Source: Marivirga harenae
Lineage (GTDB): Bacteria > Bacteroidota > Bacteroidia > Cytophagales > Cyclobacteriaceae
Reading direction: 5' to 3'
Length of the DNA: 64,000 bases
Assembly: GCF_030534335.1 (NCBI RefSeq)
Contig: NZ_CP130565.1
Location: 4,113,501-4,177,500 of the forward strand
This document shows positions 1 to 64,000 of this stretch, in pieces (within the stretch, counting starts at the first letter, position 1; each line of letters begins with the position of its first letter). Below the pieces are notes generated by a model, which saw nothing but the letters and a program-made list of their open reading frames with translations, was not told the origin of the DNA and did no database searches. Position numbers and translations under genes: made by a program.

Positions 1-186
1 AATAAAATTTCATCTTTTTACATTTTAAATTTCCACAACTAAATACCTCTAAAAATGAATTTAAACTTTGTCATTTACAAATTAAGCATGAGATTTTATT
101 CGAACTACATATTTTATAAGGATTAGCTTAATATATTGGTTATATAATGGTTAATTTGCAACTTTTTAAATTGAACATCAAAATTA

Positions 187-939
187 ATGGCATTACAGGA
201 AGAATTTGAACAACAAGGTGTGTGGCTTTTCAAATACAGGGGGACTTTACCCGTATTAATTTTATTGATAGGCATGGGTATTTATGCTTACGCTGCTTTA
301 CATCCGGAGCTTTTCCTCATACAAGATCCGGAAATCAAAAATTACTTTCTCTTGTTTTGTGTCGCTATAAGTTTATTTGGACAATACATCCGAGCATATA
401 CAGTAGGTCACACTCCAAAAAACACTTCTGGTAGAAATACAGGAAAGCAGCTAGCAGATACGCTTAATACAACCGGAATCTATTCAACTGTTCGGCATCC
501 TCTTTATGTTGGGAATTTTTTCATGTGGCTTGGGCCAGCCTTATTAACCGAAAATACATGGTTTATTGTCGCTTTTGTTTTATTCTACTGGGTATATTAT
601 GAAAGAATAATGTTTGCTGAGGAACAATTTCTTAGAAGAAAATTTGGTGATGTATATACAAGCTGGGCCGAAAAAACACCAGCATTTATTCCATCATTTA
701 AGAATTTTGTTAAACCTAAATTATCTTTCAGTTGGAAAAAAGTTCTCAAAAAAGAGAAAAATGGATTTGCCGCCATCTTCATCATTTTTTGTGCTTTTGA
801 CGTGATAGCAGAATTTTTAAAAGGAACTCGAGATTTTAATATTTACTTAATAGTTGCAGCTGCAATATCAATTGTTTTGTACTTAATACTCAAAGCTTTG
901 AAGAAGTCTTCACTATTAAAGCTCAAAGAAGATAGATAA
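187..939 (+). CDS. Isoprenylcysteine/phospholipid methyltransferase-family membrane protein
   Basis: A 250-residue integral membrane protein with about five or six hydrophobic segments. Residues about 97-113 (GIYSTVRHPLYVGNFF) followed by an E..FL...FG..Y..W segment and PAFIPSF are the S-adenosylmethionine-binding signature of the ICMT/PEMT/DUF1295 fold. Family members methylate lipids or prenylcysteines in the membrane; in this phylum similar proteins are sometimes named lipid A Kdo2 1-phosphate O-methyltransferase, but nothing here fixes the substrate. The C-terminal third (from about residue 185) adds two more hydrophobic segments beyond the methyltransferase core. It stands alone, convergent with the lipoprotein gene downstream. 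Fold assignment is firm; substrate is unknown. Confidence 0.75.
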   Translation: MALQEEFEQQGVWLFKYRGTLPVLILLIGMGIYAYAALHPELFLIQDPEIKNYFLLFCVAISLFGQYIRAYTVGHTPKNTSGRNTGKQLADTLNTTGIYSTVRHPLYVGNFFMWLGPALLTENTWFIVAFVLFYWVYYERIMFAEEQFLRRKFGDVYTSWAEKTPAFIPSFKNFVKPKLSFSWKKVLKKEKNGFAAIFIIFCAFDVIAEFLKGTRDFNIYLIVAAAISIVLYLILKALKKSSLLKLKEDR

Positions 940-967
940 AATAAATAATTCATCGAACAGAAACTTA

Positions 968-994
968 GCCTTGTTAAATTAACGAGGCATTTTT
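968..994. terminator. Hairpin terminator between convergent genes
   Basis: A 21-nt hairpin at 968-988 (gccttgtta / ttaacgaggc with one G-T pair and a 3-4 nt loop) is followed directly by an ATTTTTATTT tract. It sits between the stop of the plus-strand methyltransferase and the stop of the minus-strand lipoprotein gene, as expected of a shared intrinsic terminator. Confidence 0.7.
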
Positions 995-1658
995 ATTTCT
1001 GAGATTCTGGCTTTTGTTCTGCAACATCCTCGATGGGAGCTTCCTCATTTCTATTTTTACCACCAAATAAACTCTTAAAAAATCCTTTCTTTTCATTTGA
1101 GGTAGAATCGGAAACTTGCTCTGTCTCTTTTCTTTCTGCTCTAGCCTTTGTTGAATCTCTTTGAGCAGCTTGTTCTTTCAAGACATCATTTCCAACTAAT
1201 AACATATAGTTTACAAAATCTACATTATATTTAAACCTTTTAGTATTATCCCATGCATCCGCTCCTTGAGCCATCTGCGCAGAATCTAATTCTGGTGTAA
1301 ATGGCGACTTCACATTAATATCCCCTCCTTCTGCCATCTCTGGTACACCATTTTCCCTAACATTCAATATAGAATCTACTTCTTCGCTATACACATCTTT
1401 TTGCTTCACCTTCAACAAAGACTGTTCCCTCCAATAACCATATTTCTTCTCAGAGATCCCGTAAATATTCGTCTTATAATTACTTGTTGAAGCAGACGCA
1501 GTCAAAACTAAGGAGTCCCCTTCAAATAAGGAGAATCTCTTTTTTTGTTGCTCTTCATCCAATATATAACTACTTTGAAAGGCAGCACAGACCATTTTAT
1601 CTTTGCATGCCGTAAAGAAAAGTAAAATAACGATATATATATGGAGATGCTTTAACAT
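993..1658 (-). CDS. Hypothetical lipoprotein
   Basis: A 221-residue protein with an N-terminal hydrophobic segment ending in FFTAC (Cys at about residue 18), a lipobox for lipid anchoring. The body has no domain I recognise. The last 60 residues are highly charged and low in complexity (RKETEQ, GKNRNEE, AEQKPE) and are probably disordered. It starts 2 bp after the stop of the SGNH hydrolase gene on the same strand, so the two are almost certainly co-transcribed and the lipoprotein may share its envelope location. Function unknown. Confidence 0.7.
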   Translation of the reverse strand: MLKHLHIYIVILLFFTACKDKMVCAAFQSSYILDEEQQKKRFSLFEGDSLVLTASASTSNYKTNIYGISEKKYGYWREQSLLKVKQKDVYSEEVDSILNVRENGVPEMAEGGDINVKSPFTPELDSAQMAQGADAWDNTKRFKYNVDFVNYMLLVGNDVLKEQAAQRDSTKARAERKETEQVSDSTSNEKKGFFKSLFGGKNRNEEAPIEDVAEQKPESQK

Positions 1659-1660
1659 TC

Positions 1661-2341
1661 TTATTTCAGTAACTGATAAACGCCAGGTGCAATATATTCA
1701 CTCCATCCAACATACATTTTTTCAGAAGGATGAAGTTTATCCTTTGCAATCAGGTCCTCATCCCAAATAGCATTTAAAGAAATAGGCGTAATATCAAAAA
1801 ACTTAACGCCATACCTATCTGAGATATTTCTTGCTATACTGTTGTATTCATACAACTCTTTGGCTATTAAAGCCTCATTCTTATTATTTTCTTTTGCAAA
1901 AGTTGTGACTCCATAATCTGGGATACTTACAACAAATACTCTACTCACCTTTTTACCAGCCAAGGAAATAGCTCTTTGTAATAGCAATTCGAATTCCTCC
2001 TTATATTGTTCAATGCCATAACCTCTGTACTGATTATTAACACCTATTAAAAGACTTACCAAATCATACTTGGCAGTATCTAGTCCGTTATCCTCATTTA
2101 TTGCATTCAGTAATTCATCTGTCGTCCAACCCGTTTTTGCAACTATTTTTTCTAATTCAATATTGATGCCTTCTTTCTTAAGTGTACTGGTCAGAACATT
2201 TGGCCAAGTTTGGTCAATATCAACAGCTTCACCAATTGTATAGGAATCACCTAAAGCCAAATATGAAATTTTATCTTGAGCCATTAAATTAATATTTAAT
2301 AAAAGGAAATATAAAAATAAAATGCCTTTGAAATTGTTCAT
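1661..2341 (-). CDS. SGNH/GDSL-family secreted hydrolase
   Basis: A 226-residue esterase/lipase-like enzyme. A signal peptide covers about residues 1-21 (ending LMAQ). Block I is LGDSYTIGE with the nucleophile Ser33, block III carries GVNN at about residue 99, and block V is DKLHPS with the Asp201-Lys-Leu-His204 dyad. The family hydrolyses carboxyl esters of lipids, acyl carriers or acetylated glycans; the exact substrate cannot be read here. It should act in the periplasm or be secreted. It is the first gene of a two-gene unit with the following lipoprotein. Confidence 0.85.
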   Translation of the reverse strand: MNNFKGILFLYFLLLNINLMAQDKISYLALGDSYTIGEAVDIDQTWPNVLTSTLKKEGINIELEKIVAKTGWTTDELLNAINEDNGLDTAKYDLVSLLIGVNNQYRGYGIEQYKEEFELLLQRAISLAGKKVSRVFVVSIPDYGVTTFAKENNKNEALIAKELYEYNSIARNISDRYGVKFFDITPISLNAIWDEDLIAKDKLHPSEKMYVGWSEYIAPGVYQLLK

Positions 2342-2698
2342 TGAAATTTATAAATAAAATGCAATTTAAAATATATTAATTAGAATAAAAAAAATAGGTA
2401 AGAATGACTAGCAAATTCAACAAATATAATTATAATTCATTGCAATAAAACAGGCTATTGCAATGAAATAGTATGAAAATGGAGCTTCAAGAAAGTTCAT
2501 TCAAAACCCAAAGGGAAAATATTTTGAATGTTACTCCTATATCAAAAATGTACAACAGTCTATGATACAAAAAATATTATTCATAAATTCATATAAAATA
2601 AAGGGGCATTAGTCGAAAAAACTTATAGATAACCGTATATTTTCGCTTTTTTTAACATTAAAATTAAATTTTATTTGAATTTAACTAAGATTTAAATA
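2342..2698. other. Divergent intergenic region, 357 bp
   Basis: This very AT-rich gap separates the minus-strand SGNH hydrolase from the plus-strand OmpA-family gene, so it must hold promoters for both. No ORF or RNA gene is visible. The only structure I see is a perfect inverted repeat at 2436-2467, listed separately. Confidence 0.6.
2436..2467. repeat. Perfect 12-bp inverted repeat
   Basis: Arms TTCATTGCAATA (2436-2447) and TATTGCAATGAA (2456-2467) are exact reverse complements around an 8-nt spacer. It lies between two divergent genes about 95 bp from the SGNH start and 230 bp from the OmpA start. There is no T tract, so a protein-binding operator or a cruciform/RNA hairpin is likelier than a terminator. 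Confidence 0.5.
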
Positions 2699-4264
2699 TT
2701 GAGACTTCTTATAATCATTTTATATATTTCACTTCCATTATTTTCAATTGCGCAAGATGAAATCACCATTGAAGGTATACCAGGAAATGTAAATAGCCAA
2801 TATCAAGACGTGCGACCTATTATATCCGATGATGGCAAAAAGCTTTACATAAACAGACGGTTTCATCCAGAGAATATCAGAGGTGATAAAGATTTCCAAG
2901 ACGTTTGGGTTAGTACTTACGATTCTAGAGGTATTTGGACCAAGCCTAAAAACTTGGGAAAAGATTACAATGATAAAAAAGCTAATGACTTGGTTAGGGC
3001 TAGTAAAAATGATGATTCACTCATATTTGTAAATTCAAGATATAGAGGAGTAAACTCAGAACTAGCACTATTCACTAAGGGCAGTACCGAACCTAAGGAA
3101 TTTCCTATAGATGGATATTATAATAACAGTTCTTATGTTGATTTTGATTATAACTTCAAGCATAATGTAATTTTAATGGCTGTAGAGAGGAAAGATTCTG
3201 AAGGTGACCAAGACTTTTATTACAGCGTATATCAAGAAGGTTCGAAAAGATTTAGCACACCTATGACTATGGGTAATGTTATCAATAGTGATAAAGCAGA
3301 TTTTGCCCCCTTTCTAACTAATGACGGGAATACCTTGTTTTTTGCAAGTTATGGCCACAATGGGAATGGCGCTGCAGATCTATTTATGTCCCACAGAACG
3401 GGTAATGGCTGGGATGAATGGACTGAGCCCGAGAATTTAGGAAACGTTATTAACACTAAATTTGAAGAAACTTTTGTATCTATTGACCCGAATTTCGAGT
3501 ACTTATACTATGATTCTTATCCTTCGGGGGCTCAAAATCGAAATATATGGCGAGCGACATTGTCAAACGATATTAAAGATAAAATTATTCAGGCCAGGGA
3601 TCGTAACAAACAACAAGAGATTATAGTCCAGCAAGAGCCAATTATTGTTGCGAGTGAACAGTCTCTGGATGTAATTACGGAAAATAATGAAGCTGTGGAA
3701 GTGCAAACGACTAACGAGGAAGATATTCAAGCAGAAGAGGTAGTAGCCAAAGCCAATGAACCTGAAGTTGTTGAGAATGCTCAACCACTTGTTGCAACTA
3801 TAGATCAGGAAATGGATTACGAAAAAGAGCAAGAAAGGAATAACAGAGGATTTTTATCTAGTTTAGGTAGTAAACTGGGTTTTGGGGAAGAAGAAAACAT
3901 TGAGTTGATTGAAGCTGGTTCCAAGGGCATGAAAATCAATAAAAATATTTACTACAAATTTGACTCAGACAGACTTCAGGCAAAATTCAGCGGAGTTTTA
4001 GATCTAATAGCTCAAGAACTAGAAAAAAATCCTCAACTCAAATTACTTATTGAAGGACATACGGATGCTATAGGAGGTGAAGACATTAATATTGATCTGT
4101 CCTGTAAGCGAGCAAATGGAGTCAAAGATGCCTTATTATCGAAAGGGATTAGTAAATATCGCATTGAAATAAGCTGCGAGGGAAAAGAAAGACCCATTGC
4201 AACAAATGATGATGAATTTGAAGGGAGAGAACTTAATAGAAGAGTAGAATTTTATTTATTCTGA
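2699..4264 (+). CDS. OmpA-family protein with PD40-type beta-propeller repeats
   Basis: A 521-residue envelope protein. The start is TTG: an in-frame TAA lies two codons upstream and the TTG opens a clean signal peptide (cleavage near SIAQ, residue about 19). Residues about 30-300 contain WD40-like/PD40 blades with the recurring D..P..S.DG..LYF pattern (for example PIISDDGKKLYI and PFLTNDGNTLFFAS). A charged, Glu-rich linker follows (about 305-385). Residues about 410-521 form an OmpA peptidoglycan-binding domain with the hallmark IEGHTDAIGG at about 450 and RELNRRVEFYL at the end. It should tether the outer membrane to peptidoglycan. Related architecture occurs in gliding/T9SS-associated proteins, but no such neighbours are here. 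Confidence 0.85.
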   Translation: MRLLIIILYISLPLFSIAQDEITIEGIPGNVNSQYQDVRPIISDDGKKLYINRRFHPENIRGDKDFQDVWVSTYDSRGIWTKPKNLGKDYNDKKANDLVRASKNDDSLIFVNSRYRGVNSELALFTKGSTEPKEFPIDGYYNNSSYVDFDYNFKHNVILMAVERKDSEGDQDFYYSVYQEGSKRFSTPMTMGNVINSDKADFAPFLTNDGNTLFFASYGHNGNGAADLFMSHRTGNGWDEWTEPENLGNVINTKFEETFVSIDPNFEYLYYDSYPSGAQNRNIWRATLSNDIKDKIIQARDRNKQQEIIVQQEPIIVASEQSLDVITENNEAVEVQTTNEEDIQAEEVVAKANEPEVVENAQPLVATIDQEMDYEKEQERNNRGFLSSLGSKLGFGEEENIELIEAGSKGMKINKNIYYKFDSDRLQAKFSGVLDLIAQELEKNPQLKLLIEGHTDAIGGEDINIDLSCKRANGVKDALLSKGISKYRIEISCEGKERPIATNDDEFEGRELNRRVEFYLF

Positions 4265-4608
4265 TTAACTTCTTCACGATATTTTTTTGGGAGCTTAGCC
4301 ACCACAAGTTCATAGCTATGATTCACCCAATGAAATATTTCCTTATCTGACAGGCTGCCGTCAAATTCAATAGTGTTCCAATGCTTCTTATTCATATGGA
4401 ATCCTGCTGTTACGGCATCGTATTTTTCACGTAATTTGATTGCTTTCACCGGGTCACATTTTAGATTTACGCTTTCAAACAAATCAACGTCAACCAAGGC
4501 AAACATTTTACCCATAACTTTAAATACCAAAGTATTTTCATCGAAGGGTAGTTCTTCAGTAACTCCATATTTCTGAATACAGAAATCTCTAAATTCTTCA
4601 ATATTCAT
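4252..4608 (-). CDS. MmcQ/YjbR family protein
   Basis: A 118-residue protein with the YjbR/DUF419 pattern: an N-terminal EEFRDFCIQKYGVTEELPFD, KVMGKMFAL in the central strand, NLKCDP, then GFHMNKKHWNTIEFDG and a C-terminal helix pair ending in LPKKYREE. The fold is a CyaY-like alpha/beta double-wing often described as DNA-binding, but no biochemical role is established. Its 3' end overlaps the convergent OmpA-family gene by 13 bp, so the two mRNAs are complementary at their ends. Confidence 0.85.
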   Translation of the reverse strand: MNIEEFRDFCIQKYGVTEELPFDENTLVFKVMGKMFALVDVDLFESVNLKCDPVKAIKLREKYDAVTAGFHMNKKHWNTIEFDGSLSDKEIFHWVNHSYELVVAKLPKKYREEVNQNK

Positions 4609-4650
4609 ACCTATTGCACTAGCACGAAAACAAATAAAAGATAAGCAAAT

Positions 4651-4884
4651 TTAGGACCTCATAATTGCTCTTGTCACCATAACAATTACTGCTATAAGGA
4701 ATAATAAGATGGAAATTTTGTTGATTCCATGCATCATTTTCAAATTGAAATTGCTAGGTGCATTTGGATCCTTTTTACCGAACAGTCTTCCAAAGTAAGA
4801 AACAACATCACCTAACTGAAAATAGGTTTTCCAATTTGATGATGACTGTCTATTTAAATTTTCTAAATCTCTTTGCTCTTTCAT
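4651..4884 (-). CDS. Small single-span membrane protein (Bacteroidota-type)
   Basis: A 77-residue protein. A hydrophilic N-terminal half with FQLGDVVSYFGRLFGKKDP and FNLKMMHGINKIS precedes one transmembrane helix (about residues 53-72) and a short RSMR-type basic end. The sequence resembles small Bacteroidota membrane proteins that I believe carry the label DUF6728; that name is from memory and unchecked. It lies 33 bp downstream of ispG on the same strand and is probably co-transcribed with it. Function unknown. Confidence 0.65.
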   Translation of the reverse strand: MKEQRDLENLNRQSSSNWKTYFQLGDVVSYFGRLFGKKDPNAPSNFNLKMMHGINKISILLFLIAVIVMVTRAIMRS

Positions 4885-4917
4885 ATAACAGTTATAAAAT
4901 TCTAGTACTTAACCAAC

Positions 4918-6873
4918 TTAAACAGCTTCTGGTTCGAGCCAATTCCCATCTTTTCTAATAATCTCTATGAGTTCGTCCACTGCCTTTTCTGATGGAACCC
5001 CTCTTTTCATTACTTCCTGCCCTTTATACAATGTGATTTTGCCTTTTCCTGAGCCTACATAGCCATAATCTGCATCAGCCATTTCGCCCGGACCATTTAC
5101 AATACAGCCCATAATTCCGATTTTAACCCCTTTCAAATGATTAGTCCTATTTCTGATCATAGCAGTTGTTTCTTGTAGGTCAAAAAGTGTTCGTCCACAA
5201 GAAGGGCACGAGATATATTCCGTCTTAGAGATTCTCGTTCTGCTAGCCTGTAAAATATTGAATGCTGTCTCATTAATCGCTTTATCACCTCCACAGTTTT
5301 CAGCAGCAATGAAAACACCATCTCCAAAACCATCAATCAATAAACCACCCATATCAGTAGCAGCATATAACTGCAATTTTTCTAAGGATAAATTTTGATA
5401 AGCCCTACCAATCACTACCGGCACATTACAGTCCTTCTGCATCAACTGCATGAACAACCTGCGTTGCTCTGCCATCCCATGCTTATTGTATGTATCAATT
5501 AATAAAACAGCAGAATTATCATTTTTAAGTTTATTGATAAATTCACCACTTAAATCTGATAATATAGCATAAATGAAATTCAATTTTGGATGTTGCTCAA
5601 CGCCCTTCAAATAATCTTTAGGGTTAATAAAAGGATATCTTCTCTCTTTAGTTTTTTCTTTCAACCATGTTTTATAGGAATGAACAATTCCTAAAGTGCC
5701 AGGGATTTCAAAATCAACAGTTTTATCATTGGTGAAAATATAATCACATGCAAAATCAGAGATCGACCATTTGTCTAAAGGAACAGAATAATTATAACCT
5801 ACACCAAAAAACGAAGCTGGGGTAATATCCTTTTTCAGAGAAAAATCTGCCATCACAATGGGCACTTCCTTCCCTCCTATATTAGTGACTTGTCTACTGC
5901 TTCTCTTCTCATATTCATAAGGATTAAAAAGGCAATTATCAATCAAAGGGATTTCCTCATGATCTGATCTATCATTGTATCGCTCAGCCAAAACCTTTGC
6001 AACAGGAATCTCCTCTTCTGGTTCTTCGGTCAAAGATACTCTAATGGTATCTCCAAGTCCGTCCTCTAATAATGTTCCGATTCCAACGGAGCTCTTAATT
6101 CGGCCATCTTCTGCCTCTCCCGCTTCAGTAACTCCCAAATGCAACGGATATGGCTTTGAACCTTCTTCATCTAGCTTTTGTACCAATAATCGATAAGCTT
6201 GTACCATTACTTGAGGATTACTAGATTTCATGGAAACTACTATGTTATAGAATTCCATTTCTTCACAAATACGGATGAATTCCAAGGCTGATTCGACCAT
6301 GCCAAATGGCGTATCACCATAGCGGCTCATAATTCTATCAGAAAGTGAACCATGATTTGTCCCTATTCTAATGGCAGTACCATGATCCTTACAGATTTTA
6401 ACCAAGGGCTTAAACCTCTTCTTAATCCGGTCTAGTTCAGCTTGATAACTTTCGTCTGTATATTCAATATTCTCAAATTTCTTCTTATCTGCATAATTAC
6501 CGGGATTCACACGTACTTTCTCTACAATCATTGCCGCTAATTCTGCAGCATTGGGAGTAAAATGAATATCAGCAACCAGAGGAGTACTATAGCCTCGTTC
6601 TTTCAAACCAGCCTTAATAGCTCTAAGATTTTCCGCTTCTTTAATTGATGGCGCAGTAATTCTAACCAATTGACAACCAGCGTCAATCATTCGAATGGAT
6701 TGCTCAATTGACCCCTCTGTGTCCATGGTATCGACAGTTGTCATGGATTGAAGAACAATAGGATTATCCCCTCCTATAACAACATCTCCAACCTTTACAG
6801 GGATAGTTTTCCTACGCTTATAAGCGACTAGACTGTTGCAATACTGTTGAAAATTTTTAGTTGAGATTTCCAT
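4918..6873 (-). CDS. ispG: 4-hydroxy-3-methylbut-2-enyl diphosphate synthase, long form
   Basis: A 651-residue IspG/GcpE, which converts MEcPP to HMBPP in the MEP isoprenoid pathway with a [4Fe-4S] cluster. The N-terminal TIM barrel holds VGDVVIGGDNPIVLQSMTT and RITAPS. The C-terminal domain carries the cluster ligands: CPSCGRTLFDL at about 551-561 and GIMGCIVNGPGE at about 584-595 (third Cys and the Glu ligand). Residues about 300-520 form the extra central domain found in the long IspG of plants, Chlamydia and Bacteroidota; E. coli IspG is only about 370 residues. The gene is followed by a small membrane protein gene on the same strand. A short inverted repeat (ttgtta-gta-taacaa, 6915-6929) lies about 45 bp upstream of the start. 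Confidence 0.97.
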   Translation of the reverse strand: MEISTKNFQQYCNSLVAYKRRKTIPVKVGDVVIGGDNPIVLQSMTTVDTMDTEGSIEQSIRMIDAGCQLVRITAPSIKEAENLRAIKAGLKERGYSTPLVADIHFTPNAAELAAMIVEKVRVNPGNYADKKKFENIEYTDESYQAELDRIKKRFKPLVKICKDHGTAIRIGTNHGSLSDRIMSRYGDTPFGMVESALEFIRICEEMEFYNIVVSMKSSNPQVMVQAYRLLVQKLDEEGSKPYPLHLGVTEAGEAEDGRIKSSVGIGTLLEDGLGDTIRVSLTEEPEEEIPVAKVLAERYNDRSDHEEIPLIDNCLFNPYEYEKRSSRQVTNIGGKEVPIVMADFSLKKDITPASFFGVGYNYSVPLDKWSISDFACDYIFTNDKTVDFEIPGTLGIVHSYKTWLKEKTKERRYPFINPKDYLKGVEQHPKLNFIYAILSDLSGEFINKLKNDNSAVLLIDTYNKHGMAEQRRLFMQLMQKDCNVPVVIGRAYQNLSLEKLQLYAATDMGGLLIDGFGDGVFIAAENCGGDKAINETAFNILQASRTRISKTEYISCPSCGRTLFDLQETTAMIRNRTNHLKGVKIGIMGCIVNGPGEMADADYGYVGSGKGKITLYKGQEVMKRGVPSEKAVDELIEIIRKDGNWLEPEAV

Positions 6874-7198
6874 ATTTTATTTTCTTCCACCAATTTAACT
6901 ACAAAGTAAACAAATTGTTAGTATAACAACTATTGTTAATTGCTTTAATTGTACTGCTTTTATTGAACTAGATTTTCAAACCATTACATATCAAACCTTG
7001 AATATTGGAAATATTGACTTTCATCCTCTGAAAGAATGATATTATTTTAAAGCTACCATTTCAATCCATTTTGAAGTCATTTTTGTGAAAAGGTAAAGCA
7101 CCAGTTTACAAATAAAAGATCTGAGTACTTATTTTTGTCTTATGCCTGACAGTTTTACATGTAAAGATTTTTTATAATGCTTAATAAATTCATAAGCA
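6874..7198. other. Divergent intergenic region, 325 bp
   Basis: AT-rich spacer between ispG (minus) and the outer-membrane protein gene (plus). A short inverted repeat TTGTTA-GTA-TAACAA at 6915-6929 lies just upstream of ispG and could be a regulator site. Nothing else stands out, and no ORF of credible composition is present. Confidence 0.5.
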
Positions 7199-8029
7199 GT
7201 GAAAAACAGGATAATTATTTGTATCGCTCTCATGGTTTTGGGTGAGCCTTTGCTCGGGCAATCTCCTTCCTTAAATACAAGAGATTCCATCAATGTCTTT
7301 ACCCAAGGCTTATTTATGCAGACAGGTGAGTGGGAAGTCAAACTTTACAACAACCTATACACCCAAATAGAGCCTCAATTTGATAATACAACAAGGAGAA
7401 GCAGTTTTAACAGCAGTTTTCTGCAGCTTACAATCGGAAGCAACAAAAACATTAACTATGGCATAGATTTAATTTATAAATCCAATGTCATTAACGATAG
7501 AGGTTCGAGTTCTCCATTTGTAGTCTTTGAACTGATGAATAAAAGTCTTCAAAATATTTATATGGGGAATGAGTTTAATACTAACTTCCAGCATGGCCTA
7601 ACACATGTTGGAGGAAGAGTAAGAGTAAAACCCTTTAAAAATAAGCGCTTTACTTTTCAGCAGGCTATCTATGTCCCTACAGGAGAGTTAGATGAGGGCT
7701 TTATTATCAATTCCGACCTTTTTTACGAGAGAATTATACAAAACCGATATATGCTATTTGGAAATATAGGTGCTTGGTATCCCCTTTCTGGAGACATTTT
7801 TCCTTATGCAAGGGTGTTTGCTGGTACGTTATTGGCCAAGCGTTTTGGCCCTTTTGTCATGATTAATTTACCCTATGAAATAGGAGCAGGAACGAAATTA
7901 TTCATCAGCAGAAAAATTGAATTAGAGTTTATGTACACCTATTGGCTACCGATTGAAGCTATAGTCGAAAATCGAAGACCAACTTCCATCAATTTTGGGA
8001 TACGACTCACTAATTTCAATAATTTCTAA
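7199..8029 (+). CDS. Putative outer-membrane beta-barrel protein
   Basis: A 276-residue exported protein. The GTG start is the only one available before the signal peptide because an in-frame TAA is two codons upstream. The signal peptide is about residues 1-21 (cleavage after LLGQ). The mature part alternates polar and aromatic residues in many short predicted strands (for example QLTIGSNKNINYGIDLIYK, VGGRVRVKP, RKIELEFMYTYWL) and ends in FGIRLTNFNNF, a typical C-terminal barrel strand with a final aromatic residue. I recognise no specific family; substrate and role are unknown. Confidence 0.65.
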   Translation: MKNRIIICIALMVLGEPLLGQSPSLNTRDSINVFTQGLFMQTGEWEVKLYNNLYTQIEPQFDNTTRRSSFNSSFLQLTIGSNKNINYGIDLIYKSNVINDRGSSSPFVVFELMNKSLQNIYMGNEFNTNFQHGLTHVGGRVRVKPFKNKRFTFQQAIYVPTGELDEGFIINSDLFYERIIQNRYMLFGNIGAWYPLSGDIFPYARVFAGTLLAKRFGPFVMINLPYEIGAGTKLFISRKIELEFMYTYWLPIEAIVENRRPTSINFGIRLTNFNNF

Positions 8030-8111
8030 ACTTTCAAATTAGCTGTACTGGTTTTTTTTTGATAGTAAACAGTATAAAGCGAGAAATCTAAAAGAACCAT
8101 AATTCAATAAT

Positions 8112-8744
8112 CTATTTAGCCTTTATTCTCTCTTCCAATTTCAGAAGCCTCTTTTCGACTTTGCTTAAACGTTTTTCGAACGGGTCAATCATTTTAATTG
8201 GCTGGTAATTTCCAATAACTTTAATTGAGTTTTGAATAGATGCATATTCAATTTTTATTCTATTCAAAAAGATAAAATCTTCATTAATCTGTGTAACTTT
8301 TCCAATTATCGATTCATTTTTGAGTCCAATGACAAACAACTTGTTTTTAATAGGTTCTTCTTTCAATCCAAAAATTAAATCATCAATGCCACAATAAGGG
8401 TTTTCATTTAAATCAAGCCCTTTAATGACTATCACATCTTTTGGAAGGAATTTAGCAAGATATTCATCCTTTTTAAGTATTTCGTGCTTTTTGGCTTTGT
8501 CCACTATATTGGGCAATTCAAATCCACTTAATTGATTAACAGTAATATTTCTCTTTAATAGATCATCAGTGGTTACATTAAAGACCTCAGCTGTTTTGAT
8601 TATAGTCTCAATTTTTGGTTCAGCCCTACCCTCTTCATATGAACTAATAACGCCTCTACTTACATCAATTAAATCTGCCAATTGAGATTGTGTTAATCCT
8701 CTAACACTACGTATTTTTTTAATATTCTCGCCATATTTTGACAT
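8112..8744 (-). CDS. XRE-family transcriptional regulator
   Basis: A 210-residue DNA-binding protein. Residues about 5-60 are a Cro/CI helix-turn-helix (IRSVRGLTQSQLADLIDVSR, then GVISSYEEGRAEPKIETIIK). The region from about 85 to 185 is beta-rich and vaguely recalls the S24/LexA dimerisation fold, but I see no Ser-Lys protease pair. The C-terminus (PFEKRLSKVEKRLLKLEERI) is a short coiled coil, probably for oligomerisation. It is divergent from the PspA-flotillin-ATPase operon and shares with it a short region with TTTGCAAA palindromes, so it is the obvious candidate regulator of that operon and of itself. That link is inference from position. Confidence 0.85.
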   Translation of the reverse strand: MSKYGENIKKIRSVRGLTQSQLADLIDVSRGVISSYEEGRAEPKIETIIKTAEVFNVTTDDLLKRNITVNQLSGFELPNIVDKAKKHEILKKDEYLAKFLPKDVIVIKGLDLNENPYCGIDDLIFGLKEEPIKNKLFVIGLKNESIIGKVTQINEDFIFLNRIKIEYASIQNSIKVIGNYQPIKMIDPFEKRLSKVEKRLLKLEERIKAK

Positions 8745-8769
8745 ATTCTAATAATTTAAATAACAATAT

Positions 8770-8812
8770 TTTGCAAATAATATTATCATTGAATGCAAAT
8801 ACTATTTGCAAA
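8770..8812. promoter_or_regulatory. Paired TTTGCAAA palindromes, candidate operator
   Basis: Between the divergent XRE gene and the psp-like operon lie two copies of the palindrome TTTGCAAA (8770-8777 and 8805-8812). The second extends to the perfect 12-mer TATTTGCAAATA (8803-8814). An extra half-site TGCAAATA (8794-8801) forms a second perfect inverted repeat with the 5' half of that 12-mer (GCAAATA-C-TATTTGC, 8795-8809). Site centres are 35 bp apart. This is what a dimeric XRE repressor that controls both genes would need. Confidence 0.6.
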
Positions 8813-8885
8813 TATAATTTTTTTTATGGATATTGTGCTATTGAATATTCACCAAATCAATTTTAAATATAAAAATAAACCCTTA

Positions 8886-9278
8886 ATGGAACCATATTTC
8901 AAAAAAGTTAAAGAGTTTGTTTTGGAGCTCGAGTCTGTAATTCTTTATGAAAGCGAATCAGATAGTTTGTTAGTAGTGGAAAATGAAGATTTAGGTGTAA
9001 AAAACATGGTCATTGGAGTAGCATCACCAATAGTAATTATTGAGCAATATCTTTTTGAAGTAAAAGATGAAGGAGACATTTACAAAAAATTGCTGATCAA
9101 AAATCGGGATATTGTTCATGGTGCTTTTGTATTAGACGAAAAAGGTGAAAAGGTCATATTCAGGAACACCTTACAAGTGGAGACATTAGACCTTAAAGAA
9201 TTAGAAAGTACAGTTAACTCATTAGGATTACTACTATCAGAATTTTCCGATGAGCTTGTTTCATTTTCAAAAAATTAA
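8886..9278 (+). CDS. Small CesT/YbjN-like protein, first gene of psp-flotillin operon
   Basis: A 130-residue acidic cytosolic protein starting MEPYFKKVKEF. The open frame extends upstream to 8793, but that would place the start inside the operator palindromes and add an unconvincing hydrophobic leader, so ATG 8886 is preferred; 8826 is a second possibility. The alternation of helix, strands (ESVILYESESDSLLVVENED, KNMVIGVASPIVIIEQYL), and long C-terminal helix (LKELESTVNSLGLLLSEFSDEL) matches the CesT/Tir-chaperone or YbjN fold. Proteins of this kind occur next to pspA in several phyla, probably as partners. It is 23 bp from pspA. Confidence 0.65.
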   Translation: MEPYFKKVKEFVLELESVILYESESDSLLVVENEDLGVKNMVIGVASPIVIIEQYLFEVKDEGDIYKKLLIKNRDIVHGAFVLDEKGEKVIFRNTLQVETLDLKELESTVNSLGLLLSEFSDELVSFSKN

Positions 9279-9301
9279 ATTAAAAAATAAATAACATACA
9301 C

Positions 9302-9994
9302 ATGAATGTACTAAGAAGACTATTTAAAATCGGACAAGCTGAAACCAATTCGGCAGTTGACAAACTGGAAGACCCAATCAAAATGGTTGAGCAGGGATTA
9401 CGAGACATGCGCGAAAATCAAGATGTGGCTATGCGATCTTTAGCAGAAGTTAAAGCTATGCACATCAAAAGAACTAGAGAGTTAAATGAAACTAAGGATG
9501 CTGAAGAAGATCTTCAAAACAAATCTGTTTTACTACTAAAAAAAGCTCAACAAGGTGATATCGATAGTGCAGAAGCTGACAATTTTGTTAAAGAAAACCT
9601 TAAAAGAAAAGCACAATTGGCAAAAGATATACTTTTAATGAAAGAAGATGTAGCCAACTTAGAGAAACAAGTTGCTACATTAGAGAAGAACGTAAATAGT
9701 ATTAAGACAGGTATCAAACAATGGGAAAATGAATTAAGCACCCTAAAAGCTCGAGTTAAGGTTAGCAGTGCCACTCAAAAAATCAATAAGCAAATGACGA
9801 ATATGGATAGTCATAGCGTGGTTTCGATGTTGGAAAGAATGAAGAGTAAAGTAATGCAAGATGAAGCTTTAGCTCAAGCATATGGTGAAATGGCTGATGC
9901 CAGCGAAACTCATGAGGAAAAAATGAATAAAGCCATCGAGAATATTTCAGTAGAAGATGAATTAGCGCAAATGAAAAAACAATTAGGAATATAG
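9302..9994 (+). CDS. pspA: PspA/IM30 family membrane-stress protein
   Basis: A 230-residue, almost entirely helical protein of the ESCRT-III-like PspA/Vipp1 superfamily. The N-terminal VLRRLFKIGQAETNSAVDKL is an amphipathic membrane-binding helix followed by the diagnostic EDPIKMVEQGLRDM. Long coiled-coil helices run to about residue 150. The C-terminus has VVSMLERMKSKVMQDEALAQ and a final short helix. PspA proteins polymerise on damaged or curved inner membrane and preserve the proton-motive force. No PspB, PspC or PspF neighbour is present; its partners here are a flotillin and an AAA+ ATPase. It is the second gene of the operon. Confidence 0.93.
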   Translation: MNVLRRLFKIGQAETNSAVDKLEDPIKMVEQGLRDMRENQDVAMRSLAEVKAMHIKRTRELNETKDAEEDLQNKSVLLLKKAQQGDIDSAEADNFVKENLKRKAQLAKDILLMKEDVANLEKQVATLEKNVNSIKTGIKQWENELSTLKARVKVSSATQKINKQMTNMDSHSVVSMLERMKSKVMQDEALAQAYGEMADASETHEEKMNKAIENISVEDELAQMKKQLGI

Positions 9995-10071
9995 TTTTCA
10001 GAATGAATATTCAAGCTTAATTCAATAAGCAGAAAATAAATTATTACTGAAACTATATTTTTATTTGCACT

Positions 10072-10704
10072 ATGGAGAATTTAATAAATATTGCATTAGC
10101 ACCTGCGAATTTCATATTAACAATGTTGGCAGCATTAATGGTGTTCTATTGGCTATTAATTATTTTTACAGGCTTAGATTTTGACTTTGCAAACGCAGAT
10201 GTAGATGCTGATTCGGGAGCAATAGATGCCGGAGAAATAGAAAGCCCTGGATTTTGGAATTCATTTTTATCGTTTTTCTATATTGGAGAACTTCCAGTCA
10301 TGTTCATAATAACTATCGTAGTGTTTTGCATGTGGCTAATAAATGTAAACATCACTGCTATTCTAGGAATCGAAAATAACCTATTTGGATTCTTGCTTTA
10401 TATTCCTGGGTTAATAGTAAGTATGCTGATCACCAAAGTAGTGGCCAAACCATTTGTCAAACTATATGCACAATTTAACCATAAAGGAGAAGTAGCGATC
10501 GATTTTATCGGTAAAACCGGTAAAGTACTATCTCCTATAGGTTCAGATAAAATAGGTCAATTAGAAATACAGGTAAATGGCGATATTATTAAAGTTTATG
10601 CTAAATCTATTGATAATGAACCCGTAGCCTTTAATGAAACAGTTATCATTTTAGAAGAATCACCAGACAAGAAGTATTTTCTTGCACAAAAATTTCCACA
10701 ATAA
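10072..10704 (+). CDS. YqiJ-like OB-fold membrane protein
   Basis: A 210-residue inner-membrane protein. Three hydrophobic segments (about 10-32, 75-98 and 105-125) are separated by an acidic loop (FDFANADVDADSGAIDAGE). The soluble C-terminal part (about 140-210) is beta-rich, with GEVAIDFIGKTGKVLSP and GQLEIQVNGDIIKVYAKS, as in NfeD/YqiJ OB-fold domains. NfeD-like and YqiJ proteins are genetically tied to SPFH/flotillin proteins, and here the flotillin gene follows 16 bp downstream. It likely anchors or regulates the flotillin assembly in the membrane. Confidence 0.8.
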   Translation: MENLINIALAPANFILTMLAALMVFYWLLIIFTGLDFDFANADVDADSGAIDAGEIESPGFWNSFLSFFYIGELPVMFIITIVVFCMWLINVNITAILGIENNLFGFLLYIPGLIVSMLITKVVAKPFVKLYAQFNHKGEVAIDFIGKTGKVLSPIGSDKIGQLEIQVNGDIIKVYAKSIDNEPVAFNETVIILEESPDKKYFLAQKFPQ

Positions 10705-10720
10705 TTTAAACGCAAATCTT

Positions 10721-12748
10721 ATGATAGAATCATTTTACGTAGCTGCCACGGTAGGCATCGTTGTTTTATTTGGGCTAGGGATCTGGCTCATCTCAATGTA
10801 CAAAAAAGTAAGCCAAGGACGTGTTTTAGTGCGGACGGGTCAAGGGGGTGTCAAGATTTTCTTTAATGCTGGTATGGTAATTCCTATTCTGCATAAAGAA
10901 GAAATCATGGATATCTCTGTTAAAAAACTGGAAATATCCAGAATGACTAAAGATGGACTTATCTGCAAAGACAATATGAGAGCAGATATTAAAGTTGCTT
11001 TCTTTGTCCGCGTTAATAAATCTGTTCAAGATATTGTAAACGTTGCCCAAACCATAGGTTGCGAAAGAGCGTCAGATCACGAGACTCTTGAGAGCCTTTT
11101 CGAGGCAAAATTCTCTGAAGCTTTAAAAAGTGTGGGGAAGAAATTTGAGTTTATAGAATTATATGAAGCCAGAAGAGAATTCAGAAATGAAATTATTGAC
11201 ATAATTGGTACCGACTTAAATGGATATGTTTTAGATGATTGTGCTATTGATTATCTAGAACAAACTAATGTCATGAACCTAGACGCTGAAAATATTTTAG
11301 ACGCTGAGGGTATCAAAAAGATTACAGAATTAACAGCTGCTCAAAAGATTAAATCTAACCTAATCCGAAGAGACGAGGAGAAAACCATCAAAAAACAAGA
11401 TGTTGAAGCTCGAGAAGCAATATTAGAACTTGAAAAACAACAAAAAGAGAAAGAAGAATCACAGCGAAGAGAAATTGAAACAATTATAGCTAGAGAGCAA
11501 GCTGAAATCGATACTGTAAGCTCTCAAGAAAAGCTCAAGTCTGAAGAAGTACGTATTAGAACTGAAGAGCAGCTGGAAATACAACAGGAAAACAAACTTC
11601 GTCAGGTGATTATTGCTGCCAAAAATAAAGAGAGGGCTGAAGCGGTTGAAACCGAAAGAGTACAAAAAGACCGTGATATTGAAGCCACGGAAAGAGAAAG
11701 AATAGTTTCACTTGCTCAAATCGAGAAAGAAAAAGCAGTTGAAATTGAAAAAAGAAACATTCAAGATGCCATTCGAGAACGAGTGGTAATGGAGAAAACG
11801 GTGGTAGAAGAGCAAGAAAAAATCAAAGATGTTGTTGCATTGAAAGAAGCTAACAGACTTAAAGATGTAGCGATCATCAATGCTGACAAAGACGCACAAC
11901 AAAACTTGATTGAAGATGTGAAGGCTGCAGAAGCAAGGGAGAAATCTGCTAAATTTGACGCACAAAAAGTGTTAATTGAGGCTGGTGCTAAGAAAGATGC
12001 GGCTGATATGGAAGCAGAGGCAAGGAAAATAATTGCAGATGCTAAAGCCAAAGAAGAGGCTACAATAGGAATGTCAGAAGCACAAGTAATGCATGCCAAA
12101 GCTGATGCAAATGAAAGACAAGGCACTGTTGATGCTGTTGTTATTGAAAAAATTGCTGAAGCTAAAAGAAAGCAAGGCCTTGCAGAAGCTAGTGTTATTC
12201 AGGAAAAAGCTGTTGCAGAAGCTAAGGGTATCCAAGAAAAAGCCGGAGCTATGAAGCAATTGAATGATGCTGGTAAAGAACACGAAGAATTCAGATTAAA
12301 GCTTAGTAAAGAGAAGGAAGTACAATTAGCTGAAATCGGCATTCAGAAAGATATAGCTGATTCTCAAGCAAAAGTACTGGCTGAAGCTTTTAAAACTGCT
12401 AAAATTGATATTGTCGGAGGTGACAATACCTTCTTTGAAAACCTTGTTAGACAAGTTTCAAATGGAAAAGGAATCGATAAACTGGTAGAGAATTCCAATA
12501 CTATTACAAACTTTAAAGATTCTTTGTTAGGAGGAATTGGTGAAGATGGCAAGCCAACTGATATAATCGAAAGGATTAAAGGGATGGCTACCAAGTATGG
12601 TATCTCCGCAGAAGATATAAAAAACCTATCTATTGCCGCTTTAATAGCACGTGTTCAATTGAAAGCTTCTGATGAAGATAAAACCTTTCTATCAAACATA
12701 AGTAATTTTGTGAGCGGAATTGGATTAGATACCAAAAAGCTAAACTAA
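10721..12748 (+). CDS. Flotillin (SPFH/band 7) family protein, YqiK-like
   Basis: A 675-residue protein from ATG 10721; the open frame begins earlier at a TTG inside the previous gene, which I reject. Residues about 5-27 are one N-terminal transmembrane helix. An SPFH domain follows (about 30-210: GRVLVRTGQGGVKIFFNAG, VAFFVRVNKSVQDIV). Residues about 215-560 are a very long charged coiled coil rich in Ala, Glu and Lys (EAEARKIIADAKAKEEA, EKAVAEAKGIQEKAGA), the flotillin domain. The C-terminal about 115 residues are mixed and probably globular. Flotillins form large membrane-microdomain scaffolds or cages. Its neighbours PspA, the OB-fold protein and the ATPase suggest a joint membrane-repair assembly. 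Confidence 0.9.
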   Translation: MIESFYVAATVGIVVLFGLGIWLISMYKKVSQGRVLVRTGQGGVKIFFNAGMVIPILHKEEIMDISVKKLEISRMTKDGLICKDNMRADIKVAFFVRVNKSVQDIVNVAQTIGCERASDHETLESLFEAKFSEALKSVGKKFEFIELYEARREFRNEIIDIIGTDLNGYVLDDCAIDYLEQTNVMNLDAENILDAEGIKKITELTAAQKIKSNLIRRDEEKTIKKQDVEAREAILELEKQQKEKEESQRREIETIIAREQAEIDTVSSQEKLKSEEVRIRTEEQLEIQQENKLRQVIIAAKNKERAEAVETERVQKDRDIEATERERIVSLAQIEKEKAVEIEKRNIQDAIRERVVMEKTVVEEQEKIKDVVALKEANRLKDVAIINADKDAQQNLIEDVKAAEAREKSAKFDAQKVLIEAGAKKDAADMEAEARKIIADAKAKEEATIGMSEAQVMHAKADANERQGTVDAVVIEKIAEAKRKQGLAEASVIQEKAVAEAKGIQEKAGAMKQLNDAGKEHEEFRLKLSKEKEVQLAEIGIQKDIADSQAKVLAEAFKTAKIDIVGGDNTFFENLVRQVSNGKGIDKLVENSNTITNFKDSLLGGIGEDGKPTDIIERIKGMATKYGISAEDIKNLSIAALIARVQLKASDEDKTFLSNISNFVSGIGLDTKKLN

Positions 12749-12801
12749 TACAATCTTAAAAAGACTTTATTACAAAAGGATTTGCTAATAGAGCCTATTC
12801 A

Positions 12802-12840
12802 TTTTTGCTACTGACTTTAACCTGAAGTCAGTAGCAAAAA
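12802..12840. repeat. Perfect 16-bp stem hairpin between flotillin and ATPase genes
   Basis: Arms TTTTTGCTACTGACTT (12802-12817) and AAGTCAGTAGCAAAAA (12825-12840) are exact reverse complements around a 7-nt loop. The T run leads and the A run trails, the reverse of an intrinsic terminator, so there is no U tract after the stem. It lies within the operon, 53 bp after the flotillin stop and 58 bp before the ATPase start. An mRNA stabiliser, processing site or attenuation-type element that sets the ATPase dose is a reasonable reading. Confidence 0.65.
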
Positions 12841-12898
12841 TAAATATTACTAATTAAGAAATTCATTAAACCATTTAGGATCAGGGAATAAACCGATT

Positions 12899-15800
12899 AT
12901 GGATAATAACATTGAAAGAGGTACCTACGAAATCATCCAAAACCGATTACAGGAGCAACGCGAAAAACTCGTTAACAGACTTCAAGAATTAAATAAAGAA
13001 CGTCAGAAGATATTTGGGGCTGTTGATTTTAAACTTCTATCAAATGTTCGTATCAAAACGGAGCACAATTGCTTGGCAAGAGATATTATCTCTATTGGCA
13101 AAATTTGTTTGTTTGGATATAATGTCAGATTAGGTCTCAAATCAATTCTTGAGATTGATGATGTTTTTAGTGTTTTCCATTTTGAAAACAATGAATTTCA
13201 TCCTCTTTCTTCTGATATCTTAAAAGATGCTACTTTCTCAGAAGAACTTCAAAATCTATATAAATTCTATCGACACACTCAATTCTCTCGTTTTTTCAAG
13301 AAAGGCAGCTTTCTGTATATGGTTTTTCAATTATCTGATAGTCCTACAGATATTAAAGCTTATAAATGGCACATAGAAGATGACAAACTAACTTTTGTGG
13401 ATTCCCGAAGTGCGGCTGAAGTAGAATTTCCTGCACAGCACGAGTTTTCTTGGTCAAAAGCCACTCGTGACATGCAGAGGACCGGTAAAAATCCCCATAT
13501 TTCTATTGCAGATAAAGTGTTTGTTGAGACAGTTAACGGCAACCTAACGATTAAAATAGAGGATAATACGGATGATGGGGCTGGAATATACAGTGAAGAT
13601 GTTGAGCAAAGAGATCAATCACTAGATGATGCTGAAGTCTCATTCTGCGATTTGGGTAATTTAGTGTTACTTAAAATAAAACCCTATTTAGAAAGTAATC
13701 GCTACTTCATTTTTAATTATAAGGTTAAAAAAGTTGTAAGAGTAGATACGCTGAAAGATGCGGGTATTCTTTTGCCAGATGAACAAGGGATTATTTTATC
13801 CAATGGATATTATTTGCAAACAGGAGAAAATAAAATTTTTGATAAAAGAATAGAAGGGGTGCAATTCTTAAGGAAAATTCAATCCCCAAATGGTGAAGAT
13901 TACCTATTCGTTTTCTATGAGGAAAAGAACCACGATTTTGTAATCCTCTCTTATAATGTAATAGAGCAAACCGTAAAAACTCCAATTTTCTGCAATGGAT
14001 ACACTTTATTTTCAGATGGTGAAATGTGTTACTTTAATACTGAAAAGAACCCCAGTAAAACACACTTAATTCAAATTTGGCAAACGCCCTACACTAAAGA
14101 ATTAATCCCTAATGAAGAATTTAAAGATCATGAGCTCTACAAAATAGGGAACAGGATGATTGTAAATGCAATGGCCGAAATCCAAGAACTTGTGGTTTTA
14201 TTGAATAAAGAAGACAGTTACAACGGACTTTACGAGGATATTGAAAAAAGAAGCCAAGGTATTCTAGATGGATATTTTTGGTTAAAAGGTGATTCCCCAG
14301 AAGGCTTAAATCAACCTTTGAAAAAGGTCAAGGAAATTGCCATTTCTGCTATTGATGAATTTGAAAAAGTTAAGGAAATCCGTAAAAAAACAAATGATAC
14401 CTTATCTGACACAAAAGAAAAAGTAGAAAAAATTCTTTTCGATACGCGAAGAGCTAATTATGAAACGCTAGAAGAATATATATCCTTGCTTTCTCAAATG
14501 AGAAGTGTTAGAGGAGAAATTATCGGGTTGAAAAATCTCCGATACATTGATTTGGAATTAGTAGAAAAAATGGAAGGTCAAATAGCTGAAAGAGCTAATG
14601 AACTTTCTGAAGCCTGCGTGAAATTTCTTTTACAAGATAATGCCTTAGATTACTACCAAAAGCAAATGAATGCATTGGTTGAATCAGTTCAAGAACTCAA
14701 AAAAGTAATTGAAGCAAAAGAATTGGAAAAAGAGTTCGATGAACTTTCCCTACAATTAGAATTACTAATCGATATCGTTAATAATCTTAAAGTAGATGAT
14801 ACAGCACATTCAACTCAAATTATTGAAAATATCTCCTTAATATTTGCACAACTCAATCAGCAAAGAGTTGCACTTAATAACAAGCGAAGGCAACTAGGTG
14901 AGCGTGAGGCTAGGGCAGATTTTCAAGCCCAAATGACGCTTTTTGAGCAGTCAGTTGTGAATTATCTTGATTTATCAACCAATCCACAAAAATGTGACGA
15001 ATATCTTACGAGATTATCGATCCAATTAGAAGAGCTTGAAAGTAAATTTGTAGATTTTGATGAATTCACTGAAAAAATAAGTGTTAAAAGAGAGTCAATT
15101 TACGCTGCCTTTGAATCTAAAAAAGTAAACCTCACCGAAGCCCGAAACAAAAGAACCAATTCTTTATTTGGATCAGCAGAGCGAATTTTAAAAGGGATAA
15201 AATCAAGAGCTTCCAGCTTTGAAACTGAAATTGAAATAAATGGCTATTTCGCTTCCGATTTAATGATAGACAAAGTCCGTGATGTGGCTGAGCAATTAGA
15301 AAAGTTAGGCGATTCAGCTAAATCAGAAGATTTATTAAATCGGCTTCAGGTACTTCAACAAGAAGCAATACGAGCCCTAAAAGACAAAAAAGAACTTTTT
15401 GAAGATGGTAATAACGTTATAAAGCTAGGAGAATACCGTTTTGCAACGAACAATCAAAAATTAGATTTAGCTTTGGTCATAAAGGATAAGAAGTATTTTT
15501 ATCATCTAACCGGCACCTCCTACTACGAGGCAATAGATGCCACAAAAATTCATGATCTAAAAGATGTATGGGAACAGGAATTACCTTCAGAAAATAAAAA
15601 TGTAAACAGAACAGAGTACTTAGCGTGGAAGATTTTCAATTCACTTAATCAGCGTAAGAAATATACAGACCTTGAATTGAAGAAAGAAATCACCCAATAT
15701 ACTGCAGAAAATTATGGTGAAGGCTATGTGAAAGGAGTTCACGACCATGACGCGCTTTTAATATTAAAAACCTTAATTCAGAAGCATAATGATTTAGGTT

Positions 15801-17755
15801 TATTGCGTTTCTCTTCGAATGTTAGAAATTTGGCTCAATTATTTTGGCATTTTACTGACGCTGAAAAAAAAGCATATTTCAAAAAGCAATTTGTACTAGT
15901 AAATTTACTCAAGCAAGCTTTTCCAAATACTAAAGAGCATACTCATTTAATTGGAAACCTTAGTGCAGCAATAAACAATTTCTCCAAAGAAAATCTTTTA
16001 CTTCAAAACACCAATTCTCATCAGGCAGCAATTTATCTGGCTGAAGAACAACTTTCAGATGGTTTCACAATAGACAAACTTGCTTTTGATATTTTACAAG
16101 ATTTTAAAAAAGACCTGAAGTCAAAAAATGCAGACCTAAGTTTCCAAGATGCTCAAAAGGAATTAAAAGACCATCCAGCAGAAAATTGGCATCTCTGCAA
16201 AGAATGGGTGATTTCTTTTGTTGAAAACAGTAAACATAAATGCGCTGATGGGACTATAAATGAAGTGGCTTGTTTCATAATGACCAACTCTGCAGATAGT
16301 AAAATGGTGCAGTCGATTTCAGGAATTGAAAAAATAGGAAATTTGAAAACTGTTATTGGTAATAATGAACAAGATGAGCATGAATCCACAAAAACTTACC
16401 TTTTCAATTACCATGAATTTGTAAATAAATTAACGCACTTTGTAAAAGAAGTAACACCCCGATATTATGAGCTTCAAAAGCTCAAACACGAACTTATAGA
16501 AGAAAAAAGAAAAACGTTAAGATTACATGAATTTCAAACTCAAGTTCTTACTTCATTTGTCCGAAACAAATTAATTAATCAGGTTTATTTCCCTTTAATA
16601 GGAGCCAATTTTGCCAAGCAAATGGGTGCTTATGGCAATGATAAACGTACTGATCGTTCGGGAATGTTGTTATTAATTTCACCACCGGGCTATGGTAAAA
16701 CAACCTTAATGGAGTATGTAGCAGATAGACTAGGATTGATATTCATGAAAATCAATGGCCCGTCTATAGGTCAAGAAATAACTTCCGTAGATCCAAATGA
16801 AGCACGTAATGCTGCCACTAGACAGGAGTTACAAAAGCTAAATCTGGCTTTTGAGATGAGTGATAATGTGATGCTTTATTTAGATGATATCCAACATTGT
16901 AATCCTGAATTTTTACAAAAATTTATTTCTCTTGCGGATGGACAAAGGAAAATTGAAGGCGTTTTTAATGGTGAATCAAAAACCTATGATTTTAGGGGAA
17001 AGCGTTTTTGCGTGGTAATGGCAGGTAATCCCTATACCGAAAGCGGGGACAAATTCCAAATCCCAGATATGCTATCAAATAGAGCTGATATATATAATTT
17101 GGGAGATACTGCTTCAAACAGAGAAGATCTTTTCCGATTAAGTTTAATTGAAAACGGACTCACTTCAAACTCTTATCTGAAGTCAATTACGCAATTTGGC
17201 TTAGAAAACCTTTATAAATTAGTGAAATATATTGAAAATGATGACCAGAATATTCCAGAAATGGAAGGTAATCTTTCCCCTCAAGAAGTACAGGATTGTC
17301 TGAAGGTACTTCAAAAAGTCATTTTCATTAGAGATGTGGTATTAAAAGTCAATGGCCAATACATTAAATCTTCTGCTATGAGTGATGATTATAGGGTAGA
17401 GCCACCATTTAAATTACAAGGATCTTACCGTGACATGAATAAACTTATGAGTCAGGTGGTTCCTATATTAGAAGATAAAGAGGTAACCCAGTTACTGTTG
17501 GATCACTATCAAAACGAATCACAAACCTTAACATCTGATGCCGAAGCTAATCTATTAAAATTAGCAGAGCTTATGGATAATTTAGATGAGGATAAGGTTA
17601 AAAGGTGGAATACCATAAAAGAAACATTTGTGAAAAACAACAAAATTAGAGGGTTAGGAGATTCCGACAGGATGTCACAGATTATAGGGCAAATGACCTT
17701 ATTTGTTGAAGGATTGGAAAATATTGAGAAAGCATTGATTAAACGTAAAAATTAA
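12899..17755 (+). CDS. Giant coiled-coil AAA+ ATPase (DUF3686 / 'DNA repair ATPase' type)
   Basis: A 1618-residue protein. A short N-terminal coiled coil (about 10-40) precedes a beta-rich region (about 45-430) that looks repetitive or propeller-like. Residues about 470-860 are extended coiled coil (EFEKVKEIRKKTNDTL, AIEKELE-type heptads). A mixed helical region leads to one AAA+ module: Walker A PPGYGKTT at about 1261-1268, Walker B VMLYLDDIQH at about 1322-1331, sensor-1 VVMAGNP at about 1371, and PDMLSNRAD with a likely arginine finger at about 1388. Homologues are often labelled DNA repair ATPase (DUF3686), but no DNA-binding motif is visible here. As last gene of the PspA-flotillin operon, a role in remodelling PspA or flotillin polymers, as Vps4 does for ESCRT-III, is a better-supported guess. 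Confidence 0.85.
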   Translation: MDNNIERGTYEIIQNRLQEQREKLVNRLQELNKERQKIFGAVDFKLLSNVRIKTEHNCLARDIISIGKICLFGYNVRLGLKSILEIDDVFSVFHFENNEFHPLSSDILKDATFSEELQNLYKFYRHTQFSRFFKKGSFLYMVFQLSDSPTDIKAYKWHIEDDKLTFVDSRSAAEVEFPAQHEFSWSKATRDMQRTGKNPHISIADKVFVETVNGNLTIKIEDNTDDGAGIYSEDVEQRDQSLDDAEVSFCDLGNLVLLKIKPYLESNRYFIFNYKVKKVVRVDTLKDAGILLPDEQGIILSNGYYLQTGENKIFDKRIEGVQFLRKIQSPNGEDYLFVFYEEKNHDFVILSYNVIEQTVKTPIFCNGYTLFSDGEMCYFNTEKNPSKTHLIQIWQTPYTKELIPNEEFKDHELYKIGNRMIVNAMAEIQELVVLLNKEDSYNGLYEDIEKRSQGILDGYFWLKGDSPEGLNQPLKKVKEIAISAIDEFEKVKEIRKKTNDTLSDTKEKVEKILFDTRRANYETLEEYISLLSQMRSVRGEIIGLKNLRYIDLELVEKMEGQIAERANELSEACVKFLLQDNALDYYQKQMNALVESVQELKKVIEAKELEKEFDELSLQLELLIDIVNNLKVDDTAHSTQIIENISLIFAQLNQQRVALNNKRRQLGEREARADFQAQMTLFEQSVVNYLDLSTNPQKCDEYLTRLSIQLEELESKFVDFDEFTEKISVKRESIYAAFESKKVNLTEARNKRTNSLFGSAERILKGIKSRASSFETEIEINGYFASDLMIDKVRDVAEQLEKLGDSAKSEDLLNRLQVLQQEAIRALKDKKELFEDGNNVIKLGEYRFATNNQKLDLALVIKDKKYFYHLTGTSYYEAIDATKIHDLKDVWEQELPSENKNVNRTEYLAWKIFNSLNQRKKYTDLELKKEITQYTAENYGEGYVKGVHDHDALLILKTLIQKHNDLGLLRFSSNVRNLAQLFWHFTDAEKKAYFKKQFVLVNLLKQAFPNTKEHTHLIGNLSAAINNFSKENLLLQNTNSHQAAIYLAEEQLSDGFTIDKLAFDILQDFKKDLKSKNADLSFQDAQKELKDHPAENWHLCKEWVISFVENSKHKCADGTINEVACFIMTNSADSKMVQSISGIEKIGNLKTVIGNNEQDEHESTKTYLFNYHEFVNKLTHFVKEVTPRYYELQKLKHELIEEKRKTLRLHEFQTQVLTSFVRNKLINQVYFPLIGANFAKQMGAYGNDKRTDRSGMLLLISPPGYGKTTLMEYVADRLGLIFMKINGPSIGQEITSVDPNEARNAATRQELQKLNLAFEMSDNVMLYLDDIQHCNPEFLQKFISLADGQRKIEGVFNGESKTYDFRGKRFCVVMAGNPYTESGDKFQIPDMLSNRADIYNLGDTASNREDLFRLSLIENGLTSNSYLKSITQFGLENLYKLVKYIENDDQNIPEMEGNLSPQEVQDCLKVLQKVIFIRDVVLKVNGQYIKSSAMSDDYRVEPPFKLQGSYRDMNKLMSQVVPILEDKEVTQLLLDHYQNESQTLTSDAEANLLKLAELMDNLDEDKVKRWNTIKETFVKNNKIRGLGDSDRMSQIIGQMTLFVEGLENIEKALIKRKN

Positions 17756-17762
17756 TACTTTT

Positions 17763-17795
17763 GGGATTATGTTAAAATAGCCATAACATAATCCC
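17763..17795. terminator. Hairpin after the ATPase gene
   Basis: Arms GGGATTATGTTA (17763-17774) and TAACATAATCCC (17784-17795) pair perfectly around a 9-nt loop, 8 bp past the ATPase stop and just before the convergent phosphatase stop. There is no long T run, so strength as an intrinsic terminator is uncertain, but the position between convergent genes suits a shared transcription end. Confidence 0.55.
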
Positions 17796-17798
17796 CAA

Positions 17799-18545
17799 TT
17801 ATTCGGCCACTGTAGATTGAACAAAAGTTTCTTGCTCCTCTATCCATGCGGTTAATCTCCCATTTATTTTACAACCTTGATCCAAGTTCAATACATTCCC
17901 CATTTTTACAGGTTCGGTGATACCAAATTTTACTGTTGGGGTATGGCCAATGTAAATCGTATCAAATTCAACATTTGCGAGATCAAACCTTTTATCAATT
18001 CTGCCCTTTCTTTGGGACCATTTGGCATAAGCACTTTCAAAAAGACTTCTATTCCATAAAAATTCCTGCTGGTTCTGATTTTTAGTTATTCTAAATCCTA
18101 CATCAGGATCAAATCCAGCATGAACATATAACTTCTTACCAATAATGTGAAAATATTTTAACAGATCGTAAAATTTACTTTTGTGTTTGAGAATTTCATC
18201 GTCACTTAATTTAAGATATGACAAATAGGTTGACCAACCATCATTCCTAAGCCATGACGAATACTTGGATTCAATAAATTCATGATTTCTAAACTGTTCT
18301 AGTCCTTCATTTAGGGCTTCTATCATCCAAGAATCATGATTTCCCATTATAAAGATATTCTCAAAAGAAGAGTTTTCGTTTATATCAATTAAATGTTCCA
18401 CTACTTCTACAGACTGCTCAAAGCCGTCAATGTAATCGCCTAAAAATATTAATCGGTCATTATCTATATCAAAATTTGCTTTAAGGAGGACCGCTTTAAG
18501 TGATTGATAATTCCCGTGTATATCTCCTATCACTAATGTTCTCAT
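17799..18545 (-). CDS. Metallophosphoesterase, serine/threonine-phosphatase type
   Basis: A 248-residue enzyme from the ATG giving MRTLVIGDIHG; a longer reading adds 13 residues before the catalytic core and is unlikely. Motifs of the PPP/bis(5'-nucleosyl)-tetraphosphatase group are clear: GDIHGN (about 7-12), LGDYIDG (about 36-42), MGNHDSW (about 68-74), and later VHAGF and IGHTP, which supply the dinuclear metal ligands. Substrates in this group are phosphoproteins or Ap4A; I cannot tell which. It is a single gene, convergent with the ATPase. Confidence 0.88.
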   Translation of the reverse strand: MRTLVIGDIHGNYQSLKAVLLKANFDIDNDRLIFLGDYIDGFEQSVEVVEHLIDINENSSFENIFIMGNHDSWMIEALNEGLEQFRNHEFIESKYSSWLRNDGWSTYLSYLKLSDDEILKHKSKFYDLLKYFHIIGKKLYVHAGFDPDVGFRITKNQNQQEFLWNRSLFESAYAKWSQRKGRIDKRFDLANVEFDTIYIGHTPTVKFGITEPVKMGNVLNLDQGCKINGRLTAWIEEQETFVQSTVAE

Positions 18546-18756
18546 GGAATTGATCTTACGAAAACTCCGTATAAAACGATACAATCCAAAATAGTCGCAA
18601 GACGTAATCTTCTACAATTATTCAATGAAACTCTCTATCCATTGGTTTACTATTACATAAATCATCAAAATTATGATTATAGAAATGGGAAGAATCGATC
18701 GGACCGAAGCATAAGAACTGAAATAAAGACCCTGAATAGCCTTTAAATGCGATTAT

Positions 18757-19341
18757 TTAAACCCAGCCAATCCTTTCGTAAACCTCATAGACTTTCAAGC
18801 CCAAATAGGCATCAGTAGCCGCATAATCAATTTGAGCCTGGGTCAGTTCTGTTTTTTCCCAATTGGAGGTTTGCTGCGCTTTTGAAATTCTTTTCTCCAG
18901 AAAAATGGCGGTCAGGTTTTTAGCCCCGCTCTGTAACATCCCGTTTTCTCTCGCAATAGAGCCTATATCTTCAAAACTCTCTGGCCTAAACTTCCTTAAT
19001 TTTTGAAGGTCTTTTAAATCATCGTGAATCGCTGCACCTGTTTTAATAATAGAAGGATCTTCAAATATTCTGACCAATTCTCCATGGAAACCACACATTA
19101 AGTTTCGAATTAGAAAAACCTCCTCTTCAGTAGCCAATTGAATCAGAGAAACAGGATTGTATTGTCCTTTTTTGAATACAGGTTTTGCTTCTGTATCGAA
19201 GCCCAAAACGTCAGCTCTCCATAATTTCGGAATCACTTCTTCCCAATCTTCGTCCTTTTCTACCAATGTGATTTCCCCTTCAAATTTCCAAAGTGGCAAA
19301 TCATTGATTTCTTCTTTTGAAATCTCTTTTACAAAATTCAT
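18757..19341 (-). CDS. DEDDy-type 3'-5' exonuclease (RNase D-like)
   Basis: A 194-residue protein made of one exonuclease domain. Exo I is VLGFDTEAKP (Asp and Glu, about 45-54), Exo II includes TGAAIHDDLKDL (about 115-126) and Exo III is IDYAATDAYLGL (Tyr...Asp, about 171-182), so it is the DEDDy subclass. There is no HRDC domain, so it is shorter than true RNase D (about 375 residues). It may trim RNA or DNA ends. Its start overlaps the nhaC stop in an ATGA, so the two are translationally coupled although no functional link is obvious. Confidence 0.88.
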   Translation of the reverse strand: MNFVKEISKEEINDLPLWKFEGEITLVEKDEDWEEVIPKLWRADVLGFDTEAKPVFKKGQYNPVSLIQLATEEEVFLIRNLMCGFHGELVRIFEDPSIIKTGAAIHDDLKDLQKLRKFRPESFEDIGSIARENGMLQSGAKNLTAIFLEKRISKAQQTSNWEKTELTQAQIDYAATDAYLGLKVYEVYERIGWV

Positions 19342-20780
19342 TTATCCGTAAATCTTCTAATTTTAATGTTAAGGTATGCGAATAGTATCGTCATAAAAGG
19401 ACTTATAATATTGAAAAACGCATAAGGTGCATAAGTCCAGGTTGAAACGCCCAAAACTGATGATTGCGTAGCTCCACAAGTATTCCAAGGGATCAACACA
19501 CTGGTAACAGTTCCTGAATCCTCTAAAGTTCTACTTAATACTTCCGGTTTTAAACCTCGCTCTTTATAAGTTTCTGCAAACATTCGTCCCGGCACCACTA
19601 TCGCCAAATATTGATCGGAAGCTGTTACATTAAAGAAAACACAAGTTCCGGCAGTTGAGGCTACTAAAGAGCCTGTTGAATTCGCTAATTTAATAATAGA
19701 AGCAGTAATTACTTGTAACATTTTGGTCGATTCCATAACTCCGCCAAAAACCATAGCACAAACAATCAACCAAATAGTATTTAACATTCCAGCCATACCC
19801 CCGGTCGACAACAATTCATTAACCATTTGATTATTGGTAGTGATGCTTATATCTCCATACATGGATAGCATTACCGCTTTATACGATTGCTCGAAGAAAT
19901 TCGCCCCTCCCCCTGAGATGATTTCAATAATCTCGGGCTGAAAAATAATGGCAAACACTCCTCCTAGCAAAGAACCGATCAATAAAGCAGGAATTGCAGA
20001 AATTTTCTTCACAATCATAAAAATGACAACAGCTGGCACTAAAAATAACCACAGATTGATGTTAAATTTATCTAAAATGGCAGCTTGAACTAATCCTACC
20101 TGCTCTATATCTGCTTCAGAACTATTTAAAAAACCGAGAACTAAGAATATGATTAAAGCAATTACTATTGATGGAATTGTGGTATAAGCCATATATCGAA
20201 TATGGGTAAATAAGTCAGTACCTGCCATAGCAGGCGCCAAGTTAGTTGTATCGCTTAATGGAGACATTTTATCTCCAAAATAAGCACCAGAAATAATGGC
20301 ACCTGCAACAACGCCCTCGCTCAAACCTAAGGTTTGTCCAATCCCTAATAATGCCAATCCTAATGTCGCAATTGTACTCCAAGAACTTCCTGTAGCAACC
20401 GAAACTATTGCACTCACAATACATGCAGCAAAAAGGAAGATGGTTGGATTCAAAATATTCAATCCATAATAAATCATAGCGGGTACAATTCCGCTTAATA
20501 ACCACGTTCCTGCCAATGATCCAATCAACAGTAGAATTAGTATGGAAGACATAGCTGAGCTTATACTGCTCACTATGCCGTCAAGCATTGTTGTCCATTT
20601 AAAACCCACTTTCAAGGCAATAATTGCAGCGACCCCAGCGGATAAGATTAAAGCAATTTGATTGGATCCGTCTAAAGTTCCATCGCCAAAAAAGTAAACA
20701 TTTAAGCTTAACAGTGAAATTAAAAAAACTATCGGAATTAATGCTTGGAGTAATTTTGGCTTGGGCTGCTTGTCAGTCAT
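19338..20780 (-). CDS. nhaC: Na+/H+ antiporter NhaC family
   Basis: A 480-residue polytopic membrane protein with about 11-12 transmembrane helices. Typical NhaC segments include GSLAGTWLLSGIVPAMIYYG, ATGSSWSTIATLGLALLGIG and GAYFGDKMSPLSDTTNLAPA in the first half, and FNVTASDQYLAIVVPGRMF and SVLIPWNTCGATQSSVLG in the second. It should expel Na+ in exchange for protons, fitting a marine lifestyle. It is coupled by a 4-bp ATGA overlap to the downstream exonuclease gene. Confidence 0.93.
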   Translation of the reverse strand: MTDKQPKPKLLQALIPIVFLISLLSLNVYFFGDGTLDGSNQIALILSAGVAAIIALKVGFKWTTMLDGIVSSISSAMSSILILLLIGSLAGTWLLSGIVPAMIYYGLNILNPTIFLFAACIVSAIVSVATGSSWSTIATLGLALLGIGQTLGLSEGVVAGAIISGAYFGDKMSPLSDTTNLAPAMAGTDLFTHIRYMAYTTIPSIVIALIIFLVLGFLNSSEADIEQVGLVQAAILDKFNINLWLFLVPAVVIFMIVKKISAIPALLIGSLLGGVFAIIFQPEIIEIISGGGANFFEQSYKAVMLSMYGDISITTNNQMVNELLSTGGMAGMLNTIWLIVCAMVFGGVMESTKMLQVITASIIKLANSTGSLVASTAGTCVFFNVTASDQYLAIVVPGRMFAETYKERGLKPEVLSRTLEDSGTVTSVLIPWNTCGATQSSVLGVSTWTYAPYAFFNIISPFMTILFAYLNIKIRRFTDK

Positions 20781-20838
20781 GTAAGTTAAATCAAAATATT
20801 AATTTAAAATGAATTCGAAATATAATAAAAATAAGTTA

Positions 20839-21966
20839 TCAGTCAGCAAGCAATTCGTGTAATTCCTGCCCAACTTGAGTACCAATGGCTACTCCCATTC
20901 CACCCAATCTAACTCCAATTGCTATTTTATCAGATACTTTTTTGATAATTGGTGATTTCGTTTTACCAAATGCCATTATTCCTGACCACTCCATATCAAT
21001 CGAAAATTCCTGATCAGGCAAAATCAACTCCTCCATATCGGAAATAATTGCGGACCTAATTTTCGGATTGATACCAAAATCAGTGGTGTCTTCAACTGAT
21101 TTGTCCAAATTTCTTCCTCCACCAATCAGCACTCTTTTTCCTACATTTCTGAAATAAAAGTAGCCTTCATCATAATGAAAGACACCTTTAAATTTTAAAT
21201 CCTTTATGGGGTGAGTAATCATTACCATTCCTCTGCCTGGATTAATATCTTCCTTTCCAAACCATTTTTGTGCAAAGGCATTGGTACAAATTGCCATTTG
21301 ATTAGCCTTAAGTTGCACAGATTGATTTCCTGACTTGGTATTGAGGATAATAAAATCATGCTGCTCTTCAAAGTCTACGACTTCACAACCGGTAATAATT
21401 TTAATTCCCATTTCACTGCATAGAGTCCACCAACTATTGATCATCTTACCCGTATCTATTTGACCTTCAAATGGATTCGATACTATAGTCTCTAACGAAT
21501 TCTTATTGAAGCCATATTCCTGAATCAGTCTAGGCTCTAATCTGTAAACATCTACTTTAAATATGCTTTTTAACAATTGATTGTAATGATCCAAGTACTC
21601 CAAAGCTGGCATTTCGGCTTTTCTAATCAATTCGAAACCACCATTAGCCTCATACCCTACGTTATGTTCTCCCAAAATATTTTTCAGTAAATCCAGTCCC
21701 TTCCATCTCTTTTCAACTAGTGCCAATTGCTGTTCCTCACTTAAACCATTTCTATCATCTACCAATTCAGTCAAACTTCCAAAACAAGCGAAGCCAGCAT
21801 TTTTAGAACTGGCACCACTAGGAAACACACCTCGCTCAATAATAGCAATTTCAGCTCTTGGATATTTTTTTTTCAAATGATAGGCTGTAGAACAACCGAC
21901 TATCCCTCCTCCTACTATAATGTAGTCATATCTCGACAAACTTTCTCTTTCCCAAAAACTCAGCAT
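20839..21966 (-). CDS. FAD-dependent amino-acid oxidase/dehydrogenase (DAO family)
   Basis: A 375-residue flavoprotein. An N-terminal Rossmann motif (YDYIIVGGGIVGCSTAYHL, about 13-31) with acidic IIERG binds FAD. The GASSKNAGFACFG segment after it is typical of DadA/glycine-oxidase relatives. The C-terminus has GVRLGGMGVAIGTQVGQELHEL, the second FAD-contact region. It probably oxidises an amino acid or related secondary amine. It is preceded on the same strand by no close gene and lies 58 bp upstream of nhaC, so co-transcription is possible. The exact substrate is unresolved. Confidence 0.85.
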   Translation of the reverse strand: MLSFWERESLSRYDYIIVGGGIVGCSTAYHLKKKYPRAEIAIIERGVFPSGASSKNAGFACFGSLTELVDDRNGLSEEQQLALVEKRWKGLDLLKNILGEHNVGYEANGGFELIRKAEMPALEYLDHYNQLLKSIFKVDVYRLEPRLIQEYGFNKNSLETIVSNPFEGQIDTGKMINSWWTLCSEMGIKIITGCEVVDFEEQHDFIILNTKSGNQSVQLKANQMAICTNAFAQKWFGKEDINPGRGMVMITHPIKDLKFKGVFHYDEGYFYFRNVGKRVLIGGGRNLDKSVEDTTDFGINPKIRSAIISDMEELILPDQEFSIDMEWSGIMAFGKTKSPIIKKVSDKIAIGVRLGGMGVAIGTQVGQELHELLAD

Positions 21967-22090
21967 GCATAATAAATTTTTATCAACAGTTGAAAAGTAG
22001 GGCTAATTCTACGAGATTGCTTCATAAAGTGAAAAGTATTTTTAAAAAATCATTTTCAAATTCAATTCAATCTACTAAACACTCAATTTC

Positions 22091-22597
22091 ATGAACTTGA
22101 CTACCATCGTTAATAAAGCACAACATTCGAGATTTTATTTATGGTTATTAAATCAAGGATTAAATAGAATGATACCATTTAACAAGCCTCATGGATTTAA
22201 GATCATTAAAATTTCAAAAGATAAAATCCTCACCAAATTACCCTATAAAAAAAGGAATCTAAATCATATTAAAGGGATTCATGCTTGTGCCATGGCTACC
22301 ATTTCAGAATACACTACAGGCTTAATGATTCTATATAAGTTGGATGTAAAAAAATATCGCATCATCATGCAAAAACTTGAAATGGAATATCATTTCCAAG
22401 CTAAAATGGATGCCTTTGCTGAATTTTCTATAGATGAAGATTGGGTAAAAAAAGAGGTGGAAAAACCCTTGGAAAATGATGATGCTGTGGTCATCCCGTG
22501 TGAAATCAAACTATATGATAAAAACAATAATCACTTAAGCACCGGTAAAATATATTGGCAGATCAAAGACTGGGGAAAAGTAAAGACTAAACTATAA
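22091..22597 (+). CDS. DUF4442 hotdog-fold (thioesterase-like) protein
   Basis: A 168-residue protein of the DUF4442/YiiD-C hotdog group: a central helix with NHIKGIHACAMATISEYTTGLM (about 57-78, kept by acyl-binding hotdog proteins), then strands such as MEYHFQAKMDAFAEFSI and GKIYWQIKDW. Relatives are thought to act on or bind acyl-CoA/ACP, but no activity is proven. Monocistronic and convergent with the enoyl-CoA hydratase gene, with a terminator between. Confidence 0.8.
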   Translation: MNLTTIVNKAQHSRFYLWLLNQGLNRMIPFNKPHGFKIIKISKDKILTKLPYKKRNLNHIKGIHACAMATISEYTTGLMILYKLDVKKYRIIMQKLEMEYHFQAKMDAFAEFSIDEDWVKKEVEKPLENDDAVVIPCEIKLYDKNNNHLSTGKIYWQIKDWGKVKTKL

Positions 22598-22603
22598 AAA
22601 ACG

Positions 22604-22638
22604 AAAAGCCTGCAATTTTAAAAAATCTGCAGGCTTTT
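22604..22638. terminator. Bidirectional intrinsic terminator
   Basis: Arms AAAAGCCTGCA (22604-22614) and TGCAGGCTTTT (22628-22638) pair perfectly around a 13-nt loop, with A's leading and T's trailing on both strands. It lies between the convergent DUF4442 and enoyl-CoA hydratase genes. Confidence 0.85.
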
Positions 22639-22663
22639 AATAATATCTTAATAAAACTATATT

Positions 22664-23443
22664 CTAATTCCCTTTAAACTCAGGCTTTCTTTTATCCAAA
22701 AAGGCCTGCTTTCCTTCCTTATAATCGGCTGAACTACCAGCTATTTGTTGTGAATATTTTTCATATTCCAACATATCATCCAAAGAAGATGTGGCTGCCT
22801 TGTTCAACATTTTTTTAATCATTCCAATAGATTTGGTAGGTGCTTTAGCGAAATAATCTGTATAGGATTTAACTGCAGCGTCCAAATCCTCATCTTTTAC
22901 AACTTTATTGACAATTCCTAACTCATGGGCTTCATGTGCAGTAATTTTGGTACCCATAGCACATAATTCGAATGCTTTTTGATAACCTACCAAATTGGGT
23001 AAGAAAAAAGACGAACCTGAATCAGGAACCAATCCAATATTGATAAAGACCTCAATCATCTTAGAAGATTCTGCTGCAATAATCATATCAGCAGCCAAAG
23101 CCAAAGAACAGCCAGCACCTGCTGCCACACCGTTCAATCGGGCAATAATAGGCTTTGGTAATTTTCGCATTGCTCTGATTATGGGGTTATATCTCTTCTC
23201 TAAAGAGTTATAAAACATTTTATCATCCTCATCTCTGGCAGATTTTAAATCTTGTCCAGAACTAAAAGCCTTACCCTCTCCTGTTATTACAATTACCCTC
23301 ACGTCTGGGTCTTTGCCAGCGTCTTTTAGAGCTTTTTGAAACTCATAACTAATGCCATCATTAAAAGCATTATAGAAGTCTGGACGATTAAAAGTGATGG
23401 TACAGACCCCATCTTGAAGTTCATATTTTAAAAACTCGTACAT
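22664..23443 (-). CDS. Enoyl-CoA hydratase/isomerase family protein, PaaG-like
   Basis: A 259-residue crotonase-fold enzyme. The oxyanion-hole segments are AFSSGQDLKSA (about 58-68) and NGVAAGAGCSLALAADM (about 103-119). The following NIGLVPDSGSSFFLP keeps the Asp used by PaaG-type isomerases in place of the second Glu of classical hydratases, suggesting 2-(1,2-epoxy-1,2-dihydrophenyl)acetyl-CoA isomerase or a similar isomerase. No other paa genes are in the window, so the pathway cannot be confirmed. It is monocistronic. Confidence 0.85.
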   Translation of the reverse strand: MYEFLKYELQDGVCTITFNRPDFYNAFNDGISYEFQKALKDAGKDPDVRVIVITGEGKAFSSGQDLKSARDEDDKMFYNSLEKRYNPIIRAMRKLPKPIIARLNGVAAGAGCSLALAADMIIAAESSKMIEVFINIGLVPDSGSSFFLPNLVGYQKAFELCAMGTKITAHEAHELGIVNKVVKDEDLDAAVKSYTDYFAKAPTKSIGMIKKMLNKAATSSLDDMLEYEKYSQQIAGSSADYKEGKQAFLDKRKPEFKGN

Positions 23444-23897
23444 TATTTACATTCTTTAAATTGATTCTAATAATTACAATATTAAATATTCATTATTACT
23501 TTACAATAATATTTAATTTCACTAGCAGACACTTAGGTAACCTCGATAAATATCCCCTAAAATCTCCTAGTATGCTATTACCATAAAAATATTTAACTAC
23601 AAGTTTTTCGCTAAAGCGAAAAAACTATTGTTTTCTTTTGTCTCTTTTGTGGTAAAGAGTATTATTAGCTTTTTCTATTACTACCTGTAAATTTTCACCA
23701 CAAAAGTAACAAAAGAACATAAAAGAAAATAACTAAGATTATTTTCCAAGATTTTATTAAAAGATGAGATTTTCAAGCTGAACTTTATAACATTGAAGTC
23801 CCTTTAAGGGCAATCTCACAGATTTGCACCAGCAGGAAATAATAAAATTATAACTATTTCCCTCTTTAGCAAAAAACCTGTCATCTAAAAGCAGTAA
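23444..23897. other. 454-bp intergenic region with nested inverted repeats
   Basis: No credible ORF is present. The region holds a short hairpin (TTTTTCGC-TAAA-GCGAAAAA, 23604-23623) and next to it an imperfect long inverted repeat. Within the long repeat CTTTTGTGG (23644-23652) pairs with CCACAAAAG (23698-23706), and TTTTCTTTT (23631-23639) with AAAAGAAAA (23721-23729). The arrangement resembles a decayed, non-coding repeat element of the kind scattered in Cytophagales genomes. Confidence 0.5.
23628..23732. repeat. Imperfect long inverted repeat (possible MITE-like remnant)
   Basis: Two arms of about 30-38 nt (about 23628-23656 and 23695-23732) are imperfect reverse complements of each other, rich in CTTTTGT/ACAAAAG blocks, around a spacer of about 40 nt. 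No target-site duplication could be identified with certainty. Confidence 0.45.
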
Positions 23898-24515
23898 TTA
23901 ATTAAAAATCAAAATTGTAAGGAAATTTACAAAAAACCCAATTAAGAAACCAAACCATACTTGTTTACTATCATGAGCAGATAGTTTCAATCGAGCACTC
24001 CCCACCAAACCACAAAATAAAAAACATAAGACAACTGCATAATACAAATTCGAAGGCTCTGATTTAATCAATAAAGCCAAATAAATCCCTGTAGCACCTG
24101 CAATAGCTATTGCATGCGCACTAATTTTCCACCATATAGTAATAATGGTCAAAAGAACGATACTTATTGTTATTGAAAGTAAAATGATGGTAACTAAATT
24201 AGGAAATCTAAATTTCTCCCAAAAAAGATAAGTTGTGGCCCCATAGAAAATGGCATTAAACAAAAAGGGAAAGACACGCTCCTTTCGGTCTTCCATATTG
24301 AGATTAGTAATATTTCGAGTGAATTTTAAAAGCAACATTCCCATTAACGGGATTAGGAAAGTGGTCATAAAAACCATGGATAAGAACCTCCATGCTAAGT
24401 CGCCTGTCATATTCAAACTGAAAGGCAGAAAAAACAAAATCCCTAAAAATATATAGCTTGGAATAAGCAAGGGTTGAAAAACAATTGATATGAAATGTGC
24501 CCAGAATCTTCCCAC
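23898..24515 (-). CDS. Polytopic membrane protein, PAP2-like
   Basis: A 205-residue protein with about six transmembrane helices. A cytosolic-looking NMEDRKERVFPF near residue 75, KISAHAIAIAGATG near 130 and ARLKLSAHDSKQVWFGFLIG near 175-195 are spaced like the three motifs of PAP2-type lipid phosphatases (basic residue, SxH, R...H), so it may be a divergent member that acts on a lipid phosphate; this is tentative. The GTG start overlaps the rpoN TAG stop by one base, so translation is coupled to rpoN. Confidence 0.6.
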   Translation of the reverse strand: MGRFWAHFISIVFQPLLIPSYIFLGILFFLPFSLNMTGDLAWRFLSMVFMTTFLIPLMGMLLLKFTRNITNLNMEDRKERVFPFLFNAIFYGATTYLFWEKFRFPNLVTIILLSITISIVLLTIITIWWKISAHAIAIAGATGIYLALLIKSEPSNLYYAVVLCFLFCGLVGSARLKLSAHDSKQVWFGFLIGFFVNFLTILIFN

Positions 24516-25945
24516 TACAACTCTTTTCTTAACCTAGCAACTGGAATATTCAATTGCTCTCTATACTTTGCTACTGTCCTTCGGGCAATTTTATAGCCTT
24601 TTTCTTTCAATAATTTTTCTAGTTTATCATCCGATAAAGGTTTGCTTTTATCTTCTTTATCGATAAAGCCTCTTAAAGTGTTTTTCACTTCTCTAGAGCT
24701 TACATCTTCTCCTGATTCCGTAGCGATTCCTTCTGAGAAGAAGTATTTCAGTGGATATATGCCAAATTCTGTTTGTACAGATTTACTATTGGCCACCCTG
24801 GAAACAGTAGATATATCCATATCAATTTTCTCAGCGATATCTTTCAAAATCATTGGGCGCAACTTACTTTCATCTCCCTCTTTGAAAAACTCGTATTGAT
24901 ATTCCAAAATGGCTTGCATGGTATTCAATAAAGTAAACTGTCTTTGTTTGATCGCATCAATAAACCATTTTGCAGCGTCCAGTTTCTGCTTGACAAATCC
25001 AACAGTTTCTTTTAGTTTTTTATCTTTTTTATCTCCTTTATCATAGGCCTTCAACATTTCTGAATAAGAAGGACTCACTCTTAAATCAGGTGCATTTCTG
25101 GAATTCAAAGTAATGACTAAATCTCCGTTCTGATGAGTGAGAATAAAGTCGGGCATTAAAAACTGTGTCCTAACTGCTCCTGAGCCAGAACCACCCGGTT
25201 TCGGGTTCAAACGTTTAATAGTATCTATTGCATCTTTAAATAAATTCTCATCTTCTATATCAAGCTTTTTAACGATTTTCTCGTAGTGCTTTTTTGAAAA
25301 TTCTTCAAAGCATTCATCTATAATTCGGTAAGCTAGCTCAACTGCTTTTGATTGGTCAATTTTCCTCTCCAATTGAAGTAATAAACATTCCTCTAAATTA
25401 CGCGCAGCAATTCCAGCTGGGTCAAAATCTTGAATTTTAGACAAAATGCTTTCCACTTCATCCTCGTCCGTATTCACATTTTGAGAAAAAGCTAAGTCAT
25501 TCACTATAGCACCTATATCCCTTCGAATGTAGCCATCACTTTCAATGCTACCTATCAATTGCTTCCCTATTTTATACTGATTCTTGTCAAGTCCTATAAA
25601 GCCTAATTGGGTCATCAATTGGTCATTCAATGTGGTACCCATAGCAATTGGCATTTCCTTTTCTTCCTCTTGTCCATTTCCGTCACCCTGCATTTTATAT
25701 CCAGCTTCATCGTCATGAAGGTAATCTTCTATATCAAAATCATCTGTTGCCTCCTCCTCGTAATCCTCTTCATAATTATCCTCCTCTGGCTCTTCCTTCC
25801 CTTCCTCAAGAGCCGGGTTGATCTCCAACTCTTCTTCAATTCTCGTATCCAGCTCAGCAGTAGGTACTTGCAGCAGTTTAATAAACTGAATTTGCTGTGG
25901 AGACAAACGTTGTCCTAAAGATTGTGAGAGTACTAATTTTTGCAT
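24515..25945 (-). CDS. rpoN: RNA polymerase sigma-54 factor
   Basis: A 476-residue sigma-54. Region I is the Gln/Leu-rich N-terminus (QKLVLSQSLGQRLSPQQIQF and IKLLQVPTAELDTRI) that contacts bacterial enhancer-binding proteins. An acidic region II (about 48-90) follows, then the core-binding domain. The DNA-binding part ends with the RpoN box ARRTVAKYRE at about 454-463, which reads the -24 element. Sigma-54 transcription needs an ATP-driven activator; none is encoded in this window. The gene is followed, with a 1-base overlap, by a membrane protein gene. Confidence 0.97.
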   Translation of the reverse strand: MQKLVLSQSLGQRLSPQQIQFIKLLQVPTAELDTRIEEELEINPALEEGKEEPEEDNYEEDYEEEATDDFDIEDYLHDDEAGYKMQGDGNGQEEEKEMPIAMGTTLNDQLMTQLGFIGLDKNQYKIGKQLIGSIESDGYIRRDIGAIVNDLAFSQNVNTDEDEVESILSKIQDFDPAGIAARNLEECLLLQLERKIDQSKAVELAYRIIDECFEEFSKKHYEKIVKKLDIEDENLFKDAIDTIKRLNPKPGGSGSGAVRTQFLMPDFILTHQNGDLVITLNSRNAPDLRVSPSYSEMLKAYDKGDKKDKKLKETVGFVKQKLDAAKWFIDAIKQRQFTLLNTMQAILEYQYEFFKEGDESKLRPMILKDIAEKIDMDISTVSRVANSKSVQTEFGIYPLKYFFSEGIATESGEDVSSREVKNTLRGFIDKEDKSKPLSDDKLEKLLKEKGYKIARRTVAKYREQLNIPVARLRKEL

Positions 25946-26113
25946 AAATCTATTTCACTAAAAACTGTGCCAGTTATCCTAACTCAAATTTATTTTAAAT
26001 TATCGAATTAAGCATTAAAAAATTGATTATAACCTCATAAAATCTTTGATAAAAAGCCAATAATATCGAATTTTGACGAACTAAATTCTAATATAAATAA
26101 ACGCAATAATTAT

Positions 26114-27565
26114 ATGACTGTTCCGGCAAGAGTTAAAATCAAAAAACTATTAGCTAGTGAAGCTACTGAACAACAGGCAAATGTGAAAGGATGGGTAAGG
26201 ACAAAACGAGGTGGTAAACCTGTTTTTTTTATTGCGCTTAATGATGGTTCGACCATTAATAACATTCAAATTGTTGCTGATCCAGCAGCTATTTCTGAAA
26301 ATATTATAAAAGATATCACAACTGGAGCTGCAATAAGCGTAATCGGAAAGGTTGTTGCTTCTCAAGGAGCAGGCCAGTCTGTGGAAATTGTTGCGGAACA
26401 GATAGAGGTTTTAGGAAAAGCAGATCCTGAAAAATATCCGTTGCAACCCAAAAAGCACTCTATGGAGTTCATGAGGGAAAAAGCACACCTCAGAATGCGA
26501 AGCAGCACATTTAGTGCTGTTTTCAGAATTCGACATGCGATGGCTTTTGCCATTCACCAATTTTTCCATGAAAAAGGATTTTATAATTTACATACTCCAA
26601 TCATTACAGCCAACGATGCGGAAGGTGCTGGTGAAACTTTCCATGTCACTAACTTCGACTTAGATAAAATCCCGATGACGGATGATGGAAAAGTAGATTA
26701 CAAACAAGATTTCTTCGGAAAAGAAACTAATCTTACGGTCTCTGGTCAACTGGAAGGCGAATTAAGTGCCATGGCCTTAGGAGAAATATATACTTTCGGC
26801 CCAACATTCCGTGCGGAGAACTCCAACACCACCCGTCACTTAGCTGAATTCTGGATGGTGGAGCCTGAAATGGCTTTCTATGATTTGAATGATAATATGA
26901 ATCTTGCCGAGGAAATGTTAAAGTATGTGGTGAAATATGCTTTAAATAACTGCAAAGAAGATTTAGATTTTCTAGCTGCAAGAGCTGACGATGAGGATAA
27001 GCAAAAACCTCAAAATGAGCGTCAGGAAATGGGCTTATTGGAAAGATTACAATTCATCTTAGACAATGACTTTGAAAAAGTTAGTTATACGGATGCAATA
27101 GAAATATTGAGAAACAGCAAGCCAAACAAAAAGAAGAAATTTAATTACATCATTGAAGGTTGGGGAGCAGATTTACAATCGGAGCATGAGCGTTTTCTTG
27201 TAGAAAAGCATTTCAAAAAACCAGTTATTCTATTTGATTATCCTAAAGATATCAAAGCATTCTATATGCGTCAAAATGATGATGATAAAACCGTAGGTGC
27301 TATGGATATTTTATTTCCAGGCATTGGAGAAATTGTTGGCGGTTCTCAGAGAGAAGAAAGACTAGAAAAACTCACTGAAAGAATGAGAGAAATGGAGATC
27401 CCAGAGGACGAATTGTGGTGGTATTTAGATACTCGTAAGTTCGGTACAGCTCCTCACAGTGGCTTCGGTTTAGGTTTCGAACGATTGATGCTTTTTGTAA
27501 CCGGAATGGGAAATATTAGGGATGTGATTCCGTTTCCACGGACACCGGATAACGCGGAGTTTTAA
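26114..27565 (+). CDS. asnS: Asparaginyl-tRNA synthetase
   Basis: A 483-residue class IIb synthetase that charges tRNA-Asn. The N-terminal OB fold (about 17-105) includes [23 protein letters not shown]-type sequence. The catalytic domain shows motif 1 near 140-165, motif 2 [15 protein letters not shown] (about 233-247) with EPEMAF, and motif 3 [15 protein letters not shown] (about 453-467) ending in IPFPRTP. Asn specificity rather than Asp is supported by overall resemblance to bacterial AsnRS. Monocistronic as far as can be seen. Confidence 0.97.
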
Positions 27566-27576
27566 GTAGTGTTGGA

Positions 27577-27601
27577 TGTGGGGTGATGGATGATGGGTGT
27601 A
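27577..27601 (+). repeat. 25-bp inverted repeat copy, left of IVP gene
   Basis: This G/T-rich element (starting TGTGGGGTGATGG and ending TGGGTGTA) matches the reverse complement of 28134-28158 with one mismatch in 25. Related shorter GATGG/GGGTGT units adjoin both copies. It lies 11 bp after the asnS stop. Confidence 0.75.
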
Positions 27602-27722
27602 AAAGTGCAATTCGATAGTTTGGCAACCCAGATTGAAATGGTTTTGATGATTCATGGAAATTTTATTACTTCATAAAGTATTTAAAAATGTAGAATTATT
27701 TCGAAAACCAAAATCCTACAAA

Positions 27723-28076
27723 ATGAGCTTTAAATTTGAAAATTTAAGAATTTGGCAGCTTTCAATGGATTATGCTGAAGGGATTTATAATATCTCAGAA
27801 AAATTTCCTAAATCTGAAATTTATAACCTAACTTCTCAAATCAGGCGAGCTGTTGACTCAATTGCCTTAAATATTGCAGAAGGTTCTATCCTTCAATCAT
27901 CACTTGAAAACAAAAGGTTTTTAGGATATTCGATTCGGTCCTTGGCAGAAGTAGTAACATGTTTATATAAAGCCGATAGAAGAAAGTATATAGATAATGA
28001 ATGCTTCAAAATCAATTATGACCAAGCTTATCTATTAATGAATATGATGATAAGCTATAGATCAAAAATTAAATAA
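27723..28076 (+). CDS. Four helix bundle protein (23S rRNA IVP / S23-like)
   Basis: A 117-residue protein from the ATG giving MSFKFENLRIWQLSMDYAEG; the open frame starts 23 codons earlier but the family begins here. Signature segments are FENLRIWQ, ISEKFPKSEIYNLTSQIRRA (about 27-46), SIALNIAEGS (about 50-59) and FLGYSIRSLAEV. Family members are small four-helix bundles related to the proteins encoded in 23S rRNA intervening sequences and to the Avd accessory protein of retroelements; no biochemical role is proven for the stand-alone form. It sits between asnS and hutI, framed by inverted 25-bp repeats, which hints at insertion as a unit. Confidence 0.85.
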   Translation: MSFKFENLRIWQLSMDYAEGIYNISEKFPKSEIYNLTSQIRRAVDSIALNIAEGSILQSSLENKRFLGYSIRSLAEVVTCLYKADRRKYIDNECFKINYDQAYLLMNMMISYRSKIK

Positions 28077-28133
28077 AATTCAAAAACAATGGGTTCCGGT
28101 AGTGAAAATTAAAGTGAAGGAAATTCAACATCC

Positions 28134-28158
28134 TACACCCAACATCCATCACCCCACA
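28134..28158 (-). repeat. 25-bp inverted repeat copy, right of IVP gene
   Basis: Reverse-complement partner of 27577-27601 (24 of 25 identical). Extra related units on both sides (ACACCCA and CATCATCC blocks) extend the low-complexity tract up to about 28170, immediately before the hutI start. Translation of this tract is what lengthens the hutI open frame artificially. Confidence 0.75.
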
Positions 28159-28179
28159 CCCATCATCCAACTTTTACCC

Positions 28180-29406
28180 ATGCTCATAACAAACATAAAA
28201 TCACTTTTTGGCAACAGAGAAAAATCAGAATTACTGAGAGGTAAAGCTTTAGGAGAAATGCCTTCTCTTCATAATGCCTTTATTGAAGTAAAAGACGGAA
28301 TTATTCATGATTATGGCAAAATGGAGGATTTGAATGTCGAACCTCAGGGCGAAATATTCGATGCCAAAGGAAAATCTATTTTACCTGCTTTTTGTGATTC
28401 ACATACTCATATTGTTTTTGCAGGTAGCCGTGAAGACGAATTTGTTCACAAAATAAAAGGCTTAAGCTACGCTGAAATTGCAGCTAAAGGAGGTGGAATT
28501 TTGAATTCAGCTAAAAGATTGGCTGATACTTCCGAAGATGAGCTATTTGAACAAGCCATGGTTCGAGTCAATGAAGTAATGCAGCTTGGAACAGGTGCTT
28601 TAGAAATCAAAAGTGGTTATGGATTAAGTCTGGAAGCTGAGCTCAAAATGCTTCGAGTAATCAGAAGAATAAAAGAAACAGTCCATATTCCTGTTAAATC
28701 TACATTTTTAGGTGCACACGCTTTTCCAGAGCCCTATAAAGAAAATAAAGAAGCTTATATAAAGCTGATTATCGATGAAATGTTGCCCGCAATAGCAGAT
28801 GAAAAATTAGCAGATTATATCGATGTATTTCGTGAAACAGGCTTTTTTGATGAGACTTTAAGTGAGCAAGTTTTAAATGCGGGTGCAAAATACGGCTTGA
28901 AAGCAAAAATTCATGCCAATCAATTGAATAATAGTGGCGGTGTTCAGTTGGGAATAAAAACAAATGCTATTAGTGTTGACCATTTAGAGACTTTAGGAAA
29001 AGAAGAAATCAAATTGCTTGGTGAAAATGATATTATTTCCACTTTGCTTCCATCAGCTGCTTTCTTTTTAAGAATGGGATATCCGCCAGCTCGTGAATTA
29101 ATTGATGCAGGAGCTGCTATTGCTTTAGCTACGGACTATAATCCAGGATCTTCACCAAGTGGAAATATTCCCTTATTGATTTCTCTTGCTTGTATTCAAA
29201 TGAAAATAACACCTGAGGAAGCTTTTAATGCAGCTACTTTAAATGGAGCCTTTGCGATGGAAGTTGAAAATGAAGTCGGTTCCATTTCTAAAGGAAAAAG
29301 AGCTAACTTGATACTGACAAAGGATATTCCTTCTTTAGCCTACATGCCTTATGCTTTTGGCTCTCAGAACATTGAAAAGGTCATGATAAAAGGAGAATGG
29401 ATATAA
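28180..29406 (+). CDS. hutI: Imidazolonepropionase
   Basis: A 408-residue amidohydrolase from ATG 28180; the upstream in-frame GTG would translate the His/Pro repeat tract and is rejected. It hydrolyses imidazolone-5-propionate to N-formimino-L-glutamate, step three of histidine degradation. Metal ligands are in FCDSHTHIVFAG (about 69-80), LGAHAFPEP (about 177-185), AKIHANQL (about 244-251) and ATDYNPGSSPSGN (about 318-330). The gene overlaps hutG by 10 bp, so the two steps are translated together. hutH and hutU are not in the window. Confidence 0.95.
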   Translation: MLITNIKSLFGNREKSELLRGKALGEMPSLHNAFIEVKDGIIHDYGKMEDLNVEPQGEIFDAKGKSILPAFCDSHTHIVFAGSREDEFVHKIKGLSYAEIAAKGGGILNSAKRLADTSEDELFEQAMVRVNEVMQLGTGALEIKSGYGLSLEAELKMLRVIRRIKETVHIPVKSTFLGAHAFPEPYKENKEAYIKLIIDEMLPAIADEKLADYIDVFRETGFFDETLSEQVLNAGAKYGLKAKIHANQLNNSGGVQLGIKTNAISVDHLETLGKEEIKLLGENDIISTLLPSAAFFLRMGYPPARELIDAGAAIALATDYNPGSSPSGNIPLLISLACIQMKITPEEAFNAATLNGAFAMEVENEVGSISKGKRANLILTKDIPSLAYMPYAFGSQNIEKVMIKGEWI

Positions 29407-30389
29407 AGCACTTTCATTTTTTTGACGAACAAGATTTACATAGCTACCTAAAGCCAAGAGAAGGAGAAACTAAAATTGGTGAGAAAATCGCTTATGGAAA
29501 TGATTTTAAAAATTCTACTGCGAAATTTGTCCTATTAGGAATTGAAGAATCGATTGGTGTAAAAGGAAATTTGGGAGTAAGTGGCACCCATACCGCTTGG
29601 AATTCTTTTTTGACAGCGTTCCTTAATAGTCAGCATACCTACAAATTGAATGGAGAAAGCATTCACCTTTTGGGAAATTTCAATTTTCAGCAAATGGCAG
29701 ATAATGCTAAATTTGTTGATGATTTTAGAAAACTAGTTCCTATTGTTGATGTAGCAGTATACCCACTTATTCAAGAAATTTCCGCAGCTGGAAAAATTCC
29801 GATTGTTATAGGAGGCAGTCATGCCAATGCTTTCCCAATTATTAAAGCCGTTAGCTTAGCAAAGAATAAGGCCATAAATGTGATTAATTTAGACGCACAT
29901 GCTGATTTCAGAGCTTTGGAAGGCAGACATAGCGGCAATCCATTTAGCAACGCAAAGGCTAAAGGATATATGGCAGACTATAGTATTTTAGGTCTTCATG
30001 AAAACTACAATAGCCAAAATATGCTGGATGAGATGGCTAAGCATAAAGGCATTCGCTACTTTTTTTGGGAGGATATTTATTTAAGAAAAAAAATCACTTT
30101 TGAAGAGGCATTACTTGATTTCATTCAGCTCAATCAAAATAAAACATGCGGTATTGAACTAGACACGGACAGCATTGAAGGAGTGTTAAGTTCGGCCATG
30201 ACACCCTCTGGTTTTAGCACCACAAATGCAAGATATTATGTCTATCAAACTAGTCATAATTTACATCCATCCTATTTCCATATTTGTGAAGCAGCTACCG
30301 AATTAGAAACTGGATTAAAAGATAATAGCACTGGAAAACTACTATCTTATTTAGTAAGTGATTTTGTTAAAGGATTTCTAGAGAGCTAG
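29397..30389 (+). CDS. hutG: Formimidoylglutamase (ureohydrolase family)
   Basis: A 330-residue arginase/agmatinase-family enzyme. Manganese ligands appear in GGSHANA (about 142-148), NLDAHADFR (about 164-172) and ELDTDSI (about 253-259), although the last motif departs from the usual SxDxDxxDP. Directly downstream of and overlapping hutI, it most likely converts N-formimino-L-glutamate to glutamate and formamide. The family assignment is firm; the specific reaction rests on context. Confidence 0.88.
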   Translation: MDIKHFHFFDEQDLHSYLKPREGETKIGEKIAYGNDFKNSTAKFVLLGIEESIGVKGNLGVSGTHTAWNSFLTAFLNSQHTYKLNGESIHLLGNFNFQQMADNAKFVDDFRKLVPIVDVAVYPLIQEISAAGKIPIVIGGSHANAFPIIKAVSLAKNKAINVINLDAHADFRALEGRHSGNPFSNAKAKGYMADYSILGLHENYNSQNMLDEMAKHKGIRYFFWEDIYLRKKITFEEALLDFIQLNQNKTCGIELDTDSIEGVLSSAMTPSGFSTTNARYYVYQTSHNLHPSYFHICEAATELETGLKDNSTGKLLSYLVSDFVKGFLES

Positions 30390-30398
30390 AAAAAAGAA

Positions 30399-30731
30399 TT
30401 AATACTTCAAAATATCTCCTAAAGTCTTCTTCATTTGTTCCATGTGGTCTGTCGAAACCTCCCCTAATTTATTAATAAATCGGTCTTTTGAAATGGAGCG
30501 AATATGAAAAACCAAAATCTCTGACTTTTCCTTCAATCCATTTCTAATATCAGGTTCTAAAACAGGATTACCTTTATAGCCTTTCACTTTTGTTGCGAGT
30601 GGACAAACTATTATGGTTCGTAAAAATTCATTAGCCAAATTTCCACTCAAAATGACAACAGGCCGGAAACCTGCTTGCTCACTTCCTTTCACAGGATTTA
30701 GGTTCACATTCCAAATTTCAGCCTGCTTCAT
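30399..30731 (-). CDS. MazF/PemK-type toxin
   Basis: A 110-residue endoribonuclease-toxin-like protein. The SH3-like barrel signature is intact: QAEIWNVNLNPVKGSEQAGFRPVVILSGN (Glu/Trp start, catalytic Arg in GFRPVVIL) and TIIVCPLATK with the conserved Thr/Cys-Pro-Leu segment, then RSISKDRFINKLGEV. MazF enzymes cut mRNA at short sequence motifs to slow growth. Its ATG overlaps the antitoxin stop by 4 bp (ATGA). It ends 9 bp from the convergent hutG stop. Confidence 0.9.
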   Translation of the reverse strand: MKQAEIWNVNLNPVKGSEQAGFRPVVILSGNLANEFLRTIIVCPLATKVKGYKGNPVLEPDIRNGLKEKSEILVFHIRSISKDRFINKLGEVSTDHMEQMKKTLGDILKY

Positions 30732-30970
30732 TCTTCGTTCGTATCTTTGAGTTGCTTCCAGTAATCTTGCATACCTTCTTCTGCAACCATCATAACATCT
30801 AAGTCATCTCCTGCCATTTGGTAGGATTTGGCATATTCTGCCTTTTCTATATTTTCTAAATAGACAGTTAAGGCCTTTTCTATCAATTTATTCTTAGGCA
30901 TATTGAGTTCATTAGCCTTTTTGGCCAATAAATCAACAAGGTGTTTGGGAAGCGTTGTTGTTATATTCAT
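30728..30970 (-). CDS. Ribbon-helix-helix antitoxin of the MazF-type pair
   Basis: An 80-residue protein from the ATG giving MNITTTLPKHLVDLL; a start 8 codons upstream is possible but would run into the operator. The N-terminal strand (NITTTLP) and two helices (KHLVDLLAKKANELN, KNKLIEKALTVYLE) are a ribbon-helix-helix DNA-binding domain. The acidic C-terminal tail (DLDVMMVAEEGMQDYWKQL) should wrap and neutralise the toxin. Upstream lies a perfect inverted repeat that suits autorepression. Confidence 0.88.
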   Translation of the reverse strand: MNITTTLPKHLVDLLAKKANELNMPKNKLIEKALTVYLENIEKAEYAKSYQMAGDDLDVMMVAEEGMQDYWKQLKDTNEE

Positions 30971-30977
30971 GGCTATT

Positions 30978-31002
30978 TTATATTTGTATATCACAAATAT
31001 AA
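30978..31002. promoter_or_regulatory. Inverted-repeat operator of the toxin-antitoxin pair
   Basis: Arms TTATATTTGT (30978-30987) and ACAAATATAA (30993-31002) are exact reverse complements around 5 nt, beginning 8 bp upstream of the antitoxin ATG. Read on the minus strand the arm includes TATATTTG, which fits the Bacteroidota -7 box TAnnTTTG, so the operator may overlap the promoter; I could not place a matching -33 box. Confidence 0.55.
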
Positions 31003-31045
31003 TACAAAAATATAGAATTAAAAGTTCTAGAGAACTCTTCTTGTA

Positions 31046-32839
31046 TTAACTCTGCACCCCAAAACTATCATTCCCAACTAAAGAAGGTTGATTAAACCTT
31101 CCGTTTTCATCTCTATTTTCAAGATTTAAAACACCTCTTGGACAAACAGAAGAGCAAACTCCACAACCAACGCAAGAAGAACGGATAATATTTTGACCTC
31201 TTTGAGCATACCATCTAACATCAATACCCATTTCACAATAAGTAGAGCAATTACCACATGAGATACATTGCCCTCCATTTGTAGTGATTCTAAATCTAGA
31301 TTTGAATCGCTGTACTAAACCTAAATAGGCTGCAAGAGGACATCCGAATCGGCACCAAACTCTATTTCCCATAAAAGGATAAAACCCGGTACCAATTACA
31401 CCAGAAAATACAGATCCAATTCCGAAACCATAGACCGCTCTTATATTATAAGTATTCATCCCCAAAAGCTTAGAGCTCCCGGTGAAATATGTATATAAAA
31501 CAGCAGCCGTCATCACGACTGCAAAAACCAATACTCCATGAATTAACCACCTTTCGATTTTCCAAGCTCCTAGTGATTTATCTGATAGTTGTCTGTATGG
31601 ATCGCCCAAGGTTTCAGCTAATCCCCCACATCCGCAAACCCAACTGCAATACCATCTCTTCCCGTACAGATAAGTGAAAATTGGCACACCTAAAGTAAAT
31701 AATGCTATTCCCCACCCTAACATAAAAAGTCCGATGGTTCCTGCTTCTACCATTTCGTTCAATCTATAATCAAAAAAGAAGCTGTAATCTAGCGGCCACA
31801 TATTCTTTAAATCCATATAAGGCTGATTTAAGCGAACCAATATCTCAGGAATAACAAAAGCAAAAGCTAATTGAAAGAACATGACAGAGACGGTTCTAAC
31901 CATTTGATAAGGACTATGTCTATACTTAATGATCATCCGAATTCCCATCACTAAAATAGCAAGAGTATAAAGGAAACCATACATAAACCATTGACTGGCG
32001 GGGTTACCACTTAGCATCTTACTTACAGGATCAACCATAACAATCCATGAGGTCATATACTCTGGAAACCAATAAAGAAATACATAAAAGCTAATGAGAA
32101 ACGTCCCTAAAAGAATACCAATCCAACCTCTGTTTTTTAGGGCACTGTGAAATATTCCATCATTCTTAATTCCGGCATGCTGTATCTTTAATCGCGGCAA
32201 TAAATACATAATGGCACCAATGATTGGAACTCCAATGGTTAAAAACAGCCACAGCCATGGATTTTGTGCAACTGGTCCTACTTCAGATTTTTTGGCGACC
32301 GTAAATGCTTTACTATTAATATTATCTTTACTAAAACCCTTCTGTGATATAATTGAATTATTGACATCCCCAATCACTTTTTGCAACTGTACAGCTAATT
32401 CTTCCGATGAATTATATTCCTTACCTTCCATCCAGCCGGTATAATCCCTTAATTGTTTGATTTGCCATTTTTCAACTTCACTTGAAGGCTCTCCTATTGC
32501 CTCCTCAATTGAAGATTTTTGAAAAGACTTGAGGTCGGCTGACTTAGAAATTTTTTCCGCCAAACTGACATTGATTTCAAATGTTGATTTGATTTCAGTA
32601 TTTGCTGCCTTCAAAGTTGATTTCAAATCACCTACGAAAGCGAACTGATTATCATATTTCTTTCCGTAGACATCTTCTGCAAACTTATTGACAACTGCAA
32701 ATGATTGCTCCCCTACTGCATCTTGCAAGTCTTTTTTATCCAGTTGATATTGCCCCAAAAAGAATAAGGACAAATAGGTTAAAAAACCTAAAGTGAAAAC
32801 AACTAGTCCTAGTTTATGTATTAATTTCAAGCTTTTCAT
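31046..32839 (-). CDS. Membrane polyferredoxin (NosR/NapH-like 4Fe-4S protein)
   Basis: A 597-residue membrane protein. One N-terminal helix (about 10-30) leads to a periplasmic, helix-rich domain (about 31-190) unlike the FMN domain of NosR. Five or six helices follow, with the NapH/CcoG-family cysteine motifs WYCSWVCGCGG (about 395) and WCRFGCPLAAYLG (about 500). Two ferredoxin motifs close the protein: CISCGNCSTYCEMG (about 521) and CVGCGVCSSVCPRG (about 556). Such proteins carry electrons across or along the inner membrane. The paired FAD oxidoreductase gene upstream (8 bp gap) is the likely electron donor or acceptor. Confidence 0.85.
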   Translation of the reverse strand: MKSLKLIHKLGLVVFTLGFLTYLSLFFLGQYQLDKKDLQDAVGEQSFAVVNKFAEDVYGKKYDNQFAFVGDLKSTLKAANTEIKSTFEINVSLAEKISKSADLKSFQKSSIEEAIGEPSSEVEKWQIKQLRDYTGWMEGKEYNSSEELAVQLQKVIGDVNNSIISQKGFSKDNINSKAFTVAKKSEVGPVAQNPWLWLFLTIGVPIIGAIMYLLPRLKIQHAGIKNDGIFHSALKNRGWIGILLGTFLISFYVFLYWFPEYMTSWIVMVDPVSKMLSGNPASQWFMYGFLYTLAILVMGIRMIIKYRHSPYQMVRTVSVMFFQLAFAFVIPEILVRLNQPYMDLKNMWPLDYSFFFDYRLNEMVEAGTIGLFMLGWGIALFTLGVPIFTYLYGKRWYCSWVCGCGGLAETLGDPYRQLSDKSLGAWKIERWLIHGVLVFAVVMTAAVLYTYFTGSSKLLGMNTYNIRAVYGFGIGSVFSGVIGTGFYPFMGNRVWCRFGCPLAAYLGLVQRFKSRFRITTNGGQCISCGNCSTYCEMGIDVRWYAQRGQNIIRSSCVGCGVCSSVCPRGVLNLENRDENGRFNQPSLVGNDSFGVQS

Positions 32840-32847
32840 ATATCTAT

Positions 32848-34179
32848 TTAAAATATTCCTAACACCTTTTTTCTACCTACCTTAACCTGCTCATTGGGAT
32901 ATCTTTCATTGTACATCCCGACCAGCTCGTTTTCATACTTTTTGAAAAATTCCGGATCAAAATTGGCTTCTTTTAAATTTTGAAAGACCTTTTTCATTGG
33001 CCATTTATCTCTCATCATTTTATCACAAACCTCGTGTCGATATCTTACGCCCATCAAGTTTACTCCTTTTAGCGTATTATCGCTTTTGCTGAACACCAAT
33101 CTTATAGATTTCTCTCCCTTTTCATGCTCCCAATAAAAATGCTCCTCTGTTTCATCATCAGGTTGATTGGATACTTGACCATAGGTTTGATATTCAATAT
33201 CCAAAAACTTAGCCGAATTAAACCAAACCCCAGGTTGATAAGCAGTTTTAGTTCCACAAATAGTCTGAGCTAAGGTTTCTCCATGCATTCTTCCCGTGTA
33301 CCAAACTTGTTCAATCGGTCTCCTGTCATCTGCAGGAGCTTTTTCAAACTCAGCGCAATCACCTATGGCATAAACATCTGGTTGATTGGTTTCGAAATAC
33401 TCATTGACTTTAATGCCCTTTCCTGTTTCTAACTCAGAATTCTTCAGAAAATCAATATTAGGAGAAACTCCTACTGTTAGTCCAACAAACTGTGCATCCA
33501 ATTCTCCACCTTCCTTCAATTGAACCCCTTTTGCTCTGCCACTTCCGTCATCAAGAATTTCATCTATCTCCGTACTCAACATTAACTTGAACCCATGCTT
33601 GCGAATGTGTCGATTTATCATTTCCGATTCTTCAGGCGGTAATACATTATTCCAAAAACTGCTCTCACGAACAACAAAAGTGACATCAATCCCGCGAGTA
33701 TGGAACATCTCTCCCATTTCTATGCCGATTAATCCACCACCTACAATAACGGCATTTTGTGTGGTTGGAGAATACCTCTCCATACCTTCTAAATCCTGAT
33801 AACTGTAAAGTCCTTGTACTGCTTCTAGATCTTGCCCTGGCCAACCGAACTTATTGGATTTAGAACCTACTGCTAATACTAGAACATCATATGATAAACT
33901 TTCAGATTTTCTTAATTGTAGAGACTTGCTCTTAAAATCAATCTTCTCTACGAAATCGTAGACTAATTCAATTCTATTTTTCTTCCAGAAAAAATCCTCA
34001 TAAGGCTTAGTGCTTTCATATTTCATATGCCCCATGTAAATATACATCAAAGCTGTTCTGGAAAAGAAATGTTCAGTTTCTGCAGAAATAATAGTGATAT
34101 GATCTTCACTATGTTTGCGGATATGTCTTGCAGTAGTTACTCCTGAAATGCCATTTCCAATGATTATGATGTTCCTCAT
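32848..34179 (-). CDS. FAD/NAD(P)-dependent oxidoreductase, partner of polyferredoxin
   Basis: A 443-residue pyridine nucleotide-disulfide-type flavoprotein from ATG 34179; the open frame extends 5 codons to a TTG. FAD binding: NIIIIGNGISGVTTARHIRK (about 3-22) and DVYAIGDCAEF (about 278-288). NAD(P) binding: AVIVGGGLIGIEMGEMF (about 146-162). There is no redox-active CxxxxC pair, so it is not a glutathione or lipoyl reductase; it resembles ferredoxin reductases and the NirB N-terminal half. The C-terminus (about 330-443) is an added domain. The gene precedes the polyferredoxin gene by 8 bp. Confidence 0.85.
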   Translation of the reverse strand: MRNIIIIGNGISGVTTARHIRKHSEDHITIISAETEHFFSRTALMYIYMGHMKYESTKPYEDFFWKKNRIELVYDFVEKIDFKSKSLQLRKSESLSYDVLVLAVGSKSNKFGWPGQDLEAVQGLYSYQDLEGMERYSPTTQNAVIVGGGLIGIEMGEMFHTRGIDVTFVVRESSFWNNVLPPEESEMINRHIRKHGFKLMLSTEIDEILDDGSGRAKGVQLKEGGELDAQFVGLTVGVSPNIDFLKNSELETGKGIKVNEYFETNQPDVYAIGDCAEFEKAPADDRRPIEQVWYTGRMHGETLAQTICGTKTAYQPGVWFNSAKFLDIEYQTYGQVSNQPDDETEEHFYWEHEKGEKSIRLVFSKSDNTLKGVNLMGVRYRHEVCDKMMRDKWPMKKVFQNLKEANFDPEFFKKYENELVGMYNERYPNEQVKVGRKKVLGIF

Positions 34180-34314
34180 AAGGTTTGTTTTCAAATCTTT
34201 TAGTTTCTTAATTCAATATTAATGCTAATAAATCTAAACAATTGTCAAGTCGGAGACAATAAAAAGCAATCCAAAATTGAATTGTCTTCGTTTCTTATTA
34301 AAAACTTAAACACA

Positions 34315-35040
34315 ATGAAAACATTTAAATTTACAATTATTGCCATATTATACTTTGGAATAAGTGTGATGGCCTCCGGACAAGCGATTACAAAATTCAA
34401 TAGCGAAGTCGATACCTTATTGAAAAATTATGTCCAAAATGGAAAAGTCGATTATAAGAGATTGAAAAAAAACTTTCAAGATGTTGAAAAATTATATAAT
34501 TCCATAGCAACACTTAAAATAAACGACTTAAGTAAAAACGAGACCAAGGCGCTTTATATCAATGCTTACAATATTATAGTAATTAGACAAATTACTGAGT
34601 ATTTCCCTCTAAAATCAGCCATTGATAAAAACGGATTCTTTGATAAAGTGAAACATAATGTGGGTGGAGAAATGTTGACTTTAGATCAAATTGAAAAAGG
34701 AAAAGTGATCATTCCATTTCAGGACCCAAGAGTACATTTTGCTTTTTCATGTGCTGCAGCAAGTTGTCCTGAATTAGCCGACTTTGCATATACCGCTAAT
34801 AATCTAGAAGCTCAACTGAATGAGCGAACCACCAATGCGGTAAACAATCCAGATTTTACTAAAGTACAACCCAATAAAAACTTAGTAGAAGTATCTAAAA
34901 TATTTAAGTGGTATGAAAGAGATTTTAAAATGGAGTCAAGCGATGCTTTATCCTACATTAATAAATATAGGACAAATAAAATCCCTGAAAATTATAAAGT
35001 TGAATTCTACGAATATGACTGGAGTTTAAACATTCAATAG
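34315..35040 (+). CDS. Secreted DUF547 protein
   Basis: A 241-residue exported protein from ATG 34315, which gives a clear signal peptide (MKTFKFTIIAILYFG, cleavage near ASGQ, about residue 22); the longer reading lacks one. DUF547 features: ALYINAYNIIVIRQI (about 83-97), RVHFAFSCAAASCPEL (about 138-153) with two Cys and a His that could form a thiol active site, and a C-terminal FKWYERDF. The family is common beside redox and envelope genes but its activity is unknown. It is divergent from the oxidoreductase-polyferredoxin pair, with 135 bp between starts. Confidence 0.85.
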   Translation: MKTFKFTIIAILYFGISVMASGQAITKFNSEVDTLLKNYVQNGKVDYKRLKKNFQDVEKLYNSIATLKINDLSKNETKALYINAYNIIVIRQITEYFPLKSAIDKNGFFDKVKHNVGGEMLTLDQIEKGKVIIPFQDPRVHFAFSCAAASCPELADFAYTANNLEAQLNERTTNAVNNPDFTKVQPNKNLVEVSKIFKWYERDFKMESSDALSYINKYRTNKIPENYKVEFYEYDWSLNIQ

Positions 35041-35047
35041 CTATAAA

Positions 35048-35079
35048 GCTTTTCCAAAGTTCTTAAACTTTGGAAAAGC
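35048..35079. terminator. Perfect hairpin between convergent genes
   Basis: Arms GCTTTTCCAAAGTT (35048-35061) and AACTTTGGAAAAGC (35066-35079) pair over 14 bp with a CTTA tetraloop, 7 bp after the DUF547 stop and 10 bp before the DUF4494 stop. There is no T tract outside the stem, so it may terminate or just protect both 3' ends. Confidence 0.6.
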
Positions 35080-35089
35080 AACTCATCAT

Positions 35090-35572
35090 TTATTGGGCTT
35101 CTTCCTCTGAAACCTCCTCTTGCAATTCAGAAGACTCTGGAGATATGTCACCGGTATAATTGAATACTTCAATAATTGGGCTTTCAATTACTTCGGGCAC
35201 CTGGAAAGAAACCAACATATTATTCAAACTCAAATATATTCTATCGTAAGCTTCCTTTACGTTTTTAGCAGTTACAATCATTTGATTGACAATCTTCTTC
35301 TCTTTCCCACTTTCCTCCGCTACATAGTAAACCACTTTACACTTATACCACACATCTGCATCTTCGTAATGAAAAACATCTACTATTTTGCTTTTGCTGA
35401 TTCCGGTTATCATGAATTCGCCTCTTACGCGTTCTCCCATCTCTTCATAAATGCGAGTTTCCGCTTCCGTAAATGAAACGGCATCCACCAAATACGGCTC
35501 TGTAACGGATTTTAATCTTCCGTTCTCATCTTCTTTTTGATACTTCACTTTGCACAAAAACCACTGCTTCAT
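35090..35572 (-). CDS. DUF4494 family protein
   Basis: A 160-residue cytosolic protein from the ATG giving MKQWFLCKVKYQ (a 5-codon longer reading is possible). It shows two similar halves: WFLCKVKYQKEDENG... with VDAVSFTEAETRIYEEMG, and WYKCKVVYYVAEESG... with VTAKNVKEAYDRIYLSL, which suggests an internal duplication. The C-terminus is Glu-rich and disordered. DUF4494 is restricted to Bacteroidota and has no known function. Confidence 0.85.
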   Translation of the reverse strand: MKQWFLCKVKYQKEDENGRLKSVTEPYLVDAVSFTEAETRIYEEMGERVRGEFMITGISKSKIVDVFHYEDADVWYKCKVVYYVAEESGKEKKIVNQMIVTAKNVKEAYDRIYLSLNNMLVSFQVPEVIESPIIEVFNYTGDISPESSELQEEVSEEEAQ

Positions 35573-35658
35573 AATCTTTATTTTCAAATTGGATTGCGAA
35601 TATACAGGAAATCAAAATTGAATGGAAATGGGTCACGAATTTGTTTTAACTTTGCTCA

Positions 35659-36810
35659 ATGGAAAAAAGTAAAATCGTTCTCCCTTGCCCCCCTTTTATT
35701 GCACCTATCTTAAGACAGGAAATAGAATCTATAGGATACAAAATAACTCATGAAGGTCCTTTAGATGTTGCTTTGGAAGGTACCAGGAATGATTGTATGA
35801 AATTAAATCTACATTTAAGGACTGCTAATAAAGTACTTTTCTTGATCAAATCGTTCAAAGCCAACCATCCGGACAAATTATATCAACAACTCTATCAAAT
35901 AAAATGGGAAGATTATTTAGATGAGAACGGTTATTTATGTATCACTTCTTATGTAAATAATGAAAAGATATTGAATACGCAATTTGCTAATGTGAGAGTT
36001 AAAGATGCCATAGTTGATCGCTTAAAAGATAAGACTGGAGTGAGACCTGATTCTGGACCTTTAAGAAATCAAATGGTAGTATTCTTACATTGGATGGAAG
36101 ATCAAGTCTCGATCTATTTGGATACTTCTGGAGAAACTATTGCCAAGCATGGTTATAGAAAAATTCCAGGAAAAGCACCGATGATGGAATCTTTGGCAGC
36201 TGCTACGATTTTGGCATCCAATTGGACACCAAAACAAGCTTTTATTAATCCTATGTGTGGGTCAGGAACTTTAGCTATTGAGGCAGCTTGCATTGCCGCC
36301 AACAAAGCACCAGGACAAAGTCGTGAGAAATTTGGTTTTCATCATTTGAAAGGCTTTGACTTAGATTACTGGGAGAAGCTTAAAGAAGAGGCCGTTGCCA
36401 ATGAAAAAACAATTTCTTGTGAAATTATTGCAGGTGACAACAGCAGAATGGCTATTCAAGCCGCCAAGCAAAATGCAGAAGAGGCTGGAGTAGCTGATGC
36501 TATCAATTTCGAGAAAAAAGATTTTAGGGACAGTACTATACCAGAAGGTGAGGGAGTAGTATTTCTCAATCCTGAATATGGAGAAAGACTAGGTGATGAA
36601 CAGGACTTAGCAAATGTATATGCTCAAATCGGTGACTTTTTTAAGCGAGATTGCAAAGGTAAAACGGGCTATGTTTTTACAGGCAACCTGACTTTAGCCA
36701 AGAAAATCGGATTAAGAACAAAGAGAAGAATACCGTTTATGAATGCTAAAATCGAGTGTAGACTATTAGAGTATGAACTCTATGCGGGCACCAAAAAGGA
36801 TAAAGGCTAA
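35659..36810 (+). CDS. THUMP-containing class I rRNA methyltransferase (RlmL/UPF0020-like)
   Basis: A 383-residue SAM-dependent RNA methyltransferase. An N-terminal ferredoxin-like/THUMP part (about 1-160) is followed by a Rossmann methyltransferase with motif I NPMCGSGTLAIEAA (about 196-209). Motif IV is FLNPEYGER (about 302-310), where the family usually has NPPYG. It resembles the N-terminal half of E. coli RlmL, which makes m2G2445 in 23S rRNA; there is no fused RlmK domain. The following DUF2157 gene is 42 bp away on the same strand. Confidence 0.88.
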   Translation: MEKSKIVLPCPPFIAPILRQEIESIGYKITHEGPLDVALEGTRNDCMKLNLHLRTANKVLFLIKSFKANHPDKLYQQLYQIKWEDYLDENGYLCITSYVNNEKILNTQFANVRVKDAIVDRLKDKTGVRPDSGPLRNQMVVFLHWMEDQVSIYLDTSGETIAKHGYRKIPGKAPMMESLAAATILASNWTPKQAFINPMCGSGTLAIEAACIAANKAPGQSREKFGFHHLKGFDLDYWEKLKEEAVANEKTISCEIIAGDNSRMAIQAAKQNAEEAGVADAINFEKKDFRDSTIPEGEGVVFLNPEYGERLGDEQDLANVYAQIGDFFKRDCKGKTGYVFTGNLTLAKKIGLRTKRRIPFMNAKIECRLLEYELYAGTKKDKG

Positions 36811-36852
36811 AAATATTTTTTCTAATCTAAATCCTAACTTCTATATTTAATA

Positions 36853-37881
36853 ATGCAAATCAGCAAAAAGGAAAAAGATACCATCAATAAAGCAATTATT
36901 TATTGGAAGTCAAGCGGTTTGATAGACGAACCAAAGGCCCAAGAACTTGATAAAAGTATAAAAATAAAAGCTTTCAATTGGCAATCATTGGCTTACTATT
37001 CATTTCTTTTTGCTGTGGTCAGTTTGTTAATCGCTGTTGTTAGCGTCTTTGCTGATAAAGCTTTACTGGATTTAATCGACTCTTTAATTTCTACTTCTTA
37101 CGTAACCAAATCGATTACTTTTCTGCTTTTAAGTGTTCTATGTTTTTGGTTTGATTACCGATACAACTTAAAGAAGGTACGAAAAAAATATAGTAAAGAG
37201 ATTTTTGCATTTTTTGGGTGCATTTTTTTAGCCATAGCTACGGGATTGATAAGTTTCATATTTGGGATGGAGGAAAATCCTGGAATTTTTATTTTAGGCT
37301 TATCTTCCGTTTACTTTATTTTGGCGGTGATTAGAAGTAAAGAATTACTTTGGCTATTTGGAATTACAGCCCTTGTTCTTGCCTTTGGAGCCATCACTCA
37401 TAATCTAGGAAAAGATAATTATTTGTTTATCGGAATGAATTTCCCCATGCGTTTTACAATTTTGGGTGCACTAATTTTAATTGTTACTTACTTCATTAAA
37501 CTTTCAGAAAAGCTGAAACCATTTTTAGAACCTACTTATTGGAGTGGACTAATAATTTTCTTTTTGGCACTATGGTTTTTGACGATTTTCGGAAATTACA
37601 GCAGCTATGATAAATGGTTAGAAATTAGACAGTTTCATTTGTGGTGGTACAGCTTAGTTCTTTTATTAGCCAGTTTTGGAGCAATTATAATAGGAATCAA
37701 GAGAGAGGACAGCCTACTTAAAAATATAGGAATTTCGTTTATCTTCCTAAATCTATATACACGTTATTTCGAATACTTCTGGGATGAATTACATAAGGCA
37801 TTATTCTTTGGAATAATAGCTATATCATTTTGGTTGATAGGGAAAAAGGCAGAAAAAATATGGGATAAGGAAGTTAAATAA
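36853..37881 (+). CDS. DUF2157-type multi-spanning membrane protein
   Basis: A 342-residue protein. A soluble N-terminal stretch (about 1-40, INKAIIYWKSSGLIDEPKAQEL) is the usual DUF2157 lead helix pair. Nine or ten transmembrane helices follow to residue about 335, with short basic loops (RYNLKKVRKKYSKE). The function of DUF2157 is unknown. It is 42 bp downstream of the RNA methyltransferase and ends 5 bp from the convergent kinase gene. Confidence 0.75.
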   Translation: MQISKKEKDTINKAIIYWKSSGLIDEPKAQELDKSIKIKAFNWQSLAYYSFLFAVVSLLIAVVSVFADKALLDLIDSLISTSYVTKSITFLLLSVLCFWFDYRYNLKKVRKKYSKEIFAFFGCIFLAIATGLISFIFGMEENPGIFILGLSSVYFILAVIRSKELLWLFGITALVLAFGAITHNLGKDNYLFIGMNFPMRFTILGALILIVTYFIKLSEKLKPFLEPTYWSGLIIFFLALWFLTIFGNYSSYDKWLEIRQFHLWWYSLVLLLASFGAIIIGIKREDSLLKNIGISFIFLNLYTRYFEYFWDELHKALFFGIIAISFWLIGKKAEKIWDKEVK

Positions 37882-37886
37882 TTTAT

Positions 37887-40800
37887 CTACTCTGTCAAGA
37901 TTCTCTGATAATGGGGGATAGGTAATTCAATTCTGAAACTAGCTGGCTTGTCATCTTCTAGATGTATCTCCCCTCCTAATTTAGAAACCGCCAGCTTTAC
38001 ACTATACAGGCCAAGACCAATTCCTCGCTTGTGCTCAGTAGCCACAAAAAACATATTGAAAATTTGATCCTTCAGTTCTGGGTCAATACCTAAACCGGAA
38101 TCTTTAAATACGATTTGATAAGCATTTTCTTTTGAGTTTTTAGTAAACTCAATTGATATTTTAGGCTTTTCTCCCCTCTTAGTAAACTTAATGGAGTTAT
38201 TAATCAAGTTCGAAAAGACCACCTTTATATGCGTTGAGTCTGTTAAAATTTCATAATCATCAGTTTTCAACTCAATGTCAATGAATTGTTGCCATTCCTC
38301 ATTGTCAGGTATATTCTCTTTAGATGCTTCAATAATTAAATCGCGGATATTGTAAACTTGCACTTCAACTTTTTGCAGCTTCAGTTTATTAATTTTTTGA
38401 AGGTTAAATAAAATATTATTCATCCTTTCTGCAGTTTCGTTTACTTTGTTAAAATAAAACTTGGAAGCTTCTTCATCAGTCTCTTTCATAGCCAAGTAGC
38501 AAAGTCCTAAAATTGTTGAAACTGGACCTTTTAGATCATGGGCTGCTCGATAGAAGAACGTATCAAACTCATGTTTAGCTATTTTCAAATCATTATTAGC
38601 TTCCCTGAGTTCCTTAGTTCTCTCGTCAACCATTTCTTCTAGTTGAAGATTACTTAATTTCAAATCATCATTTTGCTTTTGAATAATAGCATTTTTATAT
38701 TCTATTTCTTTATTCTGTTCTGAAATTTCTTCTTTTTGGTGAATCACTAATGACTGATTCTCTATTAGACTTTTATTTGCATCCTCTAGTTCTAAAGTTC
38801 TTTCTTCTACTTTAGATTGTAACTTTCTCCTTTGGCTTTTCAAAAACCGAATTCGTAATTGTATATAAGTTAATAGAAGAATTAAGACTGCTATAATAGT
38901 AAGCACTCTAAACCAGGTAGTGGACCAGAATGGAGGGTCAACCTTGATATAAATTTCCTTTACTTTACTAGACCATTTACCATCTGCATTGGTCCCTCTA
39001 ATCTTTAAATTGTACTCTCCATCTGGTAAATTTGTAAAGGAAAAATGTCTTCTGTTTTTATTATAGATCCAGTCCTTATCAAACCCCTCCAAAAAATAAG
39101 CATATTCAATTTTATCATCGGAACTTAGATCCGTTGTGGCAATTTCCATTGACAACAAATAATCTTGGTGATCTAATAATAAAGAATCAACTGTAAAGTC
39201 TGTGATAGTCTTTTTACCATTTTCACTTACTATATCAATTTCGACAATATTAATGCCAGGCTGAAAGTAACTACTTTTTATTTCACTTGGATCAAAAACA
39301 TTTAGACCATTGAATCCGCCAGCAAAAATTCTTCCGTCCTTAAGAGTGGTTATAGATCTTCGGACAAATTCCTCTCCCTGCAACCCATCCGAAACATCGT
39401 AATTTTTAAATTCTTCCGTTCTTGGATTAAAAAAGGAAATACCCTTATAGGTCGTGATCCAAAGATTTCCCTGTAGGTCTTCAGTAATACCTGTTATATT
39501 GTTATTCACTAATCCATCTTCTTTCGTATAGGATTTAAAAATAATGCTTTCATTAGATTCTATCATCTTCGCAAAACCACCACCACCAGTACCAATCCAG
39601 ATATCTTGATTACTGTCTTCTTCAATAGTTCTTATAACATTATAATTAATACTATTAGTATCATTTTTATTATATCTGAAATGTTGAAAATCATCAGTAT
39701 TTGGTCTGTATAGATCTAATCCAAAATCAGTTGCAAGCCAAATTCGCTCTTTACTATCAACTAATATTTTATGAACTCTATTATTCGAGAGAGAATTTGA
39801 TTGATTTGAATCATGAAGGTAATTTTTAAAGCTCTCAGTTTCTTTGTCAAAAACAGCTAGCCCTCCATCTCCCAGTAAACCTATCCAAAGTTTACCATCA
39901 GGCGCCTCGGCAATACTTTCAATAAAATTTGTCGTGATTGAATTTGTATCTTCTTCGATATGCATATATGATTTCAATTCCCCTGTATCTCTGTTATACT
40001 TCGATAAGCCAAAATTCCATAATCCTACCCATAAAAGACTTTCAGAATCTTCGAAGACTACCCAACCCCTGTCATCAGGAAGTCCCGAATTACTACTGAT
40101 GATTTGCTGGAATTTGAGTTGTCCCTCTTCTTCAATTACAACATCGATACCGGCATCGTTTGCTACATAAATATCTCCTTCACTATCCTCGAAAATATAA
40201 TTTACTGCATCATCCGAAATACTATATGGATCTTTTTCATTCGGTTGATACAAGTCAAACTTCTTTTGATTCAAATTGAATGAGGATATCCCCCCTCCAT
40301 GAGTACCCAGCCAATAATTTGAAGAATTGTCCTGAAATATTTCCACTACATTGTTGGAGGGTAATGCTTTAAGATTGTACTTTTCTTCTTGAAAGTGATA
40401 TTTTGTTTCGAAGTTTTGATCTACATAAAAAAGACCAGAACCGAAGGTACCTAACCACACTCCTCCTTCCTCATTGGGGTAAATTTTTCGTGCATAAACT
40501 GAATTTTCACCTTTGAATTTCAAGTCAATTGATTCGAATTCCTGGGAGTTTTCAGTTCTATAAAATAATCCTCCAAATTTAGTAGCTACCCAAAGCGTGC
40601 CATTGGAATCAAAAAACAAATCCCTAATATCATCATCCGAAAGCCCATTATCTCCTTTCAAAAATTGCTGAACTTCAAAGGTCTTCACATTGACTTTATG
40701 TAAGCCTTCCCGAGTACCCACCCAAATTTCTTCATCATTTCTAGCTTTTGAAATGCTGTAAACAACAGGATTATGAAGTTTAGGAAATGTTTTTGAAGTA

Positions 40801-41297
40801 GTTTTAAGATTCGTGAATTCCTCAGTAATGATGTTAAATTTATTCAAACCCTTTTTTGTACCTATCCAAAAGATGGAATCAGATAACTGAAAAATAGTAT
40901 AGATTACATTATCACTAATAGAGTTTCTAGAATTATCATAAGTAAAATGCTCAAATGAAGACTTTTTATCAAATTTATTTAATCCACCACCGTAAGTAGC
41001 AATCCATAAATTCCCCTTATTGTCCTCTATTATATCCTTTACATAATTATTACTTAAGCTTGTGGAATCATCAATTTTATAGTTATACGATACAAAATTC
41101 TGTCCATCAAACCTATTAAGACCGTCTTGCGTTCCAAGCCATAAAAAACCACTATTCCCTTGATAAATGGCTTCAACAATATTTTGCGACAGTCCATCAT
41201 TTACCGTTAAAGTTCTAAAATCTGTATTTTTTAGCTGATTCTGTGCAAATAGCTGGAAGGTTAAAAATTGTACTATTAACAGATATAAAAATTTCAT
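37887..41297 (-). CDS. Reg_prop/Y_Y_Y sensor histidine kinase
   Basis: A 1136-residue membrane sensor. A signal peptide (about 1-18) opens a periplasmic part with about 12 two-component-propeller repeats (for example GFLWLGTQDGLNRFDG, GNLWIATYGGGLNKFD) forming two seven-blade propellers to about residue 690, then a Y_Y_Y domain (about 700-775). One transmembrane helix (about 785-806) leads to a coiled coil (about 810-905). The kinase core has FYRAAHDLKGP with the phospho-accepting His (about 919), SNLINNSIKFTKRG (N box), DSGLGI and GIGLGLYSVK (G boxes). It lacks the receiver and AraC domains of Bacteroides hybrid systems, and no response regulator gene is adjacent. Confidence 0.95.
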   Translation of the reverse strand: MKFLYLLIVQFLTFQLFAQNQLKNTDFRTLTVNDGLSQNIVEAIYQGNSGFLWLGTQDGLNRFDGQNFVSYNYKIDDSTSLSNNYVKDIIEDNKGNLWIATYGGGLNKFDKKSSFEHFTYDNSRNSISDNVIYTIFQLSDSIFWIGTKKGLNKFNIITEEFTNLKTTSKTFPKLHNPVVYSISKARNDEEIWVGTREGLHKVNVKTFEVQQFLKGDNGLSDDDIRDLFFDSNGTLWVATKFGGLFYRTENSQEFESIDLKFKGENSVYARKIYPNEEGGVWLGTFGSGLFYVDQNFETKYHFQEEKYNLKALPSNNVVEIFQDNSSNYWLGTHGGGISSFNLNQKKFDLYQPNEKDPYSISDDAVNYIFEDSEGDIYVANDAGIDVVIEEEGQLKFQQIISSNSGLPDDRGWVVFEDSESLLWVGLWNFGLSKYNRDTGELKSYMHIEEDTNSITTNFIESIAEAPDGKLWIGLLGDGGLAVFDKETESFKNYLHDSNQSNSLSNNRVHKILVDSKERIWLATDFGLDLYRPNTDDFQHFRYNKNDTNSINYNVIRTIEEDSNQDIWIGTGGGGFAKMIESNESIIFKSYTKEDGLVNNNITGITEDLQGNLWITTYKGISFFNPRTEEFKNYDVSDGLQGEEFVRRSITTLKDGRIFAGGFNGLNVFDPSEIKSSYFQPGINIVEIDIVSENGKKTITDFTVDSLLLDHQDYLLSMEIATTDLSSDDKIEYAYFLEGFDKDWIYNKNRRHFSFTNLPDGEYNLKIRGTNADGKWSSKVKEIYIKVDPPFWSTTWFRVLTIIAVLILLLTYIQLRIRFLKSQRRKLQSKVEERTLELEDANKSLIENQSLVIHQKEEISEQNKEIEYKNAIIQKQNDDLKLSNLQLEEMVDERTKELREANNDLKIAKHEFDTFFYRAAHDLKGPVSTILGLCYLAMKETDEEASKFYFNKVNETAERMNNILFNLQKINKLKLQKVEVQVYNIRDLIIEASKENIPDNEEWQQFIDIELKTDDYEILTDSTHIKVVFSNLINNSIKFTKRGEKPKISIEFTKNSKENAYQIVFKDSGLGIDPELKDQIFNMFFVATEHKRGIGLGLYSVKLAVSKLGGEIHLEDDKPASFRIELPIPHYQRILTE

Positions 41298-41405
41298 AAT
41301 TGGTTCATTCAGATATTAAAGTAGTATAATATCTGCATAAAATCAATCATTTTCGATTAACAGTTGCTTCAGCTCTACAAAGTTAGATTGTATTATTTCG
41401 GAATT

Positions 41406-42275
41406 CTACAATTCTGAGGCTTTATCCAAAACCTTCTTAATCAATTCGTCTATAGTTTTATCGGAATTTTTTGAAAACTGATGTGTCATTCTGTTTGCTA
41501 CTATTGCATTGCAACTCAAAACCTCGTGGCCAAGCAATCTTCCCATAGCATAATATCCAGCAGTTTCCATTTCGAAATTAGTCAACCATAAATCTCCGTA
41601 ATGAAACATTGATAACTTGTCTGCTATGTCAGGAAATCGTATCGGAGTACGCAATTGTCTACCTTGAGGAGCGTAGAAACCGGGACAAGTCACAGTATTT
41701 CCTATATTCATCTCTTCTGAAAAATGTTTGAGTAAACTGGATGACCCTTCTACGCAATAAGGTCGGAATGGTAAATTAATTTCCAATTGAAAAGCAGACT
41801 CAACATTGGATTCTGCCTCCGTCCTTTCCAATGGATAAAAGTGCATCAAAGTATCCAAACCTATTGCAAACTGTGAAGCTAATAATGAGTCAACTGGCAA
41901 GTCTTGCTGCAAACCTCCTGATGTCCCAATTCTAATAATTTTTAATGCCTTTTTCTTAGTTTTGTCCACCCTTTTTTTAAGATTGATGTTGGCAAGAGCA
42001 TCCAATTCGGTCATCATTATTTCTACATTATCAGTGCCCATTCCCGTGGACATTACAGTAAGTTTCCTTCCCTTATAAGTACCTGTATGAGTGATAAACT
42101 CTCTTTTGTTCATCTCAAAAGTGATTTTATCAAAATACTGACTCACCTTGTGCACACGGGATGGATCACCAACTGTTAGAATCACATCTGAAATATCCTG
42201 AGGCTTTAAACTTAAATGATAAACGGAACCGTCTTTATTCAAAATTAATTCTGACTCAGGATATTTTTTCTCCAT
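41406..42275 (-). CDS. Nucleoside phosphorylase, uridine phosphorylase-like
   Basis: A 289-residue NP-1-family phosphorylase that cleaves nucleosides with phosphate to base and pentose-1-phosphate. Phosphate contacts are expected in ILTVGDPSRVHKV (about 33-45) and IRIGTSGGLQQDL (about 112-124); the ribose/base pocket in NFEMETAGYYAMGRLLG (about 234-250). The overall sequence resembles uridine phosphorylase more than purine nucleoside phosphorylase, but base specificity is not certain. It is monocistronic. Confidence 0.85.
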   Translation of the reverse strand: MEKKYPESELILNKDGSVYHLSLKPQDISDVILTVGDPSRVHKVSQYFDKITFEMNKREFITHTGTYKGRKLTVMSTGMGTDNVEIMMTELDALANINLKKRVDKTKKKALKIIRIGTSGGLQQDLPVDSLLASQFAIGLDTLMHFYPLERTEAESNVESAFQLEINLPFRPYCVEGSSSLLKHFSEEMNIGNTVTCPGFYAPQGRQLRTPIRFPDIADKLSMFHYGDLWLTNFEMETAGYYAMGRLLGHEVLSCNAIVANRMTHQFSKNSDKTIDELIKKVLDKASEL

Positions 42276-42396
42276 GTTAATTTTTATTAATGTGGTAATT
42301 CATTCAACTTCTGATTCAAGCATTCAGACTTTTTTTAAAATCTACTGAAGCTTAGATCTTTTAGGTCCAAGAGAAAGTAAGTGACCTTCTCTATAG

Positions 42397-43368
42397 TTAT
42401 TTCGTTTTTTCCAATTTTCCTTGAAATCCCTTATATGGATCATATCCGTTGGTATTCTTTTGATAATAACCAGTTCCGTTATATTCTCTCTTTTCTGGAT
42501 GTTCTTTACACTCCTCTGAACAAGCTCCTTCCATTTCCCATCCACATTTCTCACAAATCGGCACATGTACATTACAATCAGGATTAGCACAATTGACCAT
42601 CCTGTCTGAATGCGTCCCGCAAACAAAGCATTGCGAGACTACTTTTGGATTAATTTTGTTTACATCCACTGAAAGTCTATTATCAAAAACATAACATTTC
42701 CCTTCAAAGTCTTCACCATCGGCTTCTAAACCGTATTTTATAATTCCACCATGTAATTGATGAACGTTTTCAAATCCCTGCTCTAGTAAAAATGCACTTG
42801 CTTTTTCACATTTAATTCCACCAGTGCAATAAGTGACAATCTTCTTGTCTTTAAATTGCTCTAGTTCATTAATCTTATCAGGAAAGTCTCTAAAATTCTC
42901 TATGTCTAAAGTTACAGCATTCTTAAATCGCCCTAATTCATGTTCATAATTAGAACGAACATCCAAAATCACGATATCTTCCTGATTTTTAATCATCTCT
43001 CTGAACTGTTCGGGCTCAACATAAGCTCCAGTTCTCTTTCGAGGATTGATGTGCGAAAGGCTTGAATGCACTATTTCAGGCTTATGCCTCACATTTAACT
43101 TTTTGAAGGTATGCTCAGGATGAAAATCCTCTTTGAAATCAGTATCCGCAAAACGAGAGTCCGCTTTTACCCTTTTCATATACTCGTCTACATTTTCAGT
43201 GCTTCCTGATACCGTACCGTTTAATCCTTCCTTTGAGACAATAATTCTCCCTCTTAAGTCCAGCTCCAAACACATCAAATGATGCTCATCTCTAAACAGA
43301 TCAGGATTCTCAATCTCTGCGTAGCAGTAATAAAGTATTACTTTGTAATTATTTTCTGTATTGTCCAT
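42397..43368 (-). CDS. trhO: Rhodanese-type tRNA uridine(34) hydroxylase
   Basis: A 323-residue TrhO/YceA protein that makes 5-hydroxyuridine at the wobble position of tRNA. The N-terminal domain shows VSKEGLNGTVSGS (about 39-51). The rhodanese domain (about 120-230) has ILDVRSNYEHELGRF and the active-site loop TYCTGGIKCEKASAFL with the catalytic Cys near 185. The C-terminal region is Cys-rich (CFVCG, CANPDC, CEKCG, CSEEC), probably binding zinc. A 94-codon frame overlapping its 3' half on the same strand is only a shadow. The upstream acyltransferase gene is 46 bp away, so co-transcription is possible. Confidence 0.93.
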   Translation of the reverse strand: MDNTENNYKVILYYCYAEIENPDLFRDEHHLMCLELDLRGRIIVSKEGLNGTVSGSTENVDEYMKRVKADSRFADTDFKEDFHPEHTFKKLNVRHKPEIVHSSLSHINPRKRTGAYVEPEQFREMIKNQEDIVILDVRSNYEHELGRFKNAVTLDIENFRDFPDKINELEQFKDKKIVTYCTGGIKCEKASAFLLEQGFENVHQLHGGIIKYGLEADGEDFEGKCYVFDNRLSVDVNKINPKVVSQCFVCGTHSDRMVNCANPDCNVHVPICEKCGWEMEGACSEECKEHPEKREYNGTGYYQKNTNGYDPYKGFQGKLEKTK

Positions 43369-43414
43369 AATCTCCTCCTTAGTGTAAATAAGGTGATTTT
43401 ATATTTGTAATTAA

Positions 43415-44056
43415 TTATTTTTCAATCGTTTGAGCAGGATTTCCAAAAACAGTCTCTCCGTCTTTGACATCTCTAATTACTACTGAGCCTGCCCCAATGT
43501 TTGCTTTCTTGCCTATTTTTACTCCTGATACAACAGTGACTCCGGAACCGATAAAAGTTTCATCTCCAACTACAACACCACTATTCAACTGTGAACCTGC
43601 ACCAACTTGTACATAGTCTCCAAGCTCTACATTATACTCAATTAAAACACCTGAGTGTATCAAGCAATGATTTGGTACTTTCGAATACGCCCCCAAAACA
43701 GCTCTTGCGTTAACGAAATTTCCATATCCTAAATGCGCTGAATTCGAGACAATTGCCTGGGCATGAATTGCATTTGCGGGCATTGTTTTTCTACGGTCAT
43801 TTAGCATTTTAGTGATCTTTTTTCGTGCCTTCATATTGTCTTCCGCCACAAAAGCATCACACTTTTTGCCAATGTATTTTAAATAACCATCATCATCTGT
43901 TTCTCCTAAAACAGATACGAAATCAATCTCAGTCCCATGCATCTCCTTGTCATCATCCAAAAAGCAATAAATTTCAACATTATTACTTTTAAATATTTCA
44001 GCAACAGATGGCCCTATTCCTTTAGCTCCTAAGATTATTACTGGTTTTTTATCCAT
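43415..44056 (-). CDS. NeuD/PglD-type hexapeptide acyltransferase
   Basis: A 213-residue sugar O- or N-acyltransferase-like protein. The N-terminal Rossmann-like part starts KPVIILGAKGIGPSVAEIF and binds the sugar nucleotide in relatives. The C-terminal part (about 100-205) is a left-handed beta-helix with hexapeptide repeats (SAHLGYGNFVNARAVLG, VGDETFIGSGVTVVSG, KIGKKANIGAGSVVI) and a catalytic-type His in NAIHAQAIVS. The family acetylates sialic acid or bacillosamine precursors, but no partner biosynthetic gene is adjacent, so the substrate is open. Confidence 0.85.
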   Translation of the reverse strand: MDKKPVIILGAKGIGPSVAEIFKSNNVEIYCFLDDDKEMHGTEIDFVSVLGETDDDGYLKYIGKKCDAFVAEDNMKARKKITKMLNDRRKTMPANAIHAQAIVSNSAHLGYGNFVNARAVLGAYSKVPNHCLIHSGVLIEYNVELGDYVQVGAGSQLNSGVVVGDETFIGSGVTVVSGVKIGKKANIGAGSVVIRDVKDGETVFGNPAQTIEK

Positions 44057-44116
44057 ATTTGATTTTTAGAATTGCAAAGTTAAGGCTAATTAATGCCTTG
44101 CGCAATAAAGCGCTTC

Positions 44117-45367
44117 CTATTTTAAGTTAACTTTATATTTATTTAAGGTCATCAAAACTAATAACCACAAAAACGGCATATATGCCACCTCATACCGAAT
44201 TAAAGTCCCAAAATTGGGTGTTGCTAAAGATAGGACTGAAGATAAAATTGACGAATAAATAAGAATAGCTATCCCCCACCATTTTTCAGTTTGATTAAAT
44301 TTCATTTTAAAAGAAAGGAAACTTGCAATAAGAACTAGAACAGTAAAAACTCCCTTCTCTATAGCCCACAGCATGGAAAAGGCATTGAATGATTCCCAAA
44401 CCAACGGCCTGAAAACACCAGTGAACCAAGCCAAAGGAAGGTTCTTTATAAAAAATAAAATGTTATTTTCTGTATTTTGAAAATGAATAATAGCGACAGA
44501 CGAATTTCTAGCTATTACATCGTGACTAATTCGAACCAATTCAAAAAATCGACCGCTATTAAAAACGGGATGCATAAGAGCCATACCTAAACCACCAATG
44601 ATCAATAGGGCCAAAAAGAGCGCTATTTTCGTTCGAAATCTGAATTTGCTCAAAAAGTTAGATTGACTAAAAAAAAGTGCTAAACATAATATAGGAATCA
44701 ATACAATTGGGACATAATATTTTACTTGCCAAAGAACTAAAAGACATACCAAGATTGGCATCGAATAAATCCAGTTCTTGTAATTATTTTTCCACATTAG
44801 AACAGCATATCCTAAACCATAAATCGACATAGTCATTAGGCTTTCTTTCAACAAACCTGAACTCCAAAATGTAATGGAGGGAATAAAAAGCAAGGCAACA
44901 TAAATAGCACGTTTCTGCATTCTGCAACATTTTCCCAATTGATAAGCAAAACCCCACGTTGCTAAACCCGAAAAGAAACTTAAGTAAATACTCATAGTGA
45001 AATAATTACCTTGTGAAAAAGCATATAAAAAACTAATGCATCTTACAAAGAAGAAAGTTCTTGGCTCATATTGAGCGGAGAATTCGGCTAATGATAAATT
45101 CAGAGGGGAGAATCCTACCCATGAAGAAAAGGAAATTCGATCTCCGTGGAAATATTGGAAAAGGACTTCAGCCTGCTCGTAAAAGTAAATAGTATCACCA
45201 ATCCCCCCGTAAAATGACCAATACAAAAAACCAATTAAGATGCCACAACAGATTTTTAGAAGAGAAAAAGTGAAAAACACCATTTTATCATCACCATTCG
45301 CTGTTTTTCGATATATCAAAACAAAAATTGTAGATATAAGCAAAATATGAAAGAAAACTGTCATCAT
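44117..45367 (-). CDS. Polytopic membrane protein, glycosyltransferase/polymerase-like
   Basis: A 416-residue protein with about 11-12 transmembrane helices. ATG 45367 is preferred because it overlaps the stop of the upstream DUF2851 gene in an ATGATGA, whereas the longest frame runs 18 codons into that gene. Large loops with GGIGDTIYFYEQAEVLF and LLKESLMTMSIYGLG recall GT-C glycosyltransferases and O-antigen polymerases, including an Asp/Glu-bearing first loop. I cannot name the family with certainty. It is translationally coupled to DUF2851. Confidence 0.65.
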   Translation of the reverse strand: MMTVFFHILLISTIFVLIYRKTANGDDKMVFFTFSLLKICCGILIGFLYWSFYGGIGDTIYFYEQAEVLFQYFHGDRISFSSWVGFSPLNLSLAEFSAQYEPRTFFFVRCISFLYAFSQGNYFTMSIYLSFFSGLATWGFAYQLGKCCRMQKRAIYVALLFIPSITFWSSGLLKESLMTMSIYGLGYAVLMWKNNYKNWIYSMPILVCLLVLWQVKYYVPIVLIPILCLALFFSQSNFLSKFRFRTKIALFLALLIIGGLGMALMHPVFNSGRFFELVRISHDVIARNSSVAIIHFQNTENNILFFIKNLPLAWFTGVFRPLVWESFNAFSMLWAIEKGVFTVLVLIASFLSFKMKFNQTEKWWGIAILIYSSILSSVLSLATPNFGTLIRYEVAYMPFLWLLVLMTLNKYKVNLK

Positions 45368-46641
45368 GCTTTCAAAATGGATAAGCCGATGCTGCAATCC
45401 AGACATTTTTTGGGTTGGCAATAATCATTATGAAGTTGAATCATGGCTTGTGAATCAAATGCTGATGTAATCTCTTCCCCTAAGTCAGAGAATTTTTTGG
45501 TAATATAATTCTTTTCAGCCTTTATGCCATTTAAAAGTTGAATGGCTTTATCCATGTATTTTTCTTCTCCAACGCTATTAGCATACAGTGCTAATAGTGG
45601 TGGAAGGCAATTTATAATCAGCGTTTTAATAGAATTTTCACCCAATTGCTTTTTACGAAATTTGCTTTCCTTATCAAATTGATAATGGTTCAACCAGTAA
45701 TCAGATACCTTAACCTTCATTCGTTTTTGGATAGACTTTAAATTCAGATCAATTACAAAAGAATCGAATATCGAAGGGAATATATATAAAATCTGAGCTA
45801 ATTCTGCCAATCTGATAGTTGGAAAATTAGCAGGCCTTAATCTGAGAAATCGCCACTCATGCACATTCATTGGGCTTCCTAAAGTTGCTTGATGCTTATG
45901 CTTTAAAAATTCCCACTCTTTCTTAAGTTGATTTGGATACGAATCTTCAAAACTGCTATTTAGAAATCCAGAACAGCCAAATAATAAGGCTTCTAACTGA
46001 AAAACATTTGCCCTATACTTTTTGATTAAACTGTAAGGTAAAATTTCAGCCAAATGCTCGAACGGATGTTGATTAACCTTAAAACCCATGGCCGACAGCA
46101 ACATAAAATAAGAAGCTTGATCCCAATTCTGTGTCCCGAAGAAATGTGTTTTCGCTTTCTCTGATTTTCGATGAAGTCTTTCCACCAAAACTTTTTCTAG
46201 CATTTCAGATTTATGTAAATCGCTAACTTCAAACCAATGTCCGGCACAAGGAATCTCATCTTGCGAGTTCTGCAGCTTCTCAAATTTTTCAATCAAAGTA
46301 TAATCAACCCTATCCTTCAATTCAATTGTTGGTATTTTACTGCCATCAGGATGCTGAATGGGTTTATCATTTTGCCATACTACATGTAAAACCACATTTT
46401 CATAGTTTGGATCATGATGATGATGGTGACGATTCCAGTCTGAAGACTTAATATGAATTTCTACAGCCCCATTCCACTCCATTTCGTCTACTAGAATTTT
46501 AGCATGTTGAAAATCAGGCCCAGAATTATGATGTGCAAATCCAGTTTTGATTGTTTTTACCAAACCACCATCGGTAGTTTCTAAATCAATTTTATTAAAT
46601 TTTTGGTAGCGCCAAACGTAATGTAAAAAATCCTCCTTCAT
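45364..46641 (-). CDS. DUF2851 family protein
   Basis: A 425-residue cytosolic protein of a family mostly found in Bacteroidota. Recognisable parts are FLHYVWRYQKFN at the N-terminus, GFAHHNSGPDFQHAKI (about 34-49), WNGAVEIHIKSSDWNRHHHHHD (five consecutive His at about 69-73) and LHVVWQND. The conserved HNSGPDF, EIH and His-rich segments could bind metal. The C-terminus ends with a Cys pair (YCQPKKCLDCSIG). Function unknown. It is the first gene of a coupled pair with the membrane protein. Confidence 0.85.
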   Translation of the reverse strand: MKEDFLHYVWRYQKFNKIDLETTDGGLVKTIKTGFAHHNSGPDFQHAKILVDEMEWNGAVEIHIKSSDWNRHHHHHDPNYENVVLHVVWQNDKPIQHPDGSKIPTIELKDRVDYTLIEKFEKLQNSQDEIPCAGHWFEVSDLHKSEMLEKVLVERLHRKSEKAKTHFFGTQNWDQASYFMLLSAMGFKVNQHPFEHLAEILPYSLIKKYRANVFQLEALLFGCSGFLNSSFEDSYPNQLKKEWEFLKHKHQATLGSPMNVHEWRFLRLRPANFPTIRLAELAQILYIFPSIFDSFVIDLNLKSIQKRMKVKVSDYWLNHYQFDKESKFRKKQLGENSIKTLIINCLPPLLALYANSVGEEKYMDKAIQLLNGIKAEKNYITKKFSDLGEEITSAFDSQAMIQLHNDYCQPKKCLDCSIGLSILKA

Positions 46642-46983
46642 TGGGTCATTAGTAGGTTGAAAATTGAATATCTAAAAACTATGGATTTATTACAAATTAG
46701 ATCAGTTTTTTAAAGCAATGACAGACGGAACCTTAATAAATAGTCTATTGTCCACTGTTGCGATTTGTTGTGCATGAATTATGGATCGTTTAAAGCTTTG
46801 GAACTAACGGTATTTGATATTATAGATCTGCCAAATGGAATATCAGACTTCTTAAACATCACAGAAAAGACCATTGACTCCTTGACTTATTTTAATGATG
46901 TTCGAAATATAATTTCACCTTTTCTTTCTACAAATTTCTACTTCAATATTGTAAAATCCTGTATTTAGTGATTAATTGCGCTT
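46642..46983. other. Intergenic region, 342 bp
   Basis: Divergent spacer between DUF2851 (minus) and the SpmAB fusion (plus), so it should hold both promoters. A 67-codon frame at 46765-46968 is open but has no recognisable similarity and starts in AT-rich sequence; I do not call it. No strong hairpin or RNA gene is visible. Confidence 0.45.
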
Positions 46984-48216
46984 ATGGTTCTCAATTACAT
47001 CTGGATTGCATTTTTTCTTATAGCTTTTGTATTTGCCTTGGTCCAATGGATTTTCATGGGCGATATGGAAATCTTTCCTGCCCTGACCCAGGCCACTTTT
47101 GATAATGCTAAATTAGGCTTTGAAATTTCTCTTTGGCTAACTGGTGTAATGTCATTGTGGCTAGGTATTATGAAAATTGGTGAAAAAGGTGGAATGGTTT
47201 CCATTTTAGCTAAAATCACCTCTCCTCTTTTTTCAAGATTATTTCCTGAAGTGCCAAAAAACCATCCTGCCATGGGTGCAATGCTCATGAATATTTCAGC
47301 TAATATGCTGGGATTAGATAACGCTGCCACGCCTTTAGGTCTAAAAGCGATGCATAGTTTACAGGAACTAAATCCAAAAAAAGATACTGCCAGTAATGCA
47401 CAGATCATGTTTTTGGTATTAAATACTTCTGGCCTGACCATCATCCCCATTAGCATAATGGTTTATAGATCACAACTAGGCGCAGCCGATCCATCAGATG
47501 TTTTTATTCCCATTTTATTGACTACCTTCTTTTCAACTTTGAGCGGATTAATAGCTGTTTCAATAGTTCAGAGAATCAATCTATTTCATAAAAATATACT
47601 ACTTTCCTTAGGTTTATTAAGCTTAATAATAGCTAGTATTATTTATTTCTTCAGCAATCTAAGTCAAGCCGAAATAGGTCCTATTTCCTCAAATATTGCT
47701 AATTTCATTTTATTCTCAATTATTATAGCGTTTATCGTTTTGGCGGTTCGCAAAAAAGTGAATGTTTATGATTCATTTGTTGAAGGAGCTAAGGAAGGAT
47801 TCAATTACGCAATTATGATAATTCCGTATCTCATTGCCATATTAGTAGCTGTAGGAGTTTTTAGAGCATCAGGAGCGATGGATTTGCTAAAAGATGGATT
47901 GGAGGCAATGGTGGCCTTCGTGGGATTAAATACAGATTTTGTTCCCTCGATCCCTACGGCTTTAATGAAACCTTTGAGCGGCAGTGGCGCAAGAGGAATG
48001 ATGGTAGATGCCATGGAAGTTCATGGTGCTGATTCCTTCGTTGGGAGATTAGTAAGTGTAATGCAAGGCTCTACAGAAACTACTTTTTATGTATTGGCCG
48101 TTTATTTTGGTTCGGTAAATATCCGTAATTCACGATATGCTCTGACTTGTGGTTTAATTGCTGATGCAGTTGGGATTGTTGCTGCAATATTGATAAGTTA
48201 TATGTTTTTTTATTGA
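46984..48216 (+). CDS. Fused spore-maturation-type nucleoside recognition membrane protein (SpmA-SpmB)
   Basis: A 410-residue protein with about 10 transmembrane helices that joins two Gate/nucleoside-recognition domains. The first half resembles SpmA (GFEISLWLTGVMSLWLGIMK, MNISANMLGLDNAATPLGLK) and the second SpmB (FNYAIMIIPYLIAILVAVG, PTALMKPLSGSGARGMMVD, STETTFYVLAVYFG). In Bacillus the two are separate genes needed for spore core dehydration; this organism will not sporulate, so the fusion probably transports or senses a small solute. It is monocistronic. Confidence 0.88.
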   Translation: MVLNYIWIAFFLIAFVFALVQWIFMGDMEIFPALTQATFDNAKLGFEISLWLTGVMSLWLGIMKIGEKGGMVSILAKITSPLFSRLFPEVPKNHPAMGAMLMNISANMLGLDNAATPLGLKAMHSLQELNPKKDTASNAQIMFLVLNTSGLTIIPISIMVYRSQLGAADPSDVFIPILLTTFFSTLSGLIAVSIVQRINLFHKNILLSLGLLSLIIASIIYFFSNLSQAEIGPISSNIANFILFSIIIAFIVLAVRKKVNVYDSFVEGAKEGFNYAIMIIPYLIAILVAVGVFRASGAMDLLKDGLEAMVAFVGLNTDFVPSIPTALMKPLSGSGARGMMVDAMEVHGADSFVGRLVSVMQGSTETTFYVLAVYFGSVNIRNSRYALTCGLIADAVGIVAAILISYMFFY

Positions 48217-48253
48217 TTACCTCTTGGGTACCAAATGTAAACCAGACAAAGAC

Positions 48254-48270
48254 AAAACCTGTCAGGTTTT
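48254..48270. terminator. Short hairpin after SpmAB gene
   Basis: AAAACCTG-T-CAGGTTTT is a near-perfect palindrome (stem of at least 6 bp with a TGTCA loop) 37 bp after the SpmAB stop, with T's closing the stem. It is short and GC-poor, so a weak terminator; the same short palindrome is, from memory, common between genes in this phylum. Confidence 0.5.
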
Positions 48271-48281
48271 AAAACTATGCA

Positions 48282-48331
48282 AGTCAACTGATTTACAAAA
48301 CAATCATCCTAGTCAGCTGTTTTACAAACAT
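48282..48331. repeat. Two imperfect direct repeats upstream of TIGR03643 gene
   Basis: AGTCAACTGATTTACAAA (48282-48299) recurs as AGTCAGCTGTTTTACAAA (48311-48328) with two mismatches and a 29-bp period. The second copy ends at the start codon of the next gene. It could be a tandem regulator site covering the promoter. Confidence 0.45.
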
Positions 48332-48608
48332 GAAAAAAATCAAAGATTTAAAGCCAGAAGAAATTGACAGAATAGTACAAATGGGTTGGGAAGACCGCAC
48401 CACTTTTGATGCCATTTTCAATCAGTTTGGGATTTCCGAAAAGCAAACTATCAAAATCATGCGTAAGGAAATGAAGCCTTCCAGTTTCAGGATGTGGAGA
48501 AAACGCGTACAGGGCAGGAAAACCAAACATGAAGCTTTAAGAAAAGATGAGGTTAAACGCTTTAAATCTACTCGTCAAAAGTCCATTAGTTTAAACAAAT
48601 ATAAATAA
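48330..48608 (+). CDS. TIGR03643 family protein
   Basis: A 92-residue basic protein: KDLKPEEIDRIVQMGWEDRTTFDAI (about 5-29), FGISEKQTIKIMRKEMKPSSFRMWRKRV (about 33-60) and a Lys/Arg-rich tail (RKTKHEALRKDEVKRF). This matches the small protein family TIGR03643. The helical core with GISEKQTIKIMR reads like a helix-turn-helix, so nucleic-acid binding is plausible but unproven. Monocistronic; convergent with miaE. Confidence 0.85.
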   Translation: MKKIKDLKPEEIDRIVQMGWEDRTTFDAIFNQFGISEKQTIKIMRKEMKPSSFRMWRKRVQGRKTKHEALRKDEVKRFKSTRQKSISLNKYK

Positions 48609-48646
48609 TTGAAACTCTATTTACTTGTTATCGATGCGTACTGCAG

Positions 48647-49246
48647 TTAATGTAACCTATCCTTTCTAACCTCCAGATTCTTCATGATTTCAGCTTCTGC
48701 CTCTAATAGTTCTGCCCATCGCTTTTTTACTTCTTCTTTAGGTTGATAGCTTTCGGCTAGTTTCAGAAAATTTTTATAATGACTTGCTTCGGAAACCATC
48801 AGTTCATAATAAAACTTCTTTAGTTCCTCATCTTGAATATGAATATGCAGCTGCTTAAATCTCTCACAACTCCTTGCCTCTATTAAAGCATTGATCAGGA
48901 GCTTCTCCATTAACTGATATTTCCTGCTGCCGCCCTTAATTTCAAGCTTCATTAATTGAGAGACATATTCATCTTTTCTCTGGCGACCTAGCTTAAAGCC
49001 TCTCTTGTCAAGTTGTTCCAGCACTCTTTCAAAATGTGACCATTCTTCTGCTACAACGGGGGTCATAACTCTTACCATTTCATCCATTTCTGGAAAATTG
49101 ATAATTAAGCTCATGCATGAACTGGCTGCTTTTTGTTCGCAATAAGCGTGATCAACTAAAATATCTTCAATATTTTTTTCCGCAATATCTACCCACCTTG
49201 GGTCAGTTGGTAGTTCTAAACCTAAAGTGAACTTTTCCTTTTCCAT
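48647..49246 (-). CDS. miaE: tRNA-(ms2io6A)-hydroxylase
   Basis: A 199-residue ferritin-like di-iron enzyme that hydroxylates the isopentenyl group of ms2i6A37 in tRNA. Iron ligands are expected in LVDHAYCEQKAASSC (about 30-44), EEWSHFERVLEQL (about 67-79), EARSCERFKQL (about 116-126) and SEASHYKNFLKLAE (about 152-165), giving the E..H and E...E pattern. It is the last gene of an apparent lpxK-porin-miaE operon, 9 bp after the porin stop. MiaA and MiaB must be encoded elsewhere. Confidence 0.93.
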   Translation of the reverse strand: MEKEKFTLGLELPTDPRWVDIAEKNIEDILVDHAYCEQKAASSCMSLIINFPEMDEMVRVMTPVVAEEWSHFERVLEQLDKRGFKLGRQRKDEYVSQLMKLEIKGGSRKYQLMEKLLINALIEARSCERFKQLHIHIQDEELKKFYYELMVSEASHYKNFLKLAESYQPKEEVKKRWAELLEAEAEIMKNLEVRKDRLH

Positions 49247-49255
49247 TTTCAGCTT

Positions 49256-51124
49256 TTAATCGAAAAATGACCAAGTAACTCCGAAGTCGAGTATTCTTTG
49301 TTGACCGCTGTAATAAGGTGCGGTGAAATATCCCCCGGCCGTTATATCTTGGTTTAAATGTCTGAATTTAATAAATATTTGTGCTGTATTGATTTTTGCA
49401 GTGGCATATAAATCCACAAACATATAGCCAGGTACCTCAAAATAGTTTTGTAAGTGAAATTGTTGTGTAACAGGATCGTAATCATCCGCAAAGTAGGTGG
49501 ATTTATAATGACCTTCGAGGCCGATGCGGGTCTCTAATTTTCCTTCAAAGACTTTATGGTAATAAAAATCTAATGTTAAGAAATGCTCTGGAATTCTAAA
49601 CAAATCCGCATTTGCTCCTTCTTTTAAAGTATAGATGTAATTTCCTTCAAGATTAAAAGATCGGTATTTTGCCTTTGCTTCAATACCAGGATGCAAAAGT
49701 GGTGCTGTGCCCGAGGCTTGTTGCGGCATGGCTAAGGTATCGAAATACATATGGTTGCTGACTATTTTCAGATCTAATTTAGGCTGTATCCTAAAATAAT
49801 CTTTCCATTTGACATCTAATTTCCCACTCAGCTGTTGTACTTGCTCACTTCCAAAATCGTTTTGCCAAAAGTCATGATTACCTAAATGCTGTTCATAAAA
49901 GAAGGGTGAGGCAAACTGCATACTAGAGGCTGACACTGTCAAAAAAGGAATTTTCAAGCTGGCGTCTAATCGGTAATTACCACTTACTTCATATTCCGCA
50001 TTTGCTTTTAATTGCCAATTTTCTTTAGGAGCAAAGCGAAAATAACCTCCTGCATAATTTTCCACTACGGGGTTTACAGTACTTAGGTATTTACCCGTAT
50101 ATCTAATATCCTTCCTTTTTGCATAAAAACGATAAAATGCTTCACCAATCTCCCCTTTAAAACCAATCTCATTTTGATAATATACGAATCTACTTAAATC
50201 TACAGTTGAATCTGTTCTCAAAAGAATATCATCAAAGAAATTTACGTCTGTTTCTGCTGAAGGATTGGAGTTTACAAAAGTATTCATTCGATTTGTCCGA
50301 TCAAAAACATGATAAAATTGTAAAATCTTTTTCCATTTGAATTGCTGATACAAATGATACTGCTGCCTTAACTCACCACCCTGCGCATTTCTTAAATTGA
50401 TATCCTCATCATCATAATCAAATAGCTCTTCATAATCTATGACCTCGGATGAATCCTTGATCCCACCTGTTTCATTTACTTTATGGAAAGTTCGAGCAAA
50501 ATTAAACATTACGTGATATTTTCGATCAGGTGAACGATAATCTGTTTGCAGATCATAAGAGTGGCTCAATACATTCAAATCTCCCCTACTCTGCAATGGT
50601 CCTATTTGTTTATCTACTGTCCATCTTCTGAAACTAAATCCTACATTCCAATTTTCATTAACGTTTCGAGAAAAGTCGATTCCTATAAATGCTCTATAAT
50701 TTCCTCCAAATACCGACCTCATCTGTGTAAATGGAGATTTTGTATCAAAATATTTGAATTTATCTGGTGTTTTGACGTAAGGATCATAAACTCCAAAGCC
50801 ACTTCTTTTGCCAATCACATTAGGTGCTTCATAAAAAACAGGCCGCATTGCTGTTCCAATTGTTCCCAAATTTTGATAGTAATAATCAGAAATATTTACA
50901 GGGTTCCAGTTATGAGTATTATTTAAGCTGGTATCAATCGTTTGATAGGAATCAATATTATTTTTTATGTTTTCCTCTGTAGTAAAAAGTGTGGTTTTAG
51001 CTCCGTATACATTTTTGGTAGAATCGTCCGTCACCTGAGCAAAACCAGTGGTAAATCCACAACAAAAAATCGATATGATTAGTGAAAATTTCTTCAAAAC
51101 AGTCGCAAAATTAACTAAAGTCAT
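49256..51124 (-). CDS. Putative porin (Bacteroidota outer-membrane beta-barrel)
   Basis: A 622-residue exported protein. A signal peptide covers about residues 1-29 (ending GFAQ). The mature protein shows dense amphipathic beta strands with paired aromatics (RAFIGIDFSRNVNENWNVGF, YHVMFNFARTFHK, FKGEIGEAFYRFYAKRKD) and ends in RILDFGVTWSFFD with a terminal aromatic motif, as outer-membrane barrels do. The N-terminal sequence (Asn-Trp-Asn-Pro plus DYYYQNLGTIGTAMRP) fits the Porin_10 putative-porin family. Its gene starts 4 bp after the lpxK stop, so both envelope genes are co-transcribed. Confidence 0.85.
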   Translation of the reverse strand: MTLVNFATVLKKFSLIISIFCCGFTTGFAQVTDDSTKNVYGAKTTLFTTEENIKNNIDSYQTIDTSLNNTHNWNPVNISDYYYQNLGTIGTAMRPVFYEAPNVIGKRSGFGVYDPYVKTPDKFKYFDTKSPFTQMRSVFGGNYRAFIGIDFSRNVNENWNVGFSFRRWTVDKQIGPLQSRGDLNVLSHSYDLQTDYRSPDRKYHVMFNFARTFHKVNETGGIKDSSEVIDYEELFDYDDEDINLRNAQGGELRQQYHLYQQFKWKKILQFYHVFDRTNRMNTFVNSNPSAETDVNFFDDILLRTDSTVDLSRFVYYQNEIGFKGEIGEAFYRFYAKRKDIRYTGKYLSTVNPVVENYAGGYFRFAPKENWQLKANAEYEVSGNYRLDASLKIPFLTVSASSMQFASPFFYEQHLGNHDFWQNDFGSEQVQQLSGKLDVKWKDYFRIQPKLDLKIVSNHMYFDTLAMPQQASGTAPLLHPGIEAKAKYRSFNLEGNYIYTLKEGANADLFRIPEHFLTLDFYYHKVFEGKLETRIGLEGHYKSTYFADDYDPVTQQFHLQNYFEVPGYMFVDLYATAKINTAQIFIKFRHLNQDITAGGYFTAPYYSGQQRILDFGVTWSFFD

Positions 51125-51128
51125 GGAT

Positions 51129-52151
51129 TTATATAGTACTAAGTATAGAATCTTCTAAGATTCGATGAAAAGATTCTTCGTCATCCAAAAACTGTACCAT
51201 GATAGGGACATAAAAAAGCCTGGTTCGAAAAGATGTAGATAGTTCGGGCATAGATATCAATCGTACCCAATCCTTTTCTGTGGTTATAATAGTAGCATTT
51301 TCCTGTTCAGCTAGGCTTTCGATTTCTTGAATTTCTTTTACTGAAAAATGATGATGATCTGCAAAATCGAAATGCCTTAAAATTTCAACTCCTTCTCGAA
51401 GTAGAAATTCTTTAAAATGATGTGCGTGGGCTATACCTGTTACTAATATTACTTTATTCCCTAGGCCTTTATCACCTACAGATGGAATAGGACGTTCATA
51501 ATTAATGGAGGTAAAAAACACCTCATTTTTCGTGTAAGAGTTGATTTTAACTCTTATTTCATTTTTCTCTTTAAGGGATATGTCTTTTGGGCATTTAGTT
51601 ACTACCACAACCTCTGCTCTTTTCACGCCTGACCTTCCTTCTCTGAGTGTCCCAGACGGCAACACATAATCTTTATAAAAAAGTGAACTGTAATCTGTCA
51701 ATAGTATTGATAAATTTGGCTTCACACTTCTATGTTGAAAAGCATCATCTAAAATGATTATTTCATTTTCTGGAAAATCTTGCAATATACTCGGGATCGC
51801 TAAGACTCTATCCTCTCCTACAGTTACATGAGCCTTATTTTCGAATTTCTTATATATTTGAAAAGGCTCATCCCCAATTGATTTAGGATCGTCATTCTTA
51901 TTAGCTATTCTGAAACCTGAAGTTTTTCTTCCATAACCTCTAGATAAAGTTGAAATTTTATTCTCATAGTTTTTCGATATCAAAAATCTTAAAAGATATT
52001 CTACAAAAGGAGTTTTACCGGTTCCTCCCATAGACAAATTTCCCACTGAGATCACCCTGGTATCAAATCTGAACACAGGCTTATACTCTATATCATATAA
52101 ATGATTACGGAATTGCATCACCCATTTATATAGAAAGCTGAACGGTGACAT
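51129..52151 (-). CDS. lpxK: Tetraacyldisaccharide 4'-kinase
   Basis: A 340-residue lipid A kinase that phosphorylates the 4' position of the disaccharide precursor at the inner membrane. ATG 52151 gives the family-typical start MSPFSFLYKWVMQFRNHLYD; a longer frame runs 71 codons into the divergent Nif3-like gene and is rejected. The P loop is GNLSMGGTGKTPFVEYLL (about 41-58). Other hallmarks are STLSRGYGRKTSGF, ILDDAFQHRSVKP with the catalytic Asp, and LPSGTLREG. It is the first gene of the lpxK-porin-miaE operon. Confidence 0.95.
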   Translation of the reverse strand: MSPFSFLYKWVMQFRNHLYDIEYKPVFRFDTRVISVGNLSMGGTGKTPFVEYLLRFLISKNYENKISTLSRGYGRKTSGFRIANKNDDPKSIGDEPFQIYKKFENKAHVTVGEDRVLAIPSILQDFPENEIIILDDAFQHRSVKPNLSILLTDYSSLFYKDYVLPSGTLREGRSGVKRAEVVVVTKCPKDISLKEKNEIRVKINSYTKNEVFFTSINYERPIPSVGDKGLGNKVILVTGIAHAHHFKEFLLREGVEILRHFDFADHHHFSVKEIQEIESLAEQENATIITTEKDWVRLISMPELSTSFRTRLFYVPIMVQFLDDEESFHRILEDSILSTI

Positions 52152-52234
52152 GATTAATTGCCAATACTTATTTTTAAAGACTTGCAAGGGCTGTAAAACT
52201 TTATAACTTTGATCGAATAGATTTAAAAGCAAAT

Positions 52235-53332
52235 ATGAGCAAAATAAAGGATATCGTCCAACATTTGGAAAGCATTGCGCCCCTAGACTATCAAGAATCG
52301 TATGATAATGCCGGTTTAATCGTTGGTGATGCCTCCAAAACCGTGAGTAATATTTTAATCTCATTGGATGTTACCGAAGAGGTAGTAGAAGAAGCCAAGG
52401 CAAAAAATTGCGAACTGATTGTGGCCCATCATCCGATTATATTCAAGGGATTAAAAAAACTTACCGGCAGTAATTATGTGGAAAGAACCGTAATTAAAGC
52501 TATAAAAAATGATATTGCCATTTATGCCTCTCATACAAATTTAGATAATATCAGCACTGGTGTAAATGCAAAAATAGCGGAGAAACTAAGTCTGCGCAAC
52601 GCTGAAGTACTTAGTCCAAAAAAAAGACAGTTGGGTAAGCTTAGTGTATTCGTTCCACAAGAGAATACAAACGAATTAAAAAAAGCCTTGCATCAGGCTG
52701 GCGCTGGCCAAATTGGTGAATACAAGGACTGCGCATTTGAATCATCCGGAAAAGGCAGCTTCCTTCCCACAGAAAAAGCAAATCCAAGTATTGGTAAATC
52801 CAATAAGCTCGAAACAGTTGATGAAAATAAAGTGGAGGTCATTTTTCCAATGCACCTAAAAAACAAAGTTTTATCTGCGATGCATAATGCTCATCCTTAC
52901 GAGGAAGTTGCTTACTATCTGCACCAATTAGAAAACACATATAATGACTTGGGTTCTGGAATGATTGGAGAAATAGCGGAGCCAATGGAGCCAACAGACT
53001 TTCTTGATTATTTGAAGGAAAGAATGGGCTTAAAAGTTATAAAACATACTAAAGAGATAAACCGTAAAATTAAAAAGGTTGCAATTTGTGGAGGCGCGGG
53101 TTCATTCCTGATTTCACAGGCAAAAAACAAACAAGCTGACATTTATATCTCATCTGACATTAAATATCATGAATTTTTTGATGCCGAAGAAAGGCTGATT
53201 ATAGCCGACATAGGGCATTATGAGAGTGAACGATTTACAAATGAGATATTTTATGCAGTATTGAAAGAAAATTTTGCTAATATTGCACTCCATTTAGGAC
53301 AGACTGTCACGAATCCGATAAAATATTATTAA
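52235..53332 (+). CDS. Nif3-like dinuclear metal centre hexameric protein
   Basis: A 365-residue Nif3/DUF34 protein. Metal-binding motifs are LIVAHHPIIFKGLKKL (about 63-78), YASHTNLDN (about 97-105) and the C-terminal IADIGHYESERF (about 325-336). The central insert (about 125-235) is the PII-like domain seen in long Nif3 proteins. Members form toroidal hexamers; a GTP cyclohydrolase I type 2 activity has been suggested for some, but the role is unsettled. The next gene starts 4 bp after the stop, so the pair is an operon. Confidence 0.9.
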   Translation: MSKIKDIVQHLESIAPLDYQESYDNAGLIVGDASKTVSNILISLDVTEEVVEEAKAKNCELIVAHHPIIFKGLKKLTGSNYVERTVIKAIKNDIAIYASHTNLDNISTGVNAKIAEKLSLRNAEVLSPKKRQLGKLSVFVPQENTNELKKALHQAGAGQIGEYKDCAFESSGKGSFLPTEKANPSIGKSNKLETVDENKVEVIFPMHLKNKVLSAMHNAHPYEEVAYYLHQLENTYNDLGSGMIGEIAEPMEPTDFLDYLKERMGLKVIKHTKEINRKIKKVAICGGAGSFLISQAKNKQADIYISSDIKYHEFFDAEERLIIADIGHYESERFTNEIFYAVLKENFANIALHLGQTVTNPIKYY

Positions 53333-53336
53333 CTGC

Positions 53337-54131
53337 ATGGAAAGTACTGTAGCACAAAAGCTTGATGCTTTGAAAAAATTACAAAGCATCGATTCAAAAT
53401 TAGACGATATTAAAAAAGTGAGGGGAGCCCTACCTGACGAGGTAGCTGATTTAGAAGATGAGATTGCAGGCTATGAAACCCGAATTCAAAAATTTGATGA
53501 TAGCGTTCAAGCCATCAGAGACGAAATTGATGCCGCTAAGCAAGGTATTAAAGAATCTGAAAAACTGATTGCCAAATATGGTGAGCAACAAATGAGCGTT
53601 AGAAATAACCGTGAATATGATGCCATCACCAAAGAGGTCGAACTGCAACAATTGGATATTCAAATCCATGAAAAGAAAATTAAAGAAGCTCAAGCCAAAA
53701 TAGAAGATAAAGAAAAAGGCATTGAGGAAACTAAAGCTTTGCACGAAGACCGTGTAAAAGATTTGGAGAGTAAAAAATCTGAATTAGGAAACATCGAGTC
53801 TGAAACTACTGAAGAAGTAAGCAAACTTGAGAAAGACAGAGAAAAAGCTCTAAAGAAAATTGAAGATAGATTAGTTGCGTCTTACGACAGATTAAGAGGA
53901 AATGTTAGGAATGGCCTAGCAGTGGTTCCTGTTAAAAGAGGTGCTTGTGGCGGGTGTTTTAACACTGTTCCTCCTCAAAGACAAGCTGACATCAGAGATA
54001 GAAAAAAATTAATCGTTTGTGAGCACTGCGGAAGAATTTTGACGGATGTTGAAGATGAAATCGTGGAAGAGAAGCCAAAAAAGAAACGTACTACGAGGAA
54101 AACTACTACAAAGAAAAAGGCTGAGAAATAG
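53337..54131 (+). CDS. Coiled-coil C4 zinc-ribbon protein
   Basis: A 264-residue protein. Residues about 5-190 are one long antiparallel coiled coil (LQSIDSKLDDIKKVRGALP, IHEKKIKEAQAKIEDKEKG). A C4 zinc ribbon follows: ACGGCFNTVPPQ (about 203-214) and VCEHCGRIL (about 229-237). A Lys/Thr-rich tail closes it (KKKRTTRKTTTKKK). The architecture matches the CT398/zf-RING_7 family, proposed to bind nucleic acid or secretion/flagellar partners. It is tightly linked to the Nif3-like gene, as in many Bacteroidota and actinobacteria. Confidence 0.88.
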   Translation: MESTVAQKLDALKKLQSIDSKLDDIKKVRGALPDEVADLEDEIAGYETRIQKFDDSVQAIRDEIDAAKQGIKESEKLIAKYGEQQMSVRNNREYDAITKEVELQQLDIQIHEKKIKEAQAKIEDKEKGIEETKALHEDRVKDLESKKSELGNIESETTEEVSKLEKDREKALKKIEDRLVASYDRLRGNVRNGLAVVPVKRGACGGCFNTVPPQRQADIRDRKKLIVCEHCGRILTDVEDEIVEEKPKKKRTTRKTTTKKKAEK

Positions 54132-54157
54132 CTTGTAGAAATGTATTTAAATTTCTA

Positions 54158-54192
54158 AAGTCTATCAGATTATCTGGTAGACTTTTTTTTTG
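54158..54192 (+). terminator. Intrinsic terminator after the Nif3/zinc-ribbon operon
   Basis: A 13-bp stem (AAAGTCTATCAGA, 54158-54170, with 54174-54186; one G-U pair) with a TTA loop runs into nine consecutive T's (54184-54192). It lies 27 bp after the zinc-ribbon stop and is the clearest Rho-independent terminator in the window. Confidence 0.92.
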
Positions 54193-54329
54193 ATTAATTT
54201 TAATGCTAAAGTGTTAATATCGGCTGAAATAACTTTCATCTATAATTCTGGTGAGTTGAAAACAAAGATTGCTATTTTTCGCTATAGTACATTTCATCTT
54301 TAGGTATCAAATATAAAATCAATTACTAA

Positions 54330-54584
54330 GTGAAGCCATCTCAAAATTCAAACGATCACATTTTCATCTGCACTGGAAAAGACTGCAAGAAAAACGGATG
54401 TGAGGAACTTAAGTCAGAATTGAAAAAGAATATCAAATTTGGCAAAAAGAAGAGTATTAGATTAGTAAAAACAAAATGCATGGACTATTGCAAAATGGGT
54501 CCCAATATAGTTGTAAATGGTAGACTTTTACATACTTGTCAAGCCAAAGATACTCTTGCAATTTTAGAAATACTTAGAGACTAA
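54330..54584 (+). CDS. Thioredoxin-like [2Fe-2S] ferredoxin
   Basis: An 84-residue protein with a GTG start, the only possible one because an in-frame TAA precedes it directly. Cluster ligands are CTGKDCKKNGC (about 12-22) and CMDYCKMGPNIVVNG (about 51-65), the pattern of the thioredoxin-like ferredoxins related to NuoE C-terminal domains. It likely carries electrons in the cytosol. It is a small free-standing gene with its own upstream spacer of about 140 bp after the terminator. Confidence 0.85.
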   Translation: MKPSQNSNDHIFICTGKDCKKNGCEELKSELKKNIKFGKKKSIRLVKTKCMDYCKMGPNIVVNGRLLHTCQAKDTLAILEILRD

Positions 54585-54695
54585 AAAGTCAATTCAGAAT
54601 CTTAACAAAGTTTTAACTCAATATAGAAACTTACCCCATTGCTATTCAGTTAGCATTACTTAATTCAATGTAGTTACATTAATTCTGACATAAAT

Positions 54696-55883
54696 ATGAC
54701 CAAATCGCCTCTATACACTAAAGATTTTCTTCTACATTGCTTTAGTTACCTATTGATGGCAGTGTCATTCTATTTTCTCTTACCTACCCTGCCCACTTTT
54801 GTGACTGATGTTTTGGGTGAAAATGCGGATAAAGTAGGTTATATTATAGGAATATATGCTTTATCAGCTTTAGTTGTGAGACCCTTAAGTGGTTATGCTT
54901 TTGATAAATACGGAAGAAGAAAATTATTTCTTTTTGCCATGTTTTGTTATGCTATCGTAATGGCAGCATATGGATTAGCAGCATCTTTTATTTTTTTACT
55001 GTTTCTAAGATTAGTAAACGGTGGCTTTTGGGGCATTGTGACCACGGGTGGGGGAACTATTACTTCTGATTTAGTCCCGGACAGTCGCAGAGGTGAAGGA
55101 ATCGGCATTTTTGGACTATCTATGACTTTAAGTATGGCGATCGGACCATTAGTTGGCTTGCAGATTTTAAGGGAAACTGGAAGCTATCAGGCACTATTCA
55201 TTACTTCGGGAATTCTTTGTTCTCTTGCGGTGATTATGTCATTCTTTGTCAACCATCCCAAAATAAGTAACAGAAAAAATAAACTAAGTTGGGAAAATGT
55301 TTTTGAACCAAAGGTTTTAAAAGTCTCAATGGTTATGCTATTGCTGGCGTTTCCATTTGCAGGGATCATGTCATTTATCACCTTGTTTGCTAAAGAACTT
55401 TCCATTGAAAGTACGGGTATGTTTTTCCTAATTTATGCCATTGGAGTAAGTATCATCAGGCCTTCTACTGGTAAAATGATGGATAAAAAAGGACCTGCTT
55501 TCGTAATGCTTCTTAGTTTTGTAGGTACCATATCAGGACTAATACTTTTATCCCAAAGTACAGCCGAACCAAGTTTTCTTGTTGCAGCTTTTGTGTTAGG
55601 TTTAGGAAACGGAATTGTGATGCCTACGCTTCAAACTATGGTCATTAATATGGTGAAGGCTGAGAAAAGAGGGGTTGCTACAAGTACTTTCTTTTCATCT
55701 ATTGATTTGGGGATAGGAATCGGTGCTTTTTTCTTAGGAAACATAGCAGAAATTTTTTCTCTATCTCAGATGTACTTATTTTGCGCTATCGGTATGGTGA
55801 TTCCTGCTGTTCTATTTTTTGGAATAACACTGTCCGACTATAAAAGAAAGTCCAAAATCAGTATAGAGACCGCCAATGTTTGA
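54696..55883 (+). CDS. Major facilitator superfamily transporter
   Basis: A 395-residue protein with about 12 transmembrane helices in two halves. The MFS motif between helices 2 and 3 is GYAFDKYGRRKLFL (about 65-78) and a second copy is GKMMDKKGPAF in the C-terminal half. Helix 5 carries GLSMTLSMAIGPLVGLQI (motif C-like), suggesting a drug-export type. It overlaps the following aminotransferase gene by 8 bp, so the substrate may be related to that enzyme. Confidence 0.9.
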   Translation: MTKSPLYTKDFLLHCFSYLLMAVSFYFLLPTLPTFVTDVLGENADKVGYIIGIYALSALVVRPLSGYAFDKYGRRKLFLFAMFCYAIVMAAYGLAASFIFLLFLRLVNGGFWGIVTTGGGTITSDLVPDSRRGEGIGIFGLSMTLSMAIGPLVGLQILRETGSYQALFITSGILCSLAVIMSFFVNHPKISNRKNKLSWENVFEPKVLKVSMVMLLLAFPFAGIMSFITLFAKELSIESTGMFFLIYAIGVSIIRPSTGKMMDKKGPAFVMLLSFVGTISGLILLSQSTAEPSFLVAAFVLGLGNGIVMPTLQTMVINMVKAEKRGVATSTFFSSIDLGIGIGAFFLGNIAEIFSLSQMYLFCAIGMVIPAVLFFGITLSDYKRKSKISIETANV

Positions 55884-56958
55884 ATTATTCTTTACTCCAG
55901 GCCCGTCAGCTTTATATTTTACTGCTGAAGAACACATTAAAACCGCTTTAAAAAAAGGGGTATGCAGTACCTCCCACAGAGGTCAGCAATTCAAAGATAT
56001 CTACCGGGAATGCCAGCAGAACTTGAAACAGTTGATGGATATTCCTGAGGACTACCATGTACTGATTACCTCTTCGGCAAATGAAGCTTGGGAACGAATC
56101 ATTGAAAATTGTGTAGAAAATGAAAGCTATCATGTGAGTATGGGAGCATTCTCTCAAAGATTTGCAAAGATCTCAACACAACTTGGAAGAAAAGTTCATG
56201 AATTAGTAGTGGAAGATGGGACTGTTCCCGATTTTGATAAGATTGAGGTGCCTCGAGATGTTGAACTTATAACGCTTTGTTTGAACGAGTCTGCATGCGG
56301 AACTACCATGCCTCTAGAAACCATCAACGCTATAAGACAAAAATATCCAGACAAATTGATAGCTATTGATGGAGTTTCAGGAGTTCCAGTTATTCCAATT
56401 GACTTTAAGAGTATTGATACATTGTATTTCTCTGTTCAGAAAGCTTTTGGTTTACCGGCAGGACTTGGTATCTGGATCGTGAATGACCGATGCTTAGAAA
56501 AGGCAATGGCTTTGGAAGCAAAGGGAAAGATGATAGGCTCTTATCATAGGTTGCCAGATATGGTCGAAAAAGCCGCAGTCTATCAAACTGCAGAAACCCC
56601 TAATATTCTTGGGATTTATACATTGGCAAAAGTGGCAGCTGATATGTTAGAAAAAGGAATACTTGCTATACGAAGGGAAATTGATTATAAATCTGCTATT
56701 CTAAATCAAGTTATTGAAGCTCATCCCCAACTACATCATTTTGTGGCAAATGAAAAACACCGCTCAAAAACGGTGAAAGTCATAAAGTCCGACTTTGAGA
56801 GTAATCTATTAATAGACCATCTTAAAAGCAAGAAAATCCATATTGGATCTGGTTATGGGGCTTATAAAAAGGAACACATAAGAATAGCTAATTTCCCAAC
56901 TCATTCCAAGGAACAAACTGAAATGCTAGTGGATTTAATTGAGGCGTTTAGGAGCTAA
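55876..56958 (+). CDS. Class V aminotransferase
   Basis: A 360-residue PLP enzyme of the SerC/alanine-glyoxylate group. It begins FFTPGPSALYF, includes TSHRGQQF (about 32-39), NESACGTTMPLE (about 134-145), AIDGVSGVPV with the PLP-contact Asp (about 161-170) and the Schiff-base Lys in SVQKAFGLPAG (about 183-193). The likely reaction is phosphoserine or a similar transamination; true SerC is a possibility but no serA/serB neighbours are present. It is translationally coupled to the MFS gene. Confidence 0.85.
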   Translation: MFELFFTPGPSALYFTAEEHIKTALKKGVCSTSHRGQQFKDIYRECQQNLKQLMDIPEDYHVLITSSANEAWERIIENCVENESYHVSMGAFSQRFAKISTQLGRKVHELVVEDGTVPDFDKIEVPRDVELITLCLNESACGTTMPLETINAIRQKYPDKLIAIDGVSGVPVIPIDFKSIDTLYFSVQKAFGLPAGLGIWIVNDRCLEKAMALEAKGKMIGSYHRLPDMVEKAAVYQTAETPNILGIYTLAKVAADMLEKGILAIRREIDYKSAILNQVIEAHPQLHHFVANEKHRSKTVKVIKSDFESNLLIDHLKSKKIHIGSGYGAYKKEHIRIANFPTHSKEQTEMLVDLIEAFRS

Positions 56959-56991
56959 ATCATATTTAAAAGAACCAAAAACTATCGACCA

Positions 56992-57465
56992 ATGAAAAAT
57001 ATCCTGATTATTATATTTCTGACCATATCGCAATTAGCATATAGTCAATTTGATGCTCCTTTAATTGAGCGGAAGGGAAACCTAGTCCAGAATCGATACT
57101 ACATTTTAGGCAAAGAAGTATCTGAGAGACAAGTGCTGAAGAAGATGAGGCCTTACCAAGTTTCTCATAAAATGATGAAATCATCAAGACGATTGGCATT
57201 TACTTCTTCTTTAATAGCTGGATTTGGCGCAGGCACTTTTATACCCACCTTTTTCGACCCTTCTCCTCAAGTTACATTACCATTACTGATAACAGGAGTC
57301 AGTTTAATTGCAATTGCAGTTCCAATAAAGCAAAAAGCAAACAGGAAAGCAGATGAAGCGATCGACTTATATAACTCCAGAGAACTGATGGGTGAAAAGG
57401 GCACGAAAGCCGAATTCAATTTAACCTTGTCATCAACTGGAATTGGACTAATGATGACTTTCTAA
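56992..57465 (+). CDS. Hypothetical exported membrane protein
   Basis: A 157-residue protein with a signal peptide (about 1-18, ending AYSQ). A basic segment (EVSERQVLKKMRPYQVSHK) precedes two hydrophobic helices (about 70-88 and 95-112) with KQKANRKADEAIDLYNS after them. No family recognised. It lies 33 bp after the aminotransferase gene and could be part of the same transcript. Confidence 0.6.
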   Translation: MKNILIIIFLTISQLAYSQFDAPLIERKGNLVQNRYYILGKEVSERQVLKKMRPYQVSHKMMKSSRRLAFTSSLIAGFGAGTFIPTFFDPSPQVTLPLLITGVSLIAIAVPIKQKANRKADEAIDLYNSRELMGEKGTKAEFNLTLSSTGIGLMMTF

Positions 57466-57490
57466 AAAAGATAGCTATCCGACAACATGA

Positions 57491-58090
57491 CTATCTTTCC
57501 TTTTTCGGGCTATATATAATCACTATTTGAATGACAATAGCTAGAAAAATCATAATGTAAATTTCAATTTGTGTAAACAAATCTACGGTATCCATAGCTC
57601 TCCTACTTTTTTCAAATTGTCTACTTCCCTCTCTGAGTTGAATCTCCGCTAGATTTTTTAAATCTCTTTTAACTACTTGAAATTGATTAAGAAGTGAACC
57701 GTCTTTTACATAATTAGACTGTATAAAATTCTTTTCGATCACTTTTAAATCGGCTAAGTTCTTTTGAAAGTCATTTAAAAACTGTGCCTCCTTAACAGTT
57801 AATTTTGTTTGAGCATAGCTTATTAGATGACCATCAATTTCCTTATTGATTTGTTCATTCATCTTGCTGTAAAAGCTAGAATCAGCCTTTATAGCAGCAA
57901 TCTCTTTTTGATGAATATCTTCAGAGATTTTAAGGATCAAATCTTTAACAACAAGTCGGTCTTCATAAATTGACTCAACAGCCTCACTCATCTGAGAAAA
58001 ATTACTTTTATCTACCAAGTTAGTAGTTATAACTAGGGTGAAAACTATCAAAATACCTAATATCCACTTTATTTTATCGAATAGATCCAT
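57491..58090 (-). CDS. Four-helix-bundle (4HB_MCP-type) sensory membrane protein without output domain
   Basis: A 199-residue protein from the ATG giving MDLFDKIKWILGILIVF; the open frame is 9 codons longer but starts in a poly-Lys/Gln leader. A first transmembrane helix (about 8-28), a helical periplasmic domain of about 140 residues (MSEAVESIYEDRLVVKDLIL, typical 4HB_MCP ligand domain), and a second transmembrane helix (about 172-193) are followed by only PKKER. It has no HAMP, methyl-accepting or kinase domain, so it is either a partner of another sensor or a truncated receptor. Confidence 0.7.
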   Translation of the reverse strand: MDLFDKIKWILGILIVFTLVITTNLVDKSNFSQMSEAVESIYEDRLVVKDLILKISEDIHQKEIAAIKADSSFYSKMNEQINKEIDGHLISYAQTKLTVKEAQFLNDFQKNLADLKVIEKNFIQSNYVKDGSLLNQFQVVKRDLKNLAEIQLREGSRQFEKSRRAMDTVDLFTQIEIYIMIFLAIVIQIVIIYSPKKER

Positions 58091-58327
58091 TGAGTTTTTT
58101 TTTTGTAATAATAACAATACGTAGAAATATAAAAAAGGCTATCTTGAAATTGAATAATAGCCCGTCAAATTTCTGTTGCCTTTTGATTAACTTTCTCTTT
58201 TCTATTTCTGATGATTAAGAGGCACTTTGCCACAGCAGTAAAAAGATTCAATTTTTGTAACTAACAAAAATATCTACTTGAGCATATATTTCAACAAAAT
58301 CATCAGGACTTTCCTTTTTCCAAAGAT

Positions 58328-58816
58328 CTAACAATCTTCAACAACGGAGACATTCAGATGATCTTTACACTTTTCTAGTAACTGTTTTTGATCTAATTGA
58401 AAGACAGGATGAATAAAATCAGGACAAATCTCCACCAACGGAATTAAAGTGAATCTCCTTTCGGGAATTCCAGGATGAGGAACTGCCAGTCCTGCTTGAT
58501 TAATGACTTGGTCATGATAATACAAAATATCAATATCAATTAAACGCTCGCCCCACTTCACCTTTCTGACCCGTCCTAATTCGAGCTCAATCTGCTGGAT
58601 TACACCAAGTAATTTTTTAGGGCTATATTCGGTTTTCACCTGCAAAACCTGATTAAGAAATGCCTGTTGATCTGTTTTTCCCCATGCTGCGGTCTCGTAA
58701 ACTGAAGACTTACTAACTAAGGTAACACCCTTTTTTTCTAAAGCAGCAATTGCCTGATTTAATATCTCTTCCCTATTTCCTAAATTGCTTCCAAGCAGCA
58801 AGAATACCCCTTCCAT
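58328..58816 (-). CDS. folK: HPPK: 2-amino-4-hydroxy-6-hydroxymethyldihydropteridine diphosphokinase
   Basis: A 162-residue folate-pathway enzyme that transfers pyrophosphate from ATP to 6-hydroxymethyl-7,8-dihydropterin. Diagnostic parts are LLLGSNLGNREEIL (about 7-20), YETAAWGKTDQQAFLNQVL (about 43-61), ERLIDIDILYYHDQ with metal-binding Asp pair (about 88-101) and VPHPGIPERRFTLIPL (about 109-124). Length is typical. It is divergent from sppA with 132 bp between starts. Confidence 0.95.
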   Translation of the reverse strand: MEGVFLLLGSNLGNREEILNQAIAALEKKGVTLVSKSSVYETAAWGKTDQQAFLNQVLQVKTEYSPKKLLGVIQQIELELGRVRKVKWGERLIDIDILYYHDQVINQAGLAVPHPGIPERRFTLIPLVEICPDFIHPVFQLDQKQLLEKCKDHLNVSVVEDC

Positions 58817-58948
58817 AATTAAGTTTAGCCTTCAGTAGAATTATACTTTTATATCAAATTATTTTATAGCTAATTTGCAATAAATTACAATATTAATGGA
58901 ATTAGTATTGCATTAAAATTTAAATGATTATCAATCTTAATTATTATT

Positions 58949-60700
58949 ATGAAAAGTTTTTTTAAAATATTCTTCGCTAGTCTGCTTGCACTAGTAATTT
59001 TCTTTGTTGGTTTCTTTTTTATTTTCGCAGGAATTGCCTCACAAGATAGCGAAGTTAAAATTGCCGACAATTCCTTTTTGGAGATAAAACTTAATAGACC
59101 GATTGTAGAGATGACTTCTGACGACCCATTTGCTGAGTTTAGTCAAGCTCTAACAAATGAACCAACACCAATTAGTTTGATGGATATTTTAGAATCTATT
59201 GAACAAGCAAAATCGGATGAGAAAATCAAAGGCATTTATTTGGACGCCCCATTTGTAATGGCAGGTTTTGCCCAAATCGAAGAAATCAGAAATGCGCTCA
59301 TCGATTTCAAGGAATCGGGGAAACCAATCTTGGCATATGCAGAGGCATACTCTGAAACTGGTTATTATGTGGTATCAGTAGCAGATAATATTATTTTAAA
59401 TCCTGCCGGAATGTTGGAAATGAGTGGTCTATCGTCCGAAGTTACTTTCTTTAAAGGAACATTTGAGAAATTAAATGTAGAGCCTCAAATATTCAGAGTG
59501 GGTACTTTCAAAAGTGCAGTAGAACCATTCATCAGGAAAGATATGAGTGACGCCAGCAAAGAGCAGATAAGTGTTCTTTTAAATTCTGTTTACGGAGTTT
59601 TTATCAAAAATATTGCTGATGCTAGAGGAATTGACGCTGCTGAATTAAGATCGATTTCAGATCAATTGAAAGTAAGAACAACCGAAGATGCTCTCAATTA
59701 TAAATTAGTTTCTCAATTAGGATATTACGATGAGGTTTTAACGAAAATGAGAGAAATCGCTGGACTTGAAGAGGGTGTGAAAATTCCAGTTACCTCTGTA
59801 AAAAAGTATAGCAAATCCTTTGTTGCAGAAAAATACAATACGAATAGAATTGCTGTCATTGTTGCAGAAGGAAACATTGTATCAGGTAAAGGTGGTGAAG
59901 GTAGCATTGGATCAGACGTATTTGCTAAAGAAATCAGAAAAGCTAGACTAGATGATAAAATCAAAGCAATTGTATTGAGAATTAATAGCCCAGGAGGAAG
60001 TGCTTTAGCTTCTGATGTAATGTGGAGAGAAGTAAAATTAGCTAAACAAGTAAAACCAGTTATTGCTTCTATGTCAAGTGTAGCTGCATCTGGAGGATAC
60101 TACATGGCTATGGCCTGCGACACCATAGTTGCTCAACCGAATACCATAACGGGTTCAATAGGAATATTCTCGATTATTCCCGATTTATCGAAATTCATGG
60201 ACTCCAAATTGGGAATCACATTTGATAGAGTAAGCACAGGTGAGTATTCAGATTTATACACGGTAACTAGAAGCTTAAATGAAGGCGAGAAGAAAATCAT
60301 ACAAAATATGGTAGAAAGTGGATATGAAGACTTTACTTCCAAAGCAGCTGAGGGTAGAAATATGGCTATTGATGAATTATTAAATGTAGCCTCAGGAAGA
60401 GTTTGGTCTGGAATTGAAGCTAAAGACAATGGTTTGGTTGACGTTTTAGGTGGATTTAATGATGCCGTAAATATTGCAGCACAATCAGCCGGCCTTGAAG
60501 AGGGAGATTTTATGAAAGTTTATTACCCGGAAAAACAGCCATTTATTCAACAACTGCTCCAAGAAATGGGTTCTTCAGCTAAAGTGCTGCATAAAAAGTA
60601 TACTTATGGAGAAATGGCTCACTACCTTGAAGAGTTGGAATATGTAATGGAAAATAAAGGATTACAAACAAGAATGCCATTTGATTTGGAAATCAAATAA
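58949..60700 (+). CDS. sppA: Signal peptide peptidase SppA, 67K type
   Basis: A 583-residue membrane serine protease that degrades cleaved signal peptides in the inner membrane. One N-terminal transmembrane helix (about 8-28). Two tandem SppA domains: the first carries the general base Lys in VGTFKSAVEPF (about 188), the second the nucleophile Ser in SMSSVAASGGYYMAMACD (about 377). The Ser-Lys pairing across domains matches E. coli SppA (618 residues). It sits 64 bp upstream of bioB; co-transcription is possible. Confidence 0.95.
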   Translation: MKSFFKIFFASLLALVIFFVGFFFIFAGIASQDSEVKIADNSFLEIKLNRPIVEMTSDDPFAEFSQALTNEPTPISLMDILESIEQAKSDEKIKGIYLDAPFVMAGFAQIEEIRNALIDFKESGKPILAYAEAYSETGYYVVSVADNIILNPAGMLEMSGLSSEVTFFKGTFEKLNVEPQIFRVGTFKSAVEPFIRKDMSDASKEQISVLLNSVYGVFIKNIADARGIDAAELRSISDQLKVRTTEDALNYKLVSQLGYYDEVLTKMREIAGLEEGVKIPVTSVKKYSKSFVAEKYNTNRIAVIVAEGNIVSGKGGEGSIGSDVFAKEIRKARLDDKIKAIVLRINSPGGSALASDVMWREVKLAKQVKPVIASMSSVAASGGYYMAMACDTIVAQPNTITGSIGIFSIIPDLSKFMDSKLGITFDRVSTGEYSDLYTVTRSLNEGEKKIIQNMVESGYEDFTSKAAEGRNMAIDELLNVASGRVWSGIEAKDNGLVDVLGGFNDAVNIAAQSAGLEEGDFMKVYYPEKQPFIQQLLQEMGSSAKVLHKKYTYGEMAHYLEELEYVMENKGLQTRMPFDLEIK

Positions 60701-60764
60701 TTTGCACCTTTTTTTACATTATAGTTAGAATTTCAGCTTAGCTTACCCAAAAAGAAAAACTAAT

Positions 60765-61769
60765 ATGACAGAAATAAGGAACGACTGGACAAAGGAAGAA
60801 ATAGAAAAGATATATAATCAACCAATTTTAGAACTCATTTATCAAGCGGCTACCGTACACAGGGAGTTCAATGACCCTTCTGAAGTGCAGGTTTGTACAT
60901 TATTGAGTGTAAAAACAGGTGGTTGCCCCGAGGATTGTGCTTATTGCCCGCAAGCTGCTAGATACCATACTGATGTAAAAGTTCATAAGTTACTACCAAC
61001 TGAAGAAGTGTTGGAAAGCGCAAGAATTGCAAAAGAAAACGGCAGCACGCGTTTCTGCATGGGTGCAGCATGGAGAGAAGTACGAGATAATAGAGATTTC
61101 GACAGAGTATTGGAAATGGTGAAGGGTATTAATGAGTTGGAGATGGAGGTCTGCTGTACCTTAGGTATGCTCACTGAATCTCAAGCTCAAAAATTAAAGG
61201 AAGCCGGGCTGTATGCTTATAATCATAATTTAGATACTTCTGAAGAGCATTACGATGACATTATCAGCACTAGAACTTATGATGACAGGCTTGATACAAT
61301 TGGCAATGTTAGAAAAGCAAAAATATCGGTTTGCTCTGGTGGTATAATCGGATTGGGCGAACAACATGAAGACAGAGTAGGCATGTTGCACACGCTAGCT
61401 ACCATGGAAGAACATCCAGAATCAGTTCCAGTGAATGCTTTAGTACCAGTACCCGGAACACCTTTAGAGAAACAACCAAAAGTTTCTGTTTGGGAAATGG
61501 TACGAATGATTGCAACAGCCCGGATTACAATGCCAAAAGCAATGGTAAGATTATCTGCAGGAAGAGTAAGAATGAATCAGGAAGAGCAAGCATTATGCTT
61601 CATGGCGGGAGCTAATTCAATTTTTGCTGGCGATAAGTTATTAACAACTCCAAATCCTGAAGTAAATGAAGATGCAGAATTATTTCAGACATTGAATTTA
61701 AAGCCACGAAAAGCTTTCAAGAACGGAGAGCCAGCCGTAGAATTTCAGCAAATACCAGGATCAAATTAA
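60765..61769 (+). CDS. bioB: Biotin synthase
   Basis: A 334-residue radical-SAM enzyme that inserts sulfur into dethiobiotin. The radical SAM motif is [12 protein letters not shown] (CxxxCxxC, about 53-64). The [2Fe-2S] cluster ligands are expected at Cys in FCMGAAWRE (about 92), VCCTLG (about 126) and [11 protein letters not shown] (about 186), with the Arg in VRLSAGR (about 263). The C-terminal [16 protein letters not shown] is typical. No other bio genes are in the window. It is followed by a terminator. Confidence 0.96.
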
Positions 61770-61796
61770 GAATTAGTAATTATATAATTAAGGATT

Positions 61797-61829
61797 AAAG
61801 GGTGGCAAGTAGCTGCCCTTTTGTTTTTT
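61797..61829 (+). terminator. Intrinsic terminator after bioB
   Basis: AAAGGGTGGC (61797-61806) pairs with GCTGCCCTTT (61812-61821) over 10 bp including two G-U pairs, with a 5-nt loop, and is followed by TGTTTTTT. It lies 28 bp after the bioB stop. Confidence 0.75.
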
Positions 61830-61887
61830 GCTTAGTACTGAATTTATGTATTAATAATTTAATTAGAGATTAAAATAATTAGATTCC

Positions 61888-61901
61888 TTCCTTCGAAGGA
61901 A
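61888..61901. promoter_or_regulatory. 14-bp perfect palindrome upstream of the alpha-amylase gene
   Basis: TTCCTTCGAAGGAA is a perfect 14-bp palindrome, 117 bp before the amylase ATG and after the bioB terminator. It is a candidate operator for a dimeric regulator of the amylase gene; a run of related CCTTC/GAAGG units surrounds it. Confidence 0.4.
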
Positions 61902-62017
61902 TGAAGGTCCTGTCTGGCTTTTTGCAATAAGTTGATTGAATCAAAGCCCTTCAATAATTGCCAAACCCAATTTTTATTAGCAATTTCAACCCTTTATTTT
62001 TTAAACCATTTTTAACT

Positions 62018-63682
62018 ATGAAAACCGCACCGCTATTACTTTTGCTTTTATTCATCTTAGGCTGTAATTCACCAGAAGAGTCGAAAACAACTTCCACCAA
62101 AGATGCTCCTTTTATGTGGGAAAATGCTACTGTTTATTTTCTGTTAGCAGATAGGTTCAATAACGGAAATCCGAACAATGACTATAACTTTGGAAGGGAG
62201 AAGGATGGAGCAACACTCAGAAATTTTATGGGAGGTGATATAAAAGGCATTACTCAAAAAATAAAAGAGGGCTATTTCAATGACTTGGGTGTGAATGCCA
62301 TTTGGGTCAATCCATTAGTCGAGCAAATTCACGGATCTGTAGATGAAGGCACTGGTAAAACATATGGATTTCATGGGTACTGGACTAAAGACTGGACAGC
62401 ACTGGACCCGAATTTTGGTACTATGGCGGATCTGGGCGAACTGGTAAAAACTGCTCATGAAAATGGTATTAGAATCTTACTAGATGTGGTTATGAATCAT
62501 ACCGGCCCAGTAACTGAACAAGATCCAATTTGGGATGGATGGGTAAGAACTGATCCTAATTGTACCTACCAGGATTGGGAAAGCACTGTGAAATGTACGC
62601 TAGTCGACAACTTACCAGATATTTTAACTGAGTCGGAAGAAGAAGTGGAACTACCTCAACATCTACTGGATAAATGGGAGCAAGAAGGCAGACTGGATAA
62701 AGAATTGGCCGAGTTGGATGAATTCTTTGAACGTACAGGATACCCGAGAGCTCCAAAATATTATCTAATTAAATGGATTACGGATTATATCAAAGAATTT
62801 GGTGTAGATGGATTTAGAGTGGATACCGTAAAACATACTGAAGCTGGCATTTGGGGCAAATTATATGCAGAAGCCTTAAAAGCTTTAAAAGACTGGAAAA
62901 ATGAAAATCCAGAAGAAAAATTAGATGACTTGGATTTCTATATGGTAGGTGAAATCTATAATTATTCAATTTACGATGGTCTAAATTACACTTATGACGG
63001 TGATACTGCTGTTAATTTCTTTGACGAAGGTTTTCATAGTATGATTAACTTCTCTTTAAAGTGGGAATTGAAAGACAAACATCCGGATGAGGTATTTTCT
63101 ACTTATGACAGTCTTTTGAATAAAGGCGAATTGAAAAACAAATCAGTATTGAATTATCTATCTTCTCATGATGATGGAAATCCTTATGATGCAGATAGAA
63201 CTAATGTATTCAATACCGCTGCCTATTTAATGATTAGTCCAGGTGCAGCACAAATATATTATGGAGATGAAACCGCTCGTTTATTGAATGCCGAAGCCGA
63301 GGGAGATGCCAAATTACGTTCCTTAATGAATTGGGATGAATTAGAATCTGATGCGAAACGAGACGGATACAGTATTAAAGAAATCCATAATCATTGGCAA
63401 AAATTAGGACAGTTTAGAAAAAACCACCCTGCTATTGGGGCTGGTACTCATCAAAAAATATCAGATTCCCCTTATACATTTAGCAGGTCATTAAATCACA
63501 ATGATTTTGACGATAAAGTCGTAGTTGTGATGGAAGAAAACGTGAAGGAAGTAGATGTTCAAGCTATTTTTGAAGAAAATCAGAAAATACGAAATTACTA
63601 CACGGGAGAAACCGCAAATGTGGAAAATGGTAAATTAAGGTTTAAGAAAGATAGTAGAATACTGCTTTTGGAAAGCGTTTGA
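62018..63682 (+). CDS. Lipoprotein alpha-amylase (glycoside hydrolase family 13)
   Basis: A 554-residue enzyme from ATG 62018, which opens a lipoprotein signal ending FILGC (Cys about 14); the open frame runs 20 codons further upstream without a signal. GH13 motifs: DVVMNH (about 154-159), GFRVDTVKH with the nucleophile Asp (about 262-270), VGEIYNY with the acid/base Glu (about 309-315) and LSSHDDGNP with the third Asp (about 379-387). It should hydrolyse alpha-1,4 glucans or smaller maltodextrins at the cell surface or in the periplasm. It is the only carbohydrate-active gene here; no SusC/SusD pair is adjacent. Confidence 0.92.
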   Translation: MKTAPLLLLLLFILGCNSPEESKTTSTKDAPFMWENATVYFLLADRFNNGNPNNDYNFGREKDGATLRNFMGGDIKGITQKIKEGYFNDLGVNAIWVNPLVEQIHGSVDEGTGKTYGFHGYWTKDWTALDPNFGTMADLGELVKTAHENGIRILLDVVMNHTGPVTEQDPIWDGWVRTDPNCTYQDWESTVKCTLVDNLPDILTESEEEVELPQHLLDKWEQEGRLDKELAELDEFFERTGYPRAPKYYLIKWITDYIKEFGVDGFRVDTVKHTEAGIWGKLYAEALKALKDWKNENPEEKLDDLDFYMVGEIYNYSIYDGLNYTYDGDTAVNFFDEGFHSMINFSLKWELKDKHPDEVFSTYDSLLNKGELKNKSVLNYLSSHDDGNPYDADRTNVFNTAAYLMISPGAAQIYYGDETARLLNAEAEGDAKLRSLMNWDELESDAKRDGYSIKEIHNHWQKLGQFRKNHPAIGAGTHQKISDSPYTFSRSLNHNDFDDKVVVVMEENVKEVDVQAIFEENQKIRNYYTGETANVENGKLRFKKDSRILLLESV

Positions 63683-63687
63683 AAAGA

Positions 63688-63719
63688 AAACCCGCAAGTT
63701 TGAAAAATCTTGCGGGTTT
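63688..63719. terminator. Bidirectional terminator between amylase and ferredoxin genes
   Basis: Arms AAACCCGCAAG (63688-63698) and CTTGCGGGTTT (63709-63719) pair perfectly around a 10-nt loop, with A's leading and T's closing, 6 bp after the amylase stop and before the convergent ferredoxin stop. Confidence 0.88.
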
Positions 63720-63745
63720 AATATTATCAACTTAACAATGTATTT

Positions 63746-64000
63746 CTACTCGTTGTGCATCCATTCTTTTTTAGACATTAACTCGCCATCTGTCTCTTCA
63801 TTATCAGGGTCGTCCACACAACAATCTACTGGACAAACAGCGGCACACTGCGGCTCTTCATGGAAACCAGTACACTCTGTACATTTACCAGTCACAATGT
63901 AGTAAAACTCATCAGAAACAGGTTCCTGCATTTCTTCTGCATCTACTTCCGTTCCATCTATAAGTTTAGCTTTTCCAGAAAGCGAGGTACCCCCTGCCCA
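63746..64000 (-). CDS. 4Fe-4S dicluster ferredoxin (partial, cut by the window edge)
   Basis: The C-terminal 84 residues of a ferredoxin whose 5' part lies beyond position 64000. The frame stays open to the edge and reads WAGGTSLSGKAKLIDGTEVD before the first Met (63931), so that Met is internal and not the start. One cluster motif is visible: CTECTGFHEEPQCAAVCPVDC. Bacteroidota ferredoxins of this type are about 115 residues and carry a first CxxCxxCxxxC motif in the missing N-terminus. It should be a low-potential cytosolic electron carrier. Confidence 0.9.
   Translation of the reverse strand, partial: WAGGTSLSGKAKLIDGTEVDAEEMQEPVSDEFYYIVTGKCTECTGFHEEPQCAAVCPVDCCVDDPDNEETDGELMSKKEWMHNE

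Follow-up and report, generated by a model that had tools for sequence, protein, structure and literature searches.

Judged by gene content across genomes, the Marivirga harenae island described here is made up of two separable modules, and its large ATPase goes first of all with a flotillin scaffold. The likeliest explanation, in which we have roughly even confidence, is a repressor-controlled flotillin scaffold remodeled by a MoxR-like ATPase, with PspA as a common yet separable partner. This bears on how bacterial ESCRT-III-like PspA polymers get dismantled and on what drives bacterial flotillin scaffolds; in this island the scaffold, the motor, PspA and the switch are encoded together in one unit. 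The natural PspA-less versions within one genus (Chryseobacterium) make the question of a flotillin or a PspA motor directly testable, and with a one-site repressor the inducing signal could be read out cleanly by a reporter.

Gene layout of the island

Within the window (the whole 64,000-nucleotide stretch of DNA analyzed), positions 8112-17755 hold a divergent XRE gene and CesT-like, PspA, YqiJ-like, flotillin and DUF3686/AAA+ genes. The earlier note had described a divergent XRE regulator and five same-strand genes, and all six were found where it had placed them. The XRE-family regulator (8112..8744, minus strand, 210 aa) matches HTH_3 in Pfam (3e-14). The plus-strand genes encode a CesT/Tir-like chaperone of 130 aa (8886..9278; CesT_Tir_1, 6.7e-54), PspA/IM30 of 230 aa (9302..9994; PspA_IM30, 2e-37), a YqiJ/YuaF-like membrane protein of 210 aa with an NfeD-like C-terminal part (10072..10704), a flotillin of 675 aa with a membrane segment, SPFH/Band_7 close behind it and then a long coiled coil (10721..12748), and a DUF3686/AAA+ ATPase of 1618 aa (12899..17755). 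Two starts were revised. Because the match to the Pfam profile starts only at residue 32 of the CesT ORF as listed, the CesT start was placed at base 8886 instead of 8793, where the listed ATG abuts the operator at 8794-8810; CesT matches in relatives have 126-131 residues. For the flotillin, the TTG at 10682 given in the list was replaced by the ATG at 10721. With these starts, the five operon genes are separated by 23, 77, 16 and 150 bp, which agrees with the range of 16-150 bp claimed before. The claimed absence of PspB, PspC and PspF also stands, as Pfam matched none of these families among the island proteins; the PspC family has four matches elsewhere in the genome.

The island's PspA is the only PF04012 match in the host genome, with 129 bits against a cut-off of 33.9 and a match over profile positions 1-217 of 220. 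The YqiJ-like protein scores below the curated cut-offs of both YqiJ_N (4e-3, 17.7 of 23 bits) and NfeD (0.02, 15.4 of 29.1 bits), hence it was assigned by its conserved position and by profiles made for this analysis; its identity to the same-position genes of five relatives is 27-35% (blastp). The first 210 residues of the flotillin match Band_7 (1.3e-13, 51.8 bits, cut-off 23.6), the full-length protein has no Pfam match, and identity to relatives is 48-69%.

The gap between the flotillin and ATPase genes contains a 16-bp hairpin with no T-run behind it (12802..12840, plus strand), and this gap folds with a z below -2 in 29/51 relatives. The terminator scan found no plus-strand terminator-like sites within the operon or at its end, and it missed a 12-bp hairpin after the last gene (17763..17795, plus strand); locus L188 has a comparable hairpin of different sequence, also 3' of the ATPase gene. 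At 0.336 for the island and 0.348 for the window, base composition differs little and gives no sign of a recent foreign origin.

Regulator and operator

The HTH of the regulator aligns among six relatives, and the C-terminal part aligns poorly. Peptidase_S24 exceeds the cut-off in 2 of 8 relatives scanned and falls below it in three more. By these alignments and profiles, the regulator combines a conserved HTH with a C-terminal part that varies and that resembles S24/LexA in some relatives.

A putative palindromic operator, TGCAAAT-ACT-ATTTGCA (8794..8810), was recognized as a motif across XRE-side intergenic regions. Its strict form is present in 30/53 of these regions and its relaxed form in 41/53, compared with at most one in shuffles (first-order Markov resamplings, as in the gap-folding test); even the relaxed form is missing in 12/53. 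In the 4.37-Mb genome the pattern TGCWAATN3ATTWGCA has a single site, at the island, and among the XRE loci of the host's family it is present in only 9/30. Overlapping the operator, a putative promoter was read by eye on the plus strand (8805..8838), with TTTG, a 22-nt spacer and TATTGTGC, following what we take to be the Bacteroidota consensus. A sigma-70 promoter scan was set aside because it returned fewer sites than in shuffles.

XRE is present in 49/50 composite (PspA-bearing) ATPase loci and in 30/30 of those in the host's family, in comparison with 0/8 PspA pairs without an ATPase locus, and it is retained in three PspA-less Chryseobacterium loci. A dedicated XRE repressor acting at a single site is probably the switch of the island.

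Conservation and modularity

The earlier note had suggested searching for the gene order across Bacteroidota. All six genes, in the same order and strands, are present in 6/6 ATPase-bearing genomes of a 198-genome Bacteroidota sample (window included), and they occur in order in 49/73 untruncated loci of a GTDB-wide scan and in 28/37 loci of the host's family. Conservation in three samples indicates the arrangement is not due to chance. Within the host genus, the unit is present or absent as a whole, at one site. The widest cluster of flanking genes covers six genus labels and seems to consist of generic ABC ATP-binding proteins, so no further family recurs across many genera, and the view of a conserved unit with its own regulator is upheld.

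The GTDB-wide set comprises the 80 best-scoring of at least 519 loci; as the search used an alignment of six full loci, the set leans to the full form. Leaving out the truncated loci L080, L084, L099, L101, L103, L113 and L126 gave 73, and the contigs of L063 and L071 duplicate those of L011 and L012. At least four of the 37 loci of the family set repeat loci of the GTDB-wide set, the contigs of L223 and L229 are short, and L230 is an additional copy in G229 that has only the ATPase.

YqiJ-flotillin adjoins the ATPase in 72/73 untruncated loci, as opposed to 50/73 for PspA, and in the genome of the single exception a flotillin of 57% identity lies elsewhere. Among 11 plasmid-collection records with the ATPase, from four phyla, flotillin is found in 11/11, YqiJ in 10/11 and PspA in 2/11. 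PspA is missing from 23/73 loci, with at least six state changes on the ATPase tree (FastTree, long branches flagged), including losses in Chryseobacterium and Pontibacter. PF04012 has no match anywhere in 11 of the 22 genomes that carry a PspA-less ATPase locus; for these 11, completeness is not given, and five are metagenome bins by title. Conversely, XRE, flotillin and ATPase are all missing in 8/8 loci having only the CesT-PspA dyad, hence the two halves exist apart.

The ATPase

The ATPase matches DUF3686 (1.5e-185), DUF7902 (1e-24) and AAA (2e-8) in Pfam, with AAA slightly outscoring AAA_5. It is predicted to comprise a beta-propeller (residues ~45-395), a long helical/coiled-coil region (~412-830), a helical middle and a C-terminal MoxR-like AAA+ module (~1210-1565). 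Walker A, the Walker B aspartates, the sensor 1 N, the arginine finger and the sensor 2 R are invariant in 47/47 aligned rows.

MoxR proteins are defined by an AAA+ core with a beta-hairpin before sensor 1, and the model of the AAA+ module presents such a hairpin (E532-537/E540-545). In structural re-ranking, places 1-10 are all MoxR proteins (CbbQ/NorQ, Z 15.3-16.9), the best being CbbQ (Z 16.9) and NorQ (Z 16.7). In terms of hairpin and closest folds, the module is therefore predicted to be of the MoxR class. Vps4 is not among the 50 structural matches listed, which carries no weight as an exclusion. By sequence, the only PDB matches of the ATPase are p97/CDC48-like and RuvB P-loop stretches. 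The N-terminus is a helix plus propeller in the model, and Pfam gives no MIT domain match.

Proposed mechanism and alternatives

We propose that the island is an accessory unit that regulates itself, serves to maintain the envelope and joins two modules. The core module would consist of the YqiJ-like membrane protein, the flotillin and the ATPase: YqiJ would help seat the flotillin, which would form a membrane scaffold, and the ATPase would dock via its beta-propeller and coiled coil, so that its MoxR-like AAA+ ring may remodel the scaffold or proteins held by it. Through the second module, CesT chaperone and PspA, the scaffold would recruit PspA to damaged membrane and have its assembly controlled. 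From a single operator lying over the promoter, XRE would repress itself as well as the operon, with membrane stress relieving repression. There is precedent in B. subtilis, where PspA depends on the SPFH protein YdjI to reach the membrane (PMC8581546), and in HflK/C-FtsH, where an AAA+ enzyme and an SPFH scaffold act together (PMC13220708). Several observations count against the proposal: the operator pattern is present at only 9/30 XRE loci of the family, XRE persists at three PspA-less Chryseobacterium loci, the PDB matches by sequence are p97/CDC48-like and RuvB stretches, and AAA outscores AAA_5 in Pfam.

The earlier note had instead seen a Vps4/ESCRT-III-like repair machine, in which the ATPase would be a Vps4-like disassemblase with the PspA polymer as main substrate, and flotillin and YqiJ the membrane anchor. 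We regard this as doubtful. In the host's family, PspA is present in 37/37 ATPase genomes and in 33/159 ATPase-less genomes (31 of these 33 matches over cut-off), although the association (p 8e-21, Fisher, uncorrected for kinship) arises mostly because PspA sits in the locus. The four family genomes with a PspA-less locus all have PspA elsewhere (p 0.002, Fisher, kinship ignored), so PspA may matter more than the modular model grants, and Ravi et al. suggest that abbreviated operons may use PspA encoded elsewhere (PMC11237479). However, the 11/22 genomes with neither a PspA in the locus nor a PF04012 match (five of them metagenome bins) suggest an ESCRT-III-type substrate is not obligate; PspA is at only 2/11 plasmid-collection loci, 33 family genomes have a PspA but no ATPase, and the predicted fold ranking and hairpin before sensor 1 point to MoxR. 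What remains of the earlier claim is the conserved, self-regulated unit; the ATPase as PspA disassembler is disfavored, given YqiJ-flotillin, and not PspA, is near-invariant.

That the predicted fold is closest to CbbQ and NorQ, which mature enzyme complexes, also fits a chaperone or quality-control role. Flotillin-YqiJ would hold unfolded membrane-proximal proteins for the ATPase to mature or release, with PspA and CesT as clients or co-chaperones and no membrane-repair polymer; FloA of S. aureus, together with NfeD, is cited for ATP-independent stabilization of unfolded proteins (PMC13086221). However, no gene of the locus points to a client enzyme, and this explanation, which we judge unlikely, differs from the flotillin-scaffold model only in substrate, in a way inseparable by sequence. 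Less likely still is a device mainly for biological conflict, e.g., against phage or membrane-hitting toxins, with flotillin and PspA as membrane guards under the repressor. The patchy spread of the locus (6/198 genomes in the phylum sample, 37/196 in the family), its presence or absence at one site in the genus, its occurrence on some plasmids and its dedicated XRE with a single operator agree with such a role, and MoxR-vWA systems with beta-propellers have been proposed as conflict systems (PMC7159879). Yet PADLOC gave only generic HTH and coiled-coil matches in six proteins and no named system, so a defense annotation was rejected; there are no recurrent defense neighbors, flank clustering named no vWA gene among the recurrent neighbors, and the core evolves slowly (88-97% identity within the genus). 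A phage or mobile-element origin was likewise discarded: no match was found in 50,697 phage records, and only 12/72,556 plasmid-collection records matched, several of them chromosome-sized.

Returning to the flotillin scaffold, a bolder version is put forward tentatively. The DUF3686 ATPase may be an AAA+ motor dedicated to flotillin that supplies an SPFH membrane scaffold with energy, a third SPFH-AAA+ partnership beside HflK/C-FtsH, spread over several phyla. In Bacteroidota, CesT and PspA as an effector pair and an XRE switch with a single operator would have been added onto it; the XRE input part would evolve fastest, which would let the switch in each species respond to that species' own envelope damage.

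Comparison with known systems

Ravi et al. (2024) reported an operon of CesT/Tir-PspA, band-7/flotillin, a 3TM protein of the YqiJ/YuaF type and a propeller-coiled-coil-AAA+ protein (example ANH61663.1), as well as abbreviated operons without PspA, and proposed ESCRT-like roles (PMC11237479). The island has the same five gene families, with YqiJ recognized by profile and position. The earlier note's statement that the system is undescribed in Bacteroidota thus applies to its biochemistry only: the literature search found no experimental study of the ATPase, and no paper on DUF3686, on MoxR with propeller and flotillin, or on a "DNA repair ATPase" with flotillin. While operon and ESCRT-like prediction are already in print, "xre" has zero occurrences in that paper's main text, the part searched (PMC11237479). 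New in the present analysis are the operator, the PspA-free genomes, the MoxR-like placement and the presence/absence site.

E. coli YqiJ-YqiK and Shewanella SO1376-SO1377 resemble the island in having an SPFH2-type flotillin after a membrane protein of the YqiJ type (DUF1449), whereas ATPase, PspA, CesT and XRE are not described there in the cited accounts (PMC2636767, PMC1468410). The classical Psp system has PspB, PspC or PspF in its operon, unlike the island. In B. subtilis pspA-ydjGHI, the shared theme is an SPFH protein bringing PspA to the membrane (PMC8581546), but that system has YdjG/H membrane partners, no AAA+ ATPase and sigma-W control. CbbQ and NorQ are ~255-residue proteins with vWA partners in the solved NorQ-NorD entries, whereas the island's predicted MoxR-like module forms one polypeptide with a propeller and coiled coil, and flank clustering found no vWA gene recurring alongside. 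As in Vps4/ESCRT-III, an AAA+ ATPase gene adjoins that of an ESCRT-III-superfamily polymer, PspA, yet the island's ATPase is tied more strictly to flotillin than to PspA.

Gene content and distribution

All six island genes were verified at their listed places, with Pfam, in agreement with the gene content described in the earlier note. The flotillin start is best placed at 10721 and the CesT start near base 8886, because the CesT Pfam profile aligns from residue 32 of this ORF as listed, matches in relatives span 126-131 residues, and the listed ATG at 8793 adjoins a palindrome (8794-8810). The YqiJ-like protein has a weak Pfam match, below cut-off, and its putative identity rests on gene position and on profiles built in this analysis.

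In an even phylum-wide sample of 198 Bacteroidota genomes, DUF3686 (the ATPase) is present in six, CesT_Tir_1 in 29 (14 matches strong) and PspA in 82. The search for the gene order across Bacteroidota, which the earlier note had proposed, found the six-gene order complete in all six DUF3686 genomes. Eight ATPase-less genomes with strong CesT matches carry CesT-PspA alone, with flotillin, YqiJ, ATPase and XRE unmatched within the 20-kb stretch. The GTDB-wide scan yielded at least 519 ATPase relatives; the best 80 were kept and the 73 with enough upstream sequence counted, 49 of which contain all six genes. Comparison of flanks revealed no further gene family recurring beside the unit.

Within Marivirga, some genomes have the six-gene unit and others lack it. 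Among seven other genomes with a fetched gcpE flank, G410 carries all six at the position they have in the host, with about 82% DNA identity; in the other six genomes the gcpE side is a short distance from the sequence that starts at base 18757, and the six genes are missing. A genome-wide search covering five of these six (all except G411) found DUF3686 nowhere. The flanks also vary: ORF 7199-8029 was found only in locus L189 among the seven sister genomes, and the metallophosphoesterase at 17799-18584 in none of their fetched stretches. Such variability resembles that of an insertion hot spot. The host genome has four PspC-family matches in all; outside the window, at G000:C1:4261012-4261407, an open frame of 834 aa includes two stretches of the PspC family.

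Flotillin and PspA as companions of the ATPase

Among the 73 loci counted from the best 80 of at least 519 relatives, YqiJ and flotillin accompany the ATPase at 72, XRE at 52 and PspA at 50. The sole locus without an adjoining flotillin (L124) has a 57% identical flotillin elsewhere in the same genome. In the plasmid collection, where 11 of 12 matching records were compared (Pseudomonadota, Actinomycetota, Deinococcota, Bacteroidota), flotillin lies ahead of the ATPase in 11/11 and YqiJ in 10/11, and PspA is nearby in 2/11. On a FastTree phylogeny of the ATPase, the PspA state switches eight times, at least six of them forced by well-supported branches. Chryseobacterium loci L064, L068 and L091 and Pontibacter loci L100 and L107, beside PspA-bearing sisters, look like PspA losses. 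Of 22 genomes with YqiJ-flotillin-ATPase but without local PspA, 11, with completeness not given, had no PF04012 match (E 0.001); these are six strains by title (those of the five loci just named and L136) and five metagenome bins.

Three loci (L090, L106, L111) contain two flotillin-matching ORFs each, with 2.4-4.5 kb from the first to the ATPase; a split or duplicated flotillin gene is possible. Plasmid pQBR103 (L140) has a YjfI-PspA-DUF2491-DUF350-DUF1190-glutathionylspermidine synthase run, then YqiJ-flotillin-ATPase, and unites two published PspA operon classes. TerD-like and TelA-like proteins, named by eye, lie near locus L091 (18966-21512), and an annotated TerD near that of a Streptomyces plasmid (L143, 18143-18676).

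DUF3686 is present in 37 of 196 genomes of the host's family, Cyclobacteriaceae. PspA is found in the host and in all 36 further ATPase genomes, and in 33 of the 159 ATPase-less ones (two below cut-off), a co-occurrence with Fisher p 8e-21 that is uncorrected for kinship and arises largely since PspA sits in the locus. The 37 loci comprise 28 with six genes, two without a CesT match, four with YqiJ-flotillin-ATPase only and three with the ATPase only, of which two are on short contigs and the other is a second copy. For the four YqiJ-flotillin-ATPase loci without PspA, PspA is elsewhere in each genome (p 0.002), one genome (G255) being a very fragmented assembly. DUF3686 matches in several pieces in G229, G353 and G399 suggest broken ATPase genes or copies.

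ATPase architecture

In both AlphaFold2 models of the protein (mean pLDDT 86.2 and 86.8), an N-terminal beta-rich domain, matched to beta-propellers by Foldseek, is followed by an extended helical stretch and then by a C-terminal AAA+ module with a two-stranded hairpin ahead of the sensor-1 strand. Re-ranking of the module's matches with VIA-align placed the MoxR proteins CbbQ/NorQ in ranks 1-10 (Z 15.3-16.9), dynein and Rea1 next; plain Foldseek E-value order gives MCM, RuvB and NorQ first. Given that sequence-only comparison with the PDB matched p97-like and RuvB proteins just over short P-loop stretches, and that Pfam's general AAA model slightly outscores AAA_5, the predicted MoxR-like nature of the module depends on structure prediction. 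The protein is predicted to be an active ATPase, as all 47 of 47 aligned rows keep Walker A, both Walker-B aspartates, sensor 1, the sensor-2 arginine and an arginine-finger candidate unchanged.

XRE regulator and intergenic regions

A divergent XRE gene lies beside 49 of 50 PspA-bearing loci (among the best 80 of at least 519 relatives), 30/30 in the family set, 0/8 CesT-PspA-only loci and 3/23 PspA-less scan loci, all three Chryseobacterium. Its conservation is good in the HTH part only, the C-terminal part is S24/LexA-like in some relatives, and within the genus XRE is the most divergent island protein (67% identity versus 88-97% for the others).

The palindrome TGCWAATNNNATTWGCA occurs in 30 of 53 XRE-side intergenic regions and its relaxed form in 41, against at most one in 200 shuffled sets; five Hymenobacter loci have GCTCAAANTTTGAGC in its place. 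In the family set, the relaxed form appears anywhere in the fetched stretch at 9 of 30 XRE loci. Across the complete host genome, one site fits the strict palindrome, at this island, and none fits its reversed control pattern. TTTG at 8805-8808 overlaps with the palindrome and is separated by 22 nt from a downstream TATTGTGC, which is similar to the Bacteroidota -33/-7 promoter. Given this overlap with the putative promoter TTTG, the natural reading is that XRE would repress the operon at this putative operator.

Many marine Flavobacteriaceae, e.g., Maribacter, Leeuwenhoekiella and Aquimarina (loci L078-L095, L109, L111, L120, L125, L138), have a hydrophobic micro-ORF of 12-23 residues in the leader that separates the operator from CesT; it is absent from the window. 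Micro-ORFs with mean hydropathy of at least 1.5 occur in 12 of 27 regions of at least 200 nt, compared with 1-6 in 50 shuffled sets and 6 when the reverse strand is read. Across seven Aquimarina copies, differences are most frequent at the third codon position (92, 82, 168). The flotillin-ATPase gaps (12802-12840 in the window, and relatives) fold unusually well (z < -2 in 29/51, median -2.5), with no sequence common to them; the folded gap may determine the ratio of ATPase to flotillin.

Proposed function and comparison with published systems

The best fit is a flotillin scaffold served by a MoxR-like motor, PspA being a frequent but separable partner and XRE the switch. The Vps4-like remodelling of PspA and/or flotillin polymers proposed in the earlier note is possible, yet is not the best fit. 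The universal presence of PspA in the family's ATPase genomes counts against regarding it as separable; PspA is therefore the usual companion of the ATPase in the host's family, in line with the suggestion of Ravi et al., and is not required in other groups.

No paper on the biochemistry of the DUF3686 ATPase was found in a search whose scope was literature outside subscription. Protein ANH61663.1 is presumably from Dokdonia. Ravi et al. 2024 (PMC11237479) describe the operon class of this island with ANH61663.1 as example, and the island is an instance of that class. Popp et al. 2022 (PMC9239133) mention PspA of Acidobacteriota in association with band 7, flotillin, NfeD and HTH regulators, and in B. 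subtilis the SPFH protein YdjI is able to recruit PspA (PMC8581546).
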